DNA of 64,000 bases from Clostridiales bacterium (lineage in GTDB: Bacteria > Bacillota > Clostridia > Oscillospirales > Acutalibacteraceae). The stretch's first letter is position 1. The number at the start of each line of letters is the position of its first letter. The position numbers and the translations under genes are program-made. Location of the stretch: contig JAAWQC010000003.1 of the NCBI GenBank assembly GCA_022800315.1, positions 1 to 64,000 on the forward strand, written 5' to 3'. The notes beneath the pieces were generated by a model that was given only the letters and a program-made list of their open reading frames with translations, did not search any database and was not told the origin of the DNA. This document shows, in pieces, positions 1 to 64,000 of the stretch.

Positions 1-109
1 GGGATACGTTTTCTGGAACCTGTGCTGAAGAATTCCTTCAGAATTCTTCCTTATTCTTGCGATATCACTTCCTTTACGCTGTATCTGCGGGATACGTTTC
101 CTGAACCCG
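1..109. repeat. Short direct repeat and palindrome at window edge
   Basis: A sequence beginning GGGATACGTTTTCTGGAACC at position 1 recurs with few changes at 90-109. Between them lies a perfect 9-bp inverted repeat (about 28-50, GAAGAATTC arms). No open frame is supported here. It may be the tail of an upstream terminator or an intergenic repeat; nothing more can be said from the window. Confidence 0.4.
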
Positions 110-157
110 GTGACCCATCGCCTAGACACCTGTTATTTCAGCGAGGAGAAAAGAGCC

Positions 158-1534
158 ATGACCATCGGCGGCGCTACAATGAAAAAACGATATCGGCCTG
201 AGACACCGCTGTTTACCAACCGGGCGCTGACCGCTTTGATCCTGCCCCTGATAGTGGAGCAGCTGCTGGCGGTGCTGGTGGGCATGGCCGATTCCATCAT
301 GGTGGCCAGCGTCGGCGAATCCGCCGTGTCGGGGGTTTCACTGGTGGACAGCATAATGATCCTGCTGATCAACGTCTTTGCGGCGCTGGCCACCGGCGGG
401 GCAGTGGTCGCCGGCCAGTACATGGGCCAGAAAAAGAATGAAAAAGCGTGTGAGGCCAGCAACCAGCTGGTTTGGTTCGTCACCTTCACTTCCCTGGTCA
501 TCATGGGGCTGCTGTACGCGGTACGCCCCTTTATCCTGCAGGTGGTGTTCGGCCAGATCACCGACGAGGTACGGGCCCATGCGGACACCTATCTGCTGAT
601 CACTTCGGCTTCCATTCCCTTTATTGCCCTGTACAATGCGGGAGCGGCCATTTTTCGGGCCATGGGCAATTCCAAGATATCCATGGCGGTCTCTTTCATT
701 ATGAACGTGATCAATGTCACCGGCAACGCCATCCTTATCTATGGGTTCCGCCGGGGGGTGGAGGGGGTGGCTATCCCCACCCTGGTTTCCCGTATCGTGG
801 CGGCTGTCCTTATCCTGCTGTTGCTGCTTAGGCAGAGCCTGCCCCTGCACATTCCCCGTACCCTGCGCTACCGGTTTAACGGCAGGATGATTCGGAAAAT
901 CCTGTACATCGGCGTCCCAGGCGGATTGGAAAACAGCATGTTCCAGCTGGGCAAGATCATCGTGCTGTCACTGGTCTCCACCTTTGGCACCTATGCCATT
1001 ACGGCGAACGCGGTGGGCAATACGGTGGCGGCCTTCCAGATTCTGCCCGCCATGGCGATCAACCTGGCGGTCACCACCGTGGTGTCCCGCTGTATCGGTG
1101 CCGGCGACCACCGGCAGGCGCAGTATTATATTAAAAAACTGCATTTGATTCTCTATATCAGCACCTGGCTGACCATCGCCCTGATACTGGTGATCCTGCC
1201 CCTGATACTGCAGCTGTACAATCTTTCGCCGCAGACGGCGGAGGAGACTCGTAAAATCCTGTGGTTCCACGGCTTTTGCGCCGCCGTCGCCTGGCCCCCC
1301 GCCTTTACTCTGCCGGCAGCCTTCCGCGCCGCGGGCGACGTCAAGTATCCGCTGATCGTCTCCCTGGTGTCCATGTGGGTCTTTCGCGTCGTGTTCAGCT
1401 ATCTCTTCAGCCAGAATCTGGGCATGGGCGTGCTGGGGGTCTGGGCCGCTATGGTGCTGGACTGGTGTGTACGGGCTGCCTGCTTCCTCCCCCATTATTT
1501 TCGCGGTTCTTGGAAAAAGAATGCCCTCGTGTAG
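158..1534 (+). CDS. MATE family efflux transporter
   Basis: A 458-residue polytopic membrane protein of the MATE family, which exports cationic compounds or drugs in exchange for Na+ or H+. Two similar halves of about six membrane segments are visible. The N-terminal half opens with a typical stretch (RALTALILPLIVEQLL, then GMADSIMVASVGESAVSGV) and the second half repeats the pattern after about residue 235 (GVPGGLENSMFQLGK). I chose the ATG at 158 because GAGGAG lies nine bases upstream; a further ATG at 179 (MKKRYRPETPL) is possible and an in-frame start at 110 has no ribosome site. It is a single gene ending at a bidirectional terminator it shares with the convergent riboflavin transporter. 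The substrate cannot be told from sequence. Confidence 0.93.
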   Translation: MTIGGATMKKRYRPETPLFTNRALTALILPLIVEQLLAVLVGMADSIMVASVGESAVSGVSLVDSIMILLINVFAALATGGAVVAGQYMGQKKNEKACEASNQLVWFVTFTSLVIMGLLYAVRPFILQVVFGQITDEVRAHADTYLLITSASIPFIALYNAGAAIFRAMGNSKISMAVSFIMNVINVTGNAILIYGFRRGVEGVAIPTLVSRIVAAVLILLLLLRQSLPLHIPRTLRYRFNGRMIRKILYIGVPGGLENSMFQLGKIIVLSLVSTFGTYAITANAVGNTVAAFQILPAMAINLAVTTVVSRCIGAGDHRQAQYYIKKLHLILYISTWLTIALILVILPLILQLYNLSPQTAEETRKILWFHGFCAAVAWPPAFTLPAAFRAAGDVKYPLIVSLVSMWVFRVVFSYLFSQNLGMGVLGVWAAMVLDWCVRAACFLPHYFRGSWKKNALV

Positions 1535-1560
1535 CCGCCGTTTCGCAGACGTATCTTATA

Positions 1561-1601
1561 AAGAAAGAGAGGCTTACCATCTGGTAAGCCTCTCTTTCTT
1601 T
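1561..1601. terminator. Bidirectional intrinsic terminator
   Basis: An 18-bp perfect stem (AAGAAAGAGAGGCTTACC arm) with a four-base loop lies between convergent genes. It has A-rich and T-rich flanks on either side, so it can terminate both the MATE gene and the riboflavin transporter, whose stop codon lies in its edge. Confidence 0.85.
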
Positions 1602-2205
1602 ATTGCAGGCGTTCCATCATGCGCCGGATGGGCCGGAGCCCCAGCAGCAGCAGAGGAACGACCACCGCTGTGATCAGGACCGCCTTAATCGCGTTGAAGG
1701 GGAAGGTGATCAAAGCATATCCCATCGCTTCGCCGGGCCCCAGGGGCTGGCCGAGAAATACTGCAAAGAACAGGGGGGCCACCACCAGATTGCTGAAAAA
1801 GCCGACCGCCAGCATGGTCGCCAGCCCCAGGGCGCTGCCCACCGCCAGCGCCGCCCTTTGCGACTGGTGCCTTTTCTCGCTCCGTCGGAAAATCAGGGCC
1901 AGCGGCAGCATGTAAGAACAGCCGATCAGAAAATTCTGGAGGTTGCCGAACCCCAGCTGGGTTCCCAGCCCGCGCACCAGCATCTCCAGCAGGTTTTTGA
2001 TGAGTTCCACCGCGATGCCGCACCACGGGCCGAACAGCACGGCCCCCAGTACCGCGGGAACATCACCGAAATCCATTTTAAGATACGGCACGAACAGAGG
2101 TAGAGGAAATTCCAGCATCATCAGCACAAAGGCGATGGCGCCGAGCATGGCGGTAGCGATGGTCACCACCAGGGGGTTCCGGCTGGGGCTTTTGACTGTG
2201 TTCAT
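1600..2205 (-). CDS. ribU: Riboflavin ECF transporter S component (RibU-like)
   Basis: A 201-residue integral membrane protein with about six hydrophobic segments, matching the substrate-binding S component of energy-coupling-factor vitamin transporters. The family-like stretch YLKMDFGDVPAVLGAVLFGP near the N-terminus and the NAIK motif near the C-terminus are typical of RibU-type proteins. It would bind riboflavin and dock on a shared EcfA/A'/T module encoded elsewhere. The start is the ATG at 2205, preceded by AAGGAAG. The assignment to riboflavin is greatly strengthened by the FMN riboswitch directly upstream on the same strand. Confidence 0.93.
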   Translation of the reverse strand: MNTVKSPSRNPLVVTIATAMLGAIAFVLMMLEFPLPLFVPYLKMDFGDVPAVLGAVLFGPWCGIAVELIKNLLEMLVRGLGTQLGFGNLQNFLIGCSYMLPLALIFRRSEKRHQSQRAALAVGSALGLATMLAVGFFSNLVVAPLFFAVFLGQPLGPGEAMGYALITFPFNAIKAVLITAVVVPLLLLGLRPIRRMMERLQ

Positions 2206-2230
2206 TGAGCTTCTTCCTTTCGCGCTGCCC

Positions 2231-2266
2231 AAAGGAAACGCCCCGTACCGATAAAGGTACGGGGCG
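2231..2266 (-). terminator. Riboswitch-controlled terminator hairpin
   Basis: An 11-bp perfect stem (CGCCCCGTACC arm) with a six-base loop lies between the FMN aptamer and the ribU start, followed on the minus strand by a short interrupted T run (TTTCCTTT). Its position fits the expression platform of a transcription-terminating FMN riboswitch. Confidence 0.7.
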
Positions 2267-2289
2267 TGAAAGACGCAAAGAAGACCTTG

Positions 2290-2455
2290 CGCCGCTTCTT
2301 TCATCCGGACTTTTACTCCTGCGAGTAATTACCGTCGGCACCCGGATTCACACCGGAGTCGGCCGCGCGCAGCGCGGTTCGCGGGCTTGTCGGCGGTACG
2401 CACTCTCGTTCCGCCGCATCACCGCCGGTGGGGAGTCGCACCCCGCCCCGAAGAC
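2290..2455 (-). promoter_or_regulatory. FMN riboswitch (RFN element)
   Basis: Read on the minus strand, the conserved RFN blocks occur in order: CTTCGGGGCGGGGTG, CTCCCCACCGGCGGT, AGCCCGCGA, a TCCGGTGTGAATCCGG block, GCCGACGGT, and AGTCCGGATGAAAGAAG. This matches the FMN aptamer consensus almost base for base. By the family's known behaviour, FMN binding reduces expression of the downstream riboflavin transporter. Confidence 0.96.
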
Positions 2456-2495
2456 AGCATATAAAATGGGGATGGAGAAATTCTCCATCCCCCAC

Positions 2496-2524
2496 ATTAT
2501 AGGGCGCATCGGAAAGAAATGCAA
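2496..2524 (-). promoter_or_regulatory. SigA-type promoter of riboflavin riboswitch transcript
   Basis: On the minus strand TTGCAT and TATAAT are separated by 17 bases. The start would fall just upstream of the RFN element. A 12-bp palindromic hairpin (2468-2492) follows it, which could also terminate the preceding lipoprotein transcript. Confidence 0.75.
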
Positions 2525-2538
2525 GAGGAATTTTGCCT

Positions 2539-3468
2539 CTATATCTCGTCCCTATCTTCTATCCGATAGGTATCCAGATTGTCGGGCGGTGTAATAACCA
2601 CCTCTTTATCCTGCGGAGCATAGGAAGCTGCATATATCGCCGTATACGAAACATCCTCCTGTGAACCCAGACCGGCCGATTCACCGAAGGTTTGACGCCC
2701 GTTGGCATTTACGGTCAGTGTCTGACTCCGATAACAGCCGTCGGGGCCGATCAGCACCTCCAGCTCAAGGGAAATGATCTCCGCGCGTTCCCCCTTATCC
2801 CCATACTCGTCCCGTAGAAAACCCAGAGTATCCCCCAGATCGTGTGGGTTCAGCTGCAGTCGTATCCGATGGGTTCCCCCCGCGCTTTCCGCCTCCGCGG
2901 ACACTACCAGACGGGAGGGAACTACCAGCGGCGCGGCAGTTTGCGTCCGATGAGTCAGAAAACCGGCGTATTGGTAGGGTTCTTTACTTTTTTTCCCGTT
3001 GTTGTTTTGATATATCCAGGAGCTGTCGTAGTAGCACAGATAGTCTTCGTACTGGTTTTGGTAAGAATACCGGCTCCCTTGCCCGGTCCAGAAAGAGTAT
3101 TCCCGGTATTCATACAGACGATTAATCCCTTCACGGGAATCGGTCAGGAGCGGCCCCTGATACCGATAACCAACGCTTCCCCAGTCACCCCGCATCGTCA
3201 CCTGTACATCCACTTCCGCGTTAAGCGCCATGGCGCCGGGGCTGTTTTGCGCCGCCTTGCGTACAAAACGGGCCAAGGATTCCTTATCCGTACCCGGTGC
3301 TTCGGTGCCAGCGGTCTCTCCGTCAGAGGCGGCCGTGGAAGACGAGCCTCCGGCGTCGCTGTTCGTCCCCCCCTGAGGCAGCCTTGACACACAGCCGGTC
3401 AGGCCCGCCGTCAGGCACAGCGCCGCCGCGCCTGACAGCAGCCGTTTGATGAACCTGCTCATGGTCAC
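2539..3468 (-). CDS. Putative lipoprotein, unknown function
   Basis: A 309-residue exported protein. The N-terminus is a lipoprotein signal: charged MTMSRFIKRL, a hydrophobic core and a lipobox-like LTGC. A low-complexity Ser/Gly/Ala/Thr linker (about 30-60) precedes a soluble domain rich in Tyr (YQNQYEDYLCYYDS). I do not recognise the family. The GTG at 3468 overlaps the preceding gene's stop as GTGA, suggesting translational coupling; an ATG two codons later is the alternative. Its partner upstream is also a lipoprotein with the same signal style (FIKR..L), so the pair may be a distant duplication of extracellular binding proteins. Real gene: high confidence. Function: unknown. Confidence 0.82.
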   Translation of the reverse strand: MTMSRFIKRLLSGAAALCLTAGLTGCVSRLPQGGTNSDAGGSSSTAASDGETAGTEAPGTDKESLARFVRKAAQNSPGAMALNAEVDVQVTMRGDWGSVGYRYQGPLLTDSREGINRLYEYREYSFWTGQGSRYSYQNQYEDYLCYYDSSWIYQNNNGKKSKEPYQYAGFLTHRTQTAAPLVVPSRLVVSAEAESAGGTHRIRLQLNPHDLGDTLGFLRDEYGDKGERAEIISLELEVLIGPDGCYRSQTLTVNANGRQTFGESAGLGSQEDVSYTAIYAASYAPQDKEVVITPPDNLDTYRIEDRDEI

Positions 3469-4337
3469 AGCGACAGACTGTCGGAATCCGTATACGCGTC
3501 CAGATCGGCCGGCGGCACGATGGAAACCGGTAAGCCGATGGAATTGTATGTCATCTCCGTCGTCACCTTAATTATCATATTCTCATACATGGCGGCGGCC
3601 CCCGCGCTTTCCTCCGGCAGTTCGGACAGGGCGGCGGGATTCACCTTCATCTCAATTGTAAATTTGTCGTTAAGAAGCGTTCCCTTTTCGTCCAGGCGCA
3701 CTTCCATCTCCGCATCGGAAAAGGTGAACAAGGCGGCGTAATCAATTCCTTCCGCGTTCGAGCCTAAAGAACTGTCCAGCGCCCCACCTACCATATCGGT
3801 CAGGGCGCTTCCGTCCACCGTCAGCGACACAATGGTAGTCCCGTTCTCGGTGGTGACCCCGGACGACCGGATGTCGCTTTCTTTAATGTCGCTCTGAGCG
3901 CCGGTCGCGTACTGCTTCAGGACCTCTTCCACCGGCTTGGAGGTGCGCATCTTGGAACCGTTGCTGTCGACATAATAGGTGCCGTTCACGTAGTAGGTGC
4001 TCATAGACATTTTCTGCCCGAAAAAGCTGACCGCCATATCCGTATGGATTTCCGGATCGTTTTTCAGCCCTTTAACCTTCATGGAGCCTTCGACCCCCAT
4101 GGTTATAGACGAGGCACCGTCGCCCATCTCGATTTTCATGGTATAATCGGCATCGTAACTGACTGCGCCCTTCTCCTTTTCGCCGGCTTCCTTCAGCAAG
4201 GCATAGGCGGATTTCCCGCTGTTCTTTGCAGTCGACGACGGCTCCTTGGCAGGCCGCGCGCCGCAGGCACTGAGGGATGCCGTCAGGCAGACCGCCGCCA
4301 GTACTGCCAATCCTCTTTTAATGAAAGTAATATTCAT
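3465..4337 (-). CDS. Putative lipoprotein, DUF6612-like
   Basis: A 290-residue exported protein with a clear lipoprotein signal (MNITFIKRGLAVLAAVCL, then SLSAC with the lipid-modified Cys at about residue 25). The mature part is made of beta-strand-like alternation (YDADYTMKIEMGDG, STYYVNGTYYVDSNG) and resembles Firmicutes lipoproteins of the DUF6612/LppX-like kind, which are thought to carry hydrophobic ligands; this is resemblance only. A strong AGGAGGATG ribosome site precedes the ATG. The gene is translationally coupled to the following lipoprotein gene. Confidence 0.82.
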   Translation of the reverse strand: MNITFIKRGLAVLAAVCLTASLSACGARPAKEPSSTAKNSGKSAYALLKEAGEKEKGAVSYDADYTMKIEMGDGASSITMGVEGSMKVKGLKNDPEIHTDMAVSFFGQKMSMSTYYVNGTYYVDSNGSKMRTSKPVEEVLKQYATGAQSDIKESDIRSSGVTTENGTTIVSLTVDGSALTDMVGGALDSSLGSNAEGIDYAALFTFSDAEMEVRLDEKGTLLNDKFTIEMKVNPAALSELPEESAGAAAMYENMIIKVTTEMTYNSIGLPVSIVPPADLDAYTDSDSLSL

Positions 4338-4378
4338 CTGTCATCCTCCTATACCGTTCCTGTGAATGTCTTACCCGT

Positions 4379-4407
4379 ATCCTACACCCACCGATGGCAA
4401 AAATCAA
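4379..4407 (-). promoter_or_regulatory. Possible promoter for the lipoprotein pair
   Basis: On the minus strand TTGATT and TAGGAT are 17 bases apart, overlapping the last codon of the upstream flavoprotein gene. It is a moderate match, so readthrough from the flavoprotein gene is also possible. Confidence 0.4.
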
Positions 4408-5852
4408 CTATTATTCGCCTTTATTTTCTTTTTCTCCACCAGGCTGCGGGCCACCACCACGCCGGTGACGCTGGCCTGCATCAGTCCGCGCGTAATGCCC
4501 GCCCCGTCGCCGATGGCGTACAGGCCCTCCACCGCCGTCTCGAAACGGTTGTCCACCGCCACCTTGGAGGAATAGAATTTCACCTCCACCCCGTACAACA
4601 GGGTGTTCTTGGAATACAGGCCGGGCGCCACCTTGTCAAACGCGCGCATCGCCTCGATGATGCTGGTCAGGTGCCGGTGTGGCAGCACGAAGGACAGATC
4701 GCCGGGCACGGCGGTCTTCAGGGTGGGCACCGTGGTGGAACGGCTCAGCCGGTCGGCGTCGGTGCGCCGCCCCTGGAGCAGATCGCCCAGCCGCTGTACC
4801 ATGATGCCGCCGCCGGTGAGCATGTTGCCCAGCTGGGCGATATAGCGCCCGTATTCGATGGGCCGGTCGAAGGGCTCGGTGAAACGGGAGGAAACCAGCA
4901 TGGCGAAGTTGGTGTTGCCGGTCCGCCGGCTTTCATCAGCGTAGGAGTGGCCGTTAACCACCGCGATGCCCCCGTCGTAATGCTCTTCGCTGACGATCCC
5001 CCCCGGATTCATGCAGAAGGTGCGTACCCGGTTTTCAAAAGTATCGCTGTAATACACCATTTTCGCTTCGTACAGATATTTGGTCAGGTGATCCATCACG
5101 GCATTGGGTACCTCCACCCGTACCCCAATGTCCACCTCGTTGTTGCGGGTGCCGATGCCGCATTCCCGCGCCACCCGGCTCAACCATTCGGCTCCGCCGC
5201 GTCCGGGGGCCGCCACAACGGTCCCCGCTTCCACCGTGAATTCATCACCCTTCCGGTCGACCAGCACCGCGCCGGCAGCACGGCCGTCCTTCACGACCAG
5301 GCGGTCGGCCCGTGTCCGCTCCAGAAAACGGAAGCCGGGCTGCCGCTCCAGCCAGCGGTACATGGCCCGCAGGGTTTCAAAGCCGTATTCGGTTCCCATA
5401 TGGCGCACGGGGCAACGGATCAGGTGAATGTTGTGCCGGCTGCACTCATAATCGATCTCTTCCACCTTTTTATTGTCCAGGCCGTGCACCAGGTCAGGCG
5501 CACCAAAGCGGGTATAGACACTGTCGGCATACTGAATCAGCTCCTGCGCCTGCTCATGGGACATATATTCGGTGATATTGCCCCCCACCTCTTCGGACAG
5601 GGAGAGTTTGCCATCGGAAAAGGCGCCCGCTCCCGCCCATCCGCTCATAATATTGCAGGGATTACAGTTGACACAGGTCCCAGTCTTGCGGGCAGGGCAG
5701 GCCCGCCGGTCGATGTCCCGACCCTCGTCCACCATCAGGATTTCCAGCTCGGGCGCTATGGTTTTCAGCTCCAGCGCGGTAAAGATGCCGGCGGGTCCCG
5801 CACCGATGATCATCACGTCGGGCCGGCTCAGGGTCGTTCTTGATTCCATCAT
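4404..5852 (-). CDS. FAD-dependent oxidoreductase, COG2509-like
   Basis: A 482-residue cytoplasmic flavoprotein. An FAD-binding Rossmann motif GAGPAGIFTALEL lies at about residues 17-29, followed by a Cys-rich segment (CPARKTGTCVNCNPCNI) and AGAFSDGKLSLS. A second FAD-contact motif near the C-terminus reads LYAIGDGAGITRGL. This layout is that of the widespread but biochemically poorly defined 'uncharacterised FAD-dependent dehydrogenase' family. The start is the first of two ATGs, behind AAGGAGAG. It has its own strong promoter upstream and is divergent from the purine permease. The substrate is unknown; the Cys cluster could bind metal or act in redox, which is inference. Confidence 0.9.
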   Translation of the reverse strand: MMESRTTLSRPDVMIIGAGPAGIFTALELKTIAPELEILMVDEGRDIDRRACPARKTGTCVNCNPCNIMSGWAGAGAFSDGKLSLSEEVGGNITEYMSHEQAQELIQYADSVYTRFGAPDLVHGLDNKKVEEIDYECSRHNIHLIRCPVRHMGTEYGFETLRAMYRWLERQPGFRFLERTRADRLVVKDGRAAGAVLVDRKGDEFTVEAGTVVAAPGRGGAEWLSRVARECGIGTRNNEVDIGVRVEVPNAVMDHLTKYLYEAKMVYYSDTFENRVRTFCMNPGGIVSEEHYDGGIAVVNGHSYADESRRTGNTNFAMLVSSRFTEPFDRPIEYGRYIAQLGNMLTGGGIMVQRLGDLLQGRRTDADRLSRSTTVPTLKTAVPGDLSFVLPHRHLTSIIEAMRAFDKVAPGLYSKNTLLYGVEVKFYSSKVAVDNRFETAVEGLYAIGDGAGITRGLMQASVTGVVVARSLVEKKKIKANNS

Positions 5853-5918
5853 AATCTCTCCTTATCCGCAACTTACCTTGTCGTCATCCGCATTGATCCC
5901 CATGGCACAAACTTATTT

Positions 5919-5947
5919 AGTATAGACGGATGGTATCGGGAAGTCAA
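5919..5947 (-). promoter_or_regulatory. SigA-type promoter for the COG2509 gene
   Basis: Minus strand TTGACT, 17-base spacer, TATACT. It lies about 65 bases upstream of the flavoprotein start codon. Confidence 0.8.
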
Positions 5948-6001
5948 TCCTCAATTTTCGTGCTTCGGTAAACTTTTCATGAACAAATATTGTCGGAATT
6001 G

Positions 6002-6030
6002 TTGCTTTTTTGTGTCTGCCCGATTATACT
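6002..6030 (+). promoter_or_regulatory. SigA-type promoter for the purine permease
   Basis: TTGCTT, 17-base spacer, TATACT. The 5' leader of about 70 bases contains the repeated CCGTT/AACGG arms of a small hairpin (about 6047-6078). No purine-riboswitch core could be found in it. Confidence 0.75.
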
Positions 6031-6105
6031 AAGAACGTATTTCAGCCGTTGTGCTGCAAAAACGGCAGGTAACGGCTGTCAATGAATCGTTAGAGGAGGA
6101 AAAGC

Positions 6106-7476
6106 ATGGAAAGACTGTTCAAGCTGAAGGAACATGGTACCACCGTGAAAACGGAAATCATGGCCGGTATCACCACCTTCCTGACCATGGCCTACATCCT
6201 GGCCGTGAACCCCGACATGCTGAGCGTGGCGGGTATGGACAAGGGTGCGGTTTTCACCGCCACCGCCCTGGCCGCTGCCCTGGCCACCGTGGTGATGGGA
6301 CTGCTGGCCAACTATCCGGTGGCGCTGGCCTCGGGTATGGGACTCAACGCCTATTTCGCCTTCACGGTCTGCCTGAAAGACCTGGCCGGCGAGGCCGAGC
6401 CGTGGCGGATCGCCCTGACCGCGGTATTGGTGGAGGGCGTGATCTTCATCATCCTGTCGGCCTTCAAATTCCGTGAGACATTGGTTAACACCATCCCCAG
6501 CAATCTGAAATACGGCATAACGGCCGGTATCGGCTTATTCATCGCCATCGTGGGCCTGAAGGGCGCCGGCATCGTAGGGGCCGACGCTTCCACCCTGGTA
6601 GCGCTGGGCGACATCTCCACCCCGCAGTTCGTACTGGCCTTCGTGGGCCTGCTGGCCATTGGCGTCATGCATCACTTCAAGATCAAGGGCGCTATCCTGT
6701 GGGGCATCCTCGGCACCTGGATTCTGGGCATTGTGGCCCAGCTGTGCGGCTGGTATGTGGTCAATCCGGAGCTGGGCGCCAACTCTCTGATCCCCGCCTT
6801 CAACAGCGCGAAGGACCTGCTGCCCCCGTCCATCGCCCCCACCTTCTTCAAGTTTGATTTCGGCTACGTCATGAAGGATGTGTTCGGCTTTGCCGTCATC
6901 GTATTCTCCTTCCTGTTCGTGGACCTGTTCGATACGGTGGGTACCCTGATCGGCGTGGCAAACAAGGGCAATCTGCTGGATGAAGACGGCAAACTGCCGA
7001 AGGTCGGCCGTGCGCTGATGTCCGACGCGATCGGCACCGTGGCGGGCGCCTGCCTGGGTACCTCCACCGTCACCAGCTATGTGGAGAGCAGCGCCGGTGT
7101 GGCCGAAGGCGGCCGTACCGGTCTGACAGCGATCACGACGGCGGTTCTCTTTATCGTCGCCCTGTTCCTGTCCCCCATCTTCCTGGCCATCCCCAGCTTC
7201 GCTACTGCGCCGGCCCTGATTTTCGTGGGCCTGCTGATGATGTCCTCCATCCTCAAGGTAAAATTCGAGGGTGATATGGCCGATGTGCTGGGCGCTTTCG
7301 TGGCGATCATCATGATGCCCTTTACCTATTCCATCGCCAACGGCATCATGTTCGGCATCCTGACCTGGTTCATCATCAAGCTGGTGACCGGCAAAATCCG
7401 CGATATCCATCCGGTGATGTATGTAGTGGCGGCCCTGTTTATCATCCGTATCGTCACCCTGTTCATGCATCTGTAA
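6106..7476 (+). CDS. NCS2 family purine permease (guanine/hypoxanthine type)
   Basis: A 456-residue polytopic permease of the AzgA/PbuG branch of NCS2 transporters, taking up guanine, hypoxanthine or adenine with protons. Diagnostic segments are KTEIMAGITTFLTMAYILAV at the N-terminus, ANYPVALASGMGLNAYFAF (about residues 67-85), the DLFDTVGTLIGVA motif (about 272-284) and the TSTVTSYVESSAGVAEGGRTGL signature (about 316-337, shown as overlapping pieces TSTVTSYVESSAG and GVAEGGRTGL). The ATG follows GAGGAGG with good spacing. It is monocistronic, with its own promoter and terminator. Confidence 0.95.
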   Translation: MERLFKLKEHGTTVKTEIMAGITTFLTMAYILAVNPDMLSVAGMDKGAVFTATALAAALATVVMGLLANYPVALASGMGLNAYFAFTVCLKDLAGEAEPWRIALTAVLVEGVIFIILSAFKFRETLVNTIPSNLKYGITAGIGLFIAIVGLKGAGIVGADASTLVALGDISTPQFVLAFVGLLAIGVMHHFKIKGAILWGILGTWILGIVAQLCGWYVVNPELGANSLIPAFNSAKDLLPPSIAPTFFKFDFGYVMKDVFGFAVIVFSFLFVDLFDTVGTLIGVANKGNLLDEDGKLPKVGRALMSDAIGTVAGACLGTSTVTSYVESSAGVAEGGRTGLTAITTAVLFIVALFLSPIFLAIPSFATAPALIFVGLLMMSSILKVKFEGDMADVLGAFVAIIMMPFTYSIANGIMFGILTWFIIKLVTGKIRDIHPVMYVVAALFIIRIVTLFMHL

Positions 7477-7521
7477 GCACGCCCCTTTTATTCAGCAAGT
7501 TAGAGGTTCATTCCTATAAAA

Positions 7522-7560
7522 GAGCAGCCCGCCGTTTTACCGGCGGGCTGCTCCTCTTTA
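7522..7560 (+). terminator. Intrinsic terminator of the purine permease
   Basis: A 13-bp GC-rich stem (GAGCAGCCCGCCG arm) with a six-base loop, followed by a T-containing run CTCTTTA. Confidence 0.85.
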
Positions 7561-7580
7561 CGAAAAATGCGCCGGCCTGT

Positions 7581-7608
7581 TTGGAATCACGAAAATTCGT
7601 GCTATAAT
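7581..7608 (+). promoter_or_regulatory. SigA-type promoter of a structured leader/ncRNA
   Basis: TTGGAA, 16-base spacer, TATAAT. Transcription should start near 7615, about 200 bases ahead of the radical SAM gene. Confidence 0.75.
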
Positions 7609-7780
7609 GTCCCCAGAGCGCCGAAACGGCGGCCTGGGGACTGGAAGAATCCCCTTACGGGTGACAGACCAGACGTCTTTACGGAAAATCTCCCCCCGGA
7701 GATTTTCGAGGGCGCCGCAATACTGGTTTGGATTTGATCCATTGCAGGCGGCGCCTACCCTCCGTCACATACCATGATAC
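7609..7780 (+). ncRNA. Candidate structured RNA, class unknown
   Basis: A 170-base non-coding stretch behind a strong promoter folds readily by eye. It has an outer hairpin with GTCCCCAG/CTGGGGAC arms (7609-7641), a perfect 10-bp hairpin GAAAATCTCC/GGAGATTTTC (about 7683-7706), and a long stem GGCGCCGC/GCGGCGCC (about 7709-7757) enclosing a GGAT-TTG-ATCC tip. The last two are bracketed by GTGAC and GTCAC. No T-run terminator separates it from the radical SAM gene, so it could be a 5' leader (riboswitch-like) or a processed small RNA. It does not match SRP RNA, RNase P RNA, tmRNA or the common riboswitch cores I checked by eye; 6S RNA cannot be excluded. Confidence 0.4.
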
Positions 7781-7818
7781 CGCGTATGGGTATACTGAAA
7801 GAAGAAGGTTGAACCAGC

Positions 7819-8760
7819 ATGGAATCCTATCGTCATATTTTTGGGCCGGTGCCCTCCAGGCGGCTGGGCCGTTCGCTGGGCATCAGCCCCCTGCCCGATA
7901 AAACCTGCAATTACTCCTGTGTTTACTGTCAGCTGGGGCGCACCGTTCATATGACCAACACCCGCTCCCTGTTCTACCCGGTGGAGGAGATTACGGAGGA
8001 ATTCGATCGTTGGCTGCGTCAGGAGGAGGGGGCGGCCGACCGGTTCGACGTGGTCACGGTGGTGGGTGAGGGCGAGCCCACCCTGTATGCCGGTCTGGGA
8101 GATCTGCTGGCTGCGTTGCAGGAACGTACCGATAAACCGCTGGCCGTCATCACCAACTCCGCCCTGCTGACCGATCCCGCTGTGGCGGAAGAGCTGCTGC
8201 TGGCGGACATCGTGCTGCCCTCCCTGGATGGCTTTGACGAGGACTCCTTCCGCCGGGTGGACCGTCCTTACGGCCGTCTGGATTTTCAGGAGATCACCGC
8301 AGCACTGGGCCGCTTTTCCCGCCTCTATACCGGCCAGCTCTGGCTGGAGATCATGCTGGTGGAGAGCCTGAACGACCGTGAAGAGGCGATTCCCCTCTAT
8401 CAGGGCCTGCTGAAGGATATCCGCCACGACCGTCTGTACATCAATACCCCGGTACGGCCGCCGGCGGAACCGTCGGTACGCCCCGTCTCACCCGATAGGC
8501 TGGCCCGGTTCGCTCAGGAACTGGGCGGTGTCTCGATCGACGCCCTGACCACCGGTGCCTTCCACAGCGAGGTGACGGACGATTACGAGGCGGTTCTCGG
8601 CATCATCCGCCGCCATCCCATGAACCAGTATGAAATCGCCGGTTTCCTGGAGGCGCGTCAGGCCGACCCCGTTCCGCTCCTCACCCGGCTGGAGGAGGAT
8701 CCCGGGGTGGAAACGGTGCGGTATAAAGGATACGTCACCTACCGCCATCGTCCCCAATAA
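7819..8760 (+). CDS. Radical SAM protein (COG0731-like)
   Basis: A 313-residue cytoplasmic radical S-adenosylmethionine enzyme. The [4Fe-4S] cluster motif is CNYSCVYCQLG (three Cys in CxxxCxxC spacing, about residues 31-41), preceded by the typical FGPVPSRRLGRSLGI opening. GEGEPTL near residue 90 fits the SAM-contacting GxGEP segment. This opening is shared with a family of short radical SAM proteins often annotated as related to Wyb/TYW1 or as Fe-S oxidoreductases; no substrate is established for bacterial members to my knowledge. A C-terminal winged-helix-like tail may be present (IIRRHPMNQYEIAGFLEA). It is followed after 14 bases by pyridoxamine kinase, so the two form an operon. Confidence 0.88.
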   Translation: MESYRHIFGPVPSRRLGRSLGISPLPDKTCNYSCVYCQLGRTVHMTNTRSLFYPVEEITEEFDRWLRQEEGAADRFDVVTVVGEGEPTLYAGLGDLLAALQERTDKPLAVITNSALLTDPAVAEELLLADIVLPSLDGFDEDSFRRVDRPYGRLDFQEITAALGRFSRLYTGQLWLEIMLVESLNDREEAIPLYQGLLKDIRHDRLYINTPVRPPAEPSVRPVSPDRLARFAQELGGVSIDALTTGAFHSEVTDDYEAVLGIIRRHPMNQYEIAGFLEARQADPVPLLTRLEEDPGVETVRYKGYVTYRHRPQ

Positions 8761-8774
8761 GGAGGTACCGCATC

Positions 8775-9662
8775 ATGGAGCATCGTATCAAACGGGTGGC
8801 TGCCATCCATGACCTTTCCGGATTCGGAAGGGCGTCACTGACCGCCATCATCCCCACCCTGTCCAGTATGGGGGTACAGGTCTGCCCTCTCCCCACCGCC
8901 ATCCTGTCCAACCACACCGGCGGCTTCGACCATTACAGCTTTGTCGACCTGACCGACACCATGGAGGAATACATCGACCACTGGAAGCGTCTGGGCCTGA
9001 CCTTCGACTGCCTGTACTCCGGTTTTCTCGGTTCGGAACGGCAGATCGAGATCGTGGGTGGTTTCATCGACCATTTCGGTTCCCCGGACAACCTGACGGT
9101 GGTGGACCCCGTCATGGGGGACAACGGCAGCCTGTACAGTACCATGAACCCCGCCATCGTGGGCGAAATGCGCCGTCTGATCGGCAAGGCGGATATCATC
9201 ACCCCCAACTTCACCGAAGCCGCTTTGCTGCTGAATGAGCCCTACCGGGAACAGATCAGTGACGGGGAAATAAAGGAGTGGCTGCTGCGCCTGTCCGGCA
9301 TGGGCCCCGATACCGTCATCATCACCAGCGTTCCCGGTACCCGGGTTCCGGGCCGGGAAACAAGCCTGGATACCAATGTCATCGCCTATGACCGTCCCGG
9401 CCATGTGTTCTGGAAGGTGGGATGCCGCTATATTCCCGCTGCCTATCCCGGTACCGGCGACACCTTCACCAGCGTGGTCATCGGCAGCCTGCTGCAGGGG
9501 GACAGCCTGCCCGCCGCCATCGACCGGGGCGTGCAGTTCATCTCCCAATGTATCAAGGCCAGCTACGGGTTCGACTATCCGAAGCGGGAGGGTGTGCTGC
9601 TGGAGCGGGAGCTGGATATCCTCAAGCTGCCGGTGCTTATGGGCGGTTTTGAGATGCTGTAA
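8775..9662 (+). CDS. pdxY: Pyridoxamine / pyridoxal kinase
   Basis: A 295-residue ribokinase-fold kinase that phosphorylates B6 vitamers to (re)make PLP or PMP. Landmarks: an N-terminal AIHDLSGFGRASLTA segment with the substrate-binding region, VVDPVMGDNGSLY (about residues 110-122, the D-P-V-M-G-D signature of this family), ITPNFTEAALLL, and the anion-hole/catalytic GTGDTFTSVV motif (about 226-235) with the catalytic Asp. A perfect AAGGAGG lies 8-9 bases upstream of the ATG. It is co-transcribed with the radical SAM gene. The exact vitamer preference and the choice between pdxK, pdxY and thiD2 naming is uncertain. Confidence 0.9.
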   Translation: MEHRIKRVAAIHDLSGFGRASLTAIIPTLSSMGVQVCPLPTAILSNHTGGFDHYSFVDLTDTMEEYIDHWKRLGLTFDCLYSGFLGSERQIEIVGGFIDHFGSPDNLTVVDPVMGDNGSLYSTMNPAIVGEMRRLIGKADIITPNFTEAALLLNEPYREQISDGEIKEWLLRLSGMGPDTVIITSVPGTRVPGRETSLDTNVIAYDRPGHVFWKVGCRYIPAAYPGTGDTFTSVVIGSLLQGDSLPAAIDRGVQFISQCIKASYGFDYPKREGVLLERELDILKLPVLMGGFEML

Positions 9663-9697
9663 AGGCGTTTTTCCCTTATTCCGACAGGGTACGTTTC

Positions 9698-9726
9698 TTG
9701 ACATCCCCTGCCGGGTATACTATACT
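9698..9726 (+). promoter_or_regulatory. Consensus SigA promoter
   Basis: TTGACA, 17-base spacer, TATACT, directly upstream of the small membrane protein gene. This is one of the closest consensus matches in the window. Confidence 0.85.
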
Positions 9727-9774
9727 GGTCACTGACAATTCTTACCTATCGACAGCGGAAAGGCGGTGCCGCCC

Positions 9775-10197
9775 ATGCCCTCGTTGCTATTACTGACCGG
9801 GGCCCCTGACGTCCACACCATCAACACCAGCGCCGGGATGCTGTTTGCCTGCTGGGCGATCGTCATCGTGCTGCTGGCTATGGCCCTCGTGTTTATGCGG
9901 GCGGGGCAAAAAGCGTACGCCCTCGCCATACTGCCTCTGGTGATTACCCCTTTCGTTCACATCTTCAGCGGCGTGATCGCCCGGACCGTATCGCCCGCCC
10001 TGCCCTTCACGGCGGCGGAGGTGCGCGCTGCCCTCGATATGACAAGCGGTCTGGTCTCCTGTCTCCTGATCGGGGCCACTACCCGCGGCATTACCCGGCG
10101 GAAAACCCGCAACGCCCTGTCCATATCCTGTTCTGGTTTTATCATCATCCTGACCTTGGTACTGGTGATGAACACCCTGACCGCCGGTCCCCTGTAA
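9775..10197 (+). CDS. Small four-helix membrane protein, unknown
   Basis: A 140-residue protein with four hydrophobic segments (about 15-40, 48-68, 85-105, 115-135), with a basic cluster TTRGITRRKTRN between the third and fourth. I do not recognise the family. The ATG at 9775 fits an AAAGG ribosome site better than the GTG three codons earlier. It has its own strong promoter and terminator, so it is a real stand-alone gene. Confidence 0.75.
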   Translation: MPSLLLLTGAPDVHTINTSAGMLFACWAIVIVLLAMALVFMRAGQKAYALAILPLVITPFVHIFSGVIARTVSPALPFTAAEVRAALDMTSGLVSCLLIGATTRGITRRKTRNALSISCSGFIIILTLVLVMNTLTAGPL

Positions 10198-10218
10198 GCT
10201 CATCTGTACAGACACACA

Positions 10219-10258
10219 GAACAGCCCTCTTCCCTTCCGGAACAGGGCTGTTCTTTTC
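10219..10258 (+). terminator. Intrinsic terminator
   Basis: A GAACAGCCC/GGGCTGTTC stem followed by TTTTC, between convergent genes. Confidence 0.8.
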
Positions 10259-10282
10259 ATCAATAGGGTTGCCCTTCCGGTT

Positions 10283-11266
10283 TTACCGTTCCCCGCCGGC
10301 CGCCTCCGCTGCGGCGATTACCTGGGTGCAAAAGGCTGTCAGGTCTTCCCATGCGGTCAGCTGTCCCGCCGCGGCCCGCAGCGCCGCGGCACCCCGCAGT
10401 CCCCTCACATACCAGGCTGCGTGCTTGCGCATCTCCCGCATGGCCACCCGCTCGCCCTTGAAAGCAACCGCCATCTCCGCCTGCCGAAGCAGCAGGGACA
10501 TGCGCCGGGAAAAGGGCGGGTCGGGCAGCAGCGTTCCCTGATTCAGATAGGCCTCGATCCGGGCAAACAGCCACGGGGCCCCCAGAGCACCCCGCCCCAC
10601 CATCACCAGGTCGCAGCCGGTCTGCTCGTACATGGCGGCCGCAGCCTGCGGGCTGTCCACGTCACCATTGCCGATGACGGGAATCTGCACCGCCCGTTTG
10701 ACCTGCCGGATGATGTCCCAGTCCACCGGCGGACCATACATCTGGTCACGTGTGCGGCCGTGAACGGTCACGGCTGCCGCTCCGCCCGACTCACAGGCCA
10801 GGGCCACCTCCACCGCGTTCACTTCCTCACGGGAATACCCTTTGCGGATTTTAGCTGTCACCGGGACCGGGACCGCACTGCACACGGCGGCAACGATCTC
10901 CCGGCACAGCTCCGGCCGGCGCATCAGGGCGCTTCCACAGCCATTTCCCGCAATTTTGGGCGCCGGGCAGCCCATATTGATGTCGATAACGTCGGGGTGA
11001 TACGCCATCGCCAGCTCCGCGGCCCGCGCCATTTTATCCGGGTCGTCGCCGAACAGCTGAACCGCCGCCGGATGCTCCTGCTCATCCAAGCGCAGAAGCT
11101 CCCCGCTCTTCTCATCCGCGAAACAGAGTCCCTTGCAGCTCACCATCTCGCTCACCACATAGGACGCTCCGTTTTCCACGCACAACCGACGGAACGCTCT
11201 GTCCGCTACCCCCGCCATCGGGGCCAGCGCCGCCTTTCCCAAAATAGAGACCTGTCCGATCTTCAT
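10283..11266 (-). CDS. dusB: tRNA-dihydrouridine synthase
   Basis: A 327-residue FMN-dependent enzyme that reduces specific uridines in the tRNA D-loop. It has the TIM-barrel start LAPMAGVADRAFRRLC (about residues 14-29), the catalytic-cysteine motif INMGCPAPKI (Cys100), the TAKIRKGY segment with the FMN-binding Lys, VHGRTRDQMY, and the phosphate-binding IGNGDV and MVGRGALGAPWLF. Length and motifs agree with the DusB/Dus subfamily of Firmicutes. It has its own promoter and is convergent with the small membrane protein. Confidence 0.95.
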   Translation of the reverse strand: MKIGQVSILGKAALAPMAGVADRAFRRLCVENGASYVVSEMVSCKGLCFADEKSGELLRLDEQEHPAAVQLFGDDPDKMARAAELAMAYHPDVIDINMGCPAPKIAGNGCGSALMRRPELCREIVAAVCSAVPVPVTAKIRKGYSREEVNAVEVALACESGGAAAVTVHGRTRDQMYGPPVDWDIIRQVKRAVQIPVIGNGDVDSPQAAAAMYEQTGCDLVMVGRGALGAPWLFARIEAYLNQGTLLPDPPFSRRMSLLLRQAEMAVAFKGERVAMREMRKHAAWYVRGLRGAAALRAAAGQLTAWEDLTAFCTQVIAAAEAAGGER

Positions 11267-11293
11267 GACGCACTCTCCTTTACCGTGGGCCTT

Positions 11294-11322
11294 ATCATAT
11301 CGTGTTTTGGGGGAAATGACAA
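11294..11322 (-). promoter_or_regulatory. Probable promoter of the dus gene
   Basis: Minus strand TTGTCA, 17-base spacer, TATGAT, about 30 bases from the start codon. Confidence 0.5.
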
Positions 11323-11474
11323 GGGAGGGTGGGTCCGGTTGCCGGCAGCCCCCGTGATCCCCTCAAAAGTTTCCGAAATTTGTGATATGTCACCACAAGT
11401 CGTTAAGTAAGTGACCAGTTGTTTATGGCTGGAAAGGGGAAAATGCTCTAATTTAGAAACCAGGAGGGATCGAA

Positions 11475-11864
11475 ATGAATCGTTCCAACTGGTTTTTCAG
11501 TCACAATACCCACTATCTGCGCAAAAAAAGAGGATGGACCCAGGAACAGCTGGCGGAAAAGGCCAACGTCAGCGTCAACGAGGTCAGCAAGGTGGAACGG
11601 GGTCTGGTTATCCCGCGACTCAACATACTGGACAGCTTTGCCGACGCCTTTGAAATACCGGCCAGCCTGCTGCTGGACCCTCATCTGGACCGCCGGGCGG
11701 AGGTGCCCTGTGCCGGCCGCTATACCGATATGGTCACGCTGGAAATGGACGGCATGACGGCGGAGGAACAGGCCATGGTCTGCCAGTTGGTGCGTGTGGC
11801 CGCTCAGCATTTCCACGACATCCGGCGCGGCTCGGATGATCCCGATAAACTGATTATCAAATAA
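11475..11864 (+). CDS. XRE family transcriptional regulator
   Basis: A 129-residue DNA-binding protein. A Cro/C1-type helix-turn-helix covers about residues 10-65 (LRKKRGWTQEQLAEKANVSV, then SKVERGLVIPRLNILDSFADAF). A C-terminal helical part of about 50 residues (MTAEEQAMVCQLVRVAAQHF) probably dimerises. GGAGGG lies seven bases before the ATG. It precedes the collagen-like gene on the same strand by 200 bases, so it might influence it, but the gap makes an operon unlikely. The region 11370-11390 upstream contains a TTGTG/CACAA inverted repeat that could be an operator. Confidence 0.88.
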   Translation: MNRSNWFFSHNTHYLRKKRGWTQEQLAEKANVSVNEVSKVERGLVIPRLNILDSFADAFEIPASLLLDPHLDRRAEVPCAGRYTDMVTLEMDGMTAEEQAMVCQLVRVAAQHFHDIRRGSDDPDKLIIK

Positions 11865-11877
11865 ACAGGGGCTGTAA

Positions 11878-13515
<1,638 letters not shown>

Positions 13516-13533
13516 TTTACTCTGGTCTGTAAA

Positions 13534-13575
13534 AAGCGGCTCCGGCGGATTGCGCCGGGGCCGCTCCTTATTTTG
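13534..13575 (+). terminator. Intrinsic terminator of the collagen-like gene
   Basis: A GC-rich hairpin (GCGGC-CCGGCG / CGCCGG-GCCGC arms) followed by TCCTTATTTTG. Confidence 0.75.
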
Positions 13576-13644
13576 TCCACTCTTGCACAATGATTTGCGC
13601 CTTTATATCCCCCCGCTTTTTTACAATTCCACTTTCGAGGCAGC

Positions 13645-13690
13645 AAAAAACCGCATGGACACTGGAAAATCCAGCACTCATGCGGTTTTT
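13645..13690 (-). terminator. Terminator of the tRNA operon
   Basis: On the minus strand, a long stem (AAAAACCGCATG arms with an inner CTGG/CCAG stem) followed by six T residues, three bases after the tRNA-Val CCA end. Confidence 0.85.
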
Positions 13691-13692
13691 CA

Positions 13693-13769
13693 TGGTGGGC
13701 GTGAAGGAACTCGAATCCCTGACCTCTTGCGTGTGAAGCAAGCGCTCTAACCAGCTGAGCTACACGCCC
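13693..13769 (-). tRNA. tRNA-Val (CAC)
   Basis: A 77-base cloverleaf on the minus strand. The acceptor arms are GGGCGTG/CACGCCC, the anticodon stem is CTTGC/GCAAG around loop TTCACAC (anticodon CAC, reading GUG), the T-arm has TTCGAG, and a 3' CCA is encoded. It is last in a Met-Glu-Val operon. Confidence 0.95.
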
Positions 13770-13792
13770 GTATACGCAGCGAAGCTGCGTGG

Positions 13793-13867
13793 TGGTGACC
13801 CGAACGGGAATCGAACCCGTGTTACCGCCGTGAAAGGGCGGTGTCTTAGCCGCTTGACCATCGGGCC
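13793..13867 (-). tRNA. tRNA-Glu (TTC)
   Basis: A 75-base cloverleaf on the minus strand. The acceptor arms are GGCCCGA/TCGGGTC, the anticodon stem is CCGCC/GGCGG around CTTTCAC (anticodon TTC, reading GAA/GAG), the T-loop is TTCGATT, and CCA is encoded. Confidence 0.95.
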
Positions 13868-13921
13868 GCTTTTGCGCTCCCTGTTGGGAGCGCTGCTTTC
13901 CCCGCCCGGAAGCGGAAAAAG

Positions 13922-13998
13922 TGGTAGCGGTAGTCGGAGTCGAACCAACGACACTGCGGGTATGAACCGCATGCTCTAGCCAACTGAGCTATACCGCC
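13922..13998 (-). tRNA. tRNA-Met (CAT), elongator type
   Basis: A 77-base cloverleaf on the minus strand. The acceptor arms are GGCGGTA/TACCGCT, the anticodon stem is TGCGG/CCGCA around TTCATAC (anticodon CAT), and CCA is encoded. It starts with a paired G1 and has no initiator-type mismatch or three-GC anticodon stem, so it is an elongator Met tRNA. It is first in the operon. Confidence 0.94.
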
Positions 13999-14062
13999 AT
14001 TTTCAGGGAATATAAACATTGCCTGTCCCCGAAAACAACAGTCTTCCACAGGGACGCTGTCT

Positions 14063-14092
14063 ATTATATAGTATCCCGTCGCCCTTTGTCAA
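14063..14092 (-). promoter_or_regulatory. Promoter of the tRNA operon
   Basis: Minus strand TTGACA, 18-base spacer, TATAAT, about 65 bases upstream of tRNA-Met. Confidence 0.85.
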
Positions 14093-14099
14093 TACATAA

Positions 14100-14619
14100 C
14101 AGCCCCGTAAATAATAAAAAATAGTAGAATTGTGTTAGCAGACAACAGGGTGTGAAACGATGTAAATCTGTATAAACACTGTACTTTCGAGGATTTGTGG
14201 GTTATTATAATAATAGGTTAAAAATGTTGCTTGACGCTTTTTTGACGCCCGTGCTTTATGAGAGCTTATAAAAACTTATAAAGAGATATGGTAAAATATA
14301 GGGCGGGCTGCCCACAGCCCGCCGGTATCACCATTACATACACAATCTCCTGCGGCGGGATGAAAGCATCCCGCCCTACGCCCCCCTTTCTATTCTCTTC
14401 TTCTCCCATATTTCGGAGTAACTTTTGGAATAGCAAGCATAGGAAGGGGGTACCCACTTCCAAAAAATGACTTGTTGGGACGTGTCCCAAACCCGTTGCT
14501 TTTTTCTTAAAAGGGTACTCAGATTTTATTGGTGGAAGTACTTGTGGTTATATGAATGAAAAGAGGACAGATAATGGTGTGCTTGTAGAGCGCAATTATA
14601 TTAGGTGAGGTGAACAGCA
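14100..14619. other. Gene-free stretch with hairpin repeats
   Basis: No supported gene. The AT-rich left part holds direct-repeat copy A (14231-14290). It is followed by two GC-rich hairpins in tandem, GGCGGGCTG-type (about 14301-14323) and GGCGGGATG/CATCCCGCC (about 14355-14376). These look like the dispersed intergenic hairpins of Oscillospirales genomes; that comparison is from memory. The rest, up to the AGGTGAGGTG ribosome site of the next gene, shows nothing I can name. Confidence 0.5.
14231..14290 (+). repeat. Imperfect direct repeat, copy A
   Basis: It begins TTGACGCTTTTTTGACGCCC and ends TATAAAGAGATAT. The first 24 bases match copy B (15656 onward) at all but two positions and the last 13 bases match exactly, with an 8-base length difference between. 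The two copies bracket the DUF3788 gene. Confidence 0.6.
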
Positions 14620-15372
14620 ATGACAGAACATGACAAGATAAGGCTTGAAACCATAAAATTTATGCGTGGTAAATATCGGCTTGATGAGGTTGCCGGGATG
14701 TATTATAACATACCTTGTTTGAAATTTCGTCAAGGCATGAAAACTATTGTTTCAATTAATATGCACGAGACTTATTATGATTTTCAAATCATTCTTGGTA
14801 AAGCCGAACGAGAAAAGTTTGAAGCGATAAAGCAGGAATTTCCAATAGAAATACAGGAACTTTATGACAAAGAACGTACACTACATGATGGCAAATGGCT
14901 CTTAATTCACGTTGCTGATTTGCAGGCTTTGGAAACTGTCAAAAAGCTGATACTGATTAAGAAAAAGCCGAACCGCAAACCATTTTCAAAAGAAAATGCT
15001 GTGTATGGCAAGTGTGGACACCGATGCGATTTGTGTGTGCATTATACTGGCATTACTGAAGAATTTAGAAAAATGCTCATTCCACATCTAACTGCGGTAT
15101 ATAATACCTCTGATTGGGATTTGCGTTGCACTGGTTGCGACACACCAAATTGTCATTGTTGTTGTGACGGTAATACGTTATGTGAGCCGTTGAAATGTTT
15201 GCATGTGAAACAGTCGAATACTTGCTTTGATTGTATAAATTACCCCTGTGAACAAGCAACCGTTGGATACAATCAATTAGAACACAAAAGCATTTCGGCT
15301 GATGATGTTACATGGGCAATTTTACCGTATGTCCCATATCAATATGACGAATCGAATTACAGCACAAAATGA
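14620..15372 (+). CDS. DUF3788 / DUF3795 two-domain protein
   Basis: A 250-residue protein of two parts. The N-terminal half (about 1-125) has the DUF3788 character (YYDFQIILGKAEREKFE, then LHDGKWLLIHVADLQALETV), a small YdhG-like fold seen in accessory genes. The C-terminal half is Cys-rich (GKCGHRCDLCVHY; CTGCDTPNCHCCCDG; CFDCINYPCEQA) as in DUF3795, probably metal-binding. The biochemical role is unknown. Codon use is clearly AT-rich compared with flanking genes, and the gene sits alone between direct repeats, both signs of horizontal acquisition. The start has an AGGTGAGGTG site at the proper distance. Confidence 0.82.
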   Translation: MTEHDKIRLETIKFMRGKYRLDEVAGMYYNIPCLKFRQGMKTIVSINMHETYYDFQIILGKAEREKFEAIKQEFPIEIQELYDKERTLHDGKWLLIHVADLQALETVKKLILIKKKPNRKPFSKENAVYGKCGHRCDLCVHYTGITEEFRKMLIPHLTAVYNTSDWDLRCTGCDTPNCHCCCDGNTLCEPLKCLHVKQSNTCFDCINYPCEQATVGYNQLEHKSISADDVTWAILPYVPYQYDESNYSTK

Positions 15373-15655
15373 GCATATAACCTACAAAGAACAGCAAAGT
15401 CAGCCGACCTTATCAATGATAAAGTGAACGGCTGCATCGTCGTTGACAAGTCCGCTTGCCTCTGCTTGCGGGGGTGATCAAGGAGCGAAAGCAGCGAGTG
15501 CTTTTGCCCTTTATATATCATGGAAAAATGTTACGCAGTAGAAGCTGATTAAGCCACTATTTGCAGGCTTTGCAGACATAGAACAGGGGTTGGTAAAGGT
15601 TTTATACTCACAGCATCAAAAACGCTGTTCAACTGCGCAACAAATCACTTTATGT

Positions 15656-15710
15656 GACGCTTTTTTGACTCCCGTACTTACAAAGAGAGGATATAAAGAG
15701 ATATAAGCAA
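15656..15710 (+). repeat. Imperfect direct repeat, copy B
   Basis: It begins TGACGCTTTTTTGACTCCCG and ends TATAAAGAGATAT. See copy A at 14231-14290; the two are about 1.4 kb apart in the same orientation, around the DUF3788 gene. Confidence 0.6.
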
Positions 15711-15923
15711 ATTTATGAAAATACATGAAAAAGTCTGTATCTAAGCCACGTTGCGGCAAAACTTAGAGCCTCTTATAAGAAGATATAAGACGATTTTCAT
15801 CTATCAAGTCAATAAAAAATAGCAAATATTCGGCGGCGAAATAATTCTTTTTCCAGCCGGAAAACCCTGAAATCCGTATTTTTGCTGTAGGCAATACCAT
15901 CCTACAAAGGATAAATGGTGCCT

Positions 15924-16034
15924 ATGCGAACAAACAGGGTTATGCGCCGTACCAAAGTGAATCGTTTGACATCTTTAGGCGCTGAAAGTAAAATGAAACA
16001 GCTGGTTATGAGTTTATCCGTCATAGGCGGATAG
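15924..16034 (+). CDS. Tiny open frame, possible remnant
   Basis: A 36-codon frame starting MRTNRVMRRTKVNRL and ending in MSLSVIGG. It is basic at the N-terminus and has no good ribosome site. It could be a fragment of a lost mobile-element gene or chance. I do not recognise it. Confidence 0.2.
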   Translation: MRTNRVMRRTKVNRLTSLGAESKMKQLVMSLSVIGG

Positions 16035-16154
16035 GGCGTACTTGGTAAATCGAAATTTATCTATTAATAGTTGAATGTTAAGATGCGTTGCTTGTAGCAA
16101 CGGGCACTTTCTCATACAATAGTGGTAACACGAAAAGAAAGAAGGTTATCCCTA

Positions 16155-16664
16155 ATGTTAAGCGAAAACATAAAAGCAATCAGAAAGTCAAAAGGACTTT
16201 CGCAGGAAGAACTTGCTATCAAGTTGAATATAGTACGGCAAACAATTTCAAAATGGGAGAAGGGGCTGTCCGTTCCTGACTCTGATATGTTGATTACTAT
16301 ATCGGAAGTACTTGAAACACCTGTAAGTACTTTGCTCGGAGAAAACGTTATTGAGTCGAAGGCCGATAACCTAAAAGCGATTTCCGAAAAACTGGAGATT
16401 ATAAACTTGCAGCTTGCACAAAGAAAGACCTCGAGACAAAAAATAGTTCATTGGCTACTCATCTCATTGTGCGCGGTCATCGTAATAATTTCCGCGGTTC
16501 TAATGGCAATCAATAGTCCTTACCTGGGTTGGAATTATCGTGACCCTGAAACAGCCGTTTTCGGAGCTGCCTTTCACGTATTTGAATGGCTGTTTGTTCG
16601 GTTCGCACCTATTATCCTTATCGGGGCAATCTTTGGCATTTTCTTGACACGAAATAAAGTATAA
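16155..16664 (+). CDS. XRE regulator with C-terminal membrane segments
   Basis: A 169-residue protein with an N-terminal Cro/C1 helix-turn-helix (about 1-62: IKAIRKSKGLSQEELAIKLN, VRQTISKWEKGLSVPDSDML) and two C-terminal membrane helices (about residues 97-117 and 143-165), joined by a coiled linker (KLEIINLQLAQRKTS). This layout is common in Firmicutes regulators that sit at the membrane; the signal is unknown. The ATG at 16155 has GAAGG nine bases upstream, while an earlier GTG (16122) has none. AT-rich codon use matches the DUF3788 gene, not the flanks, so it is probably part of the same acquired patch. Confidence 0.86.
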   Translation: MLSENIKAIRKSKGLSQEELAIKLNIVRQTISKWEKGLSVPDSDMLITISEVLETPVSTLLGENVIESKADNLKAISEKLEIINLQLAQRKTSRQKIVHWLLISLCAVIVIISAVLMAINSPYLGWNYRDPETAVFGAAFHVFEWLFVRFAPIILIGAIFGIFLTRNKV

Positions 16665-17209
16665 AACCGTACTGCTTTTGGGTATAGATTAGACTTCAAA
16701 CTATCCGTTTGCAGGGTTGTTTTCAGTGGGATTGGAATTCCCATCGCGCATGGAAACCGCCCTGGCGTGAGACGGGGCTCAGTCTCACACCCGGGCGGTC
16801 ATACGCAACGATAGAAGTCCGTTTTCGGGGGTTCAGGTGAAATGGGCCCCCGGTTTCGCGCCAACAGAGGCTCCTTCTGTCAGGAGGGAGGCTCAATTTG
16901 TCCACGCCTGCCCCCGCAAACTCCGTCCCGCCTCCTGCTGTTTCGGAAGCTGTCACAGTTTATGCCGCTTTATTCGCTGGGTTTGAGAAAAGGCCCATTT
17001 CATACGGGCCTGTGCATCTGCCTATGAAACAATTTGCAGCCTCTTGACGGCTGATTCAGCTATACAGGCAATAAAAAATACCGTCTGTTCTTCCCCATTT
17101 ACAACCATTCCACACCCTTCGCCCGGAGGTGTGATATACTGTATAGGTAAAGTGCCGCGGGACGGAATTTCGCCGCCGCGGAATCTACTGCTAAAGGATG
17201 GTGTCTCTC
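16665..17209. other. Intergenic DNA returning to high GC
   Basis: No supported gene. It marks the right boundary of the AT-rich patch. It contains a long inverted repeat at 16756-16799 and a TATACT box (17135-17140) without a good -35 ahead of the flavin reductase-like gene. Confidence 0.4.
16756..16799. repeat. Inverted repeat (18-bp arms)
   Basis: Arms ACCGCCC-TGGCGTGAGAC and GTCTCACACCC-GGGCGGT enclose eight bases, with one mismatch region near the middle. There is no T run, so it is not an obvious terminator. Confidence 0.6.
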
Positions 17210-17722
17210 ATGAGCAAGTTTATCGAAATATCCCCGCTGGAGGTGGAGGGCAACGTTTTCCGCCGCATCGGGAAGGAATGGATGCTGGTCACCGCCGGCA
17301 GCCGCGGCCGCTTCAATACCATGACTGCCAGCTGGGGCGGTATGGGCGTGCTGTGGAACGCGGAAGTCAGCTTCATCTTCATCCGCCCCGAGCGCTATAC
17401 TTATGAATTTCTGGAACGGGAAACTACCTATTCCCTCTCCTTCCTGGGTGACGGGAACCGGCGGCCCCTCCAGGTCTGCGGCTCCACGTCGGGCCGCGAC
17501 ACCGATAAGGTGGCCGCCGCCGGGCTGACCCCGGTCTTCGACGCCGCTGCCCCCTACTTCGAGGAGGCGGAACTGTCCCTCATCTGCCGCAAGCTCTACT
17601 TCCAGGATCTGGACCCCGCCAACTTCCTCGATCCCGCTATCGCCGCCAACTATCAGGAAGCTGGCCTCCACCGCCTGTACGTGGGCGAAATTCAAAAGGT
17701 ACTCAAACGGGTTGAGCGCTGA
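17210..17722 (+). CDS. Flavin reductase-like FMN-binding protein
   Basis: A 170-residue protein of the flavin-reductase-like (split-barrel, FMN-binding) family. The stretch MLVTAGSRGRFNTMTASWGGMGVLW (given as overlapping pieces MLVTAGSRGRFNTM and TMTASWGGMGVLW) is the typical FMN-binding N-terminal motif, followed by FIRPERYTYEFLE and SLSFLG. Members transfer electrons between NAD(P)H, flavin and unknown acceptors; this one probably acts in the cytoplasm with an unidentified partner. I use the ATG at 17210 (MSKFIEISPLEV); the upstream ATG at 17198 touches the AAAGG site. A strong terminator follows. Confidence 0.88.
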   Translation: MSKFIEISPLEVEGNVFRRIGKEWMLVTAGSRGRFNTMTASWGGMGVLWNAEVSFIFIRPERYTYEFLERETTYSLSFLGDGNRRPLQVCGSTSGRDTDKVAAAGLTPVFDAAAPYFEEAELSLICRKLYFQDLDPANFLDPAIAANYQEAGLHRLYVGEIQKVLKRVER

Positions 17723-17740
17723 ACACAGGACAGGCGATTC

Positions 17741-17777
17741 AAAAGGCCGCCGCGGAAAACCGCGGCGGCCTTTTTTA
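17741..17777. terminator. Bidirectional terminator between convergent genes
   Basis: A perfect 15-bp stem (AAAAGGCCGCCGCGG arm) with an AAAA loop and T/A runs on both sides. It serves the flavin reductase-like gene (+) and the sigma factor gene (-), whose stop overlaps it. Confidence 0.9.
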
Positions 17778-19064
17778 TATTTCTTTTGCCCCGTTCTGCG
17801 GCATCAGGTAACCGGTCCCTTCCACCGTATTACCCACCGTATCGGTAAAATGGAAGGTATACTGCCCCTCCGGCAGGCGAAAGGCGTATTCTCCCCGTTC
17901 CTCATCCTTCGATTCCGGCCCGTATTTCCTGCCGCCCACGTCGGTGCAGCTGACTTCGGCCACCCCCGTGGCGTCCTCCACCACCAGGATGGAAAGCCCG
18001 TCCCGGTAACGGGTATCGCTCAGTTCGGGAGGATCGGTATCAATGCAGGACACCTCCAGCGACCGGCTGGAGGTATGGCCGGTGTTCCCCTCCACCGTCA
18101 CCATATAGGTGCCGTTGTGGGGCAGGCTGCCCTCGTATCCCCCGCCCTGCGCCGGATACAGGGGATACACGTCCTCCCCGCAGGAGGCGTAAACGTCGGC
18201 GACCGGCAGCATCCCGCTCACCGATACCGCGATGGGCAGCGGGGAATTTCGCGGGCTTTGGCATTCGGCGGACAATTCGGCGATATCCACCGACGCGGTA
18301 AAGGAGACCCCTACCACCGCCGCCGCCGTCACCGCGGAGGCGGAGACGAAAAGCTTTTCCACCAGTTTTCGGGACGCTTTTGCTGCGGTGCGGACCGGTG
18401 AGCCCACCGCCGGTGCCGCCGACAAGCCGGGAGCGGCCTGTCCCGCCCCCTGAAAGACCGGGCCCAGTACCGTCCCCAGCACGGCGGGCGTCAGCGCCAC
18501 ACCCGGCAGGTAGGTCTTGAGATGGATCTGCATCCGGTTGAGCGCGCTGCGGAGCAGGCGCTTGACCGTGCTTTCCGACATATACATCATCTGAGCGATG
18601 TCCCGTACCTTCCGGTTCTGATAATACCGCAGCATGACCGCCGTGTATTCGTCGTTGGTCAGATGATCCATCGCCTCCCGCAGCTCCCGTTGCATCTCGC
18701 GGTTCTCCATCCCCGCATAGGGCGCGTTGGAGGGTTTGTCGTCCTTCCACTCGGTCACCTCTTTGGGTTCAGCCGGCACCTCCCGCGCGCATTTACGCAC
18801 ATGGTTCAGACAGGTATAACGGGTCACACTGTCCAGATAGGCGATGGCTGCTACCGGATTGTCCAGCTGCTTTGCCTTCTGCCAGAAGGTCAGGTATACC
18901 TGCTGCAAAAGATCGTCGGCGTCGCTGGGGTTGTCGATGAGCCGAAGGATACGGCAGTACTGTACCTGCGCGGTTTCCTGATAGAACTCCTGAAAAGCCG
19001 CTTCGTCTCCGTGCTGGAAGCGAACCACCAGTTTCCCCAACCGTTCGTACTGCCGCGTATTCAT
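17775..19064 (-). CDS. ECF-type sigma factor fused to a membrane anchor and extracytoplasmic domain
   Basis: A 429-residue protein. Residues about 15-95 form sigma-70 region 2 (FYQETAQVQYCRILRLIDNP, ADDLLQQVYLTFW) and about 130-182 region 4 with the helix-turn-helix KVRDIAQMMYMSESTVKRLL. After an Ala/Gly/Pro-rich linker, a membrane helix lies at about 239-257 (FVSASAVTAAAVVGVSF). The last 170 residues have an exported-protein look: two Cys, Ig-like strands, NGTYMVTVEGNTGHTSS and GQYTFHFTDTVGNTVEG. It therefore seems to combine sigma factor and surface sensor in one chain; classical ECF systems use a separate anti-sigma. The start at 19064 has GGGGGAG at good distance. It is divergent from the HD-GYP/SipW/matrix genes, which it may regulate (inference). 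Confidence 0.85.
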   Translation of the reverse strand: MNTRQYERLGKLVVRFQHGDEAAFQEFYQETAQVQYCRILRLIDNPSDADDLLQQVYLTFWQKAKQLDNPVAAIAYLDSVTRYTCLNHVRKCAREVPAEPKEVTEWKDDKPSNAPYAGMENREMQRELREAMDHLTNDEYTAVMLRYYQNRKVRDIAQMMYMSESTVKRLLRSALNRMQIHLKTYLPGVALTPAVLGTVLGPVFQGAGQAAPGLSAAPAVGSPVRTAAKASRKLVEKLFVSASAVTAAAVVGVSFTASVDIAELSAECQSPRNSPLPIAVSVSGMLPVADVYASCGEDVYPLYPAQGGGYEGSLPHNGTYMVTVEGNTGHTSSRSLEVSCIDTDPPELSDTRYRDGLSILVVEDATGVAEVSCTDVGGRKYGPESKDEERGEYAFRLPEGQYTFHFTDTVGNTVEGTGYLMPQNGAKEI

Positions 19065-19391
19065 TCCAACTCCCCCCATCGGCACTACCCTGCCAGAATA
19101 TTTCTAAAAACCAGTATATACGATAAGAGAGGCTATCTACAACTGGTTAATTCTGGGGAATAAACCTCTTCCCACTGTATTTTTGGTGTTATATCTAAAA
19201 TATTAACATAATATCTTGGATTAATAATGATAATGCACATTTTTTAATCGAAATCAAATTTTTTGTAAAAAAGTTGACCCATTTTGACACCTGCCTCTAC
19301 ATAGTTGTAGCGGCAGGTCAAACAGGCCCCATCCCCCGCGTCACGATCCGAGTCCCTGGTCACGGCGGCGGGCAAATGCGCAAAAAAGAAG
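19065..19391. other. AT-rich divergent regulatory region
   Basis: About 330 bases between the sigma factor gene and the matrix gene block. It is strongly AT-rich in the middle (19140-19270), with a TTGACC/TTGACA pair near 19274-19295 and a CCTGCC/GGCAGG hairpin at about 19292-19318. No confident SigA promoter could be fixed; if the divergent ECF factor drives the block, its promoter should lie here. Confidence 0.5.
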
Positions 19392-20069
19392 GTGTTGCCT
19401 TTGGAACCCGCCCAGCCTTTGCTGACCGATCCCGTAAACCCCGACGATATCCTGTCCGCCCTGCCGGGGGACATCCGCCTTCACTGCGCACGGGTTGCCG
19501 CCTACGCGGAGATACTGGCCCTCCGCCTGATGGAAGAGGGGGGCATCCGTTCCAGCTGGTTTCCCATCTTCCGCCGGGCGGTGCGGTACCACGACCTGGG
19601 CAAGATGGTCATCCCCCGCACCATACTGCTCAAGCCCGGCCCCCTCACCGAGGGAGAATGGGATATCATCCGCCGTCATCCCTCCATGGGCGCCCGTATG
19701 CTGGAGGACTGCGCGGACGAGGATAACCCCAAGGCTCTGCCCGCCCCGATATGCCGCATGGCCGTCGTCATCGCGGAGGGGCATCACGAGCGCTGGGACG
19801 GCGGCGGCTATCCCCGCGGCTGGATGGGGGAAGAAATCCCGCTGGCCGCCCGCATCTGCACCGTGGCGGACGCCTACGATGCCATGACCACCGAACGCTG
19901 CTACAGCCCGGCACTTAGCCACCGCGGCGCCTGCCGGGAAATCTGGCGGGAGTCGGGCGCCCAGTTCGATCCGCGGCTGGCGGAATTGTTCCGGGACTGC
20001 GAAACACTGTTTCAGCTGCAAAGCTTTCAGAGAGGAGGGGACGGCGGTTGGATGCCGAACGAATTTTAG
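19392..20069 (+). CDS. HD-GYP-like phosphohydrolase
   Basis: A protein of about 225 residues with an HD-GYP-type domain. Metal ligands are seen in RRAVRYHDLGKMVIP (H67-D68), the PLTEGEWDIIRRHP segment, HHERWDGGGYPRG (131-143, containing the GYP) and VADAYDAMTTERCY (D160). Complete HD-GYP proteins hydrolyse cyclic di-GMP or related dinucleotides; this one keeps the metal motifs and has no attached receiver or sensor domain. Start is uncertain: GTG at 19392, or TTG at 19401 which has AAGAAGG eight bases upstream. The last 22 bases overlap the signal peptidase gene, implying one transcript and coupling of nucleotide signalling with matrix export (inference). Confidence 0.85.
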   Translation: MLPLEPAQPLLTDPVNPDDILSALPGDIRLHCARVAAYAEILALRLMEEGGIRSSWFPIFRRAVRYHDLGKMVIPRTILLKPGPLTEGEWDIIRRHPSMGARMLEDCADEDNPKALPAPICRMAVVIAEGHHERWDGGGYPRGWMGEEIPLAARICTVADAYDAMTTERCYSPALSHRGACREIWRESGAQFDPRLAELFRDCETLFQLQSFQRGGDGGWMPNEF

Positions 20070-20788
20070 TGGATATCATGCTGGAGCGGATGATCACGCC
20101 CGCGGGGCCCCCGCCGTCTACAATGGCCGCTCCTATGGCGGCCGTGCCTGTCCCGGCGGCGCAGAGTCCGCCCGCCCTGCCGGCGAAAAAAGCCCCCTCC
20201 CACGCCCGTAAGGTGTGGGGTATGCTGGGCAGCGTGCTGTACTACCTGTTCCTGCTCGCCCTGCTGGCGGGGGTGCTCGTTTACTCCCGCGGGGGCGGCA
20301 ACTCCTCCTTCTTCGGCTACCGGTATTACAACGTGCTGACCTCCAGCATGCAGTCGGTGTACCCCCAGGGCTCGATGGTGTTCGTTCACCTGACCGACCC
20401 GAAGGAGATACAGGTGGGGGACGACATCACCTTCTACCGCGACCCCACCACCGTCATCACCCACCGGGTAATTGAGATCGTCCCCGACCTCGACGGGCAG
20501 GGGACCCCCGGCTTTCGCACCAAGGGGGTGGACAACGCCCTGGCCGACCGGGACGTGGTGCTCGGCGCCAACGTCGTGGGCACCGTGTCCCTCTCCATTC
20601 CCGCGCTGGGCTTTCTGTTCAGCTACCTGCGGGAGCGGTTCTGGCTGGCGGCGCTCCTGCTCATCCTGCTGACCGCCACCGTCCGGGTGTTCCGGAGCCT
20701 CCTGCGGCGGGAGAAAAAACACAGCAAATCCGGCGCCGGCGCGCCGTTCAAATACAGAGGAAAAACCCATGAGAAAGGATGTTATTGA
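20048..20788 (+). CDS. SipW-type signal peptidase I
   Basis: A 246-residue membrane peptidase of the S26 family, archaeal/ER (SipW) type. An unusual Pro/Ala-rich N-terminal tail of about 50 residues precedes the first membrane helix (about 59-79). The catalytic Ser is in VLTSSMQSVYP (S100) and, as in SipW, a His replaces the general-base Lys (TVITHRVI, H139). ADRDVV and GTVSLSIP match the last conserved boxes. A C-terminal helix (about 188-213) and basic tail follow. The TTG start at 20048 (MDAERI) has GGAGGGG seven bases upstream. SipW enzymes process TasA-like matrix proteins, and three genes with matching signals follow directly. Confidence 0.9.
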   Translation: MDAERILVDIMLERMITPAGPPPSTMAAPMAAVPVPAAQSPPALPAKKAPSHARKVWGMLGSVLYYLFLLALLAGVLVYSRGGGNSSFFGYRYYNVLTSSMQSVYPQGSMVFVHLTDPKEIQVGDDITFYRDPTTVITHRVIEIVPDLDGQGTPGFRTKGVDNALADRDVVLGANVVGTVSLSIPALGFLFSYLRERFWLAALLLILLTATVRVFRSLLRREKKHSKSGAGAPFKYRGKTHEKGCY

Positions 20789-20791
20789 CCT

Positions 20792-22039
20792 ATGGCAGAC
20801 ATGAAAAAAGCTGCGGCCGCTATCGGCGTTACCGGTCTGGCGGCAGCCCTGCTGATGACCGGTACCTTCGCGTGGAAGGACTTCGATCAGCACAAGACCG
20901 CCGAACTGGCCACCAACCTGACCTACAATGTCACCCTGGTGGAGGACTTCAAGGAGATCAACAACTGGGACACCGCCACCCCCGACGTGAATAAGGACGT
21001 GTGGGTGATGAACCAGGGCGACTCCCCCGTGTTCGTCCGCCTGAATTTCAAGGAGTACATGGAGATCGGTGAAAATACGGTGGAATACGTCAGCGACGCC
21101 GACGGCAACCCCATCCGCTTCGCCGTGGACAACAAGGGCGACTTCATCGAATCCAAAGCCGCCGACCCCGCCACCGACCCGAACGCCGTCGGGGTGTACT
21201 TCGGTGACACCGACACCACCAAGTACTTCATCGTCGCGCAGGGCGCCAACCAGGAAATCGACAAAACCCCCGACGACACCAACAAAAACGGCCAGATCGG
21301 CCGCTATATGAAAAAGCCGGGCGACGCCACCGGTGAAATCACGATCAAATACGCCTACGGCGCGGACAAGCGTGCCACCAGCGAGGCGGAGGAAGAAAAC
21401 TACGCCGTCCATAAATTCGGCCAGACCCCCGATCCCGACGCCGACCTCACCGACCCCGCCAACTGGGACGCGGCCCTGCATCAGTACATCAAGTGGACCA
21501 TGGGCGACGACGTGATGGAGATGGCCGACTGGGTCGCCGCCGGGTCGAAGCCGGGCAACTTCTGGGTGCTGGACACCGACGGCTGGGCCTACTGGGCCGC
21601 GCCGCTGGCCGGCGGGCAGAAGACCTCCCTCCTCATCGACAAGCTGACCCTGCTGGAGCAGCCCGCCGGTGACTTCTACTACGCCCTGCACGCCGCCATG
21701 GAGACGGTGACCGACGACGACATCGCCCTGTGGGACGACAAGACCGCCGACGCCGATACCCTGATCGCGGGCCTGCAGAACTTCAAGTTCGTCACCGGGA
21801 TGAAACCCGACCAGGCAGACGTCGCCCTGGCCGTGGGCGCTACCCAGACCCTGACCGCCACCGTCCTGCCCGCCGACGCGAGCAACCCGGCCCTGATTTG
21901 GAAAACCTCGGATGCCGCCGTCGTCACGGTGGATGAGAACGGCCTGATCACCGGCGTGGCCGCTGGCACTGCCACCATCACCGCCACCGCGGCGGACGGA
22001 AGCGGCAAGGCCGCAACCTACGCCGTCACCATAGCGTAA
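20792..22039 (+). CDS. TasA/CalY-like SipW-dependent matrix protein with Ig-like domain
   Basis: A 415-residue exported protein. The signal is MKKAAAAIGVTGLAAALLM followed by TGTFAWKDF, the SipW-type cleavage region. The body (about 30-330) has the camelysin/TasA pattern: LVEDFKEINNWDTATPDVNK, then MNQGDSPVFVRLNFKEY (the 'partly exported Asn-x-Gly' strand typical of the family), and FWVLDTDGWAYWAAPLAGG. The C-terminal 80 residues are a bacterial Ig-like (Big_2) domain (LTATVLPADASNPALIWKTS, VDENGLITGVAAGTATITAT). TasA-like proteins polymerise into extracellular fibres. It starts three bases after the peptidase stop and is a clear paralogue of the next gene. Confidence 0.9.
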   Translation: MADMKKAAAAIGVTGLAAALLMTGTFAWKDFDQHKTAELATNLTYNVTLVEDFKEINNWDTATPDVNKDVWVMNQGDSPVFVRLNFKEYMEIGENTVEYVSDADGNPIRFAVDNKGDFIESKAADPATDPNAVGVYFGDTDTTKYFIVAQGANQEIDKTPDDTNKNGQIGRYMKKPGDATGEITIKYAYGADKRATSEAEEENYAVHKFGQTPDPDADLTDPANWDAALHQYIKWTMGDDVMEMADWVAAGSKPGNFWVLDTDGWAYWAAPLAGGQKTSLLIDKLTLLEQPAGDFYYALHAAMETVTDDDIALWDDKTADADTLIAGLQNFKFVTGMKPDQADVALAVGATQTLTATVLPADASNPALIWKTSDAAVVTVDENGLITGVAAGTATITATAADGSGKAATYAVTIA

Positions 22040-22052
22040 GGAGGGAATCCTT

Positions 22053-24395
22053 TTGAAGAACAGAAATAAGGCCGCGACAGCGGCCACCGCGGTGGTGCTC
22101 TCAGCGGCCCTGCTGATGACCGGCACCTTCGCGTGGAACGACTTTAGTCAGAAGAAACTGAACGAGCTGGCCGGCGTCCTCAATTACGACGTCGCGCTGG
22201 TCGAGGACTTCGAGGAGACCAGCGACTGGTCCTTCGCCAACCCCGACGTGAACAAGGACGTGTCCGCCGCCAACAAGGGGGACAACGCCGCCTACGTCCG
22301 CATCAACCTGCGGGAATACCTGCAGGTGCGTCCCTTCACCTACACCAACGACAGCTATGTGAAGGACGCGGAGGGCAATCCCGTCCGCTTCGCGGTGGAC
22401 AAGAACGGCGAATACATACCGTCCACCGCCGCCGATCCCAAGGCCTTTGGGGTGGACTTCAGCGGGGACATCGGGGTGAAATACTTCGTCGTCGCTCAGG
22501 GCGCCGACCAGACCATCGCCACCATGGATAGCACCAACGAGAACGGCCAAATCGGTAAGTTCATGATTAACCCTGCCCTCCCCGACGGCGGCAAGGTGTA
22601 CGCCGACGACAAGGTGGAGCACTACGGCGCGGACAAGAAAGCCGCCACCACCGACGAGGAAATGGCTTACGCCATCCACAAGTTTACCGATACCCCCGAC
22701 CCGTGGCAGACGAAGGTCGAGGAATACGTGAACTGGAAGATGGGCCCCGCCGTGAAGACCATGGCCGAGTACAAGACCCTGTCCGCCGACGACAAAAAGG
22801 ACGCGAAGTTCTGGATCGTCGATACCGACGGCTGGTGCTATTGGTCCCAGCCACTGGCCAAGGACGAGCAGACCACCCTGCTGCTGGACGCGGCAACCCT
22901 GAAAAAGGCCCCCAAGGGCGATCTGTACTACGCCATCCACTCCACCATGCAGGCCGTGGATAAAGAGAATCTCGGCTGGTGGGCGGCGGACGCCACCGAG
23001 GATGCCAAGGACACCATCCTCCCCGACCTGAATGGGGGCACCGTTACACCAATCAGGCAGATAACTAACATCACATTGGACAAGAATACCCTTGAGCTGA
23101 CCGATGCTACTCCATCTAAACTGACGGCAACAGTCACCCCTGATGACGCGACAGAAAAAACGATTAAATGGAAATCCTCAGATCCAACTGTAGCTACTGT
23201 CGATCAGGAAGGTAACGTAACAGCCTGTGGTCAGGGTACCACCAGTATCACCGCAAACGCCATAGACGGCAGCAACGTCTCCGGCGAATGTGTCGTAACC
23301 GTTCCCAAATGGGTACCCGTTCAGGGTATAAAGGTAAATACATCGATCACCCTCCAAGGAACAAACTCCAATAATCTGACGGTGACCTTTACCCCCAATG
23401 ACGCTACCGACAAACGGTTGCTGTGGGAATCCAGCGACCCTTCAATTGTTACCGTTGATGATAACGGCAAGATTACCGGCGTATCGGCAGGTAAAACCAA
23501 CGTAACAGTAACCAGCGTTAACGGTGGTTTTACCTCGAGGTGTCAGGTAACGGTTAACGCCGTCAGTGCCACATCGATTACTTTTGCCAATAAATCCAGT
23601 GACGCGACTAACACAGGCGGCTATGTCCAGCAGGGATCGATTTATCAGTCTTTAAAAGCGGTTCCCCAGCCTGAAAACACAACCGATATTCCCATTTGGA
23701 GTTCTTCCGATTCCTCTATATTAACCGTTGACAGCAAAACAGGAGAAATAACCGCCGTGGGCTCCGTTGGACAAGAGGCTGTTATTACAGCAAAATCCGG
23801 AAATAAGAGCGCACAAATTAAGCTAAAAATTGTTAAGGAAACGATAGTAATGGGGACTGACCCGAATACAAAGGTACCTATTACTTGGATTGTTATGGAG
23901 AAAAAGGCAGGGGAAGCGCTGGTTATCGCCGAAAGCGTTGCTGTAAGCGACCGTGCTTTTGACACGTCGGGAAAAGACGGCAGCACCATATGGTGGGGAA
24001 ACTCCACACTGCGTACTTATTTAAATGACACGAGTTCAAAAGGCTTTATTGGCTCCGCTTTCACTGCGGAGGAAAAAAGCAGGATTTTAACAACGCCGGT
24101 AAAAACTTATGATAAATACATAGGGAGTGGTTCAGAAGTGATACAGACTACCAACGATAAGCTGTTCCTTCTATGCTCTTTCAAAACTACAGGGGTAAAC
24201 TATTGCACAGCGGATTATGCCGACTGGTCTTCCTATGCTCCAATCAACAGTATTTACTTTATGCGAAATGTTAATTTAAATAGTGGTAAGCAATCCGTTC
24301 TTACCCTGGGAAAGACAGGAGCTGTCAATTATGGTTTTGATTTTACAGCCACAGCTTCTATTCGTCCCGTCATGCGGATCACGATGCCTGATTAA
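22053..24395 (+). CDS. Large TasA/CalY-like protein with Ig-like repeats and DUF6273-like end
   Basis: A 780-residue exported protein. The N-terminal 330 residues are a paralogue of the upstream gene (signal ..ALLMTGTFAWNDFSQKK; LVEDFEETSDWSFANPDVNK; WIVDTDGWCYWSQPLAKDE). Then come about three Big_2 Ig-like domains (about 337-600, e.g. WKSSDPTVATVDQEGNVTAC and WESSDPSIVTVDDNGKITGV) and a C-terminal DUF6273-like domain (about 605-780: TIWWGNSTLRTYLND, ... TASIRPVMRI). It uses a TTG start with AAGGAGGG seven bases upstream. Odd: codon use shifts abruptly near nucleotide 23040 from strongly GC-ending to AT-rich, exactly where the repeats begin, as if the C-terminal part was acquired. Probably a surface/matrix protein with a cell- or ligand-binding tail. 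Confidence 0.88.
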   Translation: MKNRNKAATAATAVVLSAALLMTGTFAWNDFSQKKLNELAGVLNYDVALVEDFEETSDWSFANPDVNKDVSAANKGDNAAYVRINLREYLQVRPFTYTNDSYVKDAEGNPVRFAVDKNGEYIPSTAADPKAFGVDFSGDIGVKYFVVAQGADQTIATMDSTNENGQIGKFMINPALPDGGKVYADDKVEHYGADKKAATTDEEMAYAIHKFTDTPDPWQTKVEEYVNWKMGPAVKTMAEYKTLSADDKKDAKFWIVDTDGWCYWSQPLAKDEQTTLLLDAATLKKAPKGDLYYAIHSTMQAVDKENLGWWAADATEDAKDTILPDLNGGTVTPIRQITNITLDKNTLELTDATPSKLTATVTPDDATEKTIKWKSSDPTVATVDQEGNVTACGQGTTSITANAIDGSNVSGECVVTVPKWVPVQGIKVNTSITLQGTNSNNLTVTFTPNDATDKRLLWESSDPSIVTVDDNGKITGVSAGKTNVTVTSVNGGFTSRCQVTVNAVSATSITFANKSSDATNTGGYVQQGSIYQSLKAVPQPENTTDIPIWSSSDSSILTVDSKTGEITAVGSVGQEAVITAKSGNKSAQIKLKIVKETIVMGTDPNTKVPITWIVMEKKAGEALVIAESVAVSDRAFDTSGKDGSTIWWGNSTLRTYLNDTSSKGFIGSAFTAEEKSRILTTPVKTYDKYIGSGSEVIQTTNDKLFLLCSFKTTGVNYCTADYADWSSYAPINSIYFMRNVNLNSGKQSVLTLGKTGAVNYGFDFTATASIRPVMRITMPD

Positions 24396-24406
24396 CCATC
24401 CTATTC

Positions 24407-24437
24407 GCCAAACCCATCCCTGCCGGATGGGTTTGGC
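24407..24437 (+). other. Intergenic hairpin, possible attenuator
   Basis: A 13-bp stem (GCCAAACCCATCC arm) with a five-base loop, not followed by T residues. It may stabilise or partly separate the matrix-protein message from the pilin message. Confidence 0.55.
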
Positions 24438-24605
24438 AGGCGGGCGGGACAAGCCGTATCCCCGGCGTGTGAACGCCGGTTTATCATGCCGCTTGCTCCC
24501 CTTTACGGCCCCCGCTCCGCTCGCCTGTCAAGTCTATCCGGCGCGTTCCGCGATTCCGGCGTATTTCCCAAATACGGCGCCACCATCCGAAAGGAGACCG
24601 CTCCC

Positions 24606-26561
24606 ATGATGAAAAAAGTGTCCAGCGCCCTGCTGGCGCTCCTCCTCCTGCTGTCCCTGACCCTCACCGGCACCTTCGCCTGGTCCGATTTTACCCAGCG
24701 CAAGACGAACGAGATGGGCGGTACCATCGACGCCTATAACGTCCAGCTGGTCAAGCGGGGCATGGACACCGCCACCCCGCTGGCCAACACCTACTTCGAC
24801 CTGTACAGCCGGAAGGACGGCAGGGAAGAAAAGCTGGACGGCGTGTACGTCACCGACCAGTTCGGCGCCATCGAGCTGGGCGGCCTGCCCGCCGGGGACT
24901 ACCTGTTCCGGGAGGTAAATCCCCCCTACGGCTACAATCTCGACCTGGACACCCGCAACCACCCCTTCACCTTGAGCGAGGACACGGTGGACGAGCACCA
25001 GTACGTCTACGTCACCGCGGTGAACAGCCGCCGCTACGGCGACCTCACGGTGCGGAAAACGGTGGTCAACGCCGACGGCTCCCCCCTCACCGACGAGCAG
25101 AAGGAACAGCTCTTCACCTTCACCATCGTGATCGAGGGCGACGGCGTTCAGGAGCTGGGGGACGGCGGCTTCGGCTGGTCGCTGGACGGGGTGGACCAGC
25201 CCGCCAACCTGCCGAACACCGCCACCATCCAGCTGAAACACGGGCAGCAGGCGGTGATCAGGCACATCCCCGCCGGGGCCCACTACACCGTCACCGAGAC
25301 CCCGGCGGCGGACACCATCGTCACCGGCGAAAACCACAGCGGTACCCTGCTCGAGGGCGGGGCGCAGGCCTCCTTTATCAACACCTACGGCAGGGAACCG
25401 GAGCCTGGCACCCTCACCGTGAAGAAACAGGTCACCGGCGAAGGCGCCGACCCGACCCGCAAGTTCGATATGACCGTCACCATCGACGGCGTCCCGCACC
25501 GCATCGCGCTGGCAGGCGGGGAAGTAGCCGTCTTTGCCGATCTTCCCGCCGGCGCGTACTATGAGGTAAAAGAGGACGACCTCTACGGCACCGGCTACAT
25601 ACAGGGGGGGCTGACCGACGGCTTCGGCACCATCGACGGCGACAAGACCGCCCTGGTCACCAACACCTTTGTGGGCACCGTCATGACCGAGATACGGGGC
25701 CAGAAAACCTGGGAGCACGGTGACAACCCCGAGGCCAGCCGCCCCGCCCACATCGTCGTCCAGCTGAAATGCGGCGAGGCCGTCATGGCGCAGAAGACGG
25801 TGACCGCCGCCGACGGCTGGTCCTACGCCTTCAACGCACCCAAGTACGATGCGGAGGCAAACGAGGTGGCGTACAGCATCGCGGAACTGCCGGTGCCGAA
25901 CTACGCCGCCACCGTGGACGGCTATAACCTGCACAACACCTACGTGCCCCCGGCGGTCACTACCACCTCCGGCACCGGCTCCGCCGCCTCTTCGACCGAT
26001 TCCACAACGACCACCACGAATACTGCGACAAGTTCCACCGTCTCCACAACGACTGATCCTAACGAGACAACAACCAGCGATCCTTCGACGAACACTTCTG
26101 GTTCGTCGGCGACCACTACCGGTTCCTCGGCCACAACATCCACTGATCCCTCGACGAACACTGCCGGTTCCTCGGCCACAACATCCACTGATCCCTCGAC
26201 GAACACTGCCGGTTCCTCGGCCACAACATCCACTGATCCTGACGGGACGACGACCACCAACGATTTCAACTTTACCATCACCCTGCATCCCACCCGGCCC
26301 ACCGACCCTGATTCCTTCCCGGTGGGGGGCGGCACGGCGGGCGGGCCGGATGGAAGCGGTAACGACGGCGGCGCAAACGGGCAGAACCCGCCGAAGACGG
26401 GCGACACCTTCTTCGACCCCGCCTGTCTCATCCACCCGGCGCTTCTCATCCTGATCATTCTGCTGGGCGGCTACACCGTCATCCGCCTGGTTATCAACCG
26501 ACGGAAGGCGGAGGACATTCAGCTCCAGACCATCCCAACAGAGGAGGATAACGAACAATGA
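24606..26561 (+). CDS. SpaA/Cna-B-type pilin-like protein with sorting signal
   Basis: A 651-residue surface protein. The signal ends in TLTGTFAWSDFTQ, the same SipW-style motif as the two matrix proteins, followed by a SpaA/prealbumin-type Cna-B domain (about 35-130: YFDLYSRKDGREEKLDGVYV, AGDYLFREVNPPYGYNLD). Two FctA-like repeat domains (about 140-360; TFTIVIEGDGV, KFDMTVTIDGV) and another Cna-B domain (about 362-450: RGQKTWEHGDNPEA) follow. A Ser/Thr-rich stalk (about 450-560) leads to the sortase signal NPPKTG (594-599), a membrane helix and a basic tail. The start is ATG 24606 after AAAGGAGA. Sortase-polymerised, isopeptide-crosslinked pili or a stalked anchor are likely; no sortase is in the window. 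The combination of SipW-type signal with a sorting signal is unusual. Confidence 0.9.
   Translation: MMKKVSSALLALLLLLSLTLTGTFAWSDFTQRKTNEMGGTIDAYNVQLVKRGMDTATPLANTYFDLYSRKDGREEKLDGVYVTDQFGAIELGGLPAGDYLFREVNPPYGYNLDLDTRNHPFTLSEDTVDEHQYVYVTAVNSRRYGDLTVRKTVVNADGSPLTDEQKEQLFTFTIVIEGDGVQELGDGGFGWSLDGVDQPANLPNTATIQLKHGQQAVIRHIPAGAHYTVTETPAADTIVTGENHSGTLLEGGAQASFINTYGREPEPGTLTVKKQVTGEGADPTRKFDMTVTIDGVPHRIALAGGEVAVFADLPAGAYYEVKEDDLYGTGYIQGGLTDGFGTIDGDKTALVTNTFVGTVMTEIRGQKTWEHGDNPEASRPAHIVVQLKCGEAVMAQKTVTAADGWSYAFNAPKYDAEANEVAYSIAELPVPNYAATVDGYNLHNTYVPPAVTTTSGTGSAASSTDSTTTTTNTATSSTVSTTTDPNETTTSDPSTNTSGSSATTTGSSATTSTDPSTNTAGSSATTSTDPSTNTAGSSATTSTDPDGTTTTNDFNFTITLHPTRPTDPDSFPVGGGTAGGPDGSGNDGGANGQNPPKTGDTFFDPACLIHPALLILIILLGGYTVIRLVINRRKAEDIQLQTIPTEEDNEQ
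26121..26240 (+). repeat. 45-bp tandem repeat in the pilin stalk
   Basis: The unit begins GGTTCCTCGGCCACAACATC and recurs with a period of exactly 45 bases at 26121, 26166 and 26211 (the last partial). Degenerate copies lie just upstream. It encodes a 15-residue Ser/Thr-rich unit (GSSATTSTDPSTNTA). Confidence 0.92.
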
Positions 26562-26797
26562 AACTGACCGATTATCTCGTTCTCGGCGTATCGGTATTGG
26601 CGGGTACGCTCCTGTTCTACTTCCGCCGATGCCAGCTGGACACCGTCCTGTTCCTGATCCTGCTGGCGGTGGTCTTCGTCAGCTACTTCCTGCTGAGCCG
26701 CCCGGTGAAAGAGGAATCGCCCCCAGCCGCCCATGAGCTGCCGCCCCTGAACCTTCCTTCGGGTTCATCCGATGAGGAAACACCCAACCAGATGTGA
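26558..26797 (+). CDS. Small two-helix membrane protein at the end of the pilin operon
   Basis: A 79-residue protein with two membrane helices (about 6-22 and 29-46) and a polar Pro/Ser-rich tail. Its ATG overlaps the pilin stop (ATGA), so it is translationally coupled. I do not recognise the family. Its place suggests a helper for assembly or anchoring of the pilin-like protein (inference). Confidence 0.82.
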   Translation: MKLTDYLVLGVSVLAGTLLFYFRRCQLDTVLFLILLAVVFVSYFLLSRPVKEESPPAAHELPPLNLPSGSSDEETPNQM

Positions 26798-26837
26798 GCG
26801 CCTTCACACCGGCTGCTTTTCCCCGTCGGAGTGACTT

Positions 26838-26877
26838 CCCCCGGCCGCTTTGCAAGCAGCGGCCGGGGGCTTTTTTA
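26838..26877 (+). terminator. Terminator of the matrix/pilin gene block
   Basis: A 12-bp GC-rich stem (CCCCCGGCCGCT arm) followed by TTTTTTAT. Confidence 0.9.
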
Positions 26878-26924
26878 TCCCCGTGTAATCGGGGATAAGC
26901 CGAACACCCCTTTACCGACAAAGG

Positions 26925-27030
26925 GGCCTTGTCAAAAGAGATTTTTTGATATATACTATATATAGTATATATTTTGATTATTTAATCATATATATTGATT
27001 TTTTGCGGCTTATGTCCGTTAAAACGGATG
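26925..27030. other. Very AT-rich palindromic tract
   Basis: A tract of alternating TA with a perfect palindrome ATATACTATATATAGTATAT (about 26951-26970) and a second ATTAAT-type inverted repeat. It stands out in this GC-rich region. It may be a bent upstream element of the promoter at 27056 or an operator; no gene. Confidence 0.5.
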
Positions 27031-27055
27031 TTTAGAACAAATTTTCGTTTTCCTC

Positions 27056-27083
27056 TTGCAATTTGAAACCATTCGGGTATAAT
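27056..27083 (+). promoter_or_regulatory. SigA-type promoter
   Basis: TTGCAA, 16-base spacer, TATAAT, about 100 bases upstream of the 132-residue membrane protein gene. Confidence 0.75.
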
Positions 27084-27188
27084 AGAGGCACAGCAAAAGA
27101 AAAACGTTTGTTCGAAACGAGGTATGGCTTTCTCCCGTGCATACCGCAAAGCCAACCTTGCCTACGCCGCCGTAAGGAGGATATCGTT

Positions 27189-27587
27189 ATGATAATCAAT
27201 CTGCTCAGCTTGTTGGCAATGGCCGGTATGGCCCTGTATATGGTCATCCGTGCCCGCTATGCCGTGACACGGAAGGTCGCGGCGGTGCCGCTGGCGGTCT
27301 GCGCCGTGGAAATGCTGGTGTTCGGCGTCATGGCCGCCGGGGAGTTCCCCCTGTTTACCGCAATCCTGCTCGCTATGAAGGCGGCAATCCTGTTGTGCTG
27401 CGCGGGCGCAATGCGGCGTGACGCCGCCATGGTCAAGCGCCACGAACGCCGGTTGGCCGCCCATCGCGCCGCCGAGGCCCGCCGTCAGGCGGAGGAGGAA
27501 CAGCCGGCCCGCCGGCCCGCCCTCCGTCTGGTACCGCCGGTCTCCCGCCGGGTATCCGCCCGCGTGTCGGACGGCGACTGCGCCTGA
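27189..27587 (+). CDS. Membrane protein with basic C-terminal tail, unknown
   Basis: A 132-residue protein with an N-terminal half of three hydrophobic segments (about 3-20, 33-52, 58-78) and a C-terminal tail rich in Arg, Ala and Glu (RHERRLAAHRAAEARRQAEEE) that could form a helix or bind nucleic acid. The ATG at 27189 follows AAGGAGG. It is alone between a promoter and a hairpin. The function is unknown. Confidence 0.75.
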   Translation: MIINLLSLLAMAGMALYMVIRARYAVTRKVAAVPLAVCAVEMLVFGVMAAGEFPLFTAILLAMKAAILLCCAGAMRRDAAMVKRHERRLAAHRAAEARRQAEEEQPARRPALRLVPPVSRRVSARVSDGDCA

Positions 27588-27636
27588 TACTCCCGGCGTT
27601 GTCTCTTCATTCTGCCAGTCTCATTCTTCTCATAAC

Positions 27637-27679
27637 CGGAAGAGGAGGGGGAATCCAACGGATTCCCCCTCCTCTTCCG
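27637..27679. terminator. Long hairpin between convergent genes
   Basis: A perfect 20-bp stem (CGGAAGAGGAGGGGGAATCC arm) with a three-base loop, lacking a good T run. It probably ends the upstream membrane protein message. Confidence 0.65.
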
Positions 27680-27697
27680 TTACGCCGAACCCGCCCA

Positions 27698-27724
27698 TAA
27701 AAAGGCCGGGAGTCTCTCCCGGCC
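27698..27724 (-). terminator. Terminator of minD-mgsA
   Basis: On the minus strand, a GGCCGGGAG/CTCCCGGCC stem with a three-base loop followed by TTTTTAT. Confidence 0.85.
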
Positions 27725-27738
27725 GTTGTGATTACCGA

Positions 27739-28140
27739 TTATACGCTTCTGAGGATATCGCGCCAGTCGAGGTCGCCGCGCTCCAGACCGTGGATGAGCA
27801 CTTCAGCAGTAGCGATATTGGTCGCCACCGGGATATTCCGCATATCGCACAGGCGGAACAGATCAATCTCGTTCTGTTCGTGGGATTTTTCGGTCATGGG
27901 GTCGCGGAAAAACAGCAGCAGGTCGATTTCGTCACAGGAAATCCGTGCGGATATCTGCTGGTCTCCGCCCTGGGAGCCGCTCAGATACCGCATAATCTGA
28001 AGGCCGGTGGCCTCCGCCACCATTTTGCCGGTCGTACCGGTCGCACAGAGCTTGTGGCGGCTGAGAATGCCGCAGTAGGCTATACAAAATTGTACCATCA
28101 GTTCTTTTTTCGAGTCGTGCGCCATCAATGCAATATTCAA
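27739..28140 (-). CDS. mgsA: Methylglyoxal synthase
   Basis: A 133-residue cytoplasmic enzyme converting dihydroxyacetone phosphate to methylglyoxal, a bypass of lower glycolysis. Family motifs: MNIALMAHDSKKELM at the start, ATGTTGKM (phosphate binding), GSQGGDQQISARI with the catalytic Asp, LLFFRDPMTEKSHEQNEIDLFR, and PVATNIATAE. I place the start at a TTG (28140), because AAAGGAGG lies nine bases upstream and the protein then begins exactly as the family does; the ATG three codons earlier touches that ribosome site. It follows minD, an arrangement common in Clostridia. Confidence 0.95.
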   Translation of the reverse strand: MNIALMAHDSKKELMVQFCIAYCGILSRHKLCATGTTGKMVAEATGLQIMRYLSGSQGGDQQISARISCDEIDLLLFFRDPMTEKSHEQNEIDLFRLCDMRNIPVATNIATAEVLIHGLERGDLDWRDILRSV

Positions 28141-28194
28141 TTGGGCCATCCTCCTTTATATAGTGGGTGTATATTCTGTTGGCAGAGGGCTGCT

Positions 28195-28938
28195 CTACAT
28201 CTTTTCCAAACGGGCGAGAGGAACCTCTTCGCCGAGAAACCGCCGGGCAATGTTGCCAAAGCACACCGCCGCGTTGCAGTCGGCCGGCAGCGGCCTGCCG
28301 TTGGCGTTGGCCACGGCCACCTGCTCATCCTCCGGCAGAATGCCGATGAGCTGCAGGCCCGCGGTATCGATGATCTCGTCCACATCGGGCATTTTCCCCT
28401 CCCGTACCGGGGCGGGGCGCAGACGGTTGATCACAAGCCGCGCGGTTATCTCCCTGTCCTCCAGCAAACGGGCGACGATCTGCGCATCCCGCGCGCAGAC
28501 CATATCGGGGGTGGTGACCACCAGCGCCCGCTCGGCGGGAGCTACGGCGGTGGCGAAGCCCTGTCCCACCCCGGCGGGGCTGTCCACGATCACAGCGTCG
28601 TAATGCAGGGTAAATCCCTTGCACAGCCGCCGCAGGTCCTCCGGTGAGCAAAGGCGGTCGAGGCTCACCGGCGCGGGAACAACGAAAACGTTGGGGCAGA
28701 CCGGCGAAGGATAAATCGCGCGAATCGGTTCGCAGTTCCCCGCGAAAATATCCGACATGTCGTAAACCGTGCCCCCGATGCCCAGCATCAGGTCCAAGCT
28801 GCGAAGCCCGGCGTCGCCGTCGATCAGGAGTACCTTGAGCCCCTGTTTCGCCAGCGCACAGCCGAGCCCGGCTGTCACGGTGGATTTCCCGGCGCCGCCC
28901 TTTCCGGACGTCACCACCGTTACGAAACCCGCATCCAC
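28195..28938 (-). CDS. minD: Septum-site determining ATPase MinD-like
   Basis: A 247-residue P-loop ATPase of the MinD/ParA family. It has the deviant Walker A GKGGAGKST near residues 12-20, the switch I region VLLIDGDAGLRSLDLML, and the A'-motif DAVIVDSPAGVG. MinD recycles on the membrane and places division (and in sporulation, polar septation) proteins. The usual C-terminal amphipathic tail is only weakly seen (ARRFLGEEVPLARLEKM). The GTG at 28938 is preceded by AGGGGGG at seven bases; an in-frame upstream ATG has no such site. No minC or minE is adjacent. Confidence 0.9.
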   Translation of the reverse strand: MDAGFVTVVTSGKGGAGKSTVTAGLGCALAKQGLKVLLIDGDAGLRSLDLMLGIGGTVYDMSDIFAGNCEPIRAIYPSPVCPNVFVVPAPVSLDRLCSPEDLRRLCKGFTLHYDAVIVDSPAGVGQGFATAVAPAERALVVTTPDMVCARDAQIVARLLEDREITARLVINRLRPAPVREGKMPDVDEIIDTAGLQLIGILPEDEQVAVANANGRPLPADCNAAVCFGNIARRFLGEEVPLARLEKM

Positions 28939-29264
28939 ATCCGCACCCCCCTGCCCGCATCGAATTGCCGCCTCCTGCGGACAGGCGGCCTCCGGTAAAG
29001 GCCCGGGGCCCGGCAGCATGCATTGCTTTCAGAAGATTATACCATATTTTCATGGTGAAGTAAACCGGAATTTACATACCATACCCATGAAAGAGCGTGT
29101 TTGCCACGCTTCGGAAATCGGCGGGTGTCCGACTATGCCGACCTGGCCCGGCCTCCGCCCGCTCCCATATATGTACACCGTTAGTCCCACCCGCCGATCA
29201 TGCCGAAAAAATGCGTTCGTAAAGCTGCCGCTCTGCGAACGCATCTCCATCGGCTCCGCACCGG

Positions 29265-29474
29265 TCAAATGTGGCTGCCGTCGGTCCAGACAAAATAGTT
29301 TTCATAGGTACAACCGAGGGTTTCGGCGATGGTCTCCAGCTCACCGACCGAGAACTTTCCCCGTTTCAACTTGGCGTTGAAGTTGGCGGGAGACTGGCCC
29401 AGGCGGCGGGAAAGCTCCGCCACACTGATGCCCGCGCGGACGCACAGAACCTTGATTTTTTCCGAAATAGTCAT
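29265..29474 (-). CDS. Small XRE-type DNA-binding protein
   Basis: A 69-residue single-domain Cro/C1 helix-turn-helix (KIKVLCVRAGISVAELSRRL, SPANFNAKLKRGKFSVGELE) without any effector domain. The ATG at 29474 has GAGG eight bases upstream; a GTG three codons earlier is the alternative. It lies between SpoIIP-associated genes and minD and is possibly a stand-alone regulator. Targets are unknown. Confidence 0.85.
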   Translation of the reverse strand: MTISEKIKVLCVRAGISVAELSRRLGQSPANFNAKLKRGKFSVGELETIAETLGCTYENYFVWTDGSHI

Positions 29475-29521
29475 CCTTTTCACCTCATCAGATTATTTAA
29501 GCCCCATCGGCGGGATGGTCC

Positions 29522-29845
29522 TCATCCAAACAGGGCAGTCAACGCTTGTGTCACCGACGCGATTTCCCCTTCGGCCACCCAGACGGCGGCCCGCCACCGG
29601 GCTGGCAGGAGCTGCCACGCCGCGTCCAGCCATCCGGGCTCGGTCAGTACCGGCTCCTCTTCGCCATCCAGAGGGGTTTCCTGATGCAGGCCGGCGGACA
29701 GGGTCACATCCCCGAAGCCGGTCAGTCGCGTATTGTAATCCGCGACCAGGAAACCCGCCCCGGTCAGCAGCACGCACAGGGTCAGGGCAAACGTGCACCA
29801 GAAGGCCCGCCGGCTGCGCCGCCGGTCATCTCTTTTCGCCATATC
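29522..29845 (-). CDS. Single-pass membrane protein next to spoIIP
   Basis: A 107-residue protein with an Arg-rich cytoplasmic start (MAKRDDRRRSRRAFW), one membrane helix (about 16-36) and an extracytoplasmic part of about 70 residues. It follows spoIIP on the same strand after 90 bases, so a role in sporulation is possible but unproved. I do not recognise the family. The start is chosen at the MAKR methionine. Confidence 0.7.
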   Translation of the reverse strand, partial: DMAKRDDRRRSRRAFWCTFALTLCVLLTGAGFLVADYNTRLTGFGDVTLSAGLHQETPLDGEEEPVLTEPGWLDAAWQLLPARWRAAVWVAEGEIASVTQALTALFG

Positions 29846-29935
29846 CCATTCGTCCCTTTCGCTGAGATACGCCGGAAGAGGGGGACGCTGCGGCATCCTT
29901 CCCCGTCGGCGTCAACTGCGGGGAAGGGGAGCGAT

Positions 29936-31069
29936 TCACGACGCCCCCAGCTCGCCCAGCACCTGCGCCAATGTTTTGCCCAGCAACTGGCCGGAATATA
30001 CAGCCTCTTCCAGTGTGTTGGAATCGCTTCCGAACTCCACCAGCAGGGAACCGTGGGTCAGGTGCTGGTTATACCGGCTGTCCACCAGATACAGGGGCCG
30101 GGCCAGGTTCTGGTATTTGTTGTAAACGGCGCTTTGCAGCCGGACGGCGAACTGCAGGTTCTGCTCCCAGTCGGGATGGGGCACCGACGGCGTGTCGGTG
30201 ACACTGGAGATAATCATGATCTGGGCCGCTTTTTTTCCGTCGATCTCCACGGTAGGCTTGATTTTAGTGGTATCCCCCCGCATGATGGCGTCCCGGTGGA
30301 CGTCCAGCACCACCTTTATGCTGGGATACTGCTCCAGAATCGATTTAACCGTGGCGGCCGACCGCTCGTAGGCGCCGGTGTATTTGGGGCTGTCGTGAAC
30401 GGTGGCATCGTGGATTACTCCAATGCCCGCGGCCCGCAGGGTCTCGGCAATGGCCTCTCCCACCGCCACCACGTTGCGGCTGTTATCGGTGGAACGGGAG
30501 GGATCGTCAGGATTGTAATACCCGGCAAAATAGGTCATATAGGCCTCGGTGGTGTGGGTGTGCATGATGAGTACCTGGGGTTCGTCGGTGGCGGTGAGGC
30601 CCAGATCGGGCTTCTGCGCCAGCTCGGCGGCCACATCCACCGTTTTGGAGCTGGCATTTTTGGTCGCCACCCCCTGCACAAAATTACTGCCGGCGAAGAA
30701 CTGCTCCTCGACCACGTCTCCCCCGCCCTCGGCACGGGGCGGCGGTTCCCCGTTCACGACGGGAGCCGTCACGGCGCCGGTCCCGTCCGGCTGCTGGCTG
30801 TCGGCGTTGCCCGAAGTGCCGTCGCCCGGCTGATGGTTGTTCTCCGACGAGCCCGTGCCGTTTCCCTCCGCGGGCTGGCGCTCCAGCCGCTCGCTCAAAG
30901 CGACCGCCCCACCCTCCGGCTGTTGAAGGCCGGCGGAGAGCATGGCCATGCCCTGGCCAATAGACACCAGCGTCTCCCGCGGGACGTTGCCCGCCACTAT
31001 AGCAAAACAGCCCGCCGCCAGCAAAACGGCAGCGGACCGCTTGATCGCGCGTTTTCCGTTTTTCCCCAT
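29936..31069 (-). CDS. spoIIP: Stage II sporulation protein P
   Basis: A 377-residue membrane-anchored amidase/endopeptidase that trims septal peptidoglycan during engulfment with SpoIID and SpoIIM. An N-terminal membrane helix (about 12-28) and a long disordered Gly/Ser/Asn-rich linker (about 50-130) precede the zinc amidase domain. Zn-ligand motifs visible are VLIMHTHTTEAYM (His170, Glu175 region) and LDVHRDA (about residue 257); the end has LLVEFGSDSNTLEEA, with the catalytic Glu. The linker is longer than in Bacillus. It is firm evidence that the organism forms endospores. Confidence 0.95.
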   Translation of the reverse strand: MGKNGKRAIKRSAAVLLAAGCFAIVAGNVPRETLVSIGQGMAMLSAGLQQPEGGAVALSERLERQPAEGNGTGSSENNHQPGDGTSGNADSQQPDGTGAVTAPVVNGEPPPRAEGGGDVVEEQFFAGSNFVQGVATKNASSKTVDVAAELAQKPDLGLTATDEPQVLIMHTHTTEAYMTYFAGYYNPDDPSRSTDNSRNVVAVGEAIAETLRAAGIGVIHDATVHDSPKYTGAYERSAATVKSILEQYPSIKVVLDVHRDAIMRGDTTKIKPTVEIDGKKAAQIMIISSVTDTPSVPHPDWEQNLQFAVRLQSAVYNKYQNLARPLYLVDSRYNQHLTHGSLLVEFGSDSNTLEEAVYSGQLLGKTLAQVLGELGAS

Positions 31070-31665
31070 CTCGATACCCTTGCCCTTTCGCCAATTTGCG
31101 GTACATCACCGTTATCAATCTATGCCCTGGCGAAAAGGAATATGCGGCAGGAATTGAAAATCATGGGATACCGGGGGCTGTTTGCTTATCATATACCTGT
31201 GTTCGATGCATTTTGTGTTGAAATATGCAATGATTATCCTTTCTTTTATTTATTATACAGGTGTTCTTGCATTTCCCGGCCGTTATGAATGCCTGTATAT
31301 TCCGGCATTTACTTTCCCCGCTTTCATATTATGATAGAAATTATATTATATTACAATATTAATTGACGTATATCCTGCTATGTAGATATCGTTTTTATCT
31401 AGTATTTGTTATATTGCGTATAATAACCATATAAAATGAGGTTGAGCAGTGAGGGATTTCCACTGAGTTGCCGTAATAACGCGCGTTGGTCGTAGGATAG
31501 CCGTGGACGGCACAGCCCCTCCCCTACGAAGACGGCGGACATTTCATATACAAACCCGCAGACGATATACCCACAGGCATGCAGCGACCGCAATGTCCTT
31601 ACGCACGATATCATCAGAGGTATGAATTACAAAGTCGTACTCATGACAACGCTTCTTATTTTCAC
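31070..31665. other. AT-rich intergenic region upstream of spoIIP
   Basis: About 600 bases with no supported gene. The left half is AT-rich with mixed stop codons in all frames. The right half (31490-31560) is a GC-rich segment of the kind found in dispersed intergenic hairpins (CCCCTCCCCTACGAA). A short minus-strand open frame at 31399-31614 has no ribosome site and is rejected. Confidence 0.5.
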
Positions 31666-31989
31666 TCAAGACTGCTTTTCCTCCGTCTCCAGTTTTTCCC
31701 ACTCACACAGCACCGTGTCCCGGTTGTCGGTGCGTATCGTCACCGGATGGAATCGCTCTCCGCCGATATGGACGCACTCCATTTGTCCCCCCGCGCTTCG
31801 TACCAGCAGGTCGTTTTCCCGCGCCCACCGGTTGTCCACGGTCAGGCCGTTGTGATAAAAAAACCGCTCCAGCTCCGCCATCGTATAAACCGTCCACTGC
31901 CAGGCGTATTGGCGGTATCCCATGAGATGCGTTTCGGTCGATGTAAACGCCCGATACAAAATGATAAAGGCTTTATTTGGCGAGGCCAT
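31666..31989 (-). CDS. Conserved-looking hypothetical protein
   Basis: A 107-residue soluble protein (MASPNKAFIILYRAFTSTE at the start, WTVYTMAELERFFYHNGL in the middle). The start has GGAG with good spacing. No membrane segment, no family recognised. Confidence 0.6.
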   Translation of the reverse strand: MASPNKAFIILYRAFTSTETHLMGYRQYAWQWTVYTMAELERFFYHNGLTVDNRWARENDLLVRSAGGQMECVHIGGERFHPVTIRTDNRDTVLCEWEKLETEEKQS

Positions 31990-32135
31990 CAACAACACTC
32001 CTTTCCTATTGCGGTGTTTATTATATCGAATCGTAATAATTTGTTACTTATTTGATGCCATACAGGAGCCATTTCCCCCTATTTTTTTATTATCGGGTAT
32101 AATTAATGAAAATGAAAAGGGGAGGCGGCCGATGA

Positions 32136-32309
32136 ATGAAACAAAGACCCTGTTTTTCACTCCGTATCAGCCGCGTTCTGTTAAAAAAGCTGGCGTATAT
32201 CGCCGCATACGAAGGCCGCAGTAAAAATAAGGAGGTAGAATTACTGGTCCGTCGCCACATCGCGGAATTCGAAAAGGAACACGGCGAAATCCCCGTCGAG
32301 CTGCCGTAA
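32136..32309 (+). CDS. Arc-like ribbon-helix-helix protein
   Basis: A 57-residue protein MKQRPCFSLRISRVLLKKLAY... (first 20: MKQRPCFSLRISRVLLKKLA) followed by AYEGRSKNKEVELLVRRHIA and a Glu-rich end. The FSLRISRV strand plus LLKKLAYIAAYEGRSKNKEVE helices is the Arc/MetJ-like ribbon-helix-helix fold. AGGGGAGG lies ten bases before the ATG at 32136. A longer overlapping frame starting at 32132 (MNETKT...) is shorter in coding content and ends early. It is probably a DNA-binding regulator or antitoxin-like protein; no toxin gene is next to it. Confidence 0.82.
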   Translation: MKQRPCFSLRISRVLLKKLAYIAAYEGRSKNKEVELLVRRHIAEFEKEHGEIPVELP

Positions 32310-32348
32310 GCCTACATATAATCGTAGGGGAAAGACGACTATCGTCGC

Positions 32349-32592
32349 ATGAGGACCATAGTCCCTGGTCGAGGAGGGGATGGGGTTTTAAGGCGAAACC
32401 CGTTTCGAAAGGTTATCTCTTGCGGCAAAGGTCACCTTATTTCGGCGGATATACCGCCTCCTGACGTTCCCGCCGCTGCGCCCACCCCGTCTCACTTCTT
32501 CCGCCACTGGCGGCGGTCGACGGCGTTGCCCTTAACGCCTCTTTCCTGTCACTTTCTCCGAGCGGAGAAAGTGGTACCTGCGGAGCAATTCC
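32349..32592 (-). repeat. Dispersed intergenic repeat, copy 1
   Basis: Read on the minus strand it goes from TTGCTCCGCAGGTACCA, through a CTTTCTCCG hairpin, GGAAAGA, a long middle part, AACCTTTCGAAACGGGTTT, AACCCCATCCCC and GACCAGGGA. The same ordered blocks occur on the plus strand at 52068-52210. It probably has no coding function. Confidence 0.6.
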
Positions 32593-32604
32593 TCCAAATT
32601 AAAT

Positions 32605-32649
32605 AGGAGGGAACGCATAAGGAACCATGACATCCTTATGCGTCCCTCT
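32605..32649 (+). terminator. Long hairpin, possible terminator
   Basis: A stem AGGAGGGAACGCATAAGGA against TCCTTATGCGTCCCTCT, with a nine-base loop. It is followed by CTTCTTCCTG, a poor T run. Confidence 0.5.
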
Positions 32650-32727
32650 TCTTCCTGTATTTTCCGCCTCTTTTTGGGGAAAATACCCTGTATTGCTTCT
32701 AATTTACAGTACAGGGTGGTAGTAAAC

Positions 32728-35700
32728 ATGTCCGCAACCAACGAAAAACCCTTTGAGAACGCCCGGACGGCGGTGCAGGGGGACGACGCCTATTATCAGG
32801 CGCTGGCCCGCACCCATATCGCCGAGCCATATGACCCCGCCTCCCTCCGCCCGCTGCGGCGGGAGGTGAAGCGATGCCTGCGCGCCCTGCGCCGGGCCTA
32901 TGAGCATTTGCTGGAAACCGGCGCGAAAGAGAAAAAAGACCAGCCGCTGGCGGGCACCGCCCGGGAATGGCTGCTGGATAACTACCACCTGCTGGCGCGG
33001 GAGGGGGAAGGGGTGCTGGACGGTCTGAAAACTGCCGACCGCCTGCCCGCTGACGACAAGCGCCCGGCGGTATTCCGCCTGTGCCTCAGGCTGGCGGAGG
33101 AAAAGGGCGTCCCCACCGAAGAAGGGTGGGACGCTCTGGTGGAGGCCGCCCAGCAGCACCGCCCCCTGACCGTGTTCGAGCTGGACCAGTTCTCCCTGTG
33201 CCTGCGGGCCGCCCTCCTGGTACTGGCGGCGAAGGCCTGCCGACCCGCCGACGGGGAACGGGCGCTGGAGGGCGACGAGGCGGTACGCGCCCTGTCCCAG
33301 GCAGTAAACGGCCTGCGCACGGCGGCGGATATCGATTTTGCCGGTCTGACCGAGCGTCACAGCATCGTGGAGCGCATTCTGGAAGGGGACCCGTCTGGGG
33401 TCTACCCCCATATGGACGAGCAGTCCCGCGCCGACTACCGCCGCCGTGTGGCCCTGCTGGCGCAAAGGGAAGAAAAAAGCGAGGCCACGGTGGCCGCTGC
33501 CCTGGTTGAGAAGGCGGAGCAGGCCGCCGCGAGCCTGCCCGACAGCGATCACACCCCGCGGGAGTGCCATGTGGGCGCCTGGCTCCCCGACGACCGCGAA
33601 AAACGGCGGCGACGGGGACGAGTGCTGCTGATCACCGAGGCCCTCCTGCCCGCCGCCGTCTCCATCGCGCTGGCGGCGATCCTGCGCGCCCCTGTGTCGG
33701 CCCTGCTCTTTTACCTGCCGCTGTGGGAAATCCTGCGCCCCCTGCTGGAGCACTTCGCCCTCAAGCGGACGCCGCCCCTGCGGCTGCCCCGCCTCGAGCT
33801 GAACGGGGTCGTCCCCGAAGAGGGCCGCACAGTCATCGCCGTGTCCGCCCTGCTCCCCCCCGCCGCCAAGGCAAAGGAGACCGCTGTCCATCTGGCCCGC
33901 CTGTACAATGCCAACGGGCAGGGTGCGGTGCAGGTCTGCCTGCTGGCTGACCTGCGGGGGGCGGACTACCCCACCCTGCCCCGCGACACCGCCGACATCG
34001 CCGCCATGGAGCGGGAAATCCGGCGGCTCAACCGGCAGACGGATAACGCCTTCGTCCTGGCGGTACGACCGCGGGAATACAGCGAGACCATGCATACCTA
34101 TACGGGGCGGGAACGCAAGCGGGGCGCCATTGCCGAGCTGACCCGCCTGATCCGCGGCGGGGAGAACCGCTTCCTGTCTTTCATGGGCGACGAAAAAAAC
34201 CTGCGCCGCGCCCGCTATCTGATCGCGCTGGACGCGGACACCGGCATGCTGATGGACACGGCGGCGCGGCTGGTGGGCACTGCTCTCCATCCCCTGAACC
34301 GTCCGGTGTGGGACGAAAAAAGCGGCCGTGTTTCCAAGGGCTACGGCGTGCTGACCCCCCGCATGACCCCCGAGCTGCGCAGCGCGGGCAAAACTCCGTT
34401 TTCCTCCGCCATGGCGGGGGCGGGCGGGGTCACCCCCTACGATGTGCCGGCGGGAGAACTGTATATGGACTGCTTCGCCTCCGGCATTTTCGCCGGCAAG
34501 GGGCTGATCGACCTGCGCGCCTTCAGCCGTACGCTGGAGACCCCCTTCCCCCCCGAACAGGTGCTGAGCCACGACATCCTGGAGGGCTGCCTGCTCCGCG
34601 CCGGCATGGTGGGGGATGTGGAGATGGCCGACGGCGTCCCCTCCGGCATGGGGGGCTGGCTGTCCCGTCTGCACCGCTGGATACGGGGAGACTGGCAGAA
34701 TGCCCCCTTCATTTTCAATCATACCCTGCCGCTGCGCCGGCTGGATAAATGGAAGCTTCTGGATAACCTGCGCCGCTCCCTCACCCCCGCCGCCGCCATG
34801 CTGTGCCTGCTGCTGACCCCGCTGTTCCCCGCCCCGGCGGGACAGCTGCTGGCGGTGGCGGCCCTGCTCTCCGTCATGGCGGGCGAGCTGCTGGCTGCCC
34901 TGCTCTCCCTGATCCACGGGGGGATGCTGACCCTGACCGGCCAGTATTATTCCCGCACCCTGCCACGGGCGCTGGGCGCCTTCACACGGGCCGCCTATCA
35001 GCTGGTCATGCTGCCCGCCCAGGCGTGGACCGGCGTGGACGCGGCCGCCCGCGCCCTGTGGCGGCTGAAAACCCGACGCCGCCTGCTCCAGTGGGTGACG
35101 GCCGCGGATTCGGAGGGCGGCCGCAATACGATTGGTCTGGCCTTCCGCCGGTTTTGGTACACCCTGCCGGCGGCGGCATTTCTCATCCTGCTGGGGAACG
35201 GGCTGACCCGGCTGGCGGGCCTGCTGTTCCTCCTGCTCATCCCGCTGGCGGCCCTGTCCGGCCGGTCGGCCAAGGAGCCGGGGCGCCGTACCCTATCCCC
35301 CGCCGAAAAGGAGCGGGTCAGCGCCTACGCCGCCGCCATGTGGCGGTTCTATGAGGAGCTCTGCGGGGCGGAGGACCACTATCTCCCCCCCGACAATCTA
35401 CAGGAATCGCCGGTCTGGCGGGTGGCCCATCGGACCTCACCCACCAATATCGGCATGTATCTGCTGTGCATCGCGGCGGCGCGGGACTTCGGTTTTATCG
35501 ACAACGAGGGGTTCCTGCTGCGGGTGGGGCGCACGGTGAAAACACTGGAGCGGCTGGATAAATGGAAGGGCAACCTCTACAACTGGTACGACACCCGCAC
35601 CCTGCGCCCCCTGTCCCCCCGGTATATCTCCACCGTGGACAGCGGCAATCTGGCCTGCTGCCTGGTGGCCCTGCGGCAGGCGGTGCTGGAGCTGTCCGAC

Positions 35701-38700
35701 GGCAGCGACGGTCCTGCCGCCCGCCTGGCGGAACGCATCCGCACCCTCAACGAACAGCTGGACCTCACCCCCCTGTACAACCCCCGGCGGGCGCTGTTCC
35801 ACATCGGACTGGACCCCGATACCGGGGAGGTCAGCCCCTCCTATTACGATCTGCTGATGAGCGAGAGCCGCCTCACCGGCTATTTCGCCATCGCCACCCG
35901 CGCCGTGCCGAAAAAGCACTGGGGCGCGCTGGGGCGCACCCTCGCCCGCTCGGGCGGATATGTGGGCCCGGTGTCCTGGACCGGCACCATGTTCGAATTC
36001 TTCATGCCCCGCCTGCTGCTGAGCGCGCAGGAGGGGTCCATGAGCTACGAAGCGCTGCGCTTCTGCCTCCACTGCCAGCGGCGGCGGCCACCCCGCGGAG
36101 TGCCGTGGGGCATCAGCGAAAGCGGCTTTTACGCCTTCGACAGCAACCTCAGCTACCAGTATAAGGCCCACGGCGTCCCCCGCCTCGCCCTCAAGCGGGG
36201 AATGGGCAGCGAGCTGGTAATCTCCCCCTACTCCACCTTCCTGACCCTGACCACCGACCCGGAGGCCGCCCTGCGCAACCTGTCCCGGCTGGAGCGGCGG
36301 GGCATGACCGGCCGCTGCGGCTTTTATGAGGCGGCGGATTTCACCCCGGGGCGGGCCGCCCGCGGCGGCTACTCGGTGGTGCGCAGCTATATGGCCCATC
36401 ACGTGGGGATGAGCATGGTCGCCTGCGCCAACGCGGCGATGGACGACCGGTTCGTCCGCCGCTTCCTCCGCGACCCCGACATGGCACGGGCGGAGGAGCT
36501 GCTGTTCGAACGGGCGCCGGAGAGCGGAGCCGTCTTCAGCGGCGCGCAGGAACGGCCGGTACCCGAACGGCCGGGACGCTCCCGCCCCACGGCGGAGGAA
36601 ATCCCGGTTATCAACCCCCGCACCCCCCGCATGCACCTGCTGTCGGGAAGCGAATGGTCTTTGGCCATCACCGACGCCGGCGCGGGCATCTCGGTGTGCC
36701 GGGGGCTGGATATCCATATGCGCAGCGGCGACCTGCTCCGCCGTCCCCAGGGCATTTACACGGTGGTGGACGGCGGCGAGGGGGCTTTTTCGATTACGCG
36801 GGCCCCTGATTACAGCGACAGCGAAACAAACCGCCGGGCGGAATTCGGGGAGGGGTACGCCTCCTTTTACGCCGACCGCGGCTCGCTGGAAACCGGCCTG
36901 CGGGTGACGGTGCATCCCCGCCTGCCCTGCGAACAGCGGCAGGTGGTGCTGAAAAACAAGGCCACCCATCGGCTGAGAGTGCGTCTGCTGTTCTACTTTG
37001 AACCCTGTCTGGCCCGCAAGGAGGACGCGCAGGCCCATCCCGCCTTCTCCCGTCTGTTCCTGTCGGCTCGGAAAGACGACACGGCCGGGGCCCTCTTCCT
37101 CTCCCGCCGGGGACGGGAAGGGGAACCGCCGGTGTGTCTGGCGGCCGGCCTCATCGACGGCGGCGATTTTGAATACGAGGCCTCCCGGGAAGCCCTGCTC
37201 ACCCGGCCGGAGGGCATCGTCTCCCTGGTGGCGGGGGCCGGCAGGCCCTTCTCCAGCCGGGGGCGGGGCATCCCCGACGGCGCGGCGGCCATCCGGCTGA
37301 CGGTGGAGCTTCCTGCCCGCTCCCAGCGGGTGGTGACCCTGGCGCTGGCCGCCGCCCCCACCGAGAGCGAGGCCGCCACCCGCCTGATCGAAATCCGCCG
37401 GGAGGGCGCCCTGACCGCCGACCGGGCGGCCCGCAGCCCCTTCGGCGGGGTGGAGGCCCAACTGGCGGCCCACATCCTGCCCGACCTCTTCTACCCGCCC
37501 CGCATGTCGCGGGAATGGGCGGCGGCCGCGCGGGAAAATACCCGGGGCCAAACCGCTTTGTGGGCTCTGGGGGTGTCGGGGGACTTCCCTATCCTGCTCA
37601 TCGAGATCCACAACGCCGCCGACGCCTCCCGCGCGGAGCCGTATATGCGGCTGCACCGTTCCCTGCGCCTGGGCGGCGTGACCACCGAGCTGGTCATCGC
37701 CTTCCACGAGGGCGGTGACTATGACTCCCCCGTGCTGGACGGCATTCGGGAGGCGGCCCGCTCCGCCCGCTGTGACGGTATGCTGGGCGCCCGGGGCGGT
37801 ATCCATCCGGTCAATCTGGCCGTCCACGGGGAAGAGGCCCTCGCCCTGCTGACCGCGGTATGCGCCCACAACGGCGTCCGCGATTTGCAGCGGGCGGGCC
37901 CGCCCCCCATCGATTACGCCCCTGTTCAAATACTTCCTGTTGATAAAATAAATCAAGATACAAATGGTAAGCAGAAAGGGCTGGCCATCCACGGCGGACG
38001 GTTTACCGATGACGGCTTTGTTTTCACCGGTGACGCGCCCCGTCTGCCCTGGTGCCACGTGCTGGCGAATCCCACCTTCGGCACGCTGGTATCCGACCGG
38101 GCCGCGGGCTTCACCTGGGCGATCAACGCCCGGGAGAACCGGCTGACCCCCTGGTATAACGACACCGCCTCGGATAATCGGGGGGAAATGCTCCTGCTGC
38201 GGATTAACGGGGTGGTCTACGACGCTCTCTGGGGGGCGCGGGCCACCTTCGGGGAGGGCTTCGCCCGGTATGAGGGGCAGGCAGGCCCCCTGCGGATACG
38301 CACCACCATCCGGGTCCCCCGGCGGGGCATGATGAAACTCATCGAAGTGGAGCTGGAAAACACAGAAAGAAAGGGCTCCGGCTCTGCCGGCGGAAAAGAG
38401 CCATCGGAGGGAAAAGATATACAAATCGTATACTATACAGAACCCGTACTGGGAGTAAATCGTGATACTGCCCGCCATGTGGCCGCCCGGTGGGAAAACG
38501 GGGCGCTGTACCTCCACAACCCCTTCGCGGCGGTGAGCGGTGGGATGATCCTGACCGCCCTGGGCGGGGCAGAGGACTGCGACTGCGACCGGGGCAGCTT
38601 CCTGTCGGGCAAGTGGGGCACCGGCACCCTCTCTCCCCTGCCCGACCCCTGCGCGGCGGTGCTGGTGCGCCGCCGCCTGCCTCCCCGCCGAAAGGAAAAG

Positions 38701-40437
38701 GTCACCTTTGTCCTGGGCTTTGCCGCCCATGAAGCGGCGGCCCGCCGCCTGCCCGCACTTGCCGAGGAGCTGGCGGCCGAAACCGCACCCGCCGCTCCGA
38801 AGATCACCACCCCTGACAAGGCGCTGGACGCGCTGTGCCAGTGGCTGCCGCGGCAGGTGGTGGACTGCCGCCTTTACGCCCGCACCGGCTTTTACCAGAG
38901 CGGCGGAGCCTGGGGATTCCGCGACCAGCTGCAGGACTCGCTGGCGGCGCTGTGGGTGGACCCTGTCATCACCCGCCGTCAGATCATGCGCTGCGCCGCC
39001 GCCCAGTTCGAGGAGGGGGACGTACTCCACTGGTGGCACCGCCTGCCGGGGCGGGGACTGCGCGGAGTGCGCACCCGCTGCTCCGACGATATGGCGTGGC
39101 TCCCCTACGCGCTGAGCGAATATGTGGAATTTACCGGTGACGAGGCCCTTCTGGACGTGGGGGTGGGCTGGCTCCGCGGCGACCCGCTGAGGGAGGACGA
39201 GGGGGACCGCTACTTTGAGCCTCCCGCCGTCGAGCAGAAGGATTCCCTCTATGAGCACGGGGTGCGGGCATTGGAGCGCGCCTGTACCAAAGGGGCCCAC
39301 GGCCTGCCCCTTATCGGCAGCGGGGACTGGAACGACGGCTTCAGCCAGATCGGCGCCGAAGGGAAGGGGGAAAGCGTGTGGCTGGGCATGTTCCTGGCCC
39401 TCACCCTGGACCGGTACGCCCTGCTGTCCGAAAGACGGGGGGACGGGCGCCGGGCTGACCTCTTCCGCCAAACGGCGAAGGATTACCGGGCGGCGGCGGA
39501 GGCCTGCTTCGACGGCGACCGCTACCTGCGGGCGTTCTTCGACGACGGCTCCTCACTGGGCAAGCGGTGCGACCCCGCCTGCGCGCTGGACAGCCTGACC
39601 CAGTCCTTCGCCGTGCTGGCGGGGCTGGACCCGCAGCACGCCGGCGTCGCACTGGACACCGCGCGGCGGGAACTGGTGGATGAGGAGCACGGTGTGATCC
39701 GGCTCTTCACCCCGCCCTTCGACCATCCTGAAAAACCGGTGGGGTATATCGCCGCCTATCCCCCCGGTGTGCGGGAAAACGGCGGACAGTATACCCACGC
39801 CGCCGCCTGGCTGGCTATCGCCTTCCTGAAAAGCGGGCGGGCGGAGGAAGGCGCCCGACTGCTTCACCTGCTCAACCCGGTGAACAAGTACGCCGTGACA
39901 GGACAGGAGGACGGGAAAAATTCAGTGGGAGTCTCTCAATCAGACGGAAGCACACGTACACGCTATGGCGGCGAACCCATCGCCGAATCCGCCCTCCCGG
40001 CGGATTCAGCGCGAAAGAACCCCGAAACGGGCTTCTTTCTGGAGAGAGTCTCTCATTCAGACGGAAGTACACGTACACGCTATGGCGGCGAACCCTATGT
40101 ATTAGCCGGGGATGTCTACGCCAACGGGGAATGTCCCGGCCGGGTGGGCTGGACCTGGTATACCGGGTCAGCAGGCTGGCTGTACACCGCCGTTTTGCGC
40201 TGTCTGCTGGGGCTTCAGCCTCGCGGCGACCGGCTGCTGCTCACCCCCTGCCTGCCCGCCGAGTGGGACGGCTATACACTGGAAATCACCCTGCGGGGGA
40301 CCCGTCTCTATCTCACGGCAAAACGGGACGCCGAAACCGCATCCGGAACAGGACCCCATCTCCAGGTGGACGGCTGCGCCGCTGAAAGTATCCCGCTGGA
40401 CGGCGGCGAGCACCGGGCGACCTGCTTCTTTTCCTAG
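32728..40437 (+). CDS. Cyclic glucan synthase-like multidomain protein (GT84/GH94)
   Basis: A 2569-residue NdvB-type protein. In order: N-terminal soluble part (1-295); membrane helices (about 299-345); GT84-like transferase (about 355-650; ALDADTGMLMDTAARL, YMDCFASGIFAGKGLID, RLHRWIRGDWQ); more membrane helices (670-850); a glycoamylase-like domain (about 950-1245; ISESGFYAFDSNLSYQYKAH, YMAHHVGMSM); two GH94 supersandwich domains (about 1300-1590 and 1760-2010); and a C-terminal (alpha/alpha)6 GH94 catalytic domain with SGDWNDG near residue 2197. Such proteins make, trim and cyclise beta-glucans (beta-1,2 in Brucella/Rhizobium) from UDP-glucose; the linkage here is not certain. The ATG at 32728 has AGGGTGG. 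Odd: local insertions near residues 1730-1750, 1880-1915 and 2400-2455 with different base composition. Confidence 0.9.
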   Translation: MSATNEKPFENARTAVQGDDAYYQALARTHIAEPYDPASLRPLRREVKRCLRALRRAYEHLLETGAKEKKDQPLAGTAREWLLDNYHLLAREGEGVLDGLKTADRLPADDKRPAVFRLCLRLAEEKGVPTEEGWDALVEAAQQHRPLTVFELDQFSLCLRAALLVLAAKACRPADGERALEGDEAVRALSQAVNGLRTAADIDFAGLTERHSIVERILEGDPSGVYPHMDEQSRADYRRRVALLAQREEKSEATVAAALVEKAEQAAASLPDSDHTPRECHVGAWLPDDREKRRRRGRVLLITEALLPAAVSIALAAILRAPVSALLFYLPLWEILRPLLEHFALKRTPPLRLPRLELNGVVPEEGRTVIAVSALLPPAAKAKETAVHLARLYNANGQGAVQVCLLADLRGADYPTLPRDTADIAAMEREIRRLNRQTDNAFVLAVRPREYSETMHTYTGRERKRGAIAELTRLIRGGENRFLSFMGDEKNLRRARYLIALDADTGMLMDTAARLVGTALHPLNRPVWDEKSGRVSKGYGVLTPRMTPELRSAGKTPFSSAMAGAGGVTPYDVPAGELYMDCFASGIFAGKGLIDLRAFSRTLETPFPPEQVLSHDILEGCLLRAGMVGDVEMADGVPSGMGGWLSRLHRWIRGDWQNAPFIFNHTLPLRRLDKWKLLDNLRRSLTPAAAMLCLLLTPLFPAPAGQLLAVAALLSVMAGELLAALLSLIHGGMLTLTGQYYSRTLPRALGAFTRAAYQLVMLPAQAWTGVDAAARALWRLKTRRRLLQWVTAADSEGGRNTIGLAFRRFWYTLPAAAFLILLGNGLTRLAGLLFLLLIPLAALSGRSAKEPGRRTLSPAEKERVSAYAAAMWRFYEELCGAEDHYLPPDNLQESPVWRVAHRTSPTNIGMYLLCIAAARDFGFIDNEGFLLRVGRTVKTLERLDKWKGNLYNWYDTRTLRPLSPRYISTVDSGNLACCLVALRQAVLELSDGSDGPAARLAERIRTLNEQLDLTPLYNPRRALFHIGLDPDTGEVSPSYYDLLMSESRLTGYFAIATRAVPKKHWGALGRTLARSGGYVGPVSWTGTMFEFFMPRLLLSAQEGSMSYEALRFCLHCQRRRPPRGVPWGISESGFYAFDSNLSYQYKAHGVPRLALKRGMGSELVISPYSTFLTLTTDPEAALRNLSRLERRGMTGRCGFYEAADFTPGRAARGGYSVVRSYMAHHVGMSMVACANAAMDDRFVRRFLRDPDMARAEELLFERAPESGAVFSGAQERPVPERPGRSRPTAEEIPVINPRTPRMHLLSGSEWSLAITDAGAGISVCRGLDIHMRSGDLLRRPQGIYTVVDGGEGAFSITRAPDYSDSETNRRAEFGEGYASFYADRGSLETGLRVTVHPRLPCEQRQVVLKNKATHRLRVRLLFYFEPCLARKEDAQAHPAFSRLFLSARKDDTAGALFLSRRGREGEPPVCLAAGLIDGGDFEYEASREALLTRPEGIVSLVAGAGRPFSSRGRGIPDGAAAIRLTVELPARSQRVVTLALAAAPTESEAATRLIEIRREGALTADRAARSPFGGVEAQLAAHILPDLFYPPRMSREWAAAARENTRGQTALWALGVSGDFPILLIEIHNAADASRAEPYMRLHRSLRLGGVTTELVIAFHEGGDYDSPVLDGIREAARSARCDGMLGARGGIHPVNLAVHGEEALALLTAVCAHNGVRDLQRAGPPPIDYAPVQILPVDKINQDTNGKQKGLAIHGGRFTDDGFVFTGDAPRLPWCHVLANPTFGTLVSDRAAGFTWAINARENRLTPWYNDTASDNRGEMLLLRINGVVYDALWGARATFGEGFARYEGQAGPLRIRTTIRVPRRGMMKLIEVELENTERKGSGSAGGKEPSEGKDIQIVYYTEPVLGVNRDTARHVAARWENGALYLHNPFAAVSGGMILTALGGAEDCDCDRGSFLSGKWGTGTLSPLPDPCAAVLVRRRLPPRRKEKVTFVLGFAAHEAAARRLPALAEELAAETAPAAPKITTPDKALDALCQWLPRQVVDCRLYARTGFYQSGGAWGFRDQLQDSLAALWVDPVITRRQIMRCAAAQFEEGDVLHWWHRLPGRGLRGVRTRCSDDMAWLPYALSEYVEFTGDEALLDVGVGWLRGDPLREDEGDRYFEPPAVEQKDSLYEHGVRALERACTKGAHGLPLIGSGDWNDGFSQIGAEGKGESVWLGMFLALTLDRYALLSERRGDGRRADLFRQTAKDYRAAAEACFDGDRYLRAFFDDGSSLGKRCDPACALDSLTQSFAVLAGLDPQHAGVALDTARRELVDEEHGVIRLFTPPFDHPEKPVGYIAAYPPGVRENGGQYTHAAAWLAIAFLKSGRAEEGARLLHLLNPVNKYAVTGQEDGKNSVGVSQSDGSTRTRYGGEPIAESALPADSARKNPETGFFLERVSHSDGSTRTRYGGEPYVLAGDVYANGECPGRVGWTWYTGSAGWLYTAVLRCLLGLQPRGDRLLLTPCLPAEWDGYTLEITLRGTRLYLTAKRDAETASGTGPHLQVDGCAAESIPLDGGEHRATCFFS
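39929..40095 (+). repeat. In-frame 50-bp direct repeats inside the GH94 gene
   Basis: Two copies of a 50-base sequence (39929-39978 and 40046-40095; starting GAGTCTCTCA, ending CGGCGAACCC) differ at two positions and are 117 bases apart, a multiple of three. Between them lie GAATCCGCC/GGCGGATTC and AAAGAACCCCG/CGGGCTTCTTT palindromes. The encoded SDGSTRTRYGGEP is thus present twice. Confidence 0.93.
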
Positions 40438-40455
40438 CCGTTCTCTCTTTTTCGA

Positions 40456-40484
40456 TTGAGAAACCATCCCCAATTTGCTATACT
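40456..40484 (+). promoter_or_regulatory. Promoter of the yfmF-yfmH-lgt operon
   Basis: TTGAGA, 17-base spacer, TATACT, about 70 bases ahead of the yfmF-like start. Confidence 0.75.
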
Positions 40485-40554
40485 CTATAAGAATGGTAAT
40501 TTTTTACGGGTAATGGTCCCTGGCCGGACCGATTACCGAAGGAGGGTGCTTACC

Positions 40555-41850
40555 TTGACCGATTCCCCCTGCTTCCGCCCACTGACGGCGGGCGCGCGGG
40601 CGCTGACCCTGCCCGCCGATCGCTTCAAAACCGCGCGGCTGACCGCCGCCCTGCTGCTTCCCCTCTCTGAAAAGGACGCCTCCGCCCGCGCCCTGCTCCC
40701 CTTTTTGCTGCGGCGGGGCTGCGCGGCTTACCCCGATTTCACCTCCCTGAACCGACGGCTCAACGAGCTGTACGGCGCGCGGGTCTCCGCTGAGGTAGCC
40801 CGTATCGGCGAAACGCAGGCGCTGGTCCTGACCGCCGTCTCGCTGGATGACCGCTACGCGCTGGAGAAGGAGGCGGTGACGGCGGAATGCGCCGCCCTGC
40901 TGCGTTCCATGCTGTTCGAGCCGGCGCTGGAAAGCGGCCTGTTCCGCCTGTCCGACGTGGAGCAGGAACGGCGTATGCTCACCGAACTGATCGAATCGGA
41001 AATTAACGATAAGCGCCTGTACGCGCGCCGCCGCTGCGAGGAGCTGACCTGCGAGGGGGAACCCTTTTCCATCGACCGCTACGGCCGGGCGGAGGAGGTC
41101 ATGGCCCTCACCCCCCAGAGCATGACCGCCGTCTGGCGGGAGGCGCTGGAGCAGTCCCGCCTGCTCCTCATCACCCAGAGCGGCCGCGATACCGCCGCCG
41201 ACTCCCTGGCCGACGTGCTGAAGGGCCTGCCCTGCCGCTCCCCCCGGCCTCTCGAGGCCGTGCCCGCCCCCCGTGGAAAAAAGGGGGTACGCCGGGTAAC
41301 CGAACGGATGGACCTGGCGCAGGCCAAGCTGGTGATGGGCTTCGTCACCCCAGTGGCCGAATCCCGCTCCGCCCCGGAGGAGGTGGCGGCCATGCGGCTG
41401 ATGAACGCCCTGCTGGGCGGCACCCCCCACTCCCTCCTGTTCCGCAACGTGCGGGAAAAGCTGAGCCTGTGCTATTACTGCGCGTCCAGCTTCGACCGGC
41501 ACAAGGGGGTTTTTCTGATCGACAGCGGTGTGGAAGAACAACGCGCCGCCAAAGCGGAGGAGGAAATCCTCCGCCAGCTGGACTGTGTACGCCGGGGCGA
41601 CTTCACACAGGAGGATTTAGAGGCGGCCCGCCGCAGCGTGGTCAGCCAGTTTCGGACATTGGGCGACCTGCAGTCCACCCTGGCGGGCTGGTACCTGGAG
41701 CAGGCCAACCGTGATATTCCCCTCTCGCCCGAGGCCGCAGCGGCCGAAATCGCCGCCGTTTCCGCCGAACAGGTGCGCAAGGCCGCCGAAAGCCTGACCT
41801 TCGACACGGTGTATCTGCTGGCAGGCCAGGATAAAAGCGGGCAGGCGTAA
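40555..41850 (+). CDS. yfmF: M16-family protein YfmF-like (inactive-type subunit)
   Basis: A 431-residue insulinase-fold protein with the M16 layout (RLTAALLLPLSEKDASARAL, then LNRRLNELYGARVSAEVAR, VEQERRMLTELIESEINDK, LLGGTPHSLLFRNVREKLSL) but without the HxxEH zinc motif. It is thus like the non-catalytic partner of the YfmF/YfmH pair, which has been linked to EF-P modification in Bacillus. The TTG start (40555) has GGAGGG eight bases upstream and replaces longer in-frame starts without a ribosome site. It is the first gene of an operon with yfmH and lgt. Confidence 0.88.
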   Translation: MTDSPCFRPLTAGARALTLPADRFKTARLTAALLLPLSEKDASARALLPFLLRRGCAAYPDFTSLNRRLNELYGARVSAEVARIGETQALVLTAVSLDDRYALEKEAVTAECAALLRSMLFEPALESGLFRLSDVEQERRMLTELIESEINDKRLYARRRCEELTCEGEPFSIDRYGRAEEVMALTPQSMTAVWREALEQSRLLLITQSGRDTAADSLADVLKGLPCRSPRPLEAVPAPRGKKGVRRVTERMDLAQAKLVMGFVTPVAESRSAPEEVAAMRLMNALLGGTPHSLLFRNVREKLSLCYYCASSFDRHKGVFLIDSGVEEQRAAKAEEEILRQLDCVRRGDFTQEDLEAARRSVVSQFRTLGDLQSTLAGWYLEQANRDIPLSPEAAAAEIAAVSAEQVRKAAESLTFDTVYLLAGQDKSGQA

Positions 41851-41908
41851 CAGGAGGACCCGCCGCTTTTCTATTAGGCAACAACACAACGATATAAGGG
41901 GGATCGGC

Positions 41909-43225
41909 ATGAATTCCACCATCTACCGAAATCAGCGGACCGACGAAACCTGCCATCGCATCGACCATCCGTCGGGACTGACCATCTTTGTCTGCCCCAA
42001 GCCAGGCTATCGTTCCTGCTACGCTGCCCTTGCCACCCGTTACGGCTCCATCGACACCACCTGCCTGAACGAAAAGGGTATGGCGGAGCCAGTGCCGGAG
42101 GGCATCGCCCATTATCTGGAGCACAAGCTGTTTGAAAGCGAGGACGGCGATGCCTTTGCCCGTTACGCCGAAACCGGCGCGTCGGCCAACGCCTATACCA
42201 GTTTCGACCATACAGCCTATCTCTTCACCTGCACCGACCGGCTGGAGGACAATCTGGAAATCCTGCTGGATTTTGTCCGCCATCCTTATTTTACCGAGGA
42301 AACGGTTCAGAAAGAACAGGGGATTATCGGCCAGGAAATCCGCATGCTGGAGGACAATCCCGGCCGGCGATGCCTGTTCAACCTGCTGCGCACGCTGTAC
42401 TCCCGGCATCCGGCTCGCATCGATATCGGCGGCACGGTGGAATCCATCGCCCGCATCACCCCACAACTGCTGTACGACTGCTACCGTACCTACTACGATC
42501 TGCATAACATGGCGCTGGCGGTATCGGGCGATATCACGGTGGAGCAGGTGACCGCCGTGGCCGACCGGGTGCTGGGCGCCGGTCACGACGCCGGCGGGCC
42601 TCAAAAGCGCGCGGCCGTGCTGCGCACCCCGCCCGTTCCCTCCCTGACGGAGCCGGAGGCGGTGGAGGAATCCCGCGTCGAGCAGGCGATGCCGGTATCG
42701 GCGCCCCTGTTTTATTACGGCTATAAAAAAACGATTCCCGAAGAGGAGGCGGGGCGGGTACAGTCCCCCGCCGAACTGGCGGGGGCGGCGGTCCTCAGCG
42801 AGCTGCTGGCGGGCAAGGCCTCCCCGCTCTACGCCCGCCTGATGGAGGCGGGGCTCATCAACACCTCCTTCGGCGCCGACCTGTTCGACGGTCCGGGCTA
42901 CGCGGTTTTCCTGTTCGCCGGCGAGTCGGCCGATCCTGACCGGGTGTGTGAGGAAATCCGGGCGGAAATCAACCGCCTGCGCAGGGAGGGGATCGCCCCC
43001 GCTGATTTCGAGGCCGCGCGCCGGGCGGTTTACGGCCGCATGGTCGCCGGGCTCAACGATGTGGAAAACTGCGCCGACGCCCGTATTTCCGATCTTTTCA
43101 ACGGGCGGGAACCCTTCGCCCTTATTGACGAAACCGCCACCCTTGGGGTACAATTGGTGACAAAGCTGCTGGACGAGGACCTGCGCGACGAATGTGCCGC
43201 CGTATCCATCGTCCGCCCGGCGTGA
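41909..43225 (+). CDS. yfmH: M16-family zinc peptidase YfmH-like
   Basis: A 438-residue M16 metallopeptidase. The inverted zinc motif is HYLEHKLFE (His68, Glu71, His72), with the downstream second Glu region QKEQGIIGQEIRMLEDNPG (Glu in QEIRM). The C-terminal half is the inactive-type repeat (LLAGKASPLYARLMEAGLI, ENCADARISDLFNG). It pairs with the YfmF-like protein directly upstream. It acts in the cytoplasm; the substrate is not known in detail. Confidence 0.9.
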   Translation: MNSTIYRNQRTDETCHRIDHPSGLTIFVCPKPGYRSCYAALATRYGSIDTTCLNEKGMAEPVPEGIAHYLEHKLFESEDGDAFARYAETGASANAYTSFDHTAYLFTCTDRLEDNLEILLDFVRHPYFTEETVQKEQGIIGQEIRMLEDNPGRRCLFNLLRTLYSRHPARIDIGGTVESIARITPQLLYDCYRTYYDLHNMALAVSGDITVEQVTAVADRVLGAGHDAGGPQKRAAVLRTPPVPSLTEPEAVEESRVEQAMPVSAPLFYYGYKKTIPEEEAGRVQSPAELAGAAVLSELLAGKASPLYARLMEAGLINTSFGADLFDGPGYAVFLFAGESADPDRVCEEIRAEINRLRREGIAPADFEAARRAVYGRMVAGLNDVENCADARISDLFNGREPFALIDETATLGVQLVTKLLDEDLRDECAAVSIVRPA

Positions 43226-43274
43226 CAGAGGGCTCCCCCTCTGTCCCCTACATACGACGTATAAGGAGGCACTC

Positions 43275-44303
43275 ATGGAGTACATATCCTTTCCCCATCT
43301 TGGCTGGACGTTCCACATCAATCCCGAGCTGTTCCATTTCAGCCTGTTTGGCATGGACTTTTCCATCAAATGGTACGGGCTGATCATCGCCGTCGGCTTT
43401 TTGCTGGCGATGATCTACGCCTTTAAGCGGGCGAAGGAATTCCACATCGACCCCGACCGCATGATCGATGTGGTGCTGGTATCGGCCCTGTTCGCTTTTG
43501 TCGGCGCGCGGCTCTACTATGTGGTATTCTCCGGCGCGTTCGACTGGTCCGACCCCGGCAAAATATTGGCCGTATGGGACGGCGGCCTCGCCATTTACGG
43601 TGGTGTGATCTTTGCCTTCCTGACCGCGCTGTGGATGTGCCGGCTTCGCAAGGTGGACACCCTGCGCATGTTCGACCTGGCCTCCCTGGGCTTCCTGATC
43701 GGGCAGGGCATCGGCCGCTGGGGCAACTTCTTCAACCAAGAAGCTTTTGGCGGCAACACCACCATGCCCTGGGGCATGACTGGCTCCATCATTCAGACGG
43801 GGGCCACCGGCAATTCCAACCTGTACGACACCTCACTACCGGTGCATCCCACCTTCCTTTACGAGTCGCTGTGGTGCCTGTTGGGACTGCTGGTTCTGCA
43901 CCTGGTGTCCAAAAAAGCCTATAAATTCAAAGGGCAGATTTTCGCCCTGTATATCATGTGGTATGGTGCGGGCCGGTTCGTGATTGAGGGCCTGCGCACC
44001 GACAGCCTGTATTTCGGCGTCACCGGTATCCGCATCTCACAGGTGGTGGCCATCCTGTCGGTACTGGGCGGCCTCGCCCTGCTGTTTGTCTTGAGGGCCT
44101 ATTCCCGCCGTCTGCCCAAGGAGCTTCCCGCCATCGGGGAGGGTGAAGCGTTCCTGTCAGACACCGATGAGAAGTACGATCCCGACGAGGTGGTGGAAGA
44201 GAGCACCGAGGATTCCCTGCCCACCGACCAAACCGCCGAATTCTCCACCGAAGTGGTGCCCTCGGTGGAAAACACGGAAGATGACACCGGCTCCCCCTCC
44301 TGA
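43275..44303 (+). CDS. lgt: Prolipoprotein diacylglyceryl transferase
   Basis: A 342-residue membrane enzyme that attaches diacylglycerol to the lipobox Cys of prolipoproteins. It has seven or so membrane helices, WDGGLAIYGGVIFAF (the GG-I-x-GG motif), GRWGNFFNQEAFGG (the Lgt signature with essential Arg and Asn), VHPTFLYESLW, and GAGRFVIEGLRTD. An acidic Glu/Thr/Ser-rich C-terminal tail of about 60 residues goes beyond the normal end. AGGAGG lies nine bases before the ATG. It is the third gene after yfmF-yfmH; it presumably modifies the two lipoproteins at 2.5-4.3 kb, among others. Confidence 0.96.
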   Translation: MEYISFPHLGWTFHINPELFHFSLFGMDFSIKWYGLIIAVGFLLAMIYAFKRAKEFHIDPDRMIDVVLVSALFAFVGARLYYVVFSGAFDWSDPGKILAVWDGGLAIYGGVIFAFLTALWMCRLRKVDTLRMFDLASLGFLIGQGIGRWGNFFNQEAFGGNTTMPWGMTGSIIQTGATGNSNLYDTSLPVHPTFLYESLWCLLGLLVLHLVSKKAYKFKGQIFALYIMWYGAGRFVIEGLRTDSLYFGVTGIRISQVVAILSVLGGLALLFVLRAYSRRLPKELPAIGEGEAFLSDTDEKYDPDEVVEESTEDSLPTDQTAEFSTEVVPSVENTEDDTGSPS

Positions 44304-44308
44304 ACCAT

Positions 44309-44345
44309 AACCGCAGGCGGCCCGTCGGCCGCCTGCGGTTTTCCC
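44309..44345 (+). terminator. Terminator of the lgt operon
   Basis: A 14-bp stem (AACCGCAGGCGGCC arm) with a four-base loop, followed by TTCCCCTTG. The T run is weak. Confidence 0.7.
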
Positions 44346-44382
44346 CTTGTCTCCCCACATAAATAGAAATGAGGAATGGAAA

Positions 44383-45249
44383 ATGGCAGTGTTACTGGAT
44401 GGAAAAGCGGCCTCCGCCGCGGTTCGGGCCCGTCTGAAGGAAGAGGTGGCCGAGCTGAAGGAAAAGGGCATCGTCCCGGGTCTGGCCGTGATTATCGTGG
44501 GAGACGACCCCGCCTCCCGCATCTATGTGAACAACAAGAAGAAGGCGTGTGCCGAGGTGGGCATCTACTCCGAGGAATTCGCCCTGCCCGCCGACACCAC
44601 CCAGGAGGAACTTCTCGCGCTGGTGGCCAGTCTCAACGGCCGCAGCGATATCAACGGGATTCTGTGCCAGCTGCCCCTCCCCGCCTCCCTCGAGGAAAAG
44701 CCGGTGATCGAAGCCATCTCCCCGCTGAAGGATGTGGATGCTTTCCATGCCGCTAATGTGGGGCATATCATGATCGGGGATTTCAGCTTTGTCCCCTGCA
44801 CCCCTGCCGGGGTCATGGAGCTGCTCCATGTGGCCGGCATCGATCCCGCCGGCAAGGACTGCGTCGTAATCGGGCGAAGCAATATCGTGGGAAAACCCAT
44901 GGCCATGCTGCTGCTCCATGAAAATGGTACCGTCACCATCTGCCATTCCAAAACGAAAGATTTGCAAGCGGTCTGCGCCCGCGCGGATATTCTGGTCGCC
45001 GCCGTGGGCAGGGCGAAATTTGTCACCGCCGATATGGTCAAGCCCGGCGCGGTGGTGGTCGATGTGGGAATGAACCGGGACGAAAACGGCAAGCTGTGCG
45101 GCGATGTGGACTTCGGCCCGGTGGCGGAAAAAGCCTCCTATATCACCCCGGTCCCCGGCGGCGTAGGTCCCATGACCATCTCCATGCTGCTGCAAAACAC
45201 CGTGAAGGCCGCCTGCCTGCAGAACGCTCTGTTGTTTGATAAACGTTAA
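44383..45249 (+). CDS. folD: Bifunctional methylene-THF dehydrogenase/cyclohydrolase
   Basis: A 288-residue cytoplasmic enzyme that interconverts 5,10-methylene-, methenyl- and 10-formyl-tetrahydrofolate. Signatures: ASRIYVNNKKKACAEVGI (catalytic Lys), GILCQLPLPASL, KDVDAFHAANVG, GRSNIVGKPMAMLL (NADP binding), and PVPGGVGPMTISML near the end. Length is normal. GAGGAATGG precedes the ATG at 44383. It is a single gene, between two terminators. Confidence 0.97.
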   Translation: MAVLLDGKAASAAVRARLKEEVAELKEKGIVPGLAVIIVGDDPASRIYVNNKKKACAEVGIYSEEFALPADTTQEELLALVASLNGRSDINGILCQLPLPASLEEKPVIEAISPLKDVDAFHAANVGHIMIGDFSFVPCTPAGVMELLHVAGIDPAGKDCVVIGRSNIVGKPMAMLLLHENGTVTICHSKTKDLQAVCARADILVAAVGRAKFVTADMVKPGAVVVDVGMNRDENGKLCGDVDFGPVAEKASYITPVPGGVGPMTISMLLQNTVKAACLQNALLFDKR

Positions 45250-45265
45250 TTCGCTTTGACAGTGC

Positions 45266-45312
45266 ATACCGAATGGATAATTTTTTATGATTATCCATTC
45301 GGTATTTTTATT
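45266..45312 (+). terminator. Terminator of folD
   Basis: A 16-bp stem ATACCGAATGGATAAT/ATTATCCATTCGGTAT followed by TTTTTATT. Confidence 0.9.
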
Positions 45313-45388
45313 ATGAAATTTTTCTATACTCGTGGGAAATGCCATAAAAAAACGCCTCCCCATCCGTAGTAATAGTCAGAGGGGACTG

Positions 45389-45931
45389 ATGCAGATGACC
45401 ACTCCCGAATTCCACCGCTGTATCACCCAGATGCAGCAGGGGGACCGCGACGGTCTGAAACGGGTTTATGAAGAATACAGCCAGCTGGTGTATGCCGCCG
45501 TCCGGCCGCTGCTTCCGACGCCGGAAGACGCGGAAGACGTGACGGTGGATTTTTTCATCCGCCTGTGGGAAAAGGCGGACGGCTGGCGCCCTGGAACCGG
45601 CCACCGCCGCTATATCACCACCGCCGCCTGCCGGCTGGCCATCGACCGGCGGCGAAAGTGCGGGCGGGAATACCCCGCAGAAAATATGAGCGCATGGGAA
45701 GGGGCTGACAGCGGCGCCGCGACCGAGGACCTCGTCTGTGACCGCATGGCCCTGCGTGAGGCACTGGCCGTGCTGTCCGCCGATGAGCGGACCATACTGC
45801 ACCTGCATCTCACCTGCGACCTGCCTTTTCGTGAGGTCGGCCGTCTGCTGCATCAACCCCTCGGCACCGTTGCCTGGCGATACCGCAACGCTATTCAAAA
45901 ACTGCGTGAAAGGAGCGACCTTTATGAATAA
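45389..45931 (+). CDS. ECF-type RNA polymerase sigma factor
   Basis: A 180-residue sigma-70 family protein of the ECF type. Region 2 is seen at about 18-85 (RVYEEYSQLVYAAVRPLLPT, AEDVTVDFFIRLWEKADG), and region 4 at about 120-170 (LSADERTILHLHLTCDLPFR, VGRLLHQPLGTVAWRYRNAI). It overlaps the downstream membrane protein by eight bases, the usual ECF/anti-sigma arrangement. The start is the ATG at 45389 or the one two codons later; both have GAGGGG. The signal and regulon are unknown. Confidence 0.9.
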   Translation: MQMTTPEFHRCITQMQQGDRDGLKRVYEEYSQLVYAAVRPLLPTPEDAEDVTVDFFIRLWEKADGWRPGTGHRRYITTAACRLAIDRRRKCGREYPAENMSAWEGADSGAATEDLVCDRMALREALAVLSADERTILHLHLTCDLPFREVGRLLHQPLGTVAWRYRNAIQKLRERSDLYE

Positions 45932-46835
45932 ACGAGAGCTGAAAAAACAACTGAAGCAGCCGCCTGAGATGGAACGACTCCCCGACAGCGGCGCTTTGTG
46001 GGCCCGCATCGAATGCGCTCTTCCCGACAGTCCCCAAGCCTCCCGGTCGGTACGTCCACGCGCTGCCCTCCGCCCCCTGGTCGCCGGCTGCGTCTGCCTC
46101 GCTCTGATGATCGGCTTTGTCCTGCTGCTGACAAGAGGGGGCCTTCCCGCCCTGGAGCCGGGCTCTTCCCCGACAACCAGCACGACGTTCACTACCCAGA
46201 CCGAGGCGACCGAGCCTGAAACGCCGGTTGCCTACGGTTCGCTTCGCTTCCCCGACCCGCCGGCAGAGCCGGCGCCTACCGGTTCCCAGGGACTGGGGGT
46301 TATTGAAATAGCAGGTTTCACCGAGGCCGTCACCGGGAGGGCCACCCTGCTGGTTCAGGGTACAGTAGAGGACGCCTGGATACGGGAGGAGCTTGCCTCT
46401 GTGTTTACCGAGTCGGTGACCTACCGTCTGCGTGTGGAACGAACTTTGTATACCGCGGATGGAAAGGAACCGGCGGGGGAAACCCTGCTGATCGACCTCC
46501 CCTGGATCGAGGGGGTCGATTCGGTGCCGGTCCATCCCTTGGAGATCGGGCGGACCTACCTGCTGCCTCTGATGCCCTCCTGTTTTTCCTCGTCGGACGG
46601 TTCCCGGTATTCCCTGATCTATGAATTCCAGCCGCAGATCGAGATCACATTGGACGGCGAATACATTTTCCCCGATACCTGGACCTCCCTGGCTACCACG
46701 GATTCCCGTCCTGTGGAAACCGACGCCCCCGATTACGGGTTGTATCACCTGCGGCTGCGCAGCGACAGCGCTTTTCCGAGCGATCTGGCCGCCATTCTGA
46801 TACGGAACCGGTACAGATGCGGTATTATCCCCTGA
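45924..46835 (+). CDS. Membrane-anchored partner of the ECF sigma factor (putative anti-sigma)
   Basis: A 303-residue protein. A cytoplasmic N-terminal part of about 45 residues (MNKRELKKQLKQPPEMERLP) is followed by a membrane helix (about 49-69), a Thr/Pro-rich linker (TTSTTFTTQTEATEPETP) and an extracytoplasmic domain (about 105-303). It has no zinc-binding anti-sigma (HxxxCxxC) motif, so the anti-sigma role is inferred only from the overlap with the sigma gene and the topology. The extracytoplasmic domain is not recognised. AAAGGAGCG precedes the ATG. Confidence 0.8.
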   Translation: MNKRELKKQLKQPPEMERLPDSGALWARIECALPDSPQASRSVRPRAALRPLVAGCVCLALMIGFVLLLTRGGLPALEPGSSPTTSTTFTTQTEATEPETPVAYGSLRFPDPPAEPAPTGSQGLGVIEIAGFTEAVTGRATLLVQGTVEDAWIREELASVFTESVTYRLRVERTLYTADGKEPAGETLLIDLPWIEGVDSVPVHPLEIGRTYLLPLMPSCFSSSDGSRYSLIYEFQPQIEITLDGEYIFPDTWTSLATTDSRPVETDAPDYGLYHLRLRSDSAFPSDLAAILIRNRYRCGIIP

Positions 46836-46856
46836 AGCTGCCGTCTCCCAAGCGTA

Positions 46857-46900
46857 TGAAAACCGGCGTACCTCCCCGTGGGGAGATGCGCCGGTTTTTT
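46857..46900. terminator. Bidirectional terminator
   Basis: A stem AAAACCGGCG/CGCCGGTTTT with an inner CTCCCC/GGGGAG helix, then TTATT. It serves the sigma operon (+) and the XRE gene (-). Confidence 0.85.
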
Positions 46901-46914
46901 ATTCTATCGTCGGA

Positions 46915-47130
46915 TTATTCCTTTTCCTTCGGAGGAATGTGCTCGATCACGTCATTGGGGGTACACTGCAGCATGACACAGATATCGTCGATGATTTTCA
47001 GCGAGATATATTCGTTGCGCCCCATACGGTTCAAAGTACTGATGGAGATACCAACCTTTTTGGCAAAGGCCTTTTTCGTCATATCCAGATCGATCAGCTG
47101 CTTCCACAGCGGTTTATAGTTGAAAGGCAT
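46915..47130 (-). CDS. Small XRE-type regulator
   Basis: A 71-residue single-domain helix-turn-helix of the YozG/Cro type (LWKQLIDLDMTKKAFAKKVG, ISISTLNRMGRNEYISLKII, ending in CTPNDVIEHIPPKEKE). It is a common Firmicutes regulator with no effector domain. The ATG (47130) has GAGGTG upstream. Its promoter carries an 11-bp near-palindrome over the -35 box, suggesting autorepression, and the gene is divergent from the DUF6809-like gene. Confidence 0.88.
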   Translation of the reverse strand: MPFNYKPLWKQLIDLDMTKKAFAKKVGISISTLNRMGRNEYISLKIIDDICVMLQCTPNDVIEHIPPKEKE

Positions 47131-47158
47131 CCTCATCACCTCACCGTCTTTTGAATCA

Positions 47159-47187
47159 ATTATAACAGCAAATTAATCAGTTCTCAA
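47159..47187 (-). promoter_or_regulatory. Promoter of the XRE gene
   Basis: Minus strand TTGAGA, 17-base spacer, TATAAT. Confidence 0.8.
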
Positions 47188-47196
47188 CTAATTAAT
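47172..47196. promoter_or_regulatory. Candidate XRE operator (inverted repeat)
   Basis: ATTAATCAGTT-CTC-AACTAATTAAT, one mismatch between 11-base arms, overlaps the -35 box of the XRE gene. It lies between two divergent promoters, a good place for one regulator to act on both. Confidence 0.6.
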
Positions 47197-47218
47197 GCCT
47201 TTTCTGATTCAAACAGGG

Positions 47219-47246
47219 TTGACTTATTAGTATATCTGATTATAAT
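47219..47246 (+). promoter_or_regulatory. Promoter of the DUF6809-like gene
   Basis: TTGACT, 16-base spacer, TATAAT. Confidence 0.8.
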
Positions 47247-47299
47247 AATAGTCAGATATAACAGACAGCCTATTCAAACAACATGTTGGAGGAAAGGAT

Positions 47300-47587
47300 A
47301 TGCAGTCGATTATACAGGATTTGTTTAACGGTCTCATCACTCCCTACGAGGATACCACCCCTCGCAGCCCCGCCTATCGTGAGGCGGTGGCGGACTCATC
47401 ACGGGCGGAGGACGAATTCTGCCGCCGGCTGACCTCCGACCAGCTGCTGCTGTACCGTGAAGCACAGCGAAAAAGCCGAACGGTCACCGCCATGGAGGCG
47501 GAGCAGATATTTGCCGACGGGTTTCGTCTGGGCTCCCGGCTGATGCTGGAAATCCTGGCGCGGGAACTGCCGGCAGGTATAGGATGA
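47300..47587 (+). CDS. DUF6809-like protein
   Basis: A 95-residue soluble helical protein (SIIQDLFNGLITPYEDTTPR; EDEFCRRLTSDQLLLYREAQ; EQIFADGFRLGSRLMLEILA). The 'DGFRLGxRLMLE' ending and helical layout match small DUF6809-type Clostridia proteins, whose function is unknown. GGAGGAAAGG lies close before the ATG. Divergent from, and possibly controlled by, the XRE regulator. Confidence 0.8.
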   Translation: MQSIIQDLFNGLITPYEDTTPRSPAYREAVADSSRAEDEFCRRLTSDQLLLYREAQRKSRTVTAMEAEQIFADGFRLGSRLMLEILARELPAGIG

Positions 47588-47622
47588 GAGGAGGGAGCGC
47601 ACAGTATGCGCTCCCTCCTCTC
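47586..47622. terminator. Hairpin between convergent genes
   Basis: A perfect 16-bp stem GAGAGGAGGGAGCGCA with a five-base loop. There is no T run, but it is placed between the DUF6809-like gene and the ABC exporter end. Confidence 0.6.
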
Positions 47623-47680
47623 ATCAACACAGCGCCGGGGGAGAGATCCGCTCCTCCTCCAGCGCTGTGCCGCGTCGTAT

Positions 47681-49519
47681 TCAGATCAGTACAGGCTCGT
47701 TTGCGGGGGATGGGGCGTGGTAGGCCGCCGGTTCCTCCACCCCGCCGAGGCGGGACTGAGCGGTATACAGCTGGTAATAGAGCCCCCGTTTGGCCAGCAG
47801 CTCTTGGTGGCTGCCCTGTTCGAGGATGCCCTTGTCCCCGATGTACAGGATACGGTCACAGTGCTTGATGGTGGAGAGACGATGGGCGATAATGAAGGAG
47901 GTGCGTCCCTTCATCAGGGTCTGTATCCCCTCCTGGAGCAGGCGTTCGGTACGGGTGTCGATGGAGGAGGTCGCCTCATCCAGAATCAGAATACGCGGGT
48001 CGGACAACAGGGTGCGGGCGAAGGCGATCAGCTGCCGCTGCCCCTGGGAAAGGCGGCTGCCCCGCTCGTTTACCTCGGTGAGATATCCCTTCTCCATCTC
48101 CATGATGAAGTCGTGGGCGCACACCGCCCGGGCGGCGGCCACCACCTCTTCCTCGGTGGCGTCGAGGCGGCCGTACCGCAGGTTGTCGAGGATGGTGCCG
48201 CTGAAAATAAAGCTGTCCTGCAGCATGATCCCCATCTGGCTGCGCAGAGAATGGAGGGTGACCTGCGCGATGTCCCACTCCCCGTCGATCAGTATCTGCC
48301 CGCTGGTCAGGTTATAGAACCGGCTGATGAGGTTGACCACCGTGGTTTTCCCCGCGCCGGTGGGTCCCACCAGCGCGATACTCTGTCCCGGCGCCACCTG
48401 CAGATCGATGTGTTCGAGAATGTTGACCTCCGGCTCGTAGCCGAAGGTGACGTCACGGAACTCCACACGGCCCTGTATGGGCGGCAGCTCGACGGCGTCG
48501 GGCGCGTCCCCCACCGTTACCGGTTCGTCCATCGTCTCAAAGATACGCTCCAGATAGGCGATGTTGTTGATGAACATGTTATAGATGTTGGCCAGATTGG
48601 TGATCGGCTGCCAGAACCGGCTGACATACTGGCCCATTGCCATCAGCACGCCGAAGGACACCATGGCCCCGCCCATCCAGTATACCCCCGCGATGTACAT
48701 GAAGGTAAACACGATCTGGGTCATCAGCTCGGAGGAAAACCACACGGTGTTGCTGATGACCACCGCCTTCAGCCACGCGGCACGGCAGGCAGATGCCAGC
48801 CGCTGCATGATGGACAGATTCTCCTCCTGCCGGGCGAAAAGCTGGCTGACCTTGACGCCGTCAATGCTCTCCGCCAAATAGGCGTTGTAGTTGGAATTTT
48901 TGTTGGACTGGCCTTGCCAGGCCCGCCGCTGGCGTGGTTTGAGCAGCAGGATGACCGCCGCAAAAATGGGCAGACCCGCCACGATGATCGCGGCCAGCAC
49001 GGCGTTGGTGCCGAACATGAAGATGACGATAAAAATGATGTTGATGATCTCCAGAATGCTGTTGATGATACCGTTGGACAGCATGTCGGATACCGAATTG
49101 ACGTAGTTGATGACCCGTACCAGGATTTTGCCCGCCGGGCGGCTGTCGTAATAGCTGAAGGGGAGCTTCTGCAGATGGGCAAACAAATCCTCCCGGATAT
49201 CGTAGATGATCTCCTGGCTCACGTGGGCCATGATGCGCGACCGGATGGTGATAAAGCCGATACCCACCAGCACCAGTGCCACATAGCCTCCCGCCAGCAG
49301 GCCCAGCAGGGCAAAATCCTTGTTCGGAACCGCAGTATCCAGTGTCCACTCCAGGATTTTGGGGCCGAACAGGGAGGTCACGCTGGCGATACTGCTGAAC
49401 AGCAGGGCCAGCAGCATTTTCCCCCGGTGGCGGCCGATGTATTTCATGGCCCGTTTGAGATGGGAAAAACTGAAGGGGGATTCCAGGTTTTCATCCACGT
49501 CGAACTTATTCCTCGCCAT
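47681..49519 (-). CDS. ABC exporter half-transporter with consensus ATPase
   Basis: A 612-residue fused membrane-ATPase subunit. Six membrane helices (about 35-320) are followed by the nucleotide-binding domain: Walker A GPTGAGKTTV, Q-loop QMGIMLQDSFIF, signature RLSQGQRQLIAFART (LSQGQ instead of LSGGQ), Walker B ILILDEATSSID, and H-loop SFIIAHRLSTI. It is the partner of the next subunit (coding overlap of 14 bases), together forming a heterodimeric multidrug/lipid/peptide-type exporter like LmrCD, BmrCD or TM287/288. This subunit has a complete Walker B Glu and His. The substrate is unknown. Confidence 0.93.
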   Translation of the reverse strand: MARNKFDVDENLESPFSFSHLKRAMKYIGRHRGKMLLALLFSSIASVTSLFGPKILEWTLDTAVPNKDFALLGLLAGGYVALVLVGIGFITIRSRIMAHVSQEIIYDIREDLFAHLQKLPFSYYDSRPAGKILVRVINYVNSVSDMLSNGIINSILEIINIIFIVIFMFGTNAVLAAIIVAGLPIFAAVILLLKPRQRRAWQGQSNKNSNYNAYLAESIDGVKVSQLFARQEENLSIMQRLASACRAAWLKAVVISNTVWFSSELMTQIVFTFMYIAGVYWMGGAMVSFGVLMAMGQYVSRFWQPITNLANIYNMFINNIAYLERIFETMDEPVTVGDAPDAVELPPIQGRVEFRDVTFGYEPEVNILEHIDLQVAPGQSIALVGPTGAGKTTVVNLISRFYNLTSGQILIDGEWDIAQVTLHSLRSQMGIMLQDSFIFSGTILDNLRYGRLDATEEEVVAAARAVCAHDFIMEMEKGYLTEVNERGSRLSQGQRQLIAFARTLLSDPRILILDEATSSIDTRTERLLQEGIQTLMKGRTSFIIAHRLSTIKHCDRILYIGDKGILEQGSHQELLAKRGLYYQLYTAQSRLGGVEEPAAYHAPSPANEPVLI

Positions 49520-51296
49520 GGGGCTTACCTCCCTTCACGGAGACTGCGGCGGCCGCCACGGCCGGGCCCTCGTCCTCGAGGTCGTTTTGCAGCAGGTAGG
49601 TTTCTCGGTAGTAGCCCGGCCGACGGATCAGTTCGTCATGGGTGCCGTGCTCCGCGATCCTGCCGTCCTTCAGGACAAGGATCTGGTCCGCGTCCTTCAC
49701 CGAGCTGATACGCTGGGCGATGATGATCTTGGTGCAGTGATAAGGCAGGCGCTTCAGCTGTTTTTGTATGTAGGATTCGGTCTCCATATCCAGGGCAGAG
49801 GTGGTATCGTCCAGCACCAGGATCGACGGCTTCACCGCCATGGCGCGAGCCAGGGCGATCCGCTGCTTTTGCCCGCCGGACAGGCCCACCCCCCGTTCGC
49901 CCACGATGGTGTCATAGCCCTCGGGCATCTTCTCCACAAATTCGTCGGCGTCGGCGCGGCGGGCGAAATCCTTCGCCTCCTCCACGGACAGGGCGGGGTC
50001 ACCGAAGGCGATGTTCCCCTCCACCGTATCGGAAAAGAGGAACACATCCTGGGTCGCGGCGCCGATATGGCGGCGGAGGTCATTCAGCTGCCACAGCCGT
50101 ACGTCGCAGTCGTCCACCAGCACGGTCCCCTTCTGCGGGTCGTAAAAGCGGGCCAGCAGCTGGGTCAGAGTGGTCTTCCCCGATCCGGTGGGGCCCATGA
50201 CCGCCAGCGTCTGTCCCGGCTCCACCGTGAAGCTGATATCCTCCAGCACCCTCACCGGCCCATGGGAGAAGGAGACTCCGCGGAACTCGATCTTCCCGCG
50301 GGAACGCGGGTGAGGCAGGGCGTCGGGCCGGTCGGCGATCAACGGTCTGGAATAGTAGACCTCGATGATCTTGTTGGCCGAAGCGCCGAACCGCTGCAAA
50401 TCGTTGATCAGGGTGCCCAGGTTGCGCATGGGATTGGACAGCGCCCACGACAGCGAGGTGAAGATGGACAGCTCGCCCGCTGTGATCTCCCCCAGCATGA
50501 TGAAGGCGCCGCCCACAAAGATGGTGATCACGGTCATGGCATTGGCCAGCACCTCCATAAACGGGTAAAAGGTCAGCCACAGCTTGTTGATATCGAGGTT
50601 GGCGTCCCGATACCGCCGGTTGCACTGCTCGAACCGTTTCTTCTCGTGCTCCTCCCGTGCGAAGGCCTTGACCACCCGGTTGCCCGCGATATTCTCCTGC
50701 GCCGCGGTGTTTAGGTCGGCCAGGCGCTCCCGCATGCCGATGAACTTCGCCCGGGATTTTTTCTTGTACAGGCCGGTGACGATCAGCAGGAGCGGGGCCA
50801 CCGCCGCCAGCGTCAGGGTCAGCTTCCAGCTGATGGTGAAGAACAGTATCAGGGTGGAAACGAACATGACCACGCAGTCGCACACCTGGTAGCACAGGTA
50901 GGCGACAAAGTGACGGCACCAGTCCAGATCGGCGGACAGCCGCGTCATCAGGTCCCCTGTCCGGTTGCGGTCAAAAAACCGCAGCTCCTGATATTGGAGC
51001 ACCTTGAACAGATGGACCCGCAGGTTATAGGTCATCTCCTGGGACGACCATTCGAAAAACATAATCATCAGGTACCGCAGCCCGATGCGCAGGCACTGTA
51101 CCACCAGCATGGCGGCCAGGATGCCGATCAGGGGATCGGGATTCTGCGCCACAATAACCTTGTCGATCAGCTCGGAGGTCAGTGTGGGATTGATCAGCAG
51201 CATGGTGCTGGTAAAGGCGGACAGAACCATCGCCGCCACGAACTGCACCCGCTGCTTGTGTCCGATATTTTTCCATAGCCAACGGATTTGGAACAT
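49506..51296 (-). CDS. ABC exporter half-transporter with degenerate ATPase site
   Basis: A 596-residue fused membrane-ATPase subunit: six membrane helices (about 16-315), Walker A GPTGSGKTTL, Q-loop HIGAATQDVFLF, perfect signature GLSGGQKQRIALARAM, Walker B ILVLDDTTSALD (Asp in place of the catalytic Glu) and H-loop KIIIAQRISSV (Gln for His). These two changes, combined with the LSQGQ signature of the partner, predict one degenerate and one active ATP site, the typical pattern of heterodimeric type IV exporters. AGGAGG lies ahead of the ATG. A promoter is seen about 125 bases upstream. Confidence 0.93.
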   Translation of the reverse strand: MFQIRWLWKNIGHKQRVQFVAAMVLSAFTSTMLLINPTLTSELIDKVIVAQNPDPLIGILAAMLVVQCLRIGLRYLMIMFFEWSSQEMTYNLRVHLFKVLQYQELRFFDRNRTGDLMTRLSADLDWCRHFVAYLCYQVCDCVVMFVSTLILFFTISWKLTLTLAAVAPLLLIVTGLYKKKSRAKFIGMRERLADLNTAAQENIAGNRVVKAFAREEHEKKRFEQCNRRYRDANLDINKLWLTFYPFMEVLANAMTVITIFVGGAFIMLGEITAGELSIFTSLSWALSNPMRNLGTLINDLQRFGASANKIIEVYYSRPLIADRPDALPHPRSRGKIEFRGVSFSHGPVRVLEDISFTVEPGQTLAVMGPTGSGKTTLTQLLARFYDPQKGTVLVDDCDVRLWQLNDLRRHIGAATQDVFLFSDTVEGNIAFGDPALSVEEAKDFARRADADEFVEKMPEGYDTIVGERGVGLSGGQKQRIALARAMAVKPSILVLDDTTSALDMETESYIQKQLKRLPYHCTKIIIAQRISSVKDADQILVLKDGRIAEHGTHDELIRRPGYYRETYLLQNDLEDEGPAVAAAAVSVKGGKPHGEE

Positions 51297-51419
51297 ACCT
51301 CCACCTCCTCATAGCGGTGAATTACCGAGGGCGCGCAGCCGCGTGCGCCCTCTGTTTTTTTCTTGTTCAGCCGGGCTTTAGAGAAAGTCCCGGAACGACG
51401 CCGACCAAACGTATTCCCC

Positions 51420-51447
51420 ATTATAGCGCCTGTTTTTTGTTTGTCTA
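51420..51447 (-). promoter_or_regulatory. Promoter of the ABC exporter operon
   Basis: Minus strand TAGACA, 16-base spacer, TATAAT. Confidence 0.65.
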
Positions 51448-51584
51448 CCCTGTTTGGAAAATTATTTGGGATTTTTGAAAAGAAATGTTTTGTGCCGCTG
51501 TATTATTCCATTTCCTTCTTTTTTGAGGAATCCGCTTCCCAGTGGTTTATCGTGAACCGGCTCGCAGAAACCCGATTTCTATAT

Positions 51585-51628
51585 AAAAACGAGCATCGGA
51601 GAAGTCAATCTCCGGTGCTCGTTTTATA
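51585..51628 (-). terminator. Terminator of the XRE gene at 51.7 kb
   Basis: On the minus strand, an AAACGAGCAC-CGGAG stem followed by TTTTTATAT; it also has T residues on the plus side. Confidence 0.8.
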
Positions 51629-51692
51629 GTTTATGGACAACTGCCCACGGCCACACTATTGATTCATTATGGATAGCAGAATTTAACGACGT

Positions 51693-51923
51693 TTAATCCT
51701 CTTCCAACAGTTTGCCCGGTGATATGCCGAGGACATCCGCCATTTTAAAAAGTGTTTCCAATGATACGCCTCTTATCGTGCCCGTGCCTTCTACTTGAGC
51801 AAGAAAATTTACGCTTTTTCCTATCTTTTCAGCGAAAACCTCTTGAGTATATCCAGCCTTCTTGCGAAAATATGCAATTTTCAATCCCATCATCAAATAT
51901 CGCTCAGGATAATCCGTTTTCAC
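51693..51923 (-). CDS. Small XRE-type regulator
   Basis: A 76-residue single helix-turn-helix domain (GLKIAYFRKKAGYTQEVFAE, SVNFLAQVEGTGTIRGVSLE). GTG start (MKTDYPERY) with GGGAG eight bases upstream. AT-richer than its neighbours. The targets are unknown; no gene is adjacent in an operon. Confidence 0.85.
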   Translation of the reverse strand: MKTDYPERYLMMGLKIAYFRKKAGYTQEVFAEKIGKSVNFLAQVEGTGTIRGVSLETLFKMADVLGISPGKLLEED

Positions 51924-52427
51924 GGCATCACTCCCTTTTCTTTCTATGCTACCAATAATCTCATTAAAATATAATTGCTTTCTATAGGTTAATTATTGAC
52001 TTATAGTAAATGTTATGGTAGTGTATAAAAAGATAGGAATTATTATATAGAGTTTCTTTTTTCTCTGTCTTGCTCCGCAGGCACAGCTTTCTTTACGAAA
52101 AGAAAGCTGTGGGAAAGAATCGTCAGGGGGAACCTTTCAAACGGGTTCCCCCCTGAACCCCCTCCCCACCATGACCAGAGGCTACGCCTCTGGACTTCTG
52201 CTGGTCAAAAAAAGCAATAATCAAAGGTCGATCAGCCATCTGCGCGGTCAATAACGCGTTCCTTGCGATTATCGGGGGATTCTCAAGGGGGCGCGCTATA
52301 AACTCGTTGGACAACAACCGGCGCGCCTCCTTGAGTCCCTTTTGACTACTTTTCGGCGATTCGAAAAGTAGTCGCCGCGCCGCGCGGGCGCACTGAAAAT
52401 CGAAAACATAAAAACGGTGGTGATCCT
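51924..52427. other. Intergenic DNA with repeat and hairpins
   Basis: AT-rich left part, then repeat copy 2 (52068-52210), a GACTACTTTTC/GAAAAGTAGTC hairpin (about 52345-52374) and GC-rich CGCCGCGCCGCGCG. No gene is supported before the 61-residue Cys-rich gene. Confidence 0.55.
52068..52210 (+). repeat. Dispersed intergenic repeat, copy 2
   Basis: Begins TTGCTCCGCAGGCACAG (with hairpin GCTTTCTTT/AAAGAAAGC), then GGGAAAGA, AACCTTTCAAACGGGTT, GAACCCCCTCCCC, and GACCAGAGGC with a small hairpin and CTGGTC. It matches copy 1 at 32349-32592 (minus) in order and in most of its blocks; copy 1 has an extra middle part. Confidence 0.6.
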
Positions 52428-52613
52428 ATGGAATGTGAAAACACCTTTTGTATCTATTGGGCAGACGAAGAATGCACCCTGAAAACCATTGCCTTGGATG
52501 ATCGCGGCTGTTGTCAGGAATGCCTGTATATTCGGCTGACGGATCACGAGTTGGAGCAATACCGTGATAAAACCATTCGTTACTATGATAGGAAATATGA
52601 CCATTGGGAATGA
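52428..52613 (+). CDS. Small Cys-rich protein
   Basis: A 61-residue protein with MECENTFCIYWADEECTLKT and RGCCQECLYIRLTD, six Cys in pairs, probably a metal-binding fold. I recall similar short proteins in many Clostridia but cannot name the family. The ribosome site (GGTGGTG) is weak. Confidence 0.6.
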   Translation: MECENTFCIYWADEECTLKTIALDDRGCCQECLYIRLTDHELEQYRDKTIRYYDRKYDHWE

Positions 52614-52650
52614 CGAAAGGACAGAAAGGCTATCCATCTTTAAATCCCAT

Positions 52651-52693
52651 TAAAAAACACCGGCGTGTCTGGAAATCCAGACACGCCGGTGTT
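52651..52693 (-). terminator. Terminator of the tuf gene
   Basis: On the minus strand, a 17-bp stem AACACCGGCGTGTCTGG with a four-base loop, then TTTTTTAAT. Confidence 0.93.
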
Positions 52694-52724
52694 ATCAGAT
52701 CTAACGATTCAAGTCAATTCCCGA

Positions 52725-53927
<1,203 letters not shown>

Positions 53928-54047
53928 TGTGGATATCCTCCTTTTATAAACGCAATTTTTGTTTACATAAACTGGCTAAAACCCATTCTAACAAGTCCTG
54001 CGGCGGATTTCAAGGCTTTTGCGGTAAAATCCGTCAGACAAAACAGG

Positions 54048-56132
54048 TTAGTCCTCCGGGCGGGAGCGCTTGGAGATGATCGTCTCCGAAATGCTCTTGG
54101 GCAGCTCGGAATAATGGCTGGGCTCCATGCTGTACTGGCCGCGGCCCTGAGTGCGGGAGCGCAGGTCGGTAGCGTATCCGAACATCTCGGACAGCGGAAC
54201 CTGAGCGGTGATCTCCTGGGCGCCGGTGATAGCTTCCATGCCCTGGATCATACCGCGGCGGGAGTTCAGGTCGCCGATAACGTCGCCCATGTATTCCTCG
54301 GGGACGATGACGACCACCTTCATGATCGGCTCCAGCAGAACCGGGTCCGCTTTTCGCATGGCCTCCTTGAAGGCCATGGAACCGGCGATCTTAAACGCCA
54401 TTTCAGAGGAGTCGACCTCGTGGTACGAACCGTCGTACAGCGTGACCTTCACGTCGACGACGTTGTAGCCGGCGAGAACGCCCGACTGCATGGCACCCTG
54501 GATACCCTGATCGACAGCGGGGATATACTCCTTCGGGATGGCACCGCCGACGACGGCGTTGACGAATTCGTAACCCTTGCCCACCTCGTTGGGCTCCAGC
54601 TTGATCTTGACGTGGCCGTACTGGCCGCGGCCGCCGGACTGGCGGGCGTATTTGTGGTCCACATCCGCCAGCTTGCGTACGGTTTCCTTGTAGGCAACCT
54701 GCGGGGCGCCGACATTGGCTTCCACCTTGAACTCGCGGAGCAGACGGTCGACGATGATCTCCAGATGGAGCTCGCCCATACCGGCGATGATGGTCTGGCC
54801 GGTCTCCTCATCGGTGTAAGTGCGGAAAGTCGGGTCCTCTTCGGCCAGCTTTGCCAGCGCGACGCCCATTTTTTCCTGGCCGGCCTTGGTCTTCGGCTCG
54901 ATAGCCACGCGGATAACCGGCTCGGGGAATTCCATGGACTCGAGGATAACCGGGTTCTTTTCATCGCACAGGGAATCACCGGTGGTGGTATTCTTCAGTC
55001 CCACGGCGGCGGCAATATCGCCGGCGTAAACAACCTCGATATCCTTCCGGTGGTTCGAATGCATCTGCAGGATACGGCCCAGGCGCTCGGTGTTGTTCTT
55101 GTTGGCGTTGAACACCGCAGAACCGGCGGCCACCGTGCCGGAATACACGCGGAAGAAGCACAGCTTGCCCACGAACGGGTCGGTGGCAATCTTGAACGCC
55201 AGCGCCGCGAAGGGTTCGGTGTCGGACGAATGGCGCTCCACCTCTTCCTCGGTATCGGGGTTGATACCCTTTATAGCGGGAACATCGGTGGGAGAGGGCA
55301 TAAAGTCCACGATGGCGTCCAGCAGCTTCTGCACGCCCTTGTTCTTGTAGGACGTGCCGCAGGTGACGGGAACCATGTTGTTGGCAAGGGTCGCCTTACG
55401 GATACAGGACTTGATCTCGTCAATGGTCAGCTCTTCGCCAGCGAAGTATTTCTCCATCAGGGCGTCGTCCTGTTCGGCGACCGCCTCGATGAGGGCGTCG
55501 TGGTATTCCTGCGCCTTGTCCTTCATGTCGTCGGGAATATCCTCTACACGGATATCCTTGCCCACGTCGTCGTAATAGACATAGGCCTTCATCTCCACCA
55601 GGTCGATGATACCCTTGAAGGTATCCTCAGCGCCGATGGGCAGCTGGATCGGGACGGCGTTGCACTTGAGCCGTTCCTTCATCATCATGACCACGCGATA
55701 AAAATCGGCGCCCATGATGTCCATCTTGTTGACATAGGCCATACGCGGGACCTGATATTTATCAGCCTGGCGCCAAACGGTCTCAGACTGAGGCTCGACG
55801 CCGCCCTTGGCGCAGAAAACGGTGACCGAACCGTCGAGGACGCGGAGCGAACGCTCCACCTCCACGGTGAAGTCCACGTGGCCGGGGGTGTCGATGATGT
55901 TGATGCGGTGGTCTTTCCAGAAACAGGTGGTGGCGGCGGAGGTGATGGTGATACCACGCTCCTGTTCCTGCGCCATCCAGTCCATAGTGGCGGCGCCGTC
56001 GTGGGTTTCGCCGAGCTTATGGTTGATGCCGGTATAAAACAGGATACGTTCGGTCGTCGTGGTTTTACCCGCGTCGATGTGCGCCATGATACCGATGTTT
56101 CTGGTAAGCTCCAGGGGTACTTGCCTTGCCAT
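54048..56132 (-). CDS. fusA: Elongation factor G
   Basis: A 694-residue translocation GTPase. G1 [16 protein letters not shown]2 [12 protein letters not shown]3 [21 protein letters not shown]4 [11 protein letters not shown]. The domain IV motif [22 protein letters not shown] at the end (seen as [13 protein letters not shown] and SKRSRPED) and [14 protein letters not shown] agree with EF-G. Normal length. Upstream is rpsG, downstream tuf. Confidence 0.98.
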
Positions 56133-56326
56133 GAATGTCCTCCTAACTATCCAAACGCGGCGGCAGCGGGGCTGCTGCCGCGCTGGGAAATGACGGGCCC
56201 AACGCCCCTCATATCAAAAAGGTGTAAAACGGGCATCGCATCCGCCTTTTCGGATACGAGGGGTGAAACGCCGGGAAAGCGATTTCCCGGCGTTTCCTTA
56301 CATGAGCGCCGGTCGATGTTGTGAGT
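56133..56326. other. rpsG-fusA intergenic hairpins
   Basis: Two hairpins: GCGGCGGCAGC/GCTGCTGCCGC (about 56158-56183) and GAAACGCCGGGAAA/TTTCCCGGCGTTTC (56265-56296). Neither has a T run; they may control differential expression within the cluster. No gene. Confidence 0.55.
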
Positions 56327-56797
56327 TTACCACCTGTAATGGGCAAAGGCGCGGTTGGCCTCGGCCATCTTGTGCGTATCCTCGCGCTTCTTCGCCGCGC
56401 CGCCGTTGCCGGCAACGGCGTCCATGATCTCAGCGGCCAGGCGCTCTCTCATGGTCCGTTCCGAACGGGAGCGGGAATAGGCGGTCATCCACCGCAGACC
56501 CAGGGTCTGACGGCGTTCCGGGCGCACTTCCATCGGCACCTGGTAGGTTGCGCCGCCGACACGGCGGGCCTTGACCTCCAGCTCGGGCATGACGTTTTCC
56601 ATCGCCTGCTCAAAAACCTCCAGGGGGTCCTTTTCGGTTTTTTCACGGATGATGTCGAACGCACCGTAGACGATTTTCTGGGCTACGCCCCTCTTGCCGT
56701 CTACCATGATGTTGTTGATGAGTCTGGTTACCAGTTTGGAATTGTAAAGCGGGTCAGGCAAAACATCGCGTTTTGCTACGGAACCTCTTCTCGGCAC
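56327..56797 (-). CDS. rpsG: 30S ribosomal protein S7
   Basis: A 156-residue primary 16S rRNA-binding protein of the 30S head. [40 protein letters not shown], and [10 protein letters not shown] at the end are diagnostic. I use the GTG at 56797 (AAGGAGGG upstream), which gives the family's usual start and length; an in-frame ATG 11 codons earlier lacks a ribosome site. Confidence 0.97.
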
Positions 56798-56999
56798 TTT
56801 ACTTCCCTCCTTCACATAATATGAATTCACAGGTACTCGAAAGACACCTGCCGCCCGTCATGGACAGACGGCCCCCCGCCCGCGTGATAACGGGCGGATT
56901 TCTCCCGTCGGCCGCACAGAGGCCCTCTATATCAATAGAAAGCCGCCGCCGCGGTTTCGGCAAACCGTAAACCGCGTTCCAGCCGCATTTGAAATTGTC

Positions 57000-57428
57000 T
57001 TACTTCTTGGCCGCTCCGGCCTTGGGACGCTTGGCGCCGTACTTGGAACGGGCCTGCATACGGCCGGAAACACCCTGCGCATCGAGGGTGCCGCGGACGA
57101 TGTGGTAACGGGTACCAGGCAGGTCCTTGACACGGCCGCCGCGGATCAGAACCACGCTGTGCTCCTGCAGGTTGTGGCCTTCGCCGGGAATGTAGGACGT
57201 AACCTCAATTCCGTTGGACAGACGCACACGGGCGACCTTACGCAGAGCCGAGTTCGGCTTCTTCGGGGTCGACGTTTTCACCACGGTGCACACGCCGCGC
57301 TTCTGGGGAGAGTTCTGGTCGATCGGAATGCGTTTTTTGGAGTTCCACCCCTTCAGCAGAGCCGGAGCCTTCGCCTTCTTCTCCATGACCTTTCTTCCCT
57401 TGCGTACGAGCTGGTTAAAGGTAGGCAA
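57000..57428 (-). CDS. rpsL: 30S ribosomal protein S12
   Basis: A 142-residue decoding-centre protein. [12 protein letters not shown] start, [56 protein letters not shown]. The Lys in TPKKPNS and the Lys in RVKDLPG (streptomycin positions) are the wild-type residues, so no classical streptomycin-resistance change is seen. Confidence 0.98.
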
Positions 57429-57510
57429 TCATAACACCTCCTGTATATAGAATATATCCAAAGGAGCGTTCCCTGAAGGGGAACCCTCCCTGAGACCAAA
57501 ATAAAAAGGA

Positions 57511-57777
57511 TTATCCGGGCTTCATCTCCGCGGCGGCCGCGCAGCGGACCTTCAGTCCACACTGCGCGCCCAATGCCTTCATGGTGGGGACCGTGACGAT
57601 CTCCACCCCGGCTGAACGGGCGGCCTCCTCTACCGTACGGGTCAAAGGCACGCCCTCCCCCGTTCCGTGACGGCGGTCCTCCCCCGCATCCCCCGCGATG
57701 AAAACGCGGACGGCCCGCCCCTCCCGAAGGGCGCGGAGCGTTTCGCGGACACCGGGACACATCCGGGGATTGGACAT
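57511..57777 (-). CDS. L7Ae/L30e-type ribosomal protein (YbxF-like)
   Basis: An 88-residue K-turn RNA-binding protein. VRETLRALREGRAVRVFIAG at the front and TVPTMKALGAQCGLKVRCAA at the end are typical of the L7Ae/L30e/Gadd45 fold. Its place between rpoC and rpsL is the same as that of ybxF in Bacillus. It has an Arg/Gly-rich insertion (GEDRRHGTGEGVPL). The ATG at 57777 is preceded by GAGGTG eight bases away; a GTG three codons earlier is less likely. Confidence 0.88.
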   Translation of the reverse strand: MSNPRMCPGVRETLRALREGRAVRVFIAGDAGEDRRHGTGEGVPLTRTVEEAARSAGVEIVTVPTMKALGAQCGLKVRCAAAAEMKPG

Positions 57778-57927
57778 ACGCGTCACCTCATAAAGTCGGC
57801 TGAGTCCCGTCCCGGAGCCAGCCGGGACGGGAAATATTCAACCAAAACAGCGCCCGCGCCGGAATTGCCGGCATTTTTGGGGGACAAGTCCGCCGCAACG
57901 CACACCGGGCCTAGTTTACCACCGCTG

Positions 57928-61686
<3,759 letters not shown>

Positions 61687-61701
61687 TTACGTCGGTCTGC
61701 C

Positions 61702-64000
<2,299 letters not shown>

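Follow-up and report, generated by a model that had tools for sequence, protein, structure and literature searches.

A probable one-off, in-frame expansion of a GH94 loop carrying a duplicated native segment in a Clostridiales glucan-synthase-like protein

Rickettsia palindromic elements (RPEs), which measure about 150 bp and often lie in frame within coding genes (PMC10969869), are among the closest described counterparts of the locus reported here, which shares with them short palindromic DNA, in-frame placement, translation, and an empty site in relatives. RPEs, however, form many-copy families with a shared peptide, whereas the present unit occurs once and has no match. Another counterpart is the class of lineage-specific loop insertions and filler-containing duplications, alike in the duplicated native segment, the unrelated intervening sequence, the kept frame, and the variable linker, although the filler here is unusually hairpin-rich. 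A copy-spacer-copy arrangement, in which a native segment is doubled and unrelated DNA lies between, is the trace of local duplication with filler, and hairpins are able to promote strand switching. The host enzyme has its own counterpart in Cgs/NdvB of Agrobacterium (PDB 8rf9 and 8rf0; PMC10901819), whose homologous GH94 domain shares the motifs that flank the insertion point and lacks the segment inserted in the host protein. The GH94-domain catalytic acid of the Agrobacterium enzyme has only a minor effect on growth, but the domain itself is required (PMC10901819).

The window, the whole stretch of 64,000 nucleotides analysed, encodes on its forward strand a glucan-synthase-like protein of the GT84/GH94 type (32638-40437, predicted start, 2599 amino acids), identified from Pfam domains and PDB matches. 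Pfam domains include the GH94 catalytic domain (1.3e-76), which forms the C-terminal third of the 2599-codon open reading frame, together with GH94 supersandwich, Glycoamylase, and GH65 C-terminal domains, and in the PDB the protein is best matched by structures 8rf9 and 8rf0 of the cyclic beta-1,2-glucan synthase from Agrobacterium. With GH94 catalytic and supersandwich domains and homology to NdvB, the protein is classed by sequence as a putative GT84/GH94 cyclic glucan synthase. Its GDWNDG motif is intact, and D2528 of the Agrobacterium enzyme (PMC10901819) falls in this motif, with the position counted on the 8rf9 alignment.

The first-pass annotation had described about 50 residues added just before the conserved EPYVLAGDVY of the GH94 domain, and comparison with orthologues bears this out. 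Between GQYTH and EPY this protein has 105 residues, where the nearest congener has 54 and 43 relatives recovered by whole-genome searches have 44-66, giving an extra length of 51 residues relative to the nearest congener and about 55 relative to the modal orthologue. At the DNA level, alignments to the two congeners end at 39894/39895 and restart at 40078/40081, so that 183 nt on the forward strand (39895-40077) without similarity to either stand where G002 has 30 nt and G001 has 14 nt. To either side the genes keep their order and the flanking DNA is undisturbed, with identities to G002 of 79.5% and 76%. Similarity ends 34 bases before the first repeat copy begins, and the new DNA therefore starts earlier than the annotated interval of 39929-40095. 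The nearest congener reads NKYA-HSDASGGAWARYGGEPY, which indicates that the repeat ends in the native RYGGEP strand and is otherwise new. The insert is known from one genome of the species, and on these alignments the in-frame insertion of about 50 residues in a length-variable GH94 loop is real.

A further reading is an old feature of the domain family that relatives have lost. As the first-pass annotation recognized, the idea of an insertion would have fallen had all orthologues shared the segment and the unit occurred nowhere else. The somewhat variable length of the loop (44-66 residues) is in keeping with such a history, but the insert is missing from all 43 relatives, from 18 IMG/VR relatives that cover the site, and from the Agrobacterium enzyme, and identity between the two repeat copies (96%) exceeds that of the flanking DNA to the nearest congener (73-80%). 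Ancestral presence is thus already refuted for the relatives examined and retains almost no probability.

At the insertion site, repeat comparison and fold analysis agree with the initial description of two 50-base copies that differ at two positions, start 117 bases (39 codons) apart, and have hairpins between them. Copy 1 occupies 39929-39978 and copy 2 occupies 40046-40095, both on the forward strand and both in frame within the single open reading frame, in the GH94 domain. The 3' part of copy 2 (YGGEP) is the conserved native strand. As had been noted, the translation contains the peptide SDGSTRTRYGGEP twice just before EPYVLAGDVY, into which the second occurrence continues. A 22-base probe from the unit matches only the two copies in the window (chance expectation 0.00). 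The spacer of 67 nt (39979-40045, forward strand) encodes IAESALPADSARKNPETGFFLER and contains hairpins.

Hairpin 1 has 13-nt arms (39981-39993 and 39999-40011) and a 5-nt loop and is followed by hairpin 2 (40013-40039), which reads GAAAGAAcCCCG-AAA-CGGGcTTCTTTC, and by a short palindrome, GAGAGA-G-TCTCTC (40042-40054), which spans the junction of spacer and copy 2 and is paired in the predicted fold. A further hairpin, GGCGA-ACCCA-TCGCC, lies at 39970-39984. The 82 nt from 39979 to 40060 fold with a predicted -38.8 kcal/mol (z = -4.7 against shuffles), the strongest value among 308 positions tested in the host gene, although some 30 positions across the whole window score stronger, many in intergenic DNA. 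Three successive hairpins inside a coding region are unusual in the genome sample. Here and below, genome-wide statements derive from searches, and repeat and hairpin statistics derive from a 457-kb sample of the genome that includes the window.

The palindromic, stably folded nature of the insert, its size of about 153 bases and in-frame placement in a coding gene (as in RPEs of about 150 bp; PMC10969869), its atypical composition, and the precise empty site in congeners are what an RPE-like mobile palindromic element, tolerated as peptide in a loop as a single in-frame copy, would present. Searches for further copies speak against this reading. The whole-genome search that the first-pass annotation had proposed recovered the unit once from its own genome (97.6% complete), where each hairpin, searched as a pattern, likewise gave one site. 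The negative result is meaningful because a comparable search with a dispersed intergenic hairpin repeat of the same genome (window 52076-52375) recovered 20 matches, of which about a dozen were clear copies. The unit was also absent from the congeners, where short matches were chance GC-rich words, and neither 300 genomes of the family nor 391 of the class contained it. Exact patterns, a form of search that would miss diverged copies, had no hit in 84,980 species genomes or in IMG/VR, and plasmid and phage collections gave no match.

At the peptide level, a search of 295 genomes of the order (own genome included) found only the locus itself and the native EPYV strand of orthologues, so that no peptide shared between copies at different loci, as RPE families have, was seen in the own genome and the 294 others. 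The unit lacks bounding terminal inverted repeats, and the combination of terminal inverted repeats and short target-site duplication that marks MITEs was not found, the insert having internal hairpins only and 50-nt direct repeats. Of the initial suggestion of a small mobile palindromic element, the in-frame placement and the internal palindromes hold, but mobility gains no support, as neither a second copy nor bounding terminal inverted repeats were found, and a single copy cannot show mobility. An element of the RPE kind is accordingly judged unlikely. To our knowledge, direct repeats of 50 bases exceed any target-site duplication of bacterial insertion elements. An undescribed palindromic mobile element of this bacterial lineage that integrates in frame with a 50-base target duplication, sampled here in a single copy, is distinctly improbable. 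If other strains had the unit elsewhere, it would represent a rare protein-coding palindrome family outside Rickettsia.

Because the searches placed the unit at no other locus, a one-off in-frame loop expansion is a better reading than a mobile element that spreads. The preferred account, to which we assign a probability of roughly 0.7, is a species-specific, in-frame expansion of the GH94 loop by local duplication with filler DNA. What the 50-base duplication copies is the stretch that runs into the native RYGGEP strand, with 67 unrelated hairpin-forming bases separating the copies. Such a duplication may reflect strand slippage, template switching, or end joining, perhaps assisted by the hairpins; alternatively, the locus may have captured a short piece of foreign or non-coding DNA. 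Some features count against this account. A plain tandem duplication would yield the whole 117-base unit twice, yet just 50 bases are repeated, and slippage alone does not explain three successive hairpins. The source of the spacer was traced neither locally nor distantly, and "filler" is therefore only a label. Candidate inverted or direct copies of the repeat or flanks within it scored no better than shuffles.

In base composition and codon use no other stretch of the host gene is as atypical as the insert (GC3 0.51 vs 0.83), the lowest-CAI stretches of the gene all overlap it, and G+C drops there from about 0.7 to about 0.52-0.57. Such an abrupt change, together with repeats within 170 bases, the untraced spacer, and a draft genome of 74 contigs, could also suggest an assembly or binning artefact in which two real sequences were joined at an in-gene repeat. 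Misjoins seldom preserve the reading frame, and the 183 new bases are open throughout, which makes an artefact very unlikely. The flanks are moreover collinear with the two congeners, and the repeat copies differ at two sites.

The insertion point, aligned to 8rf9, is a short linker running from the end of the NPVN helix to the EPYV strand, and the length of this linker varies across relatives. A weak prediction of the domain structure from 12 sequences (mean pLDDT 56.7) leaves the insert unstructured at low confidence, with residues 427-525, which comprise the insert and the neighbouring strand, below 50. Given the linker site, its variable length, the intact GDWNDG motif, and the minor effect of the catalytic acid in Agrobacterium, a tolerated, neutral loop expansion is the simplest reading. 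The exchange of a few codons for 183 bases would have survived because the frame was kept, no stop arose, and the loop could take up extra residues with the fold undisturbed, and a function for the insert in the cell need not be assumed. The locus offers a clear case of an enzyme that gained about 50 residues in a loop from hairpin-rich, compositionally alien DNA with its frame kept, and two congeners show the empty site precisely.

Other repeats of this genome differ in setting. Rfam gave no match for the insert or for the dispersed repeat at 52076-52375, a hairpin-rich intergenic sequence of about 300 bases to which the insert has no kinship. Clear copies of that repeat are mostly 75-84% identical, many lie at contig ends, and differences in the first stem from copy to copy are compensatory, suggesting that selection acts on a folded RNA or DNA element. 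Among other candidates for the same in-gene layout in the 457 kb, those within open reading frames were low-complexity or tandem arrays and the others were intergenic. One adjacent hairpin pair, in a 500-aa open reading frame for an enzyme that by eye looks MalQ-type, appears to be chance, and another lies in a spurious open reading frame over an intergenic region. The window also contains a 45-base in-frame tandem repeat (26106-26239) in the 3' end region of a 691-aa Cna_B/SpaA-like open reading frame and collagen-like repeats of the Gly-X-Thr type within an open reading frame (12379-12915). Elsewhere in the genome, outside called open reading frames, direct repeats of 98 bases with 91-base spacing (L086, 13294-13482) and of 60 bases with 94-base spacing (L078, 1417-1570) both occur with hairpins.
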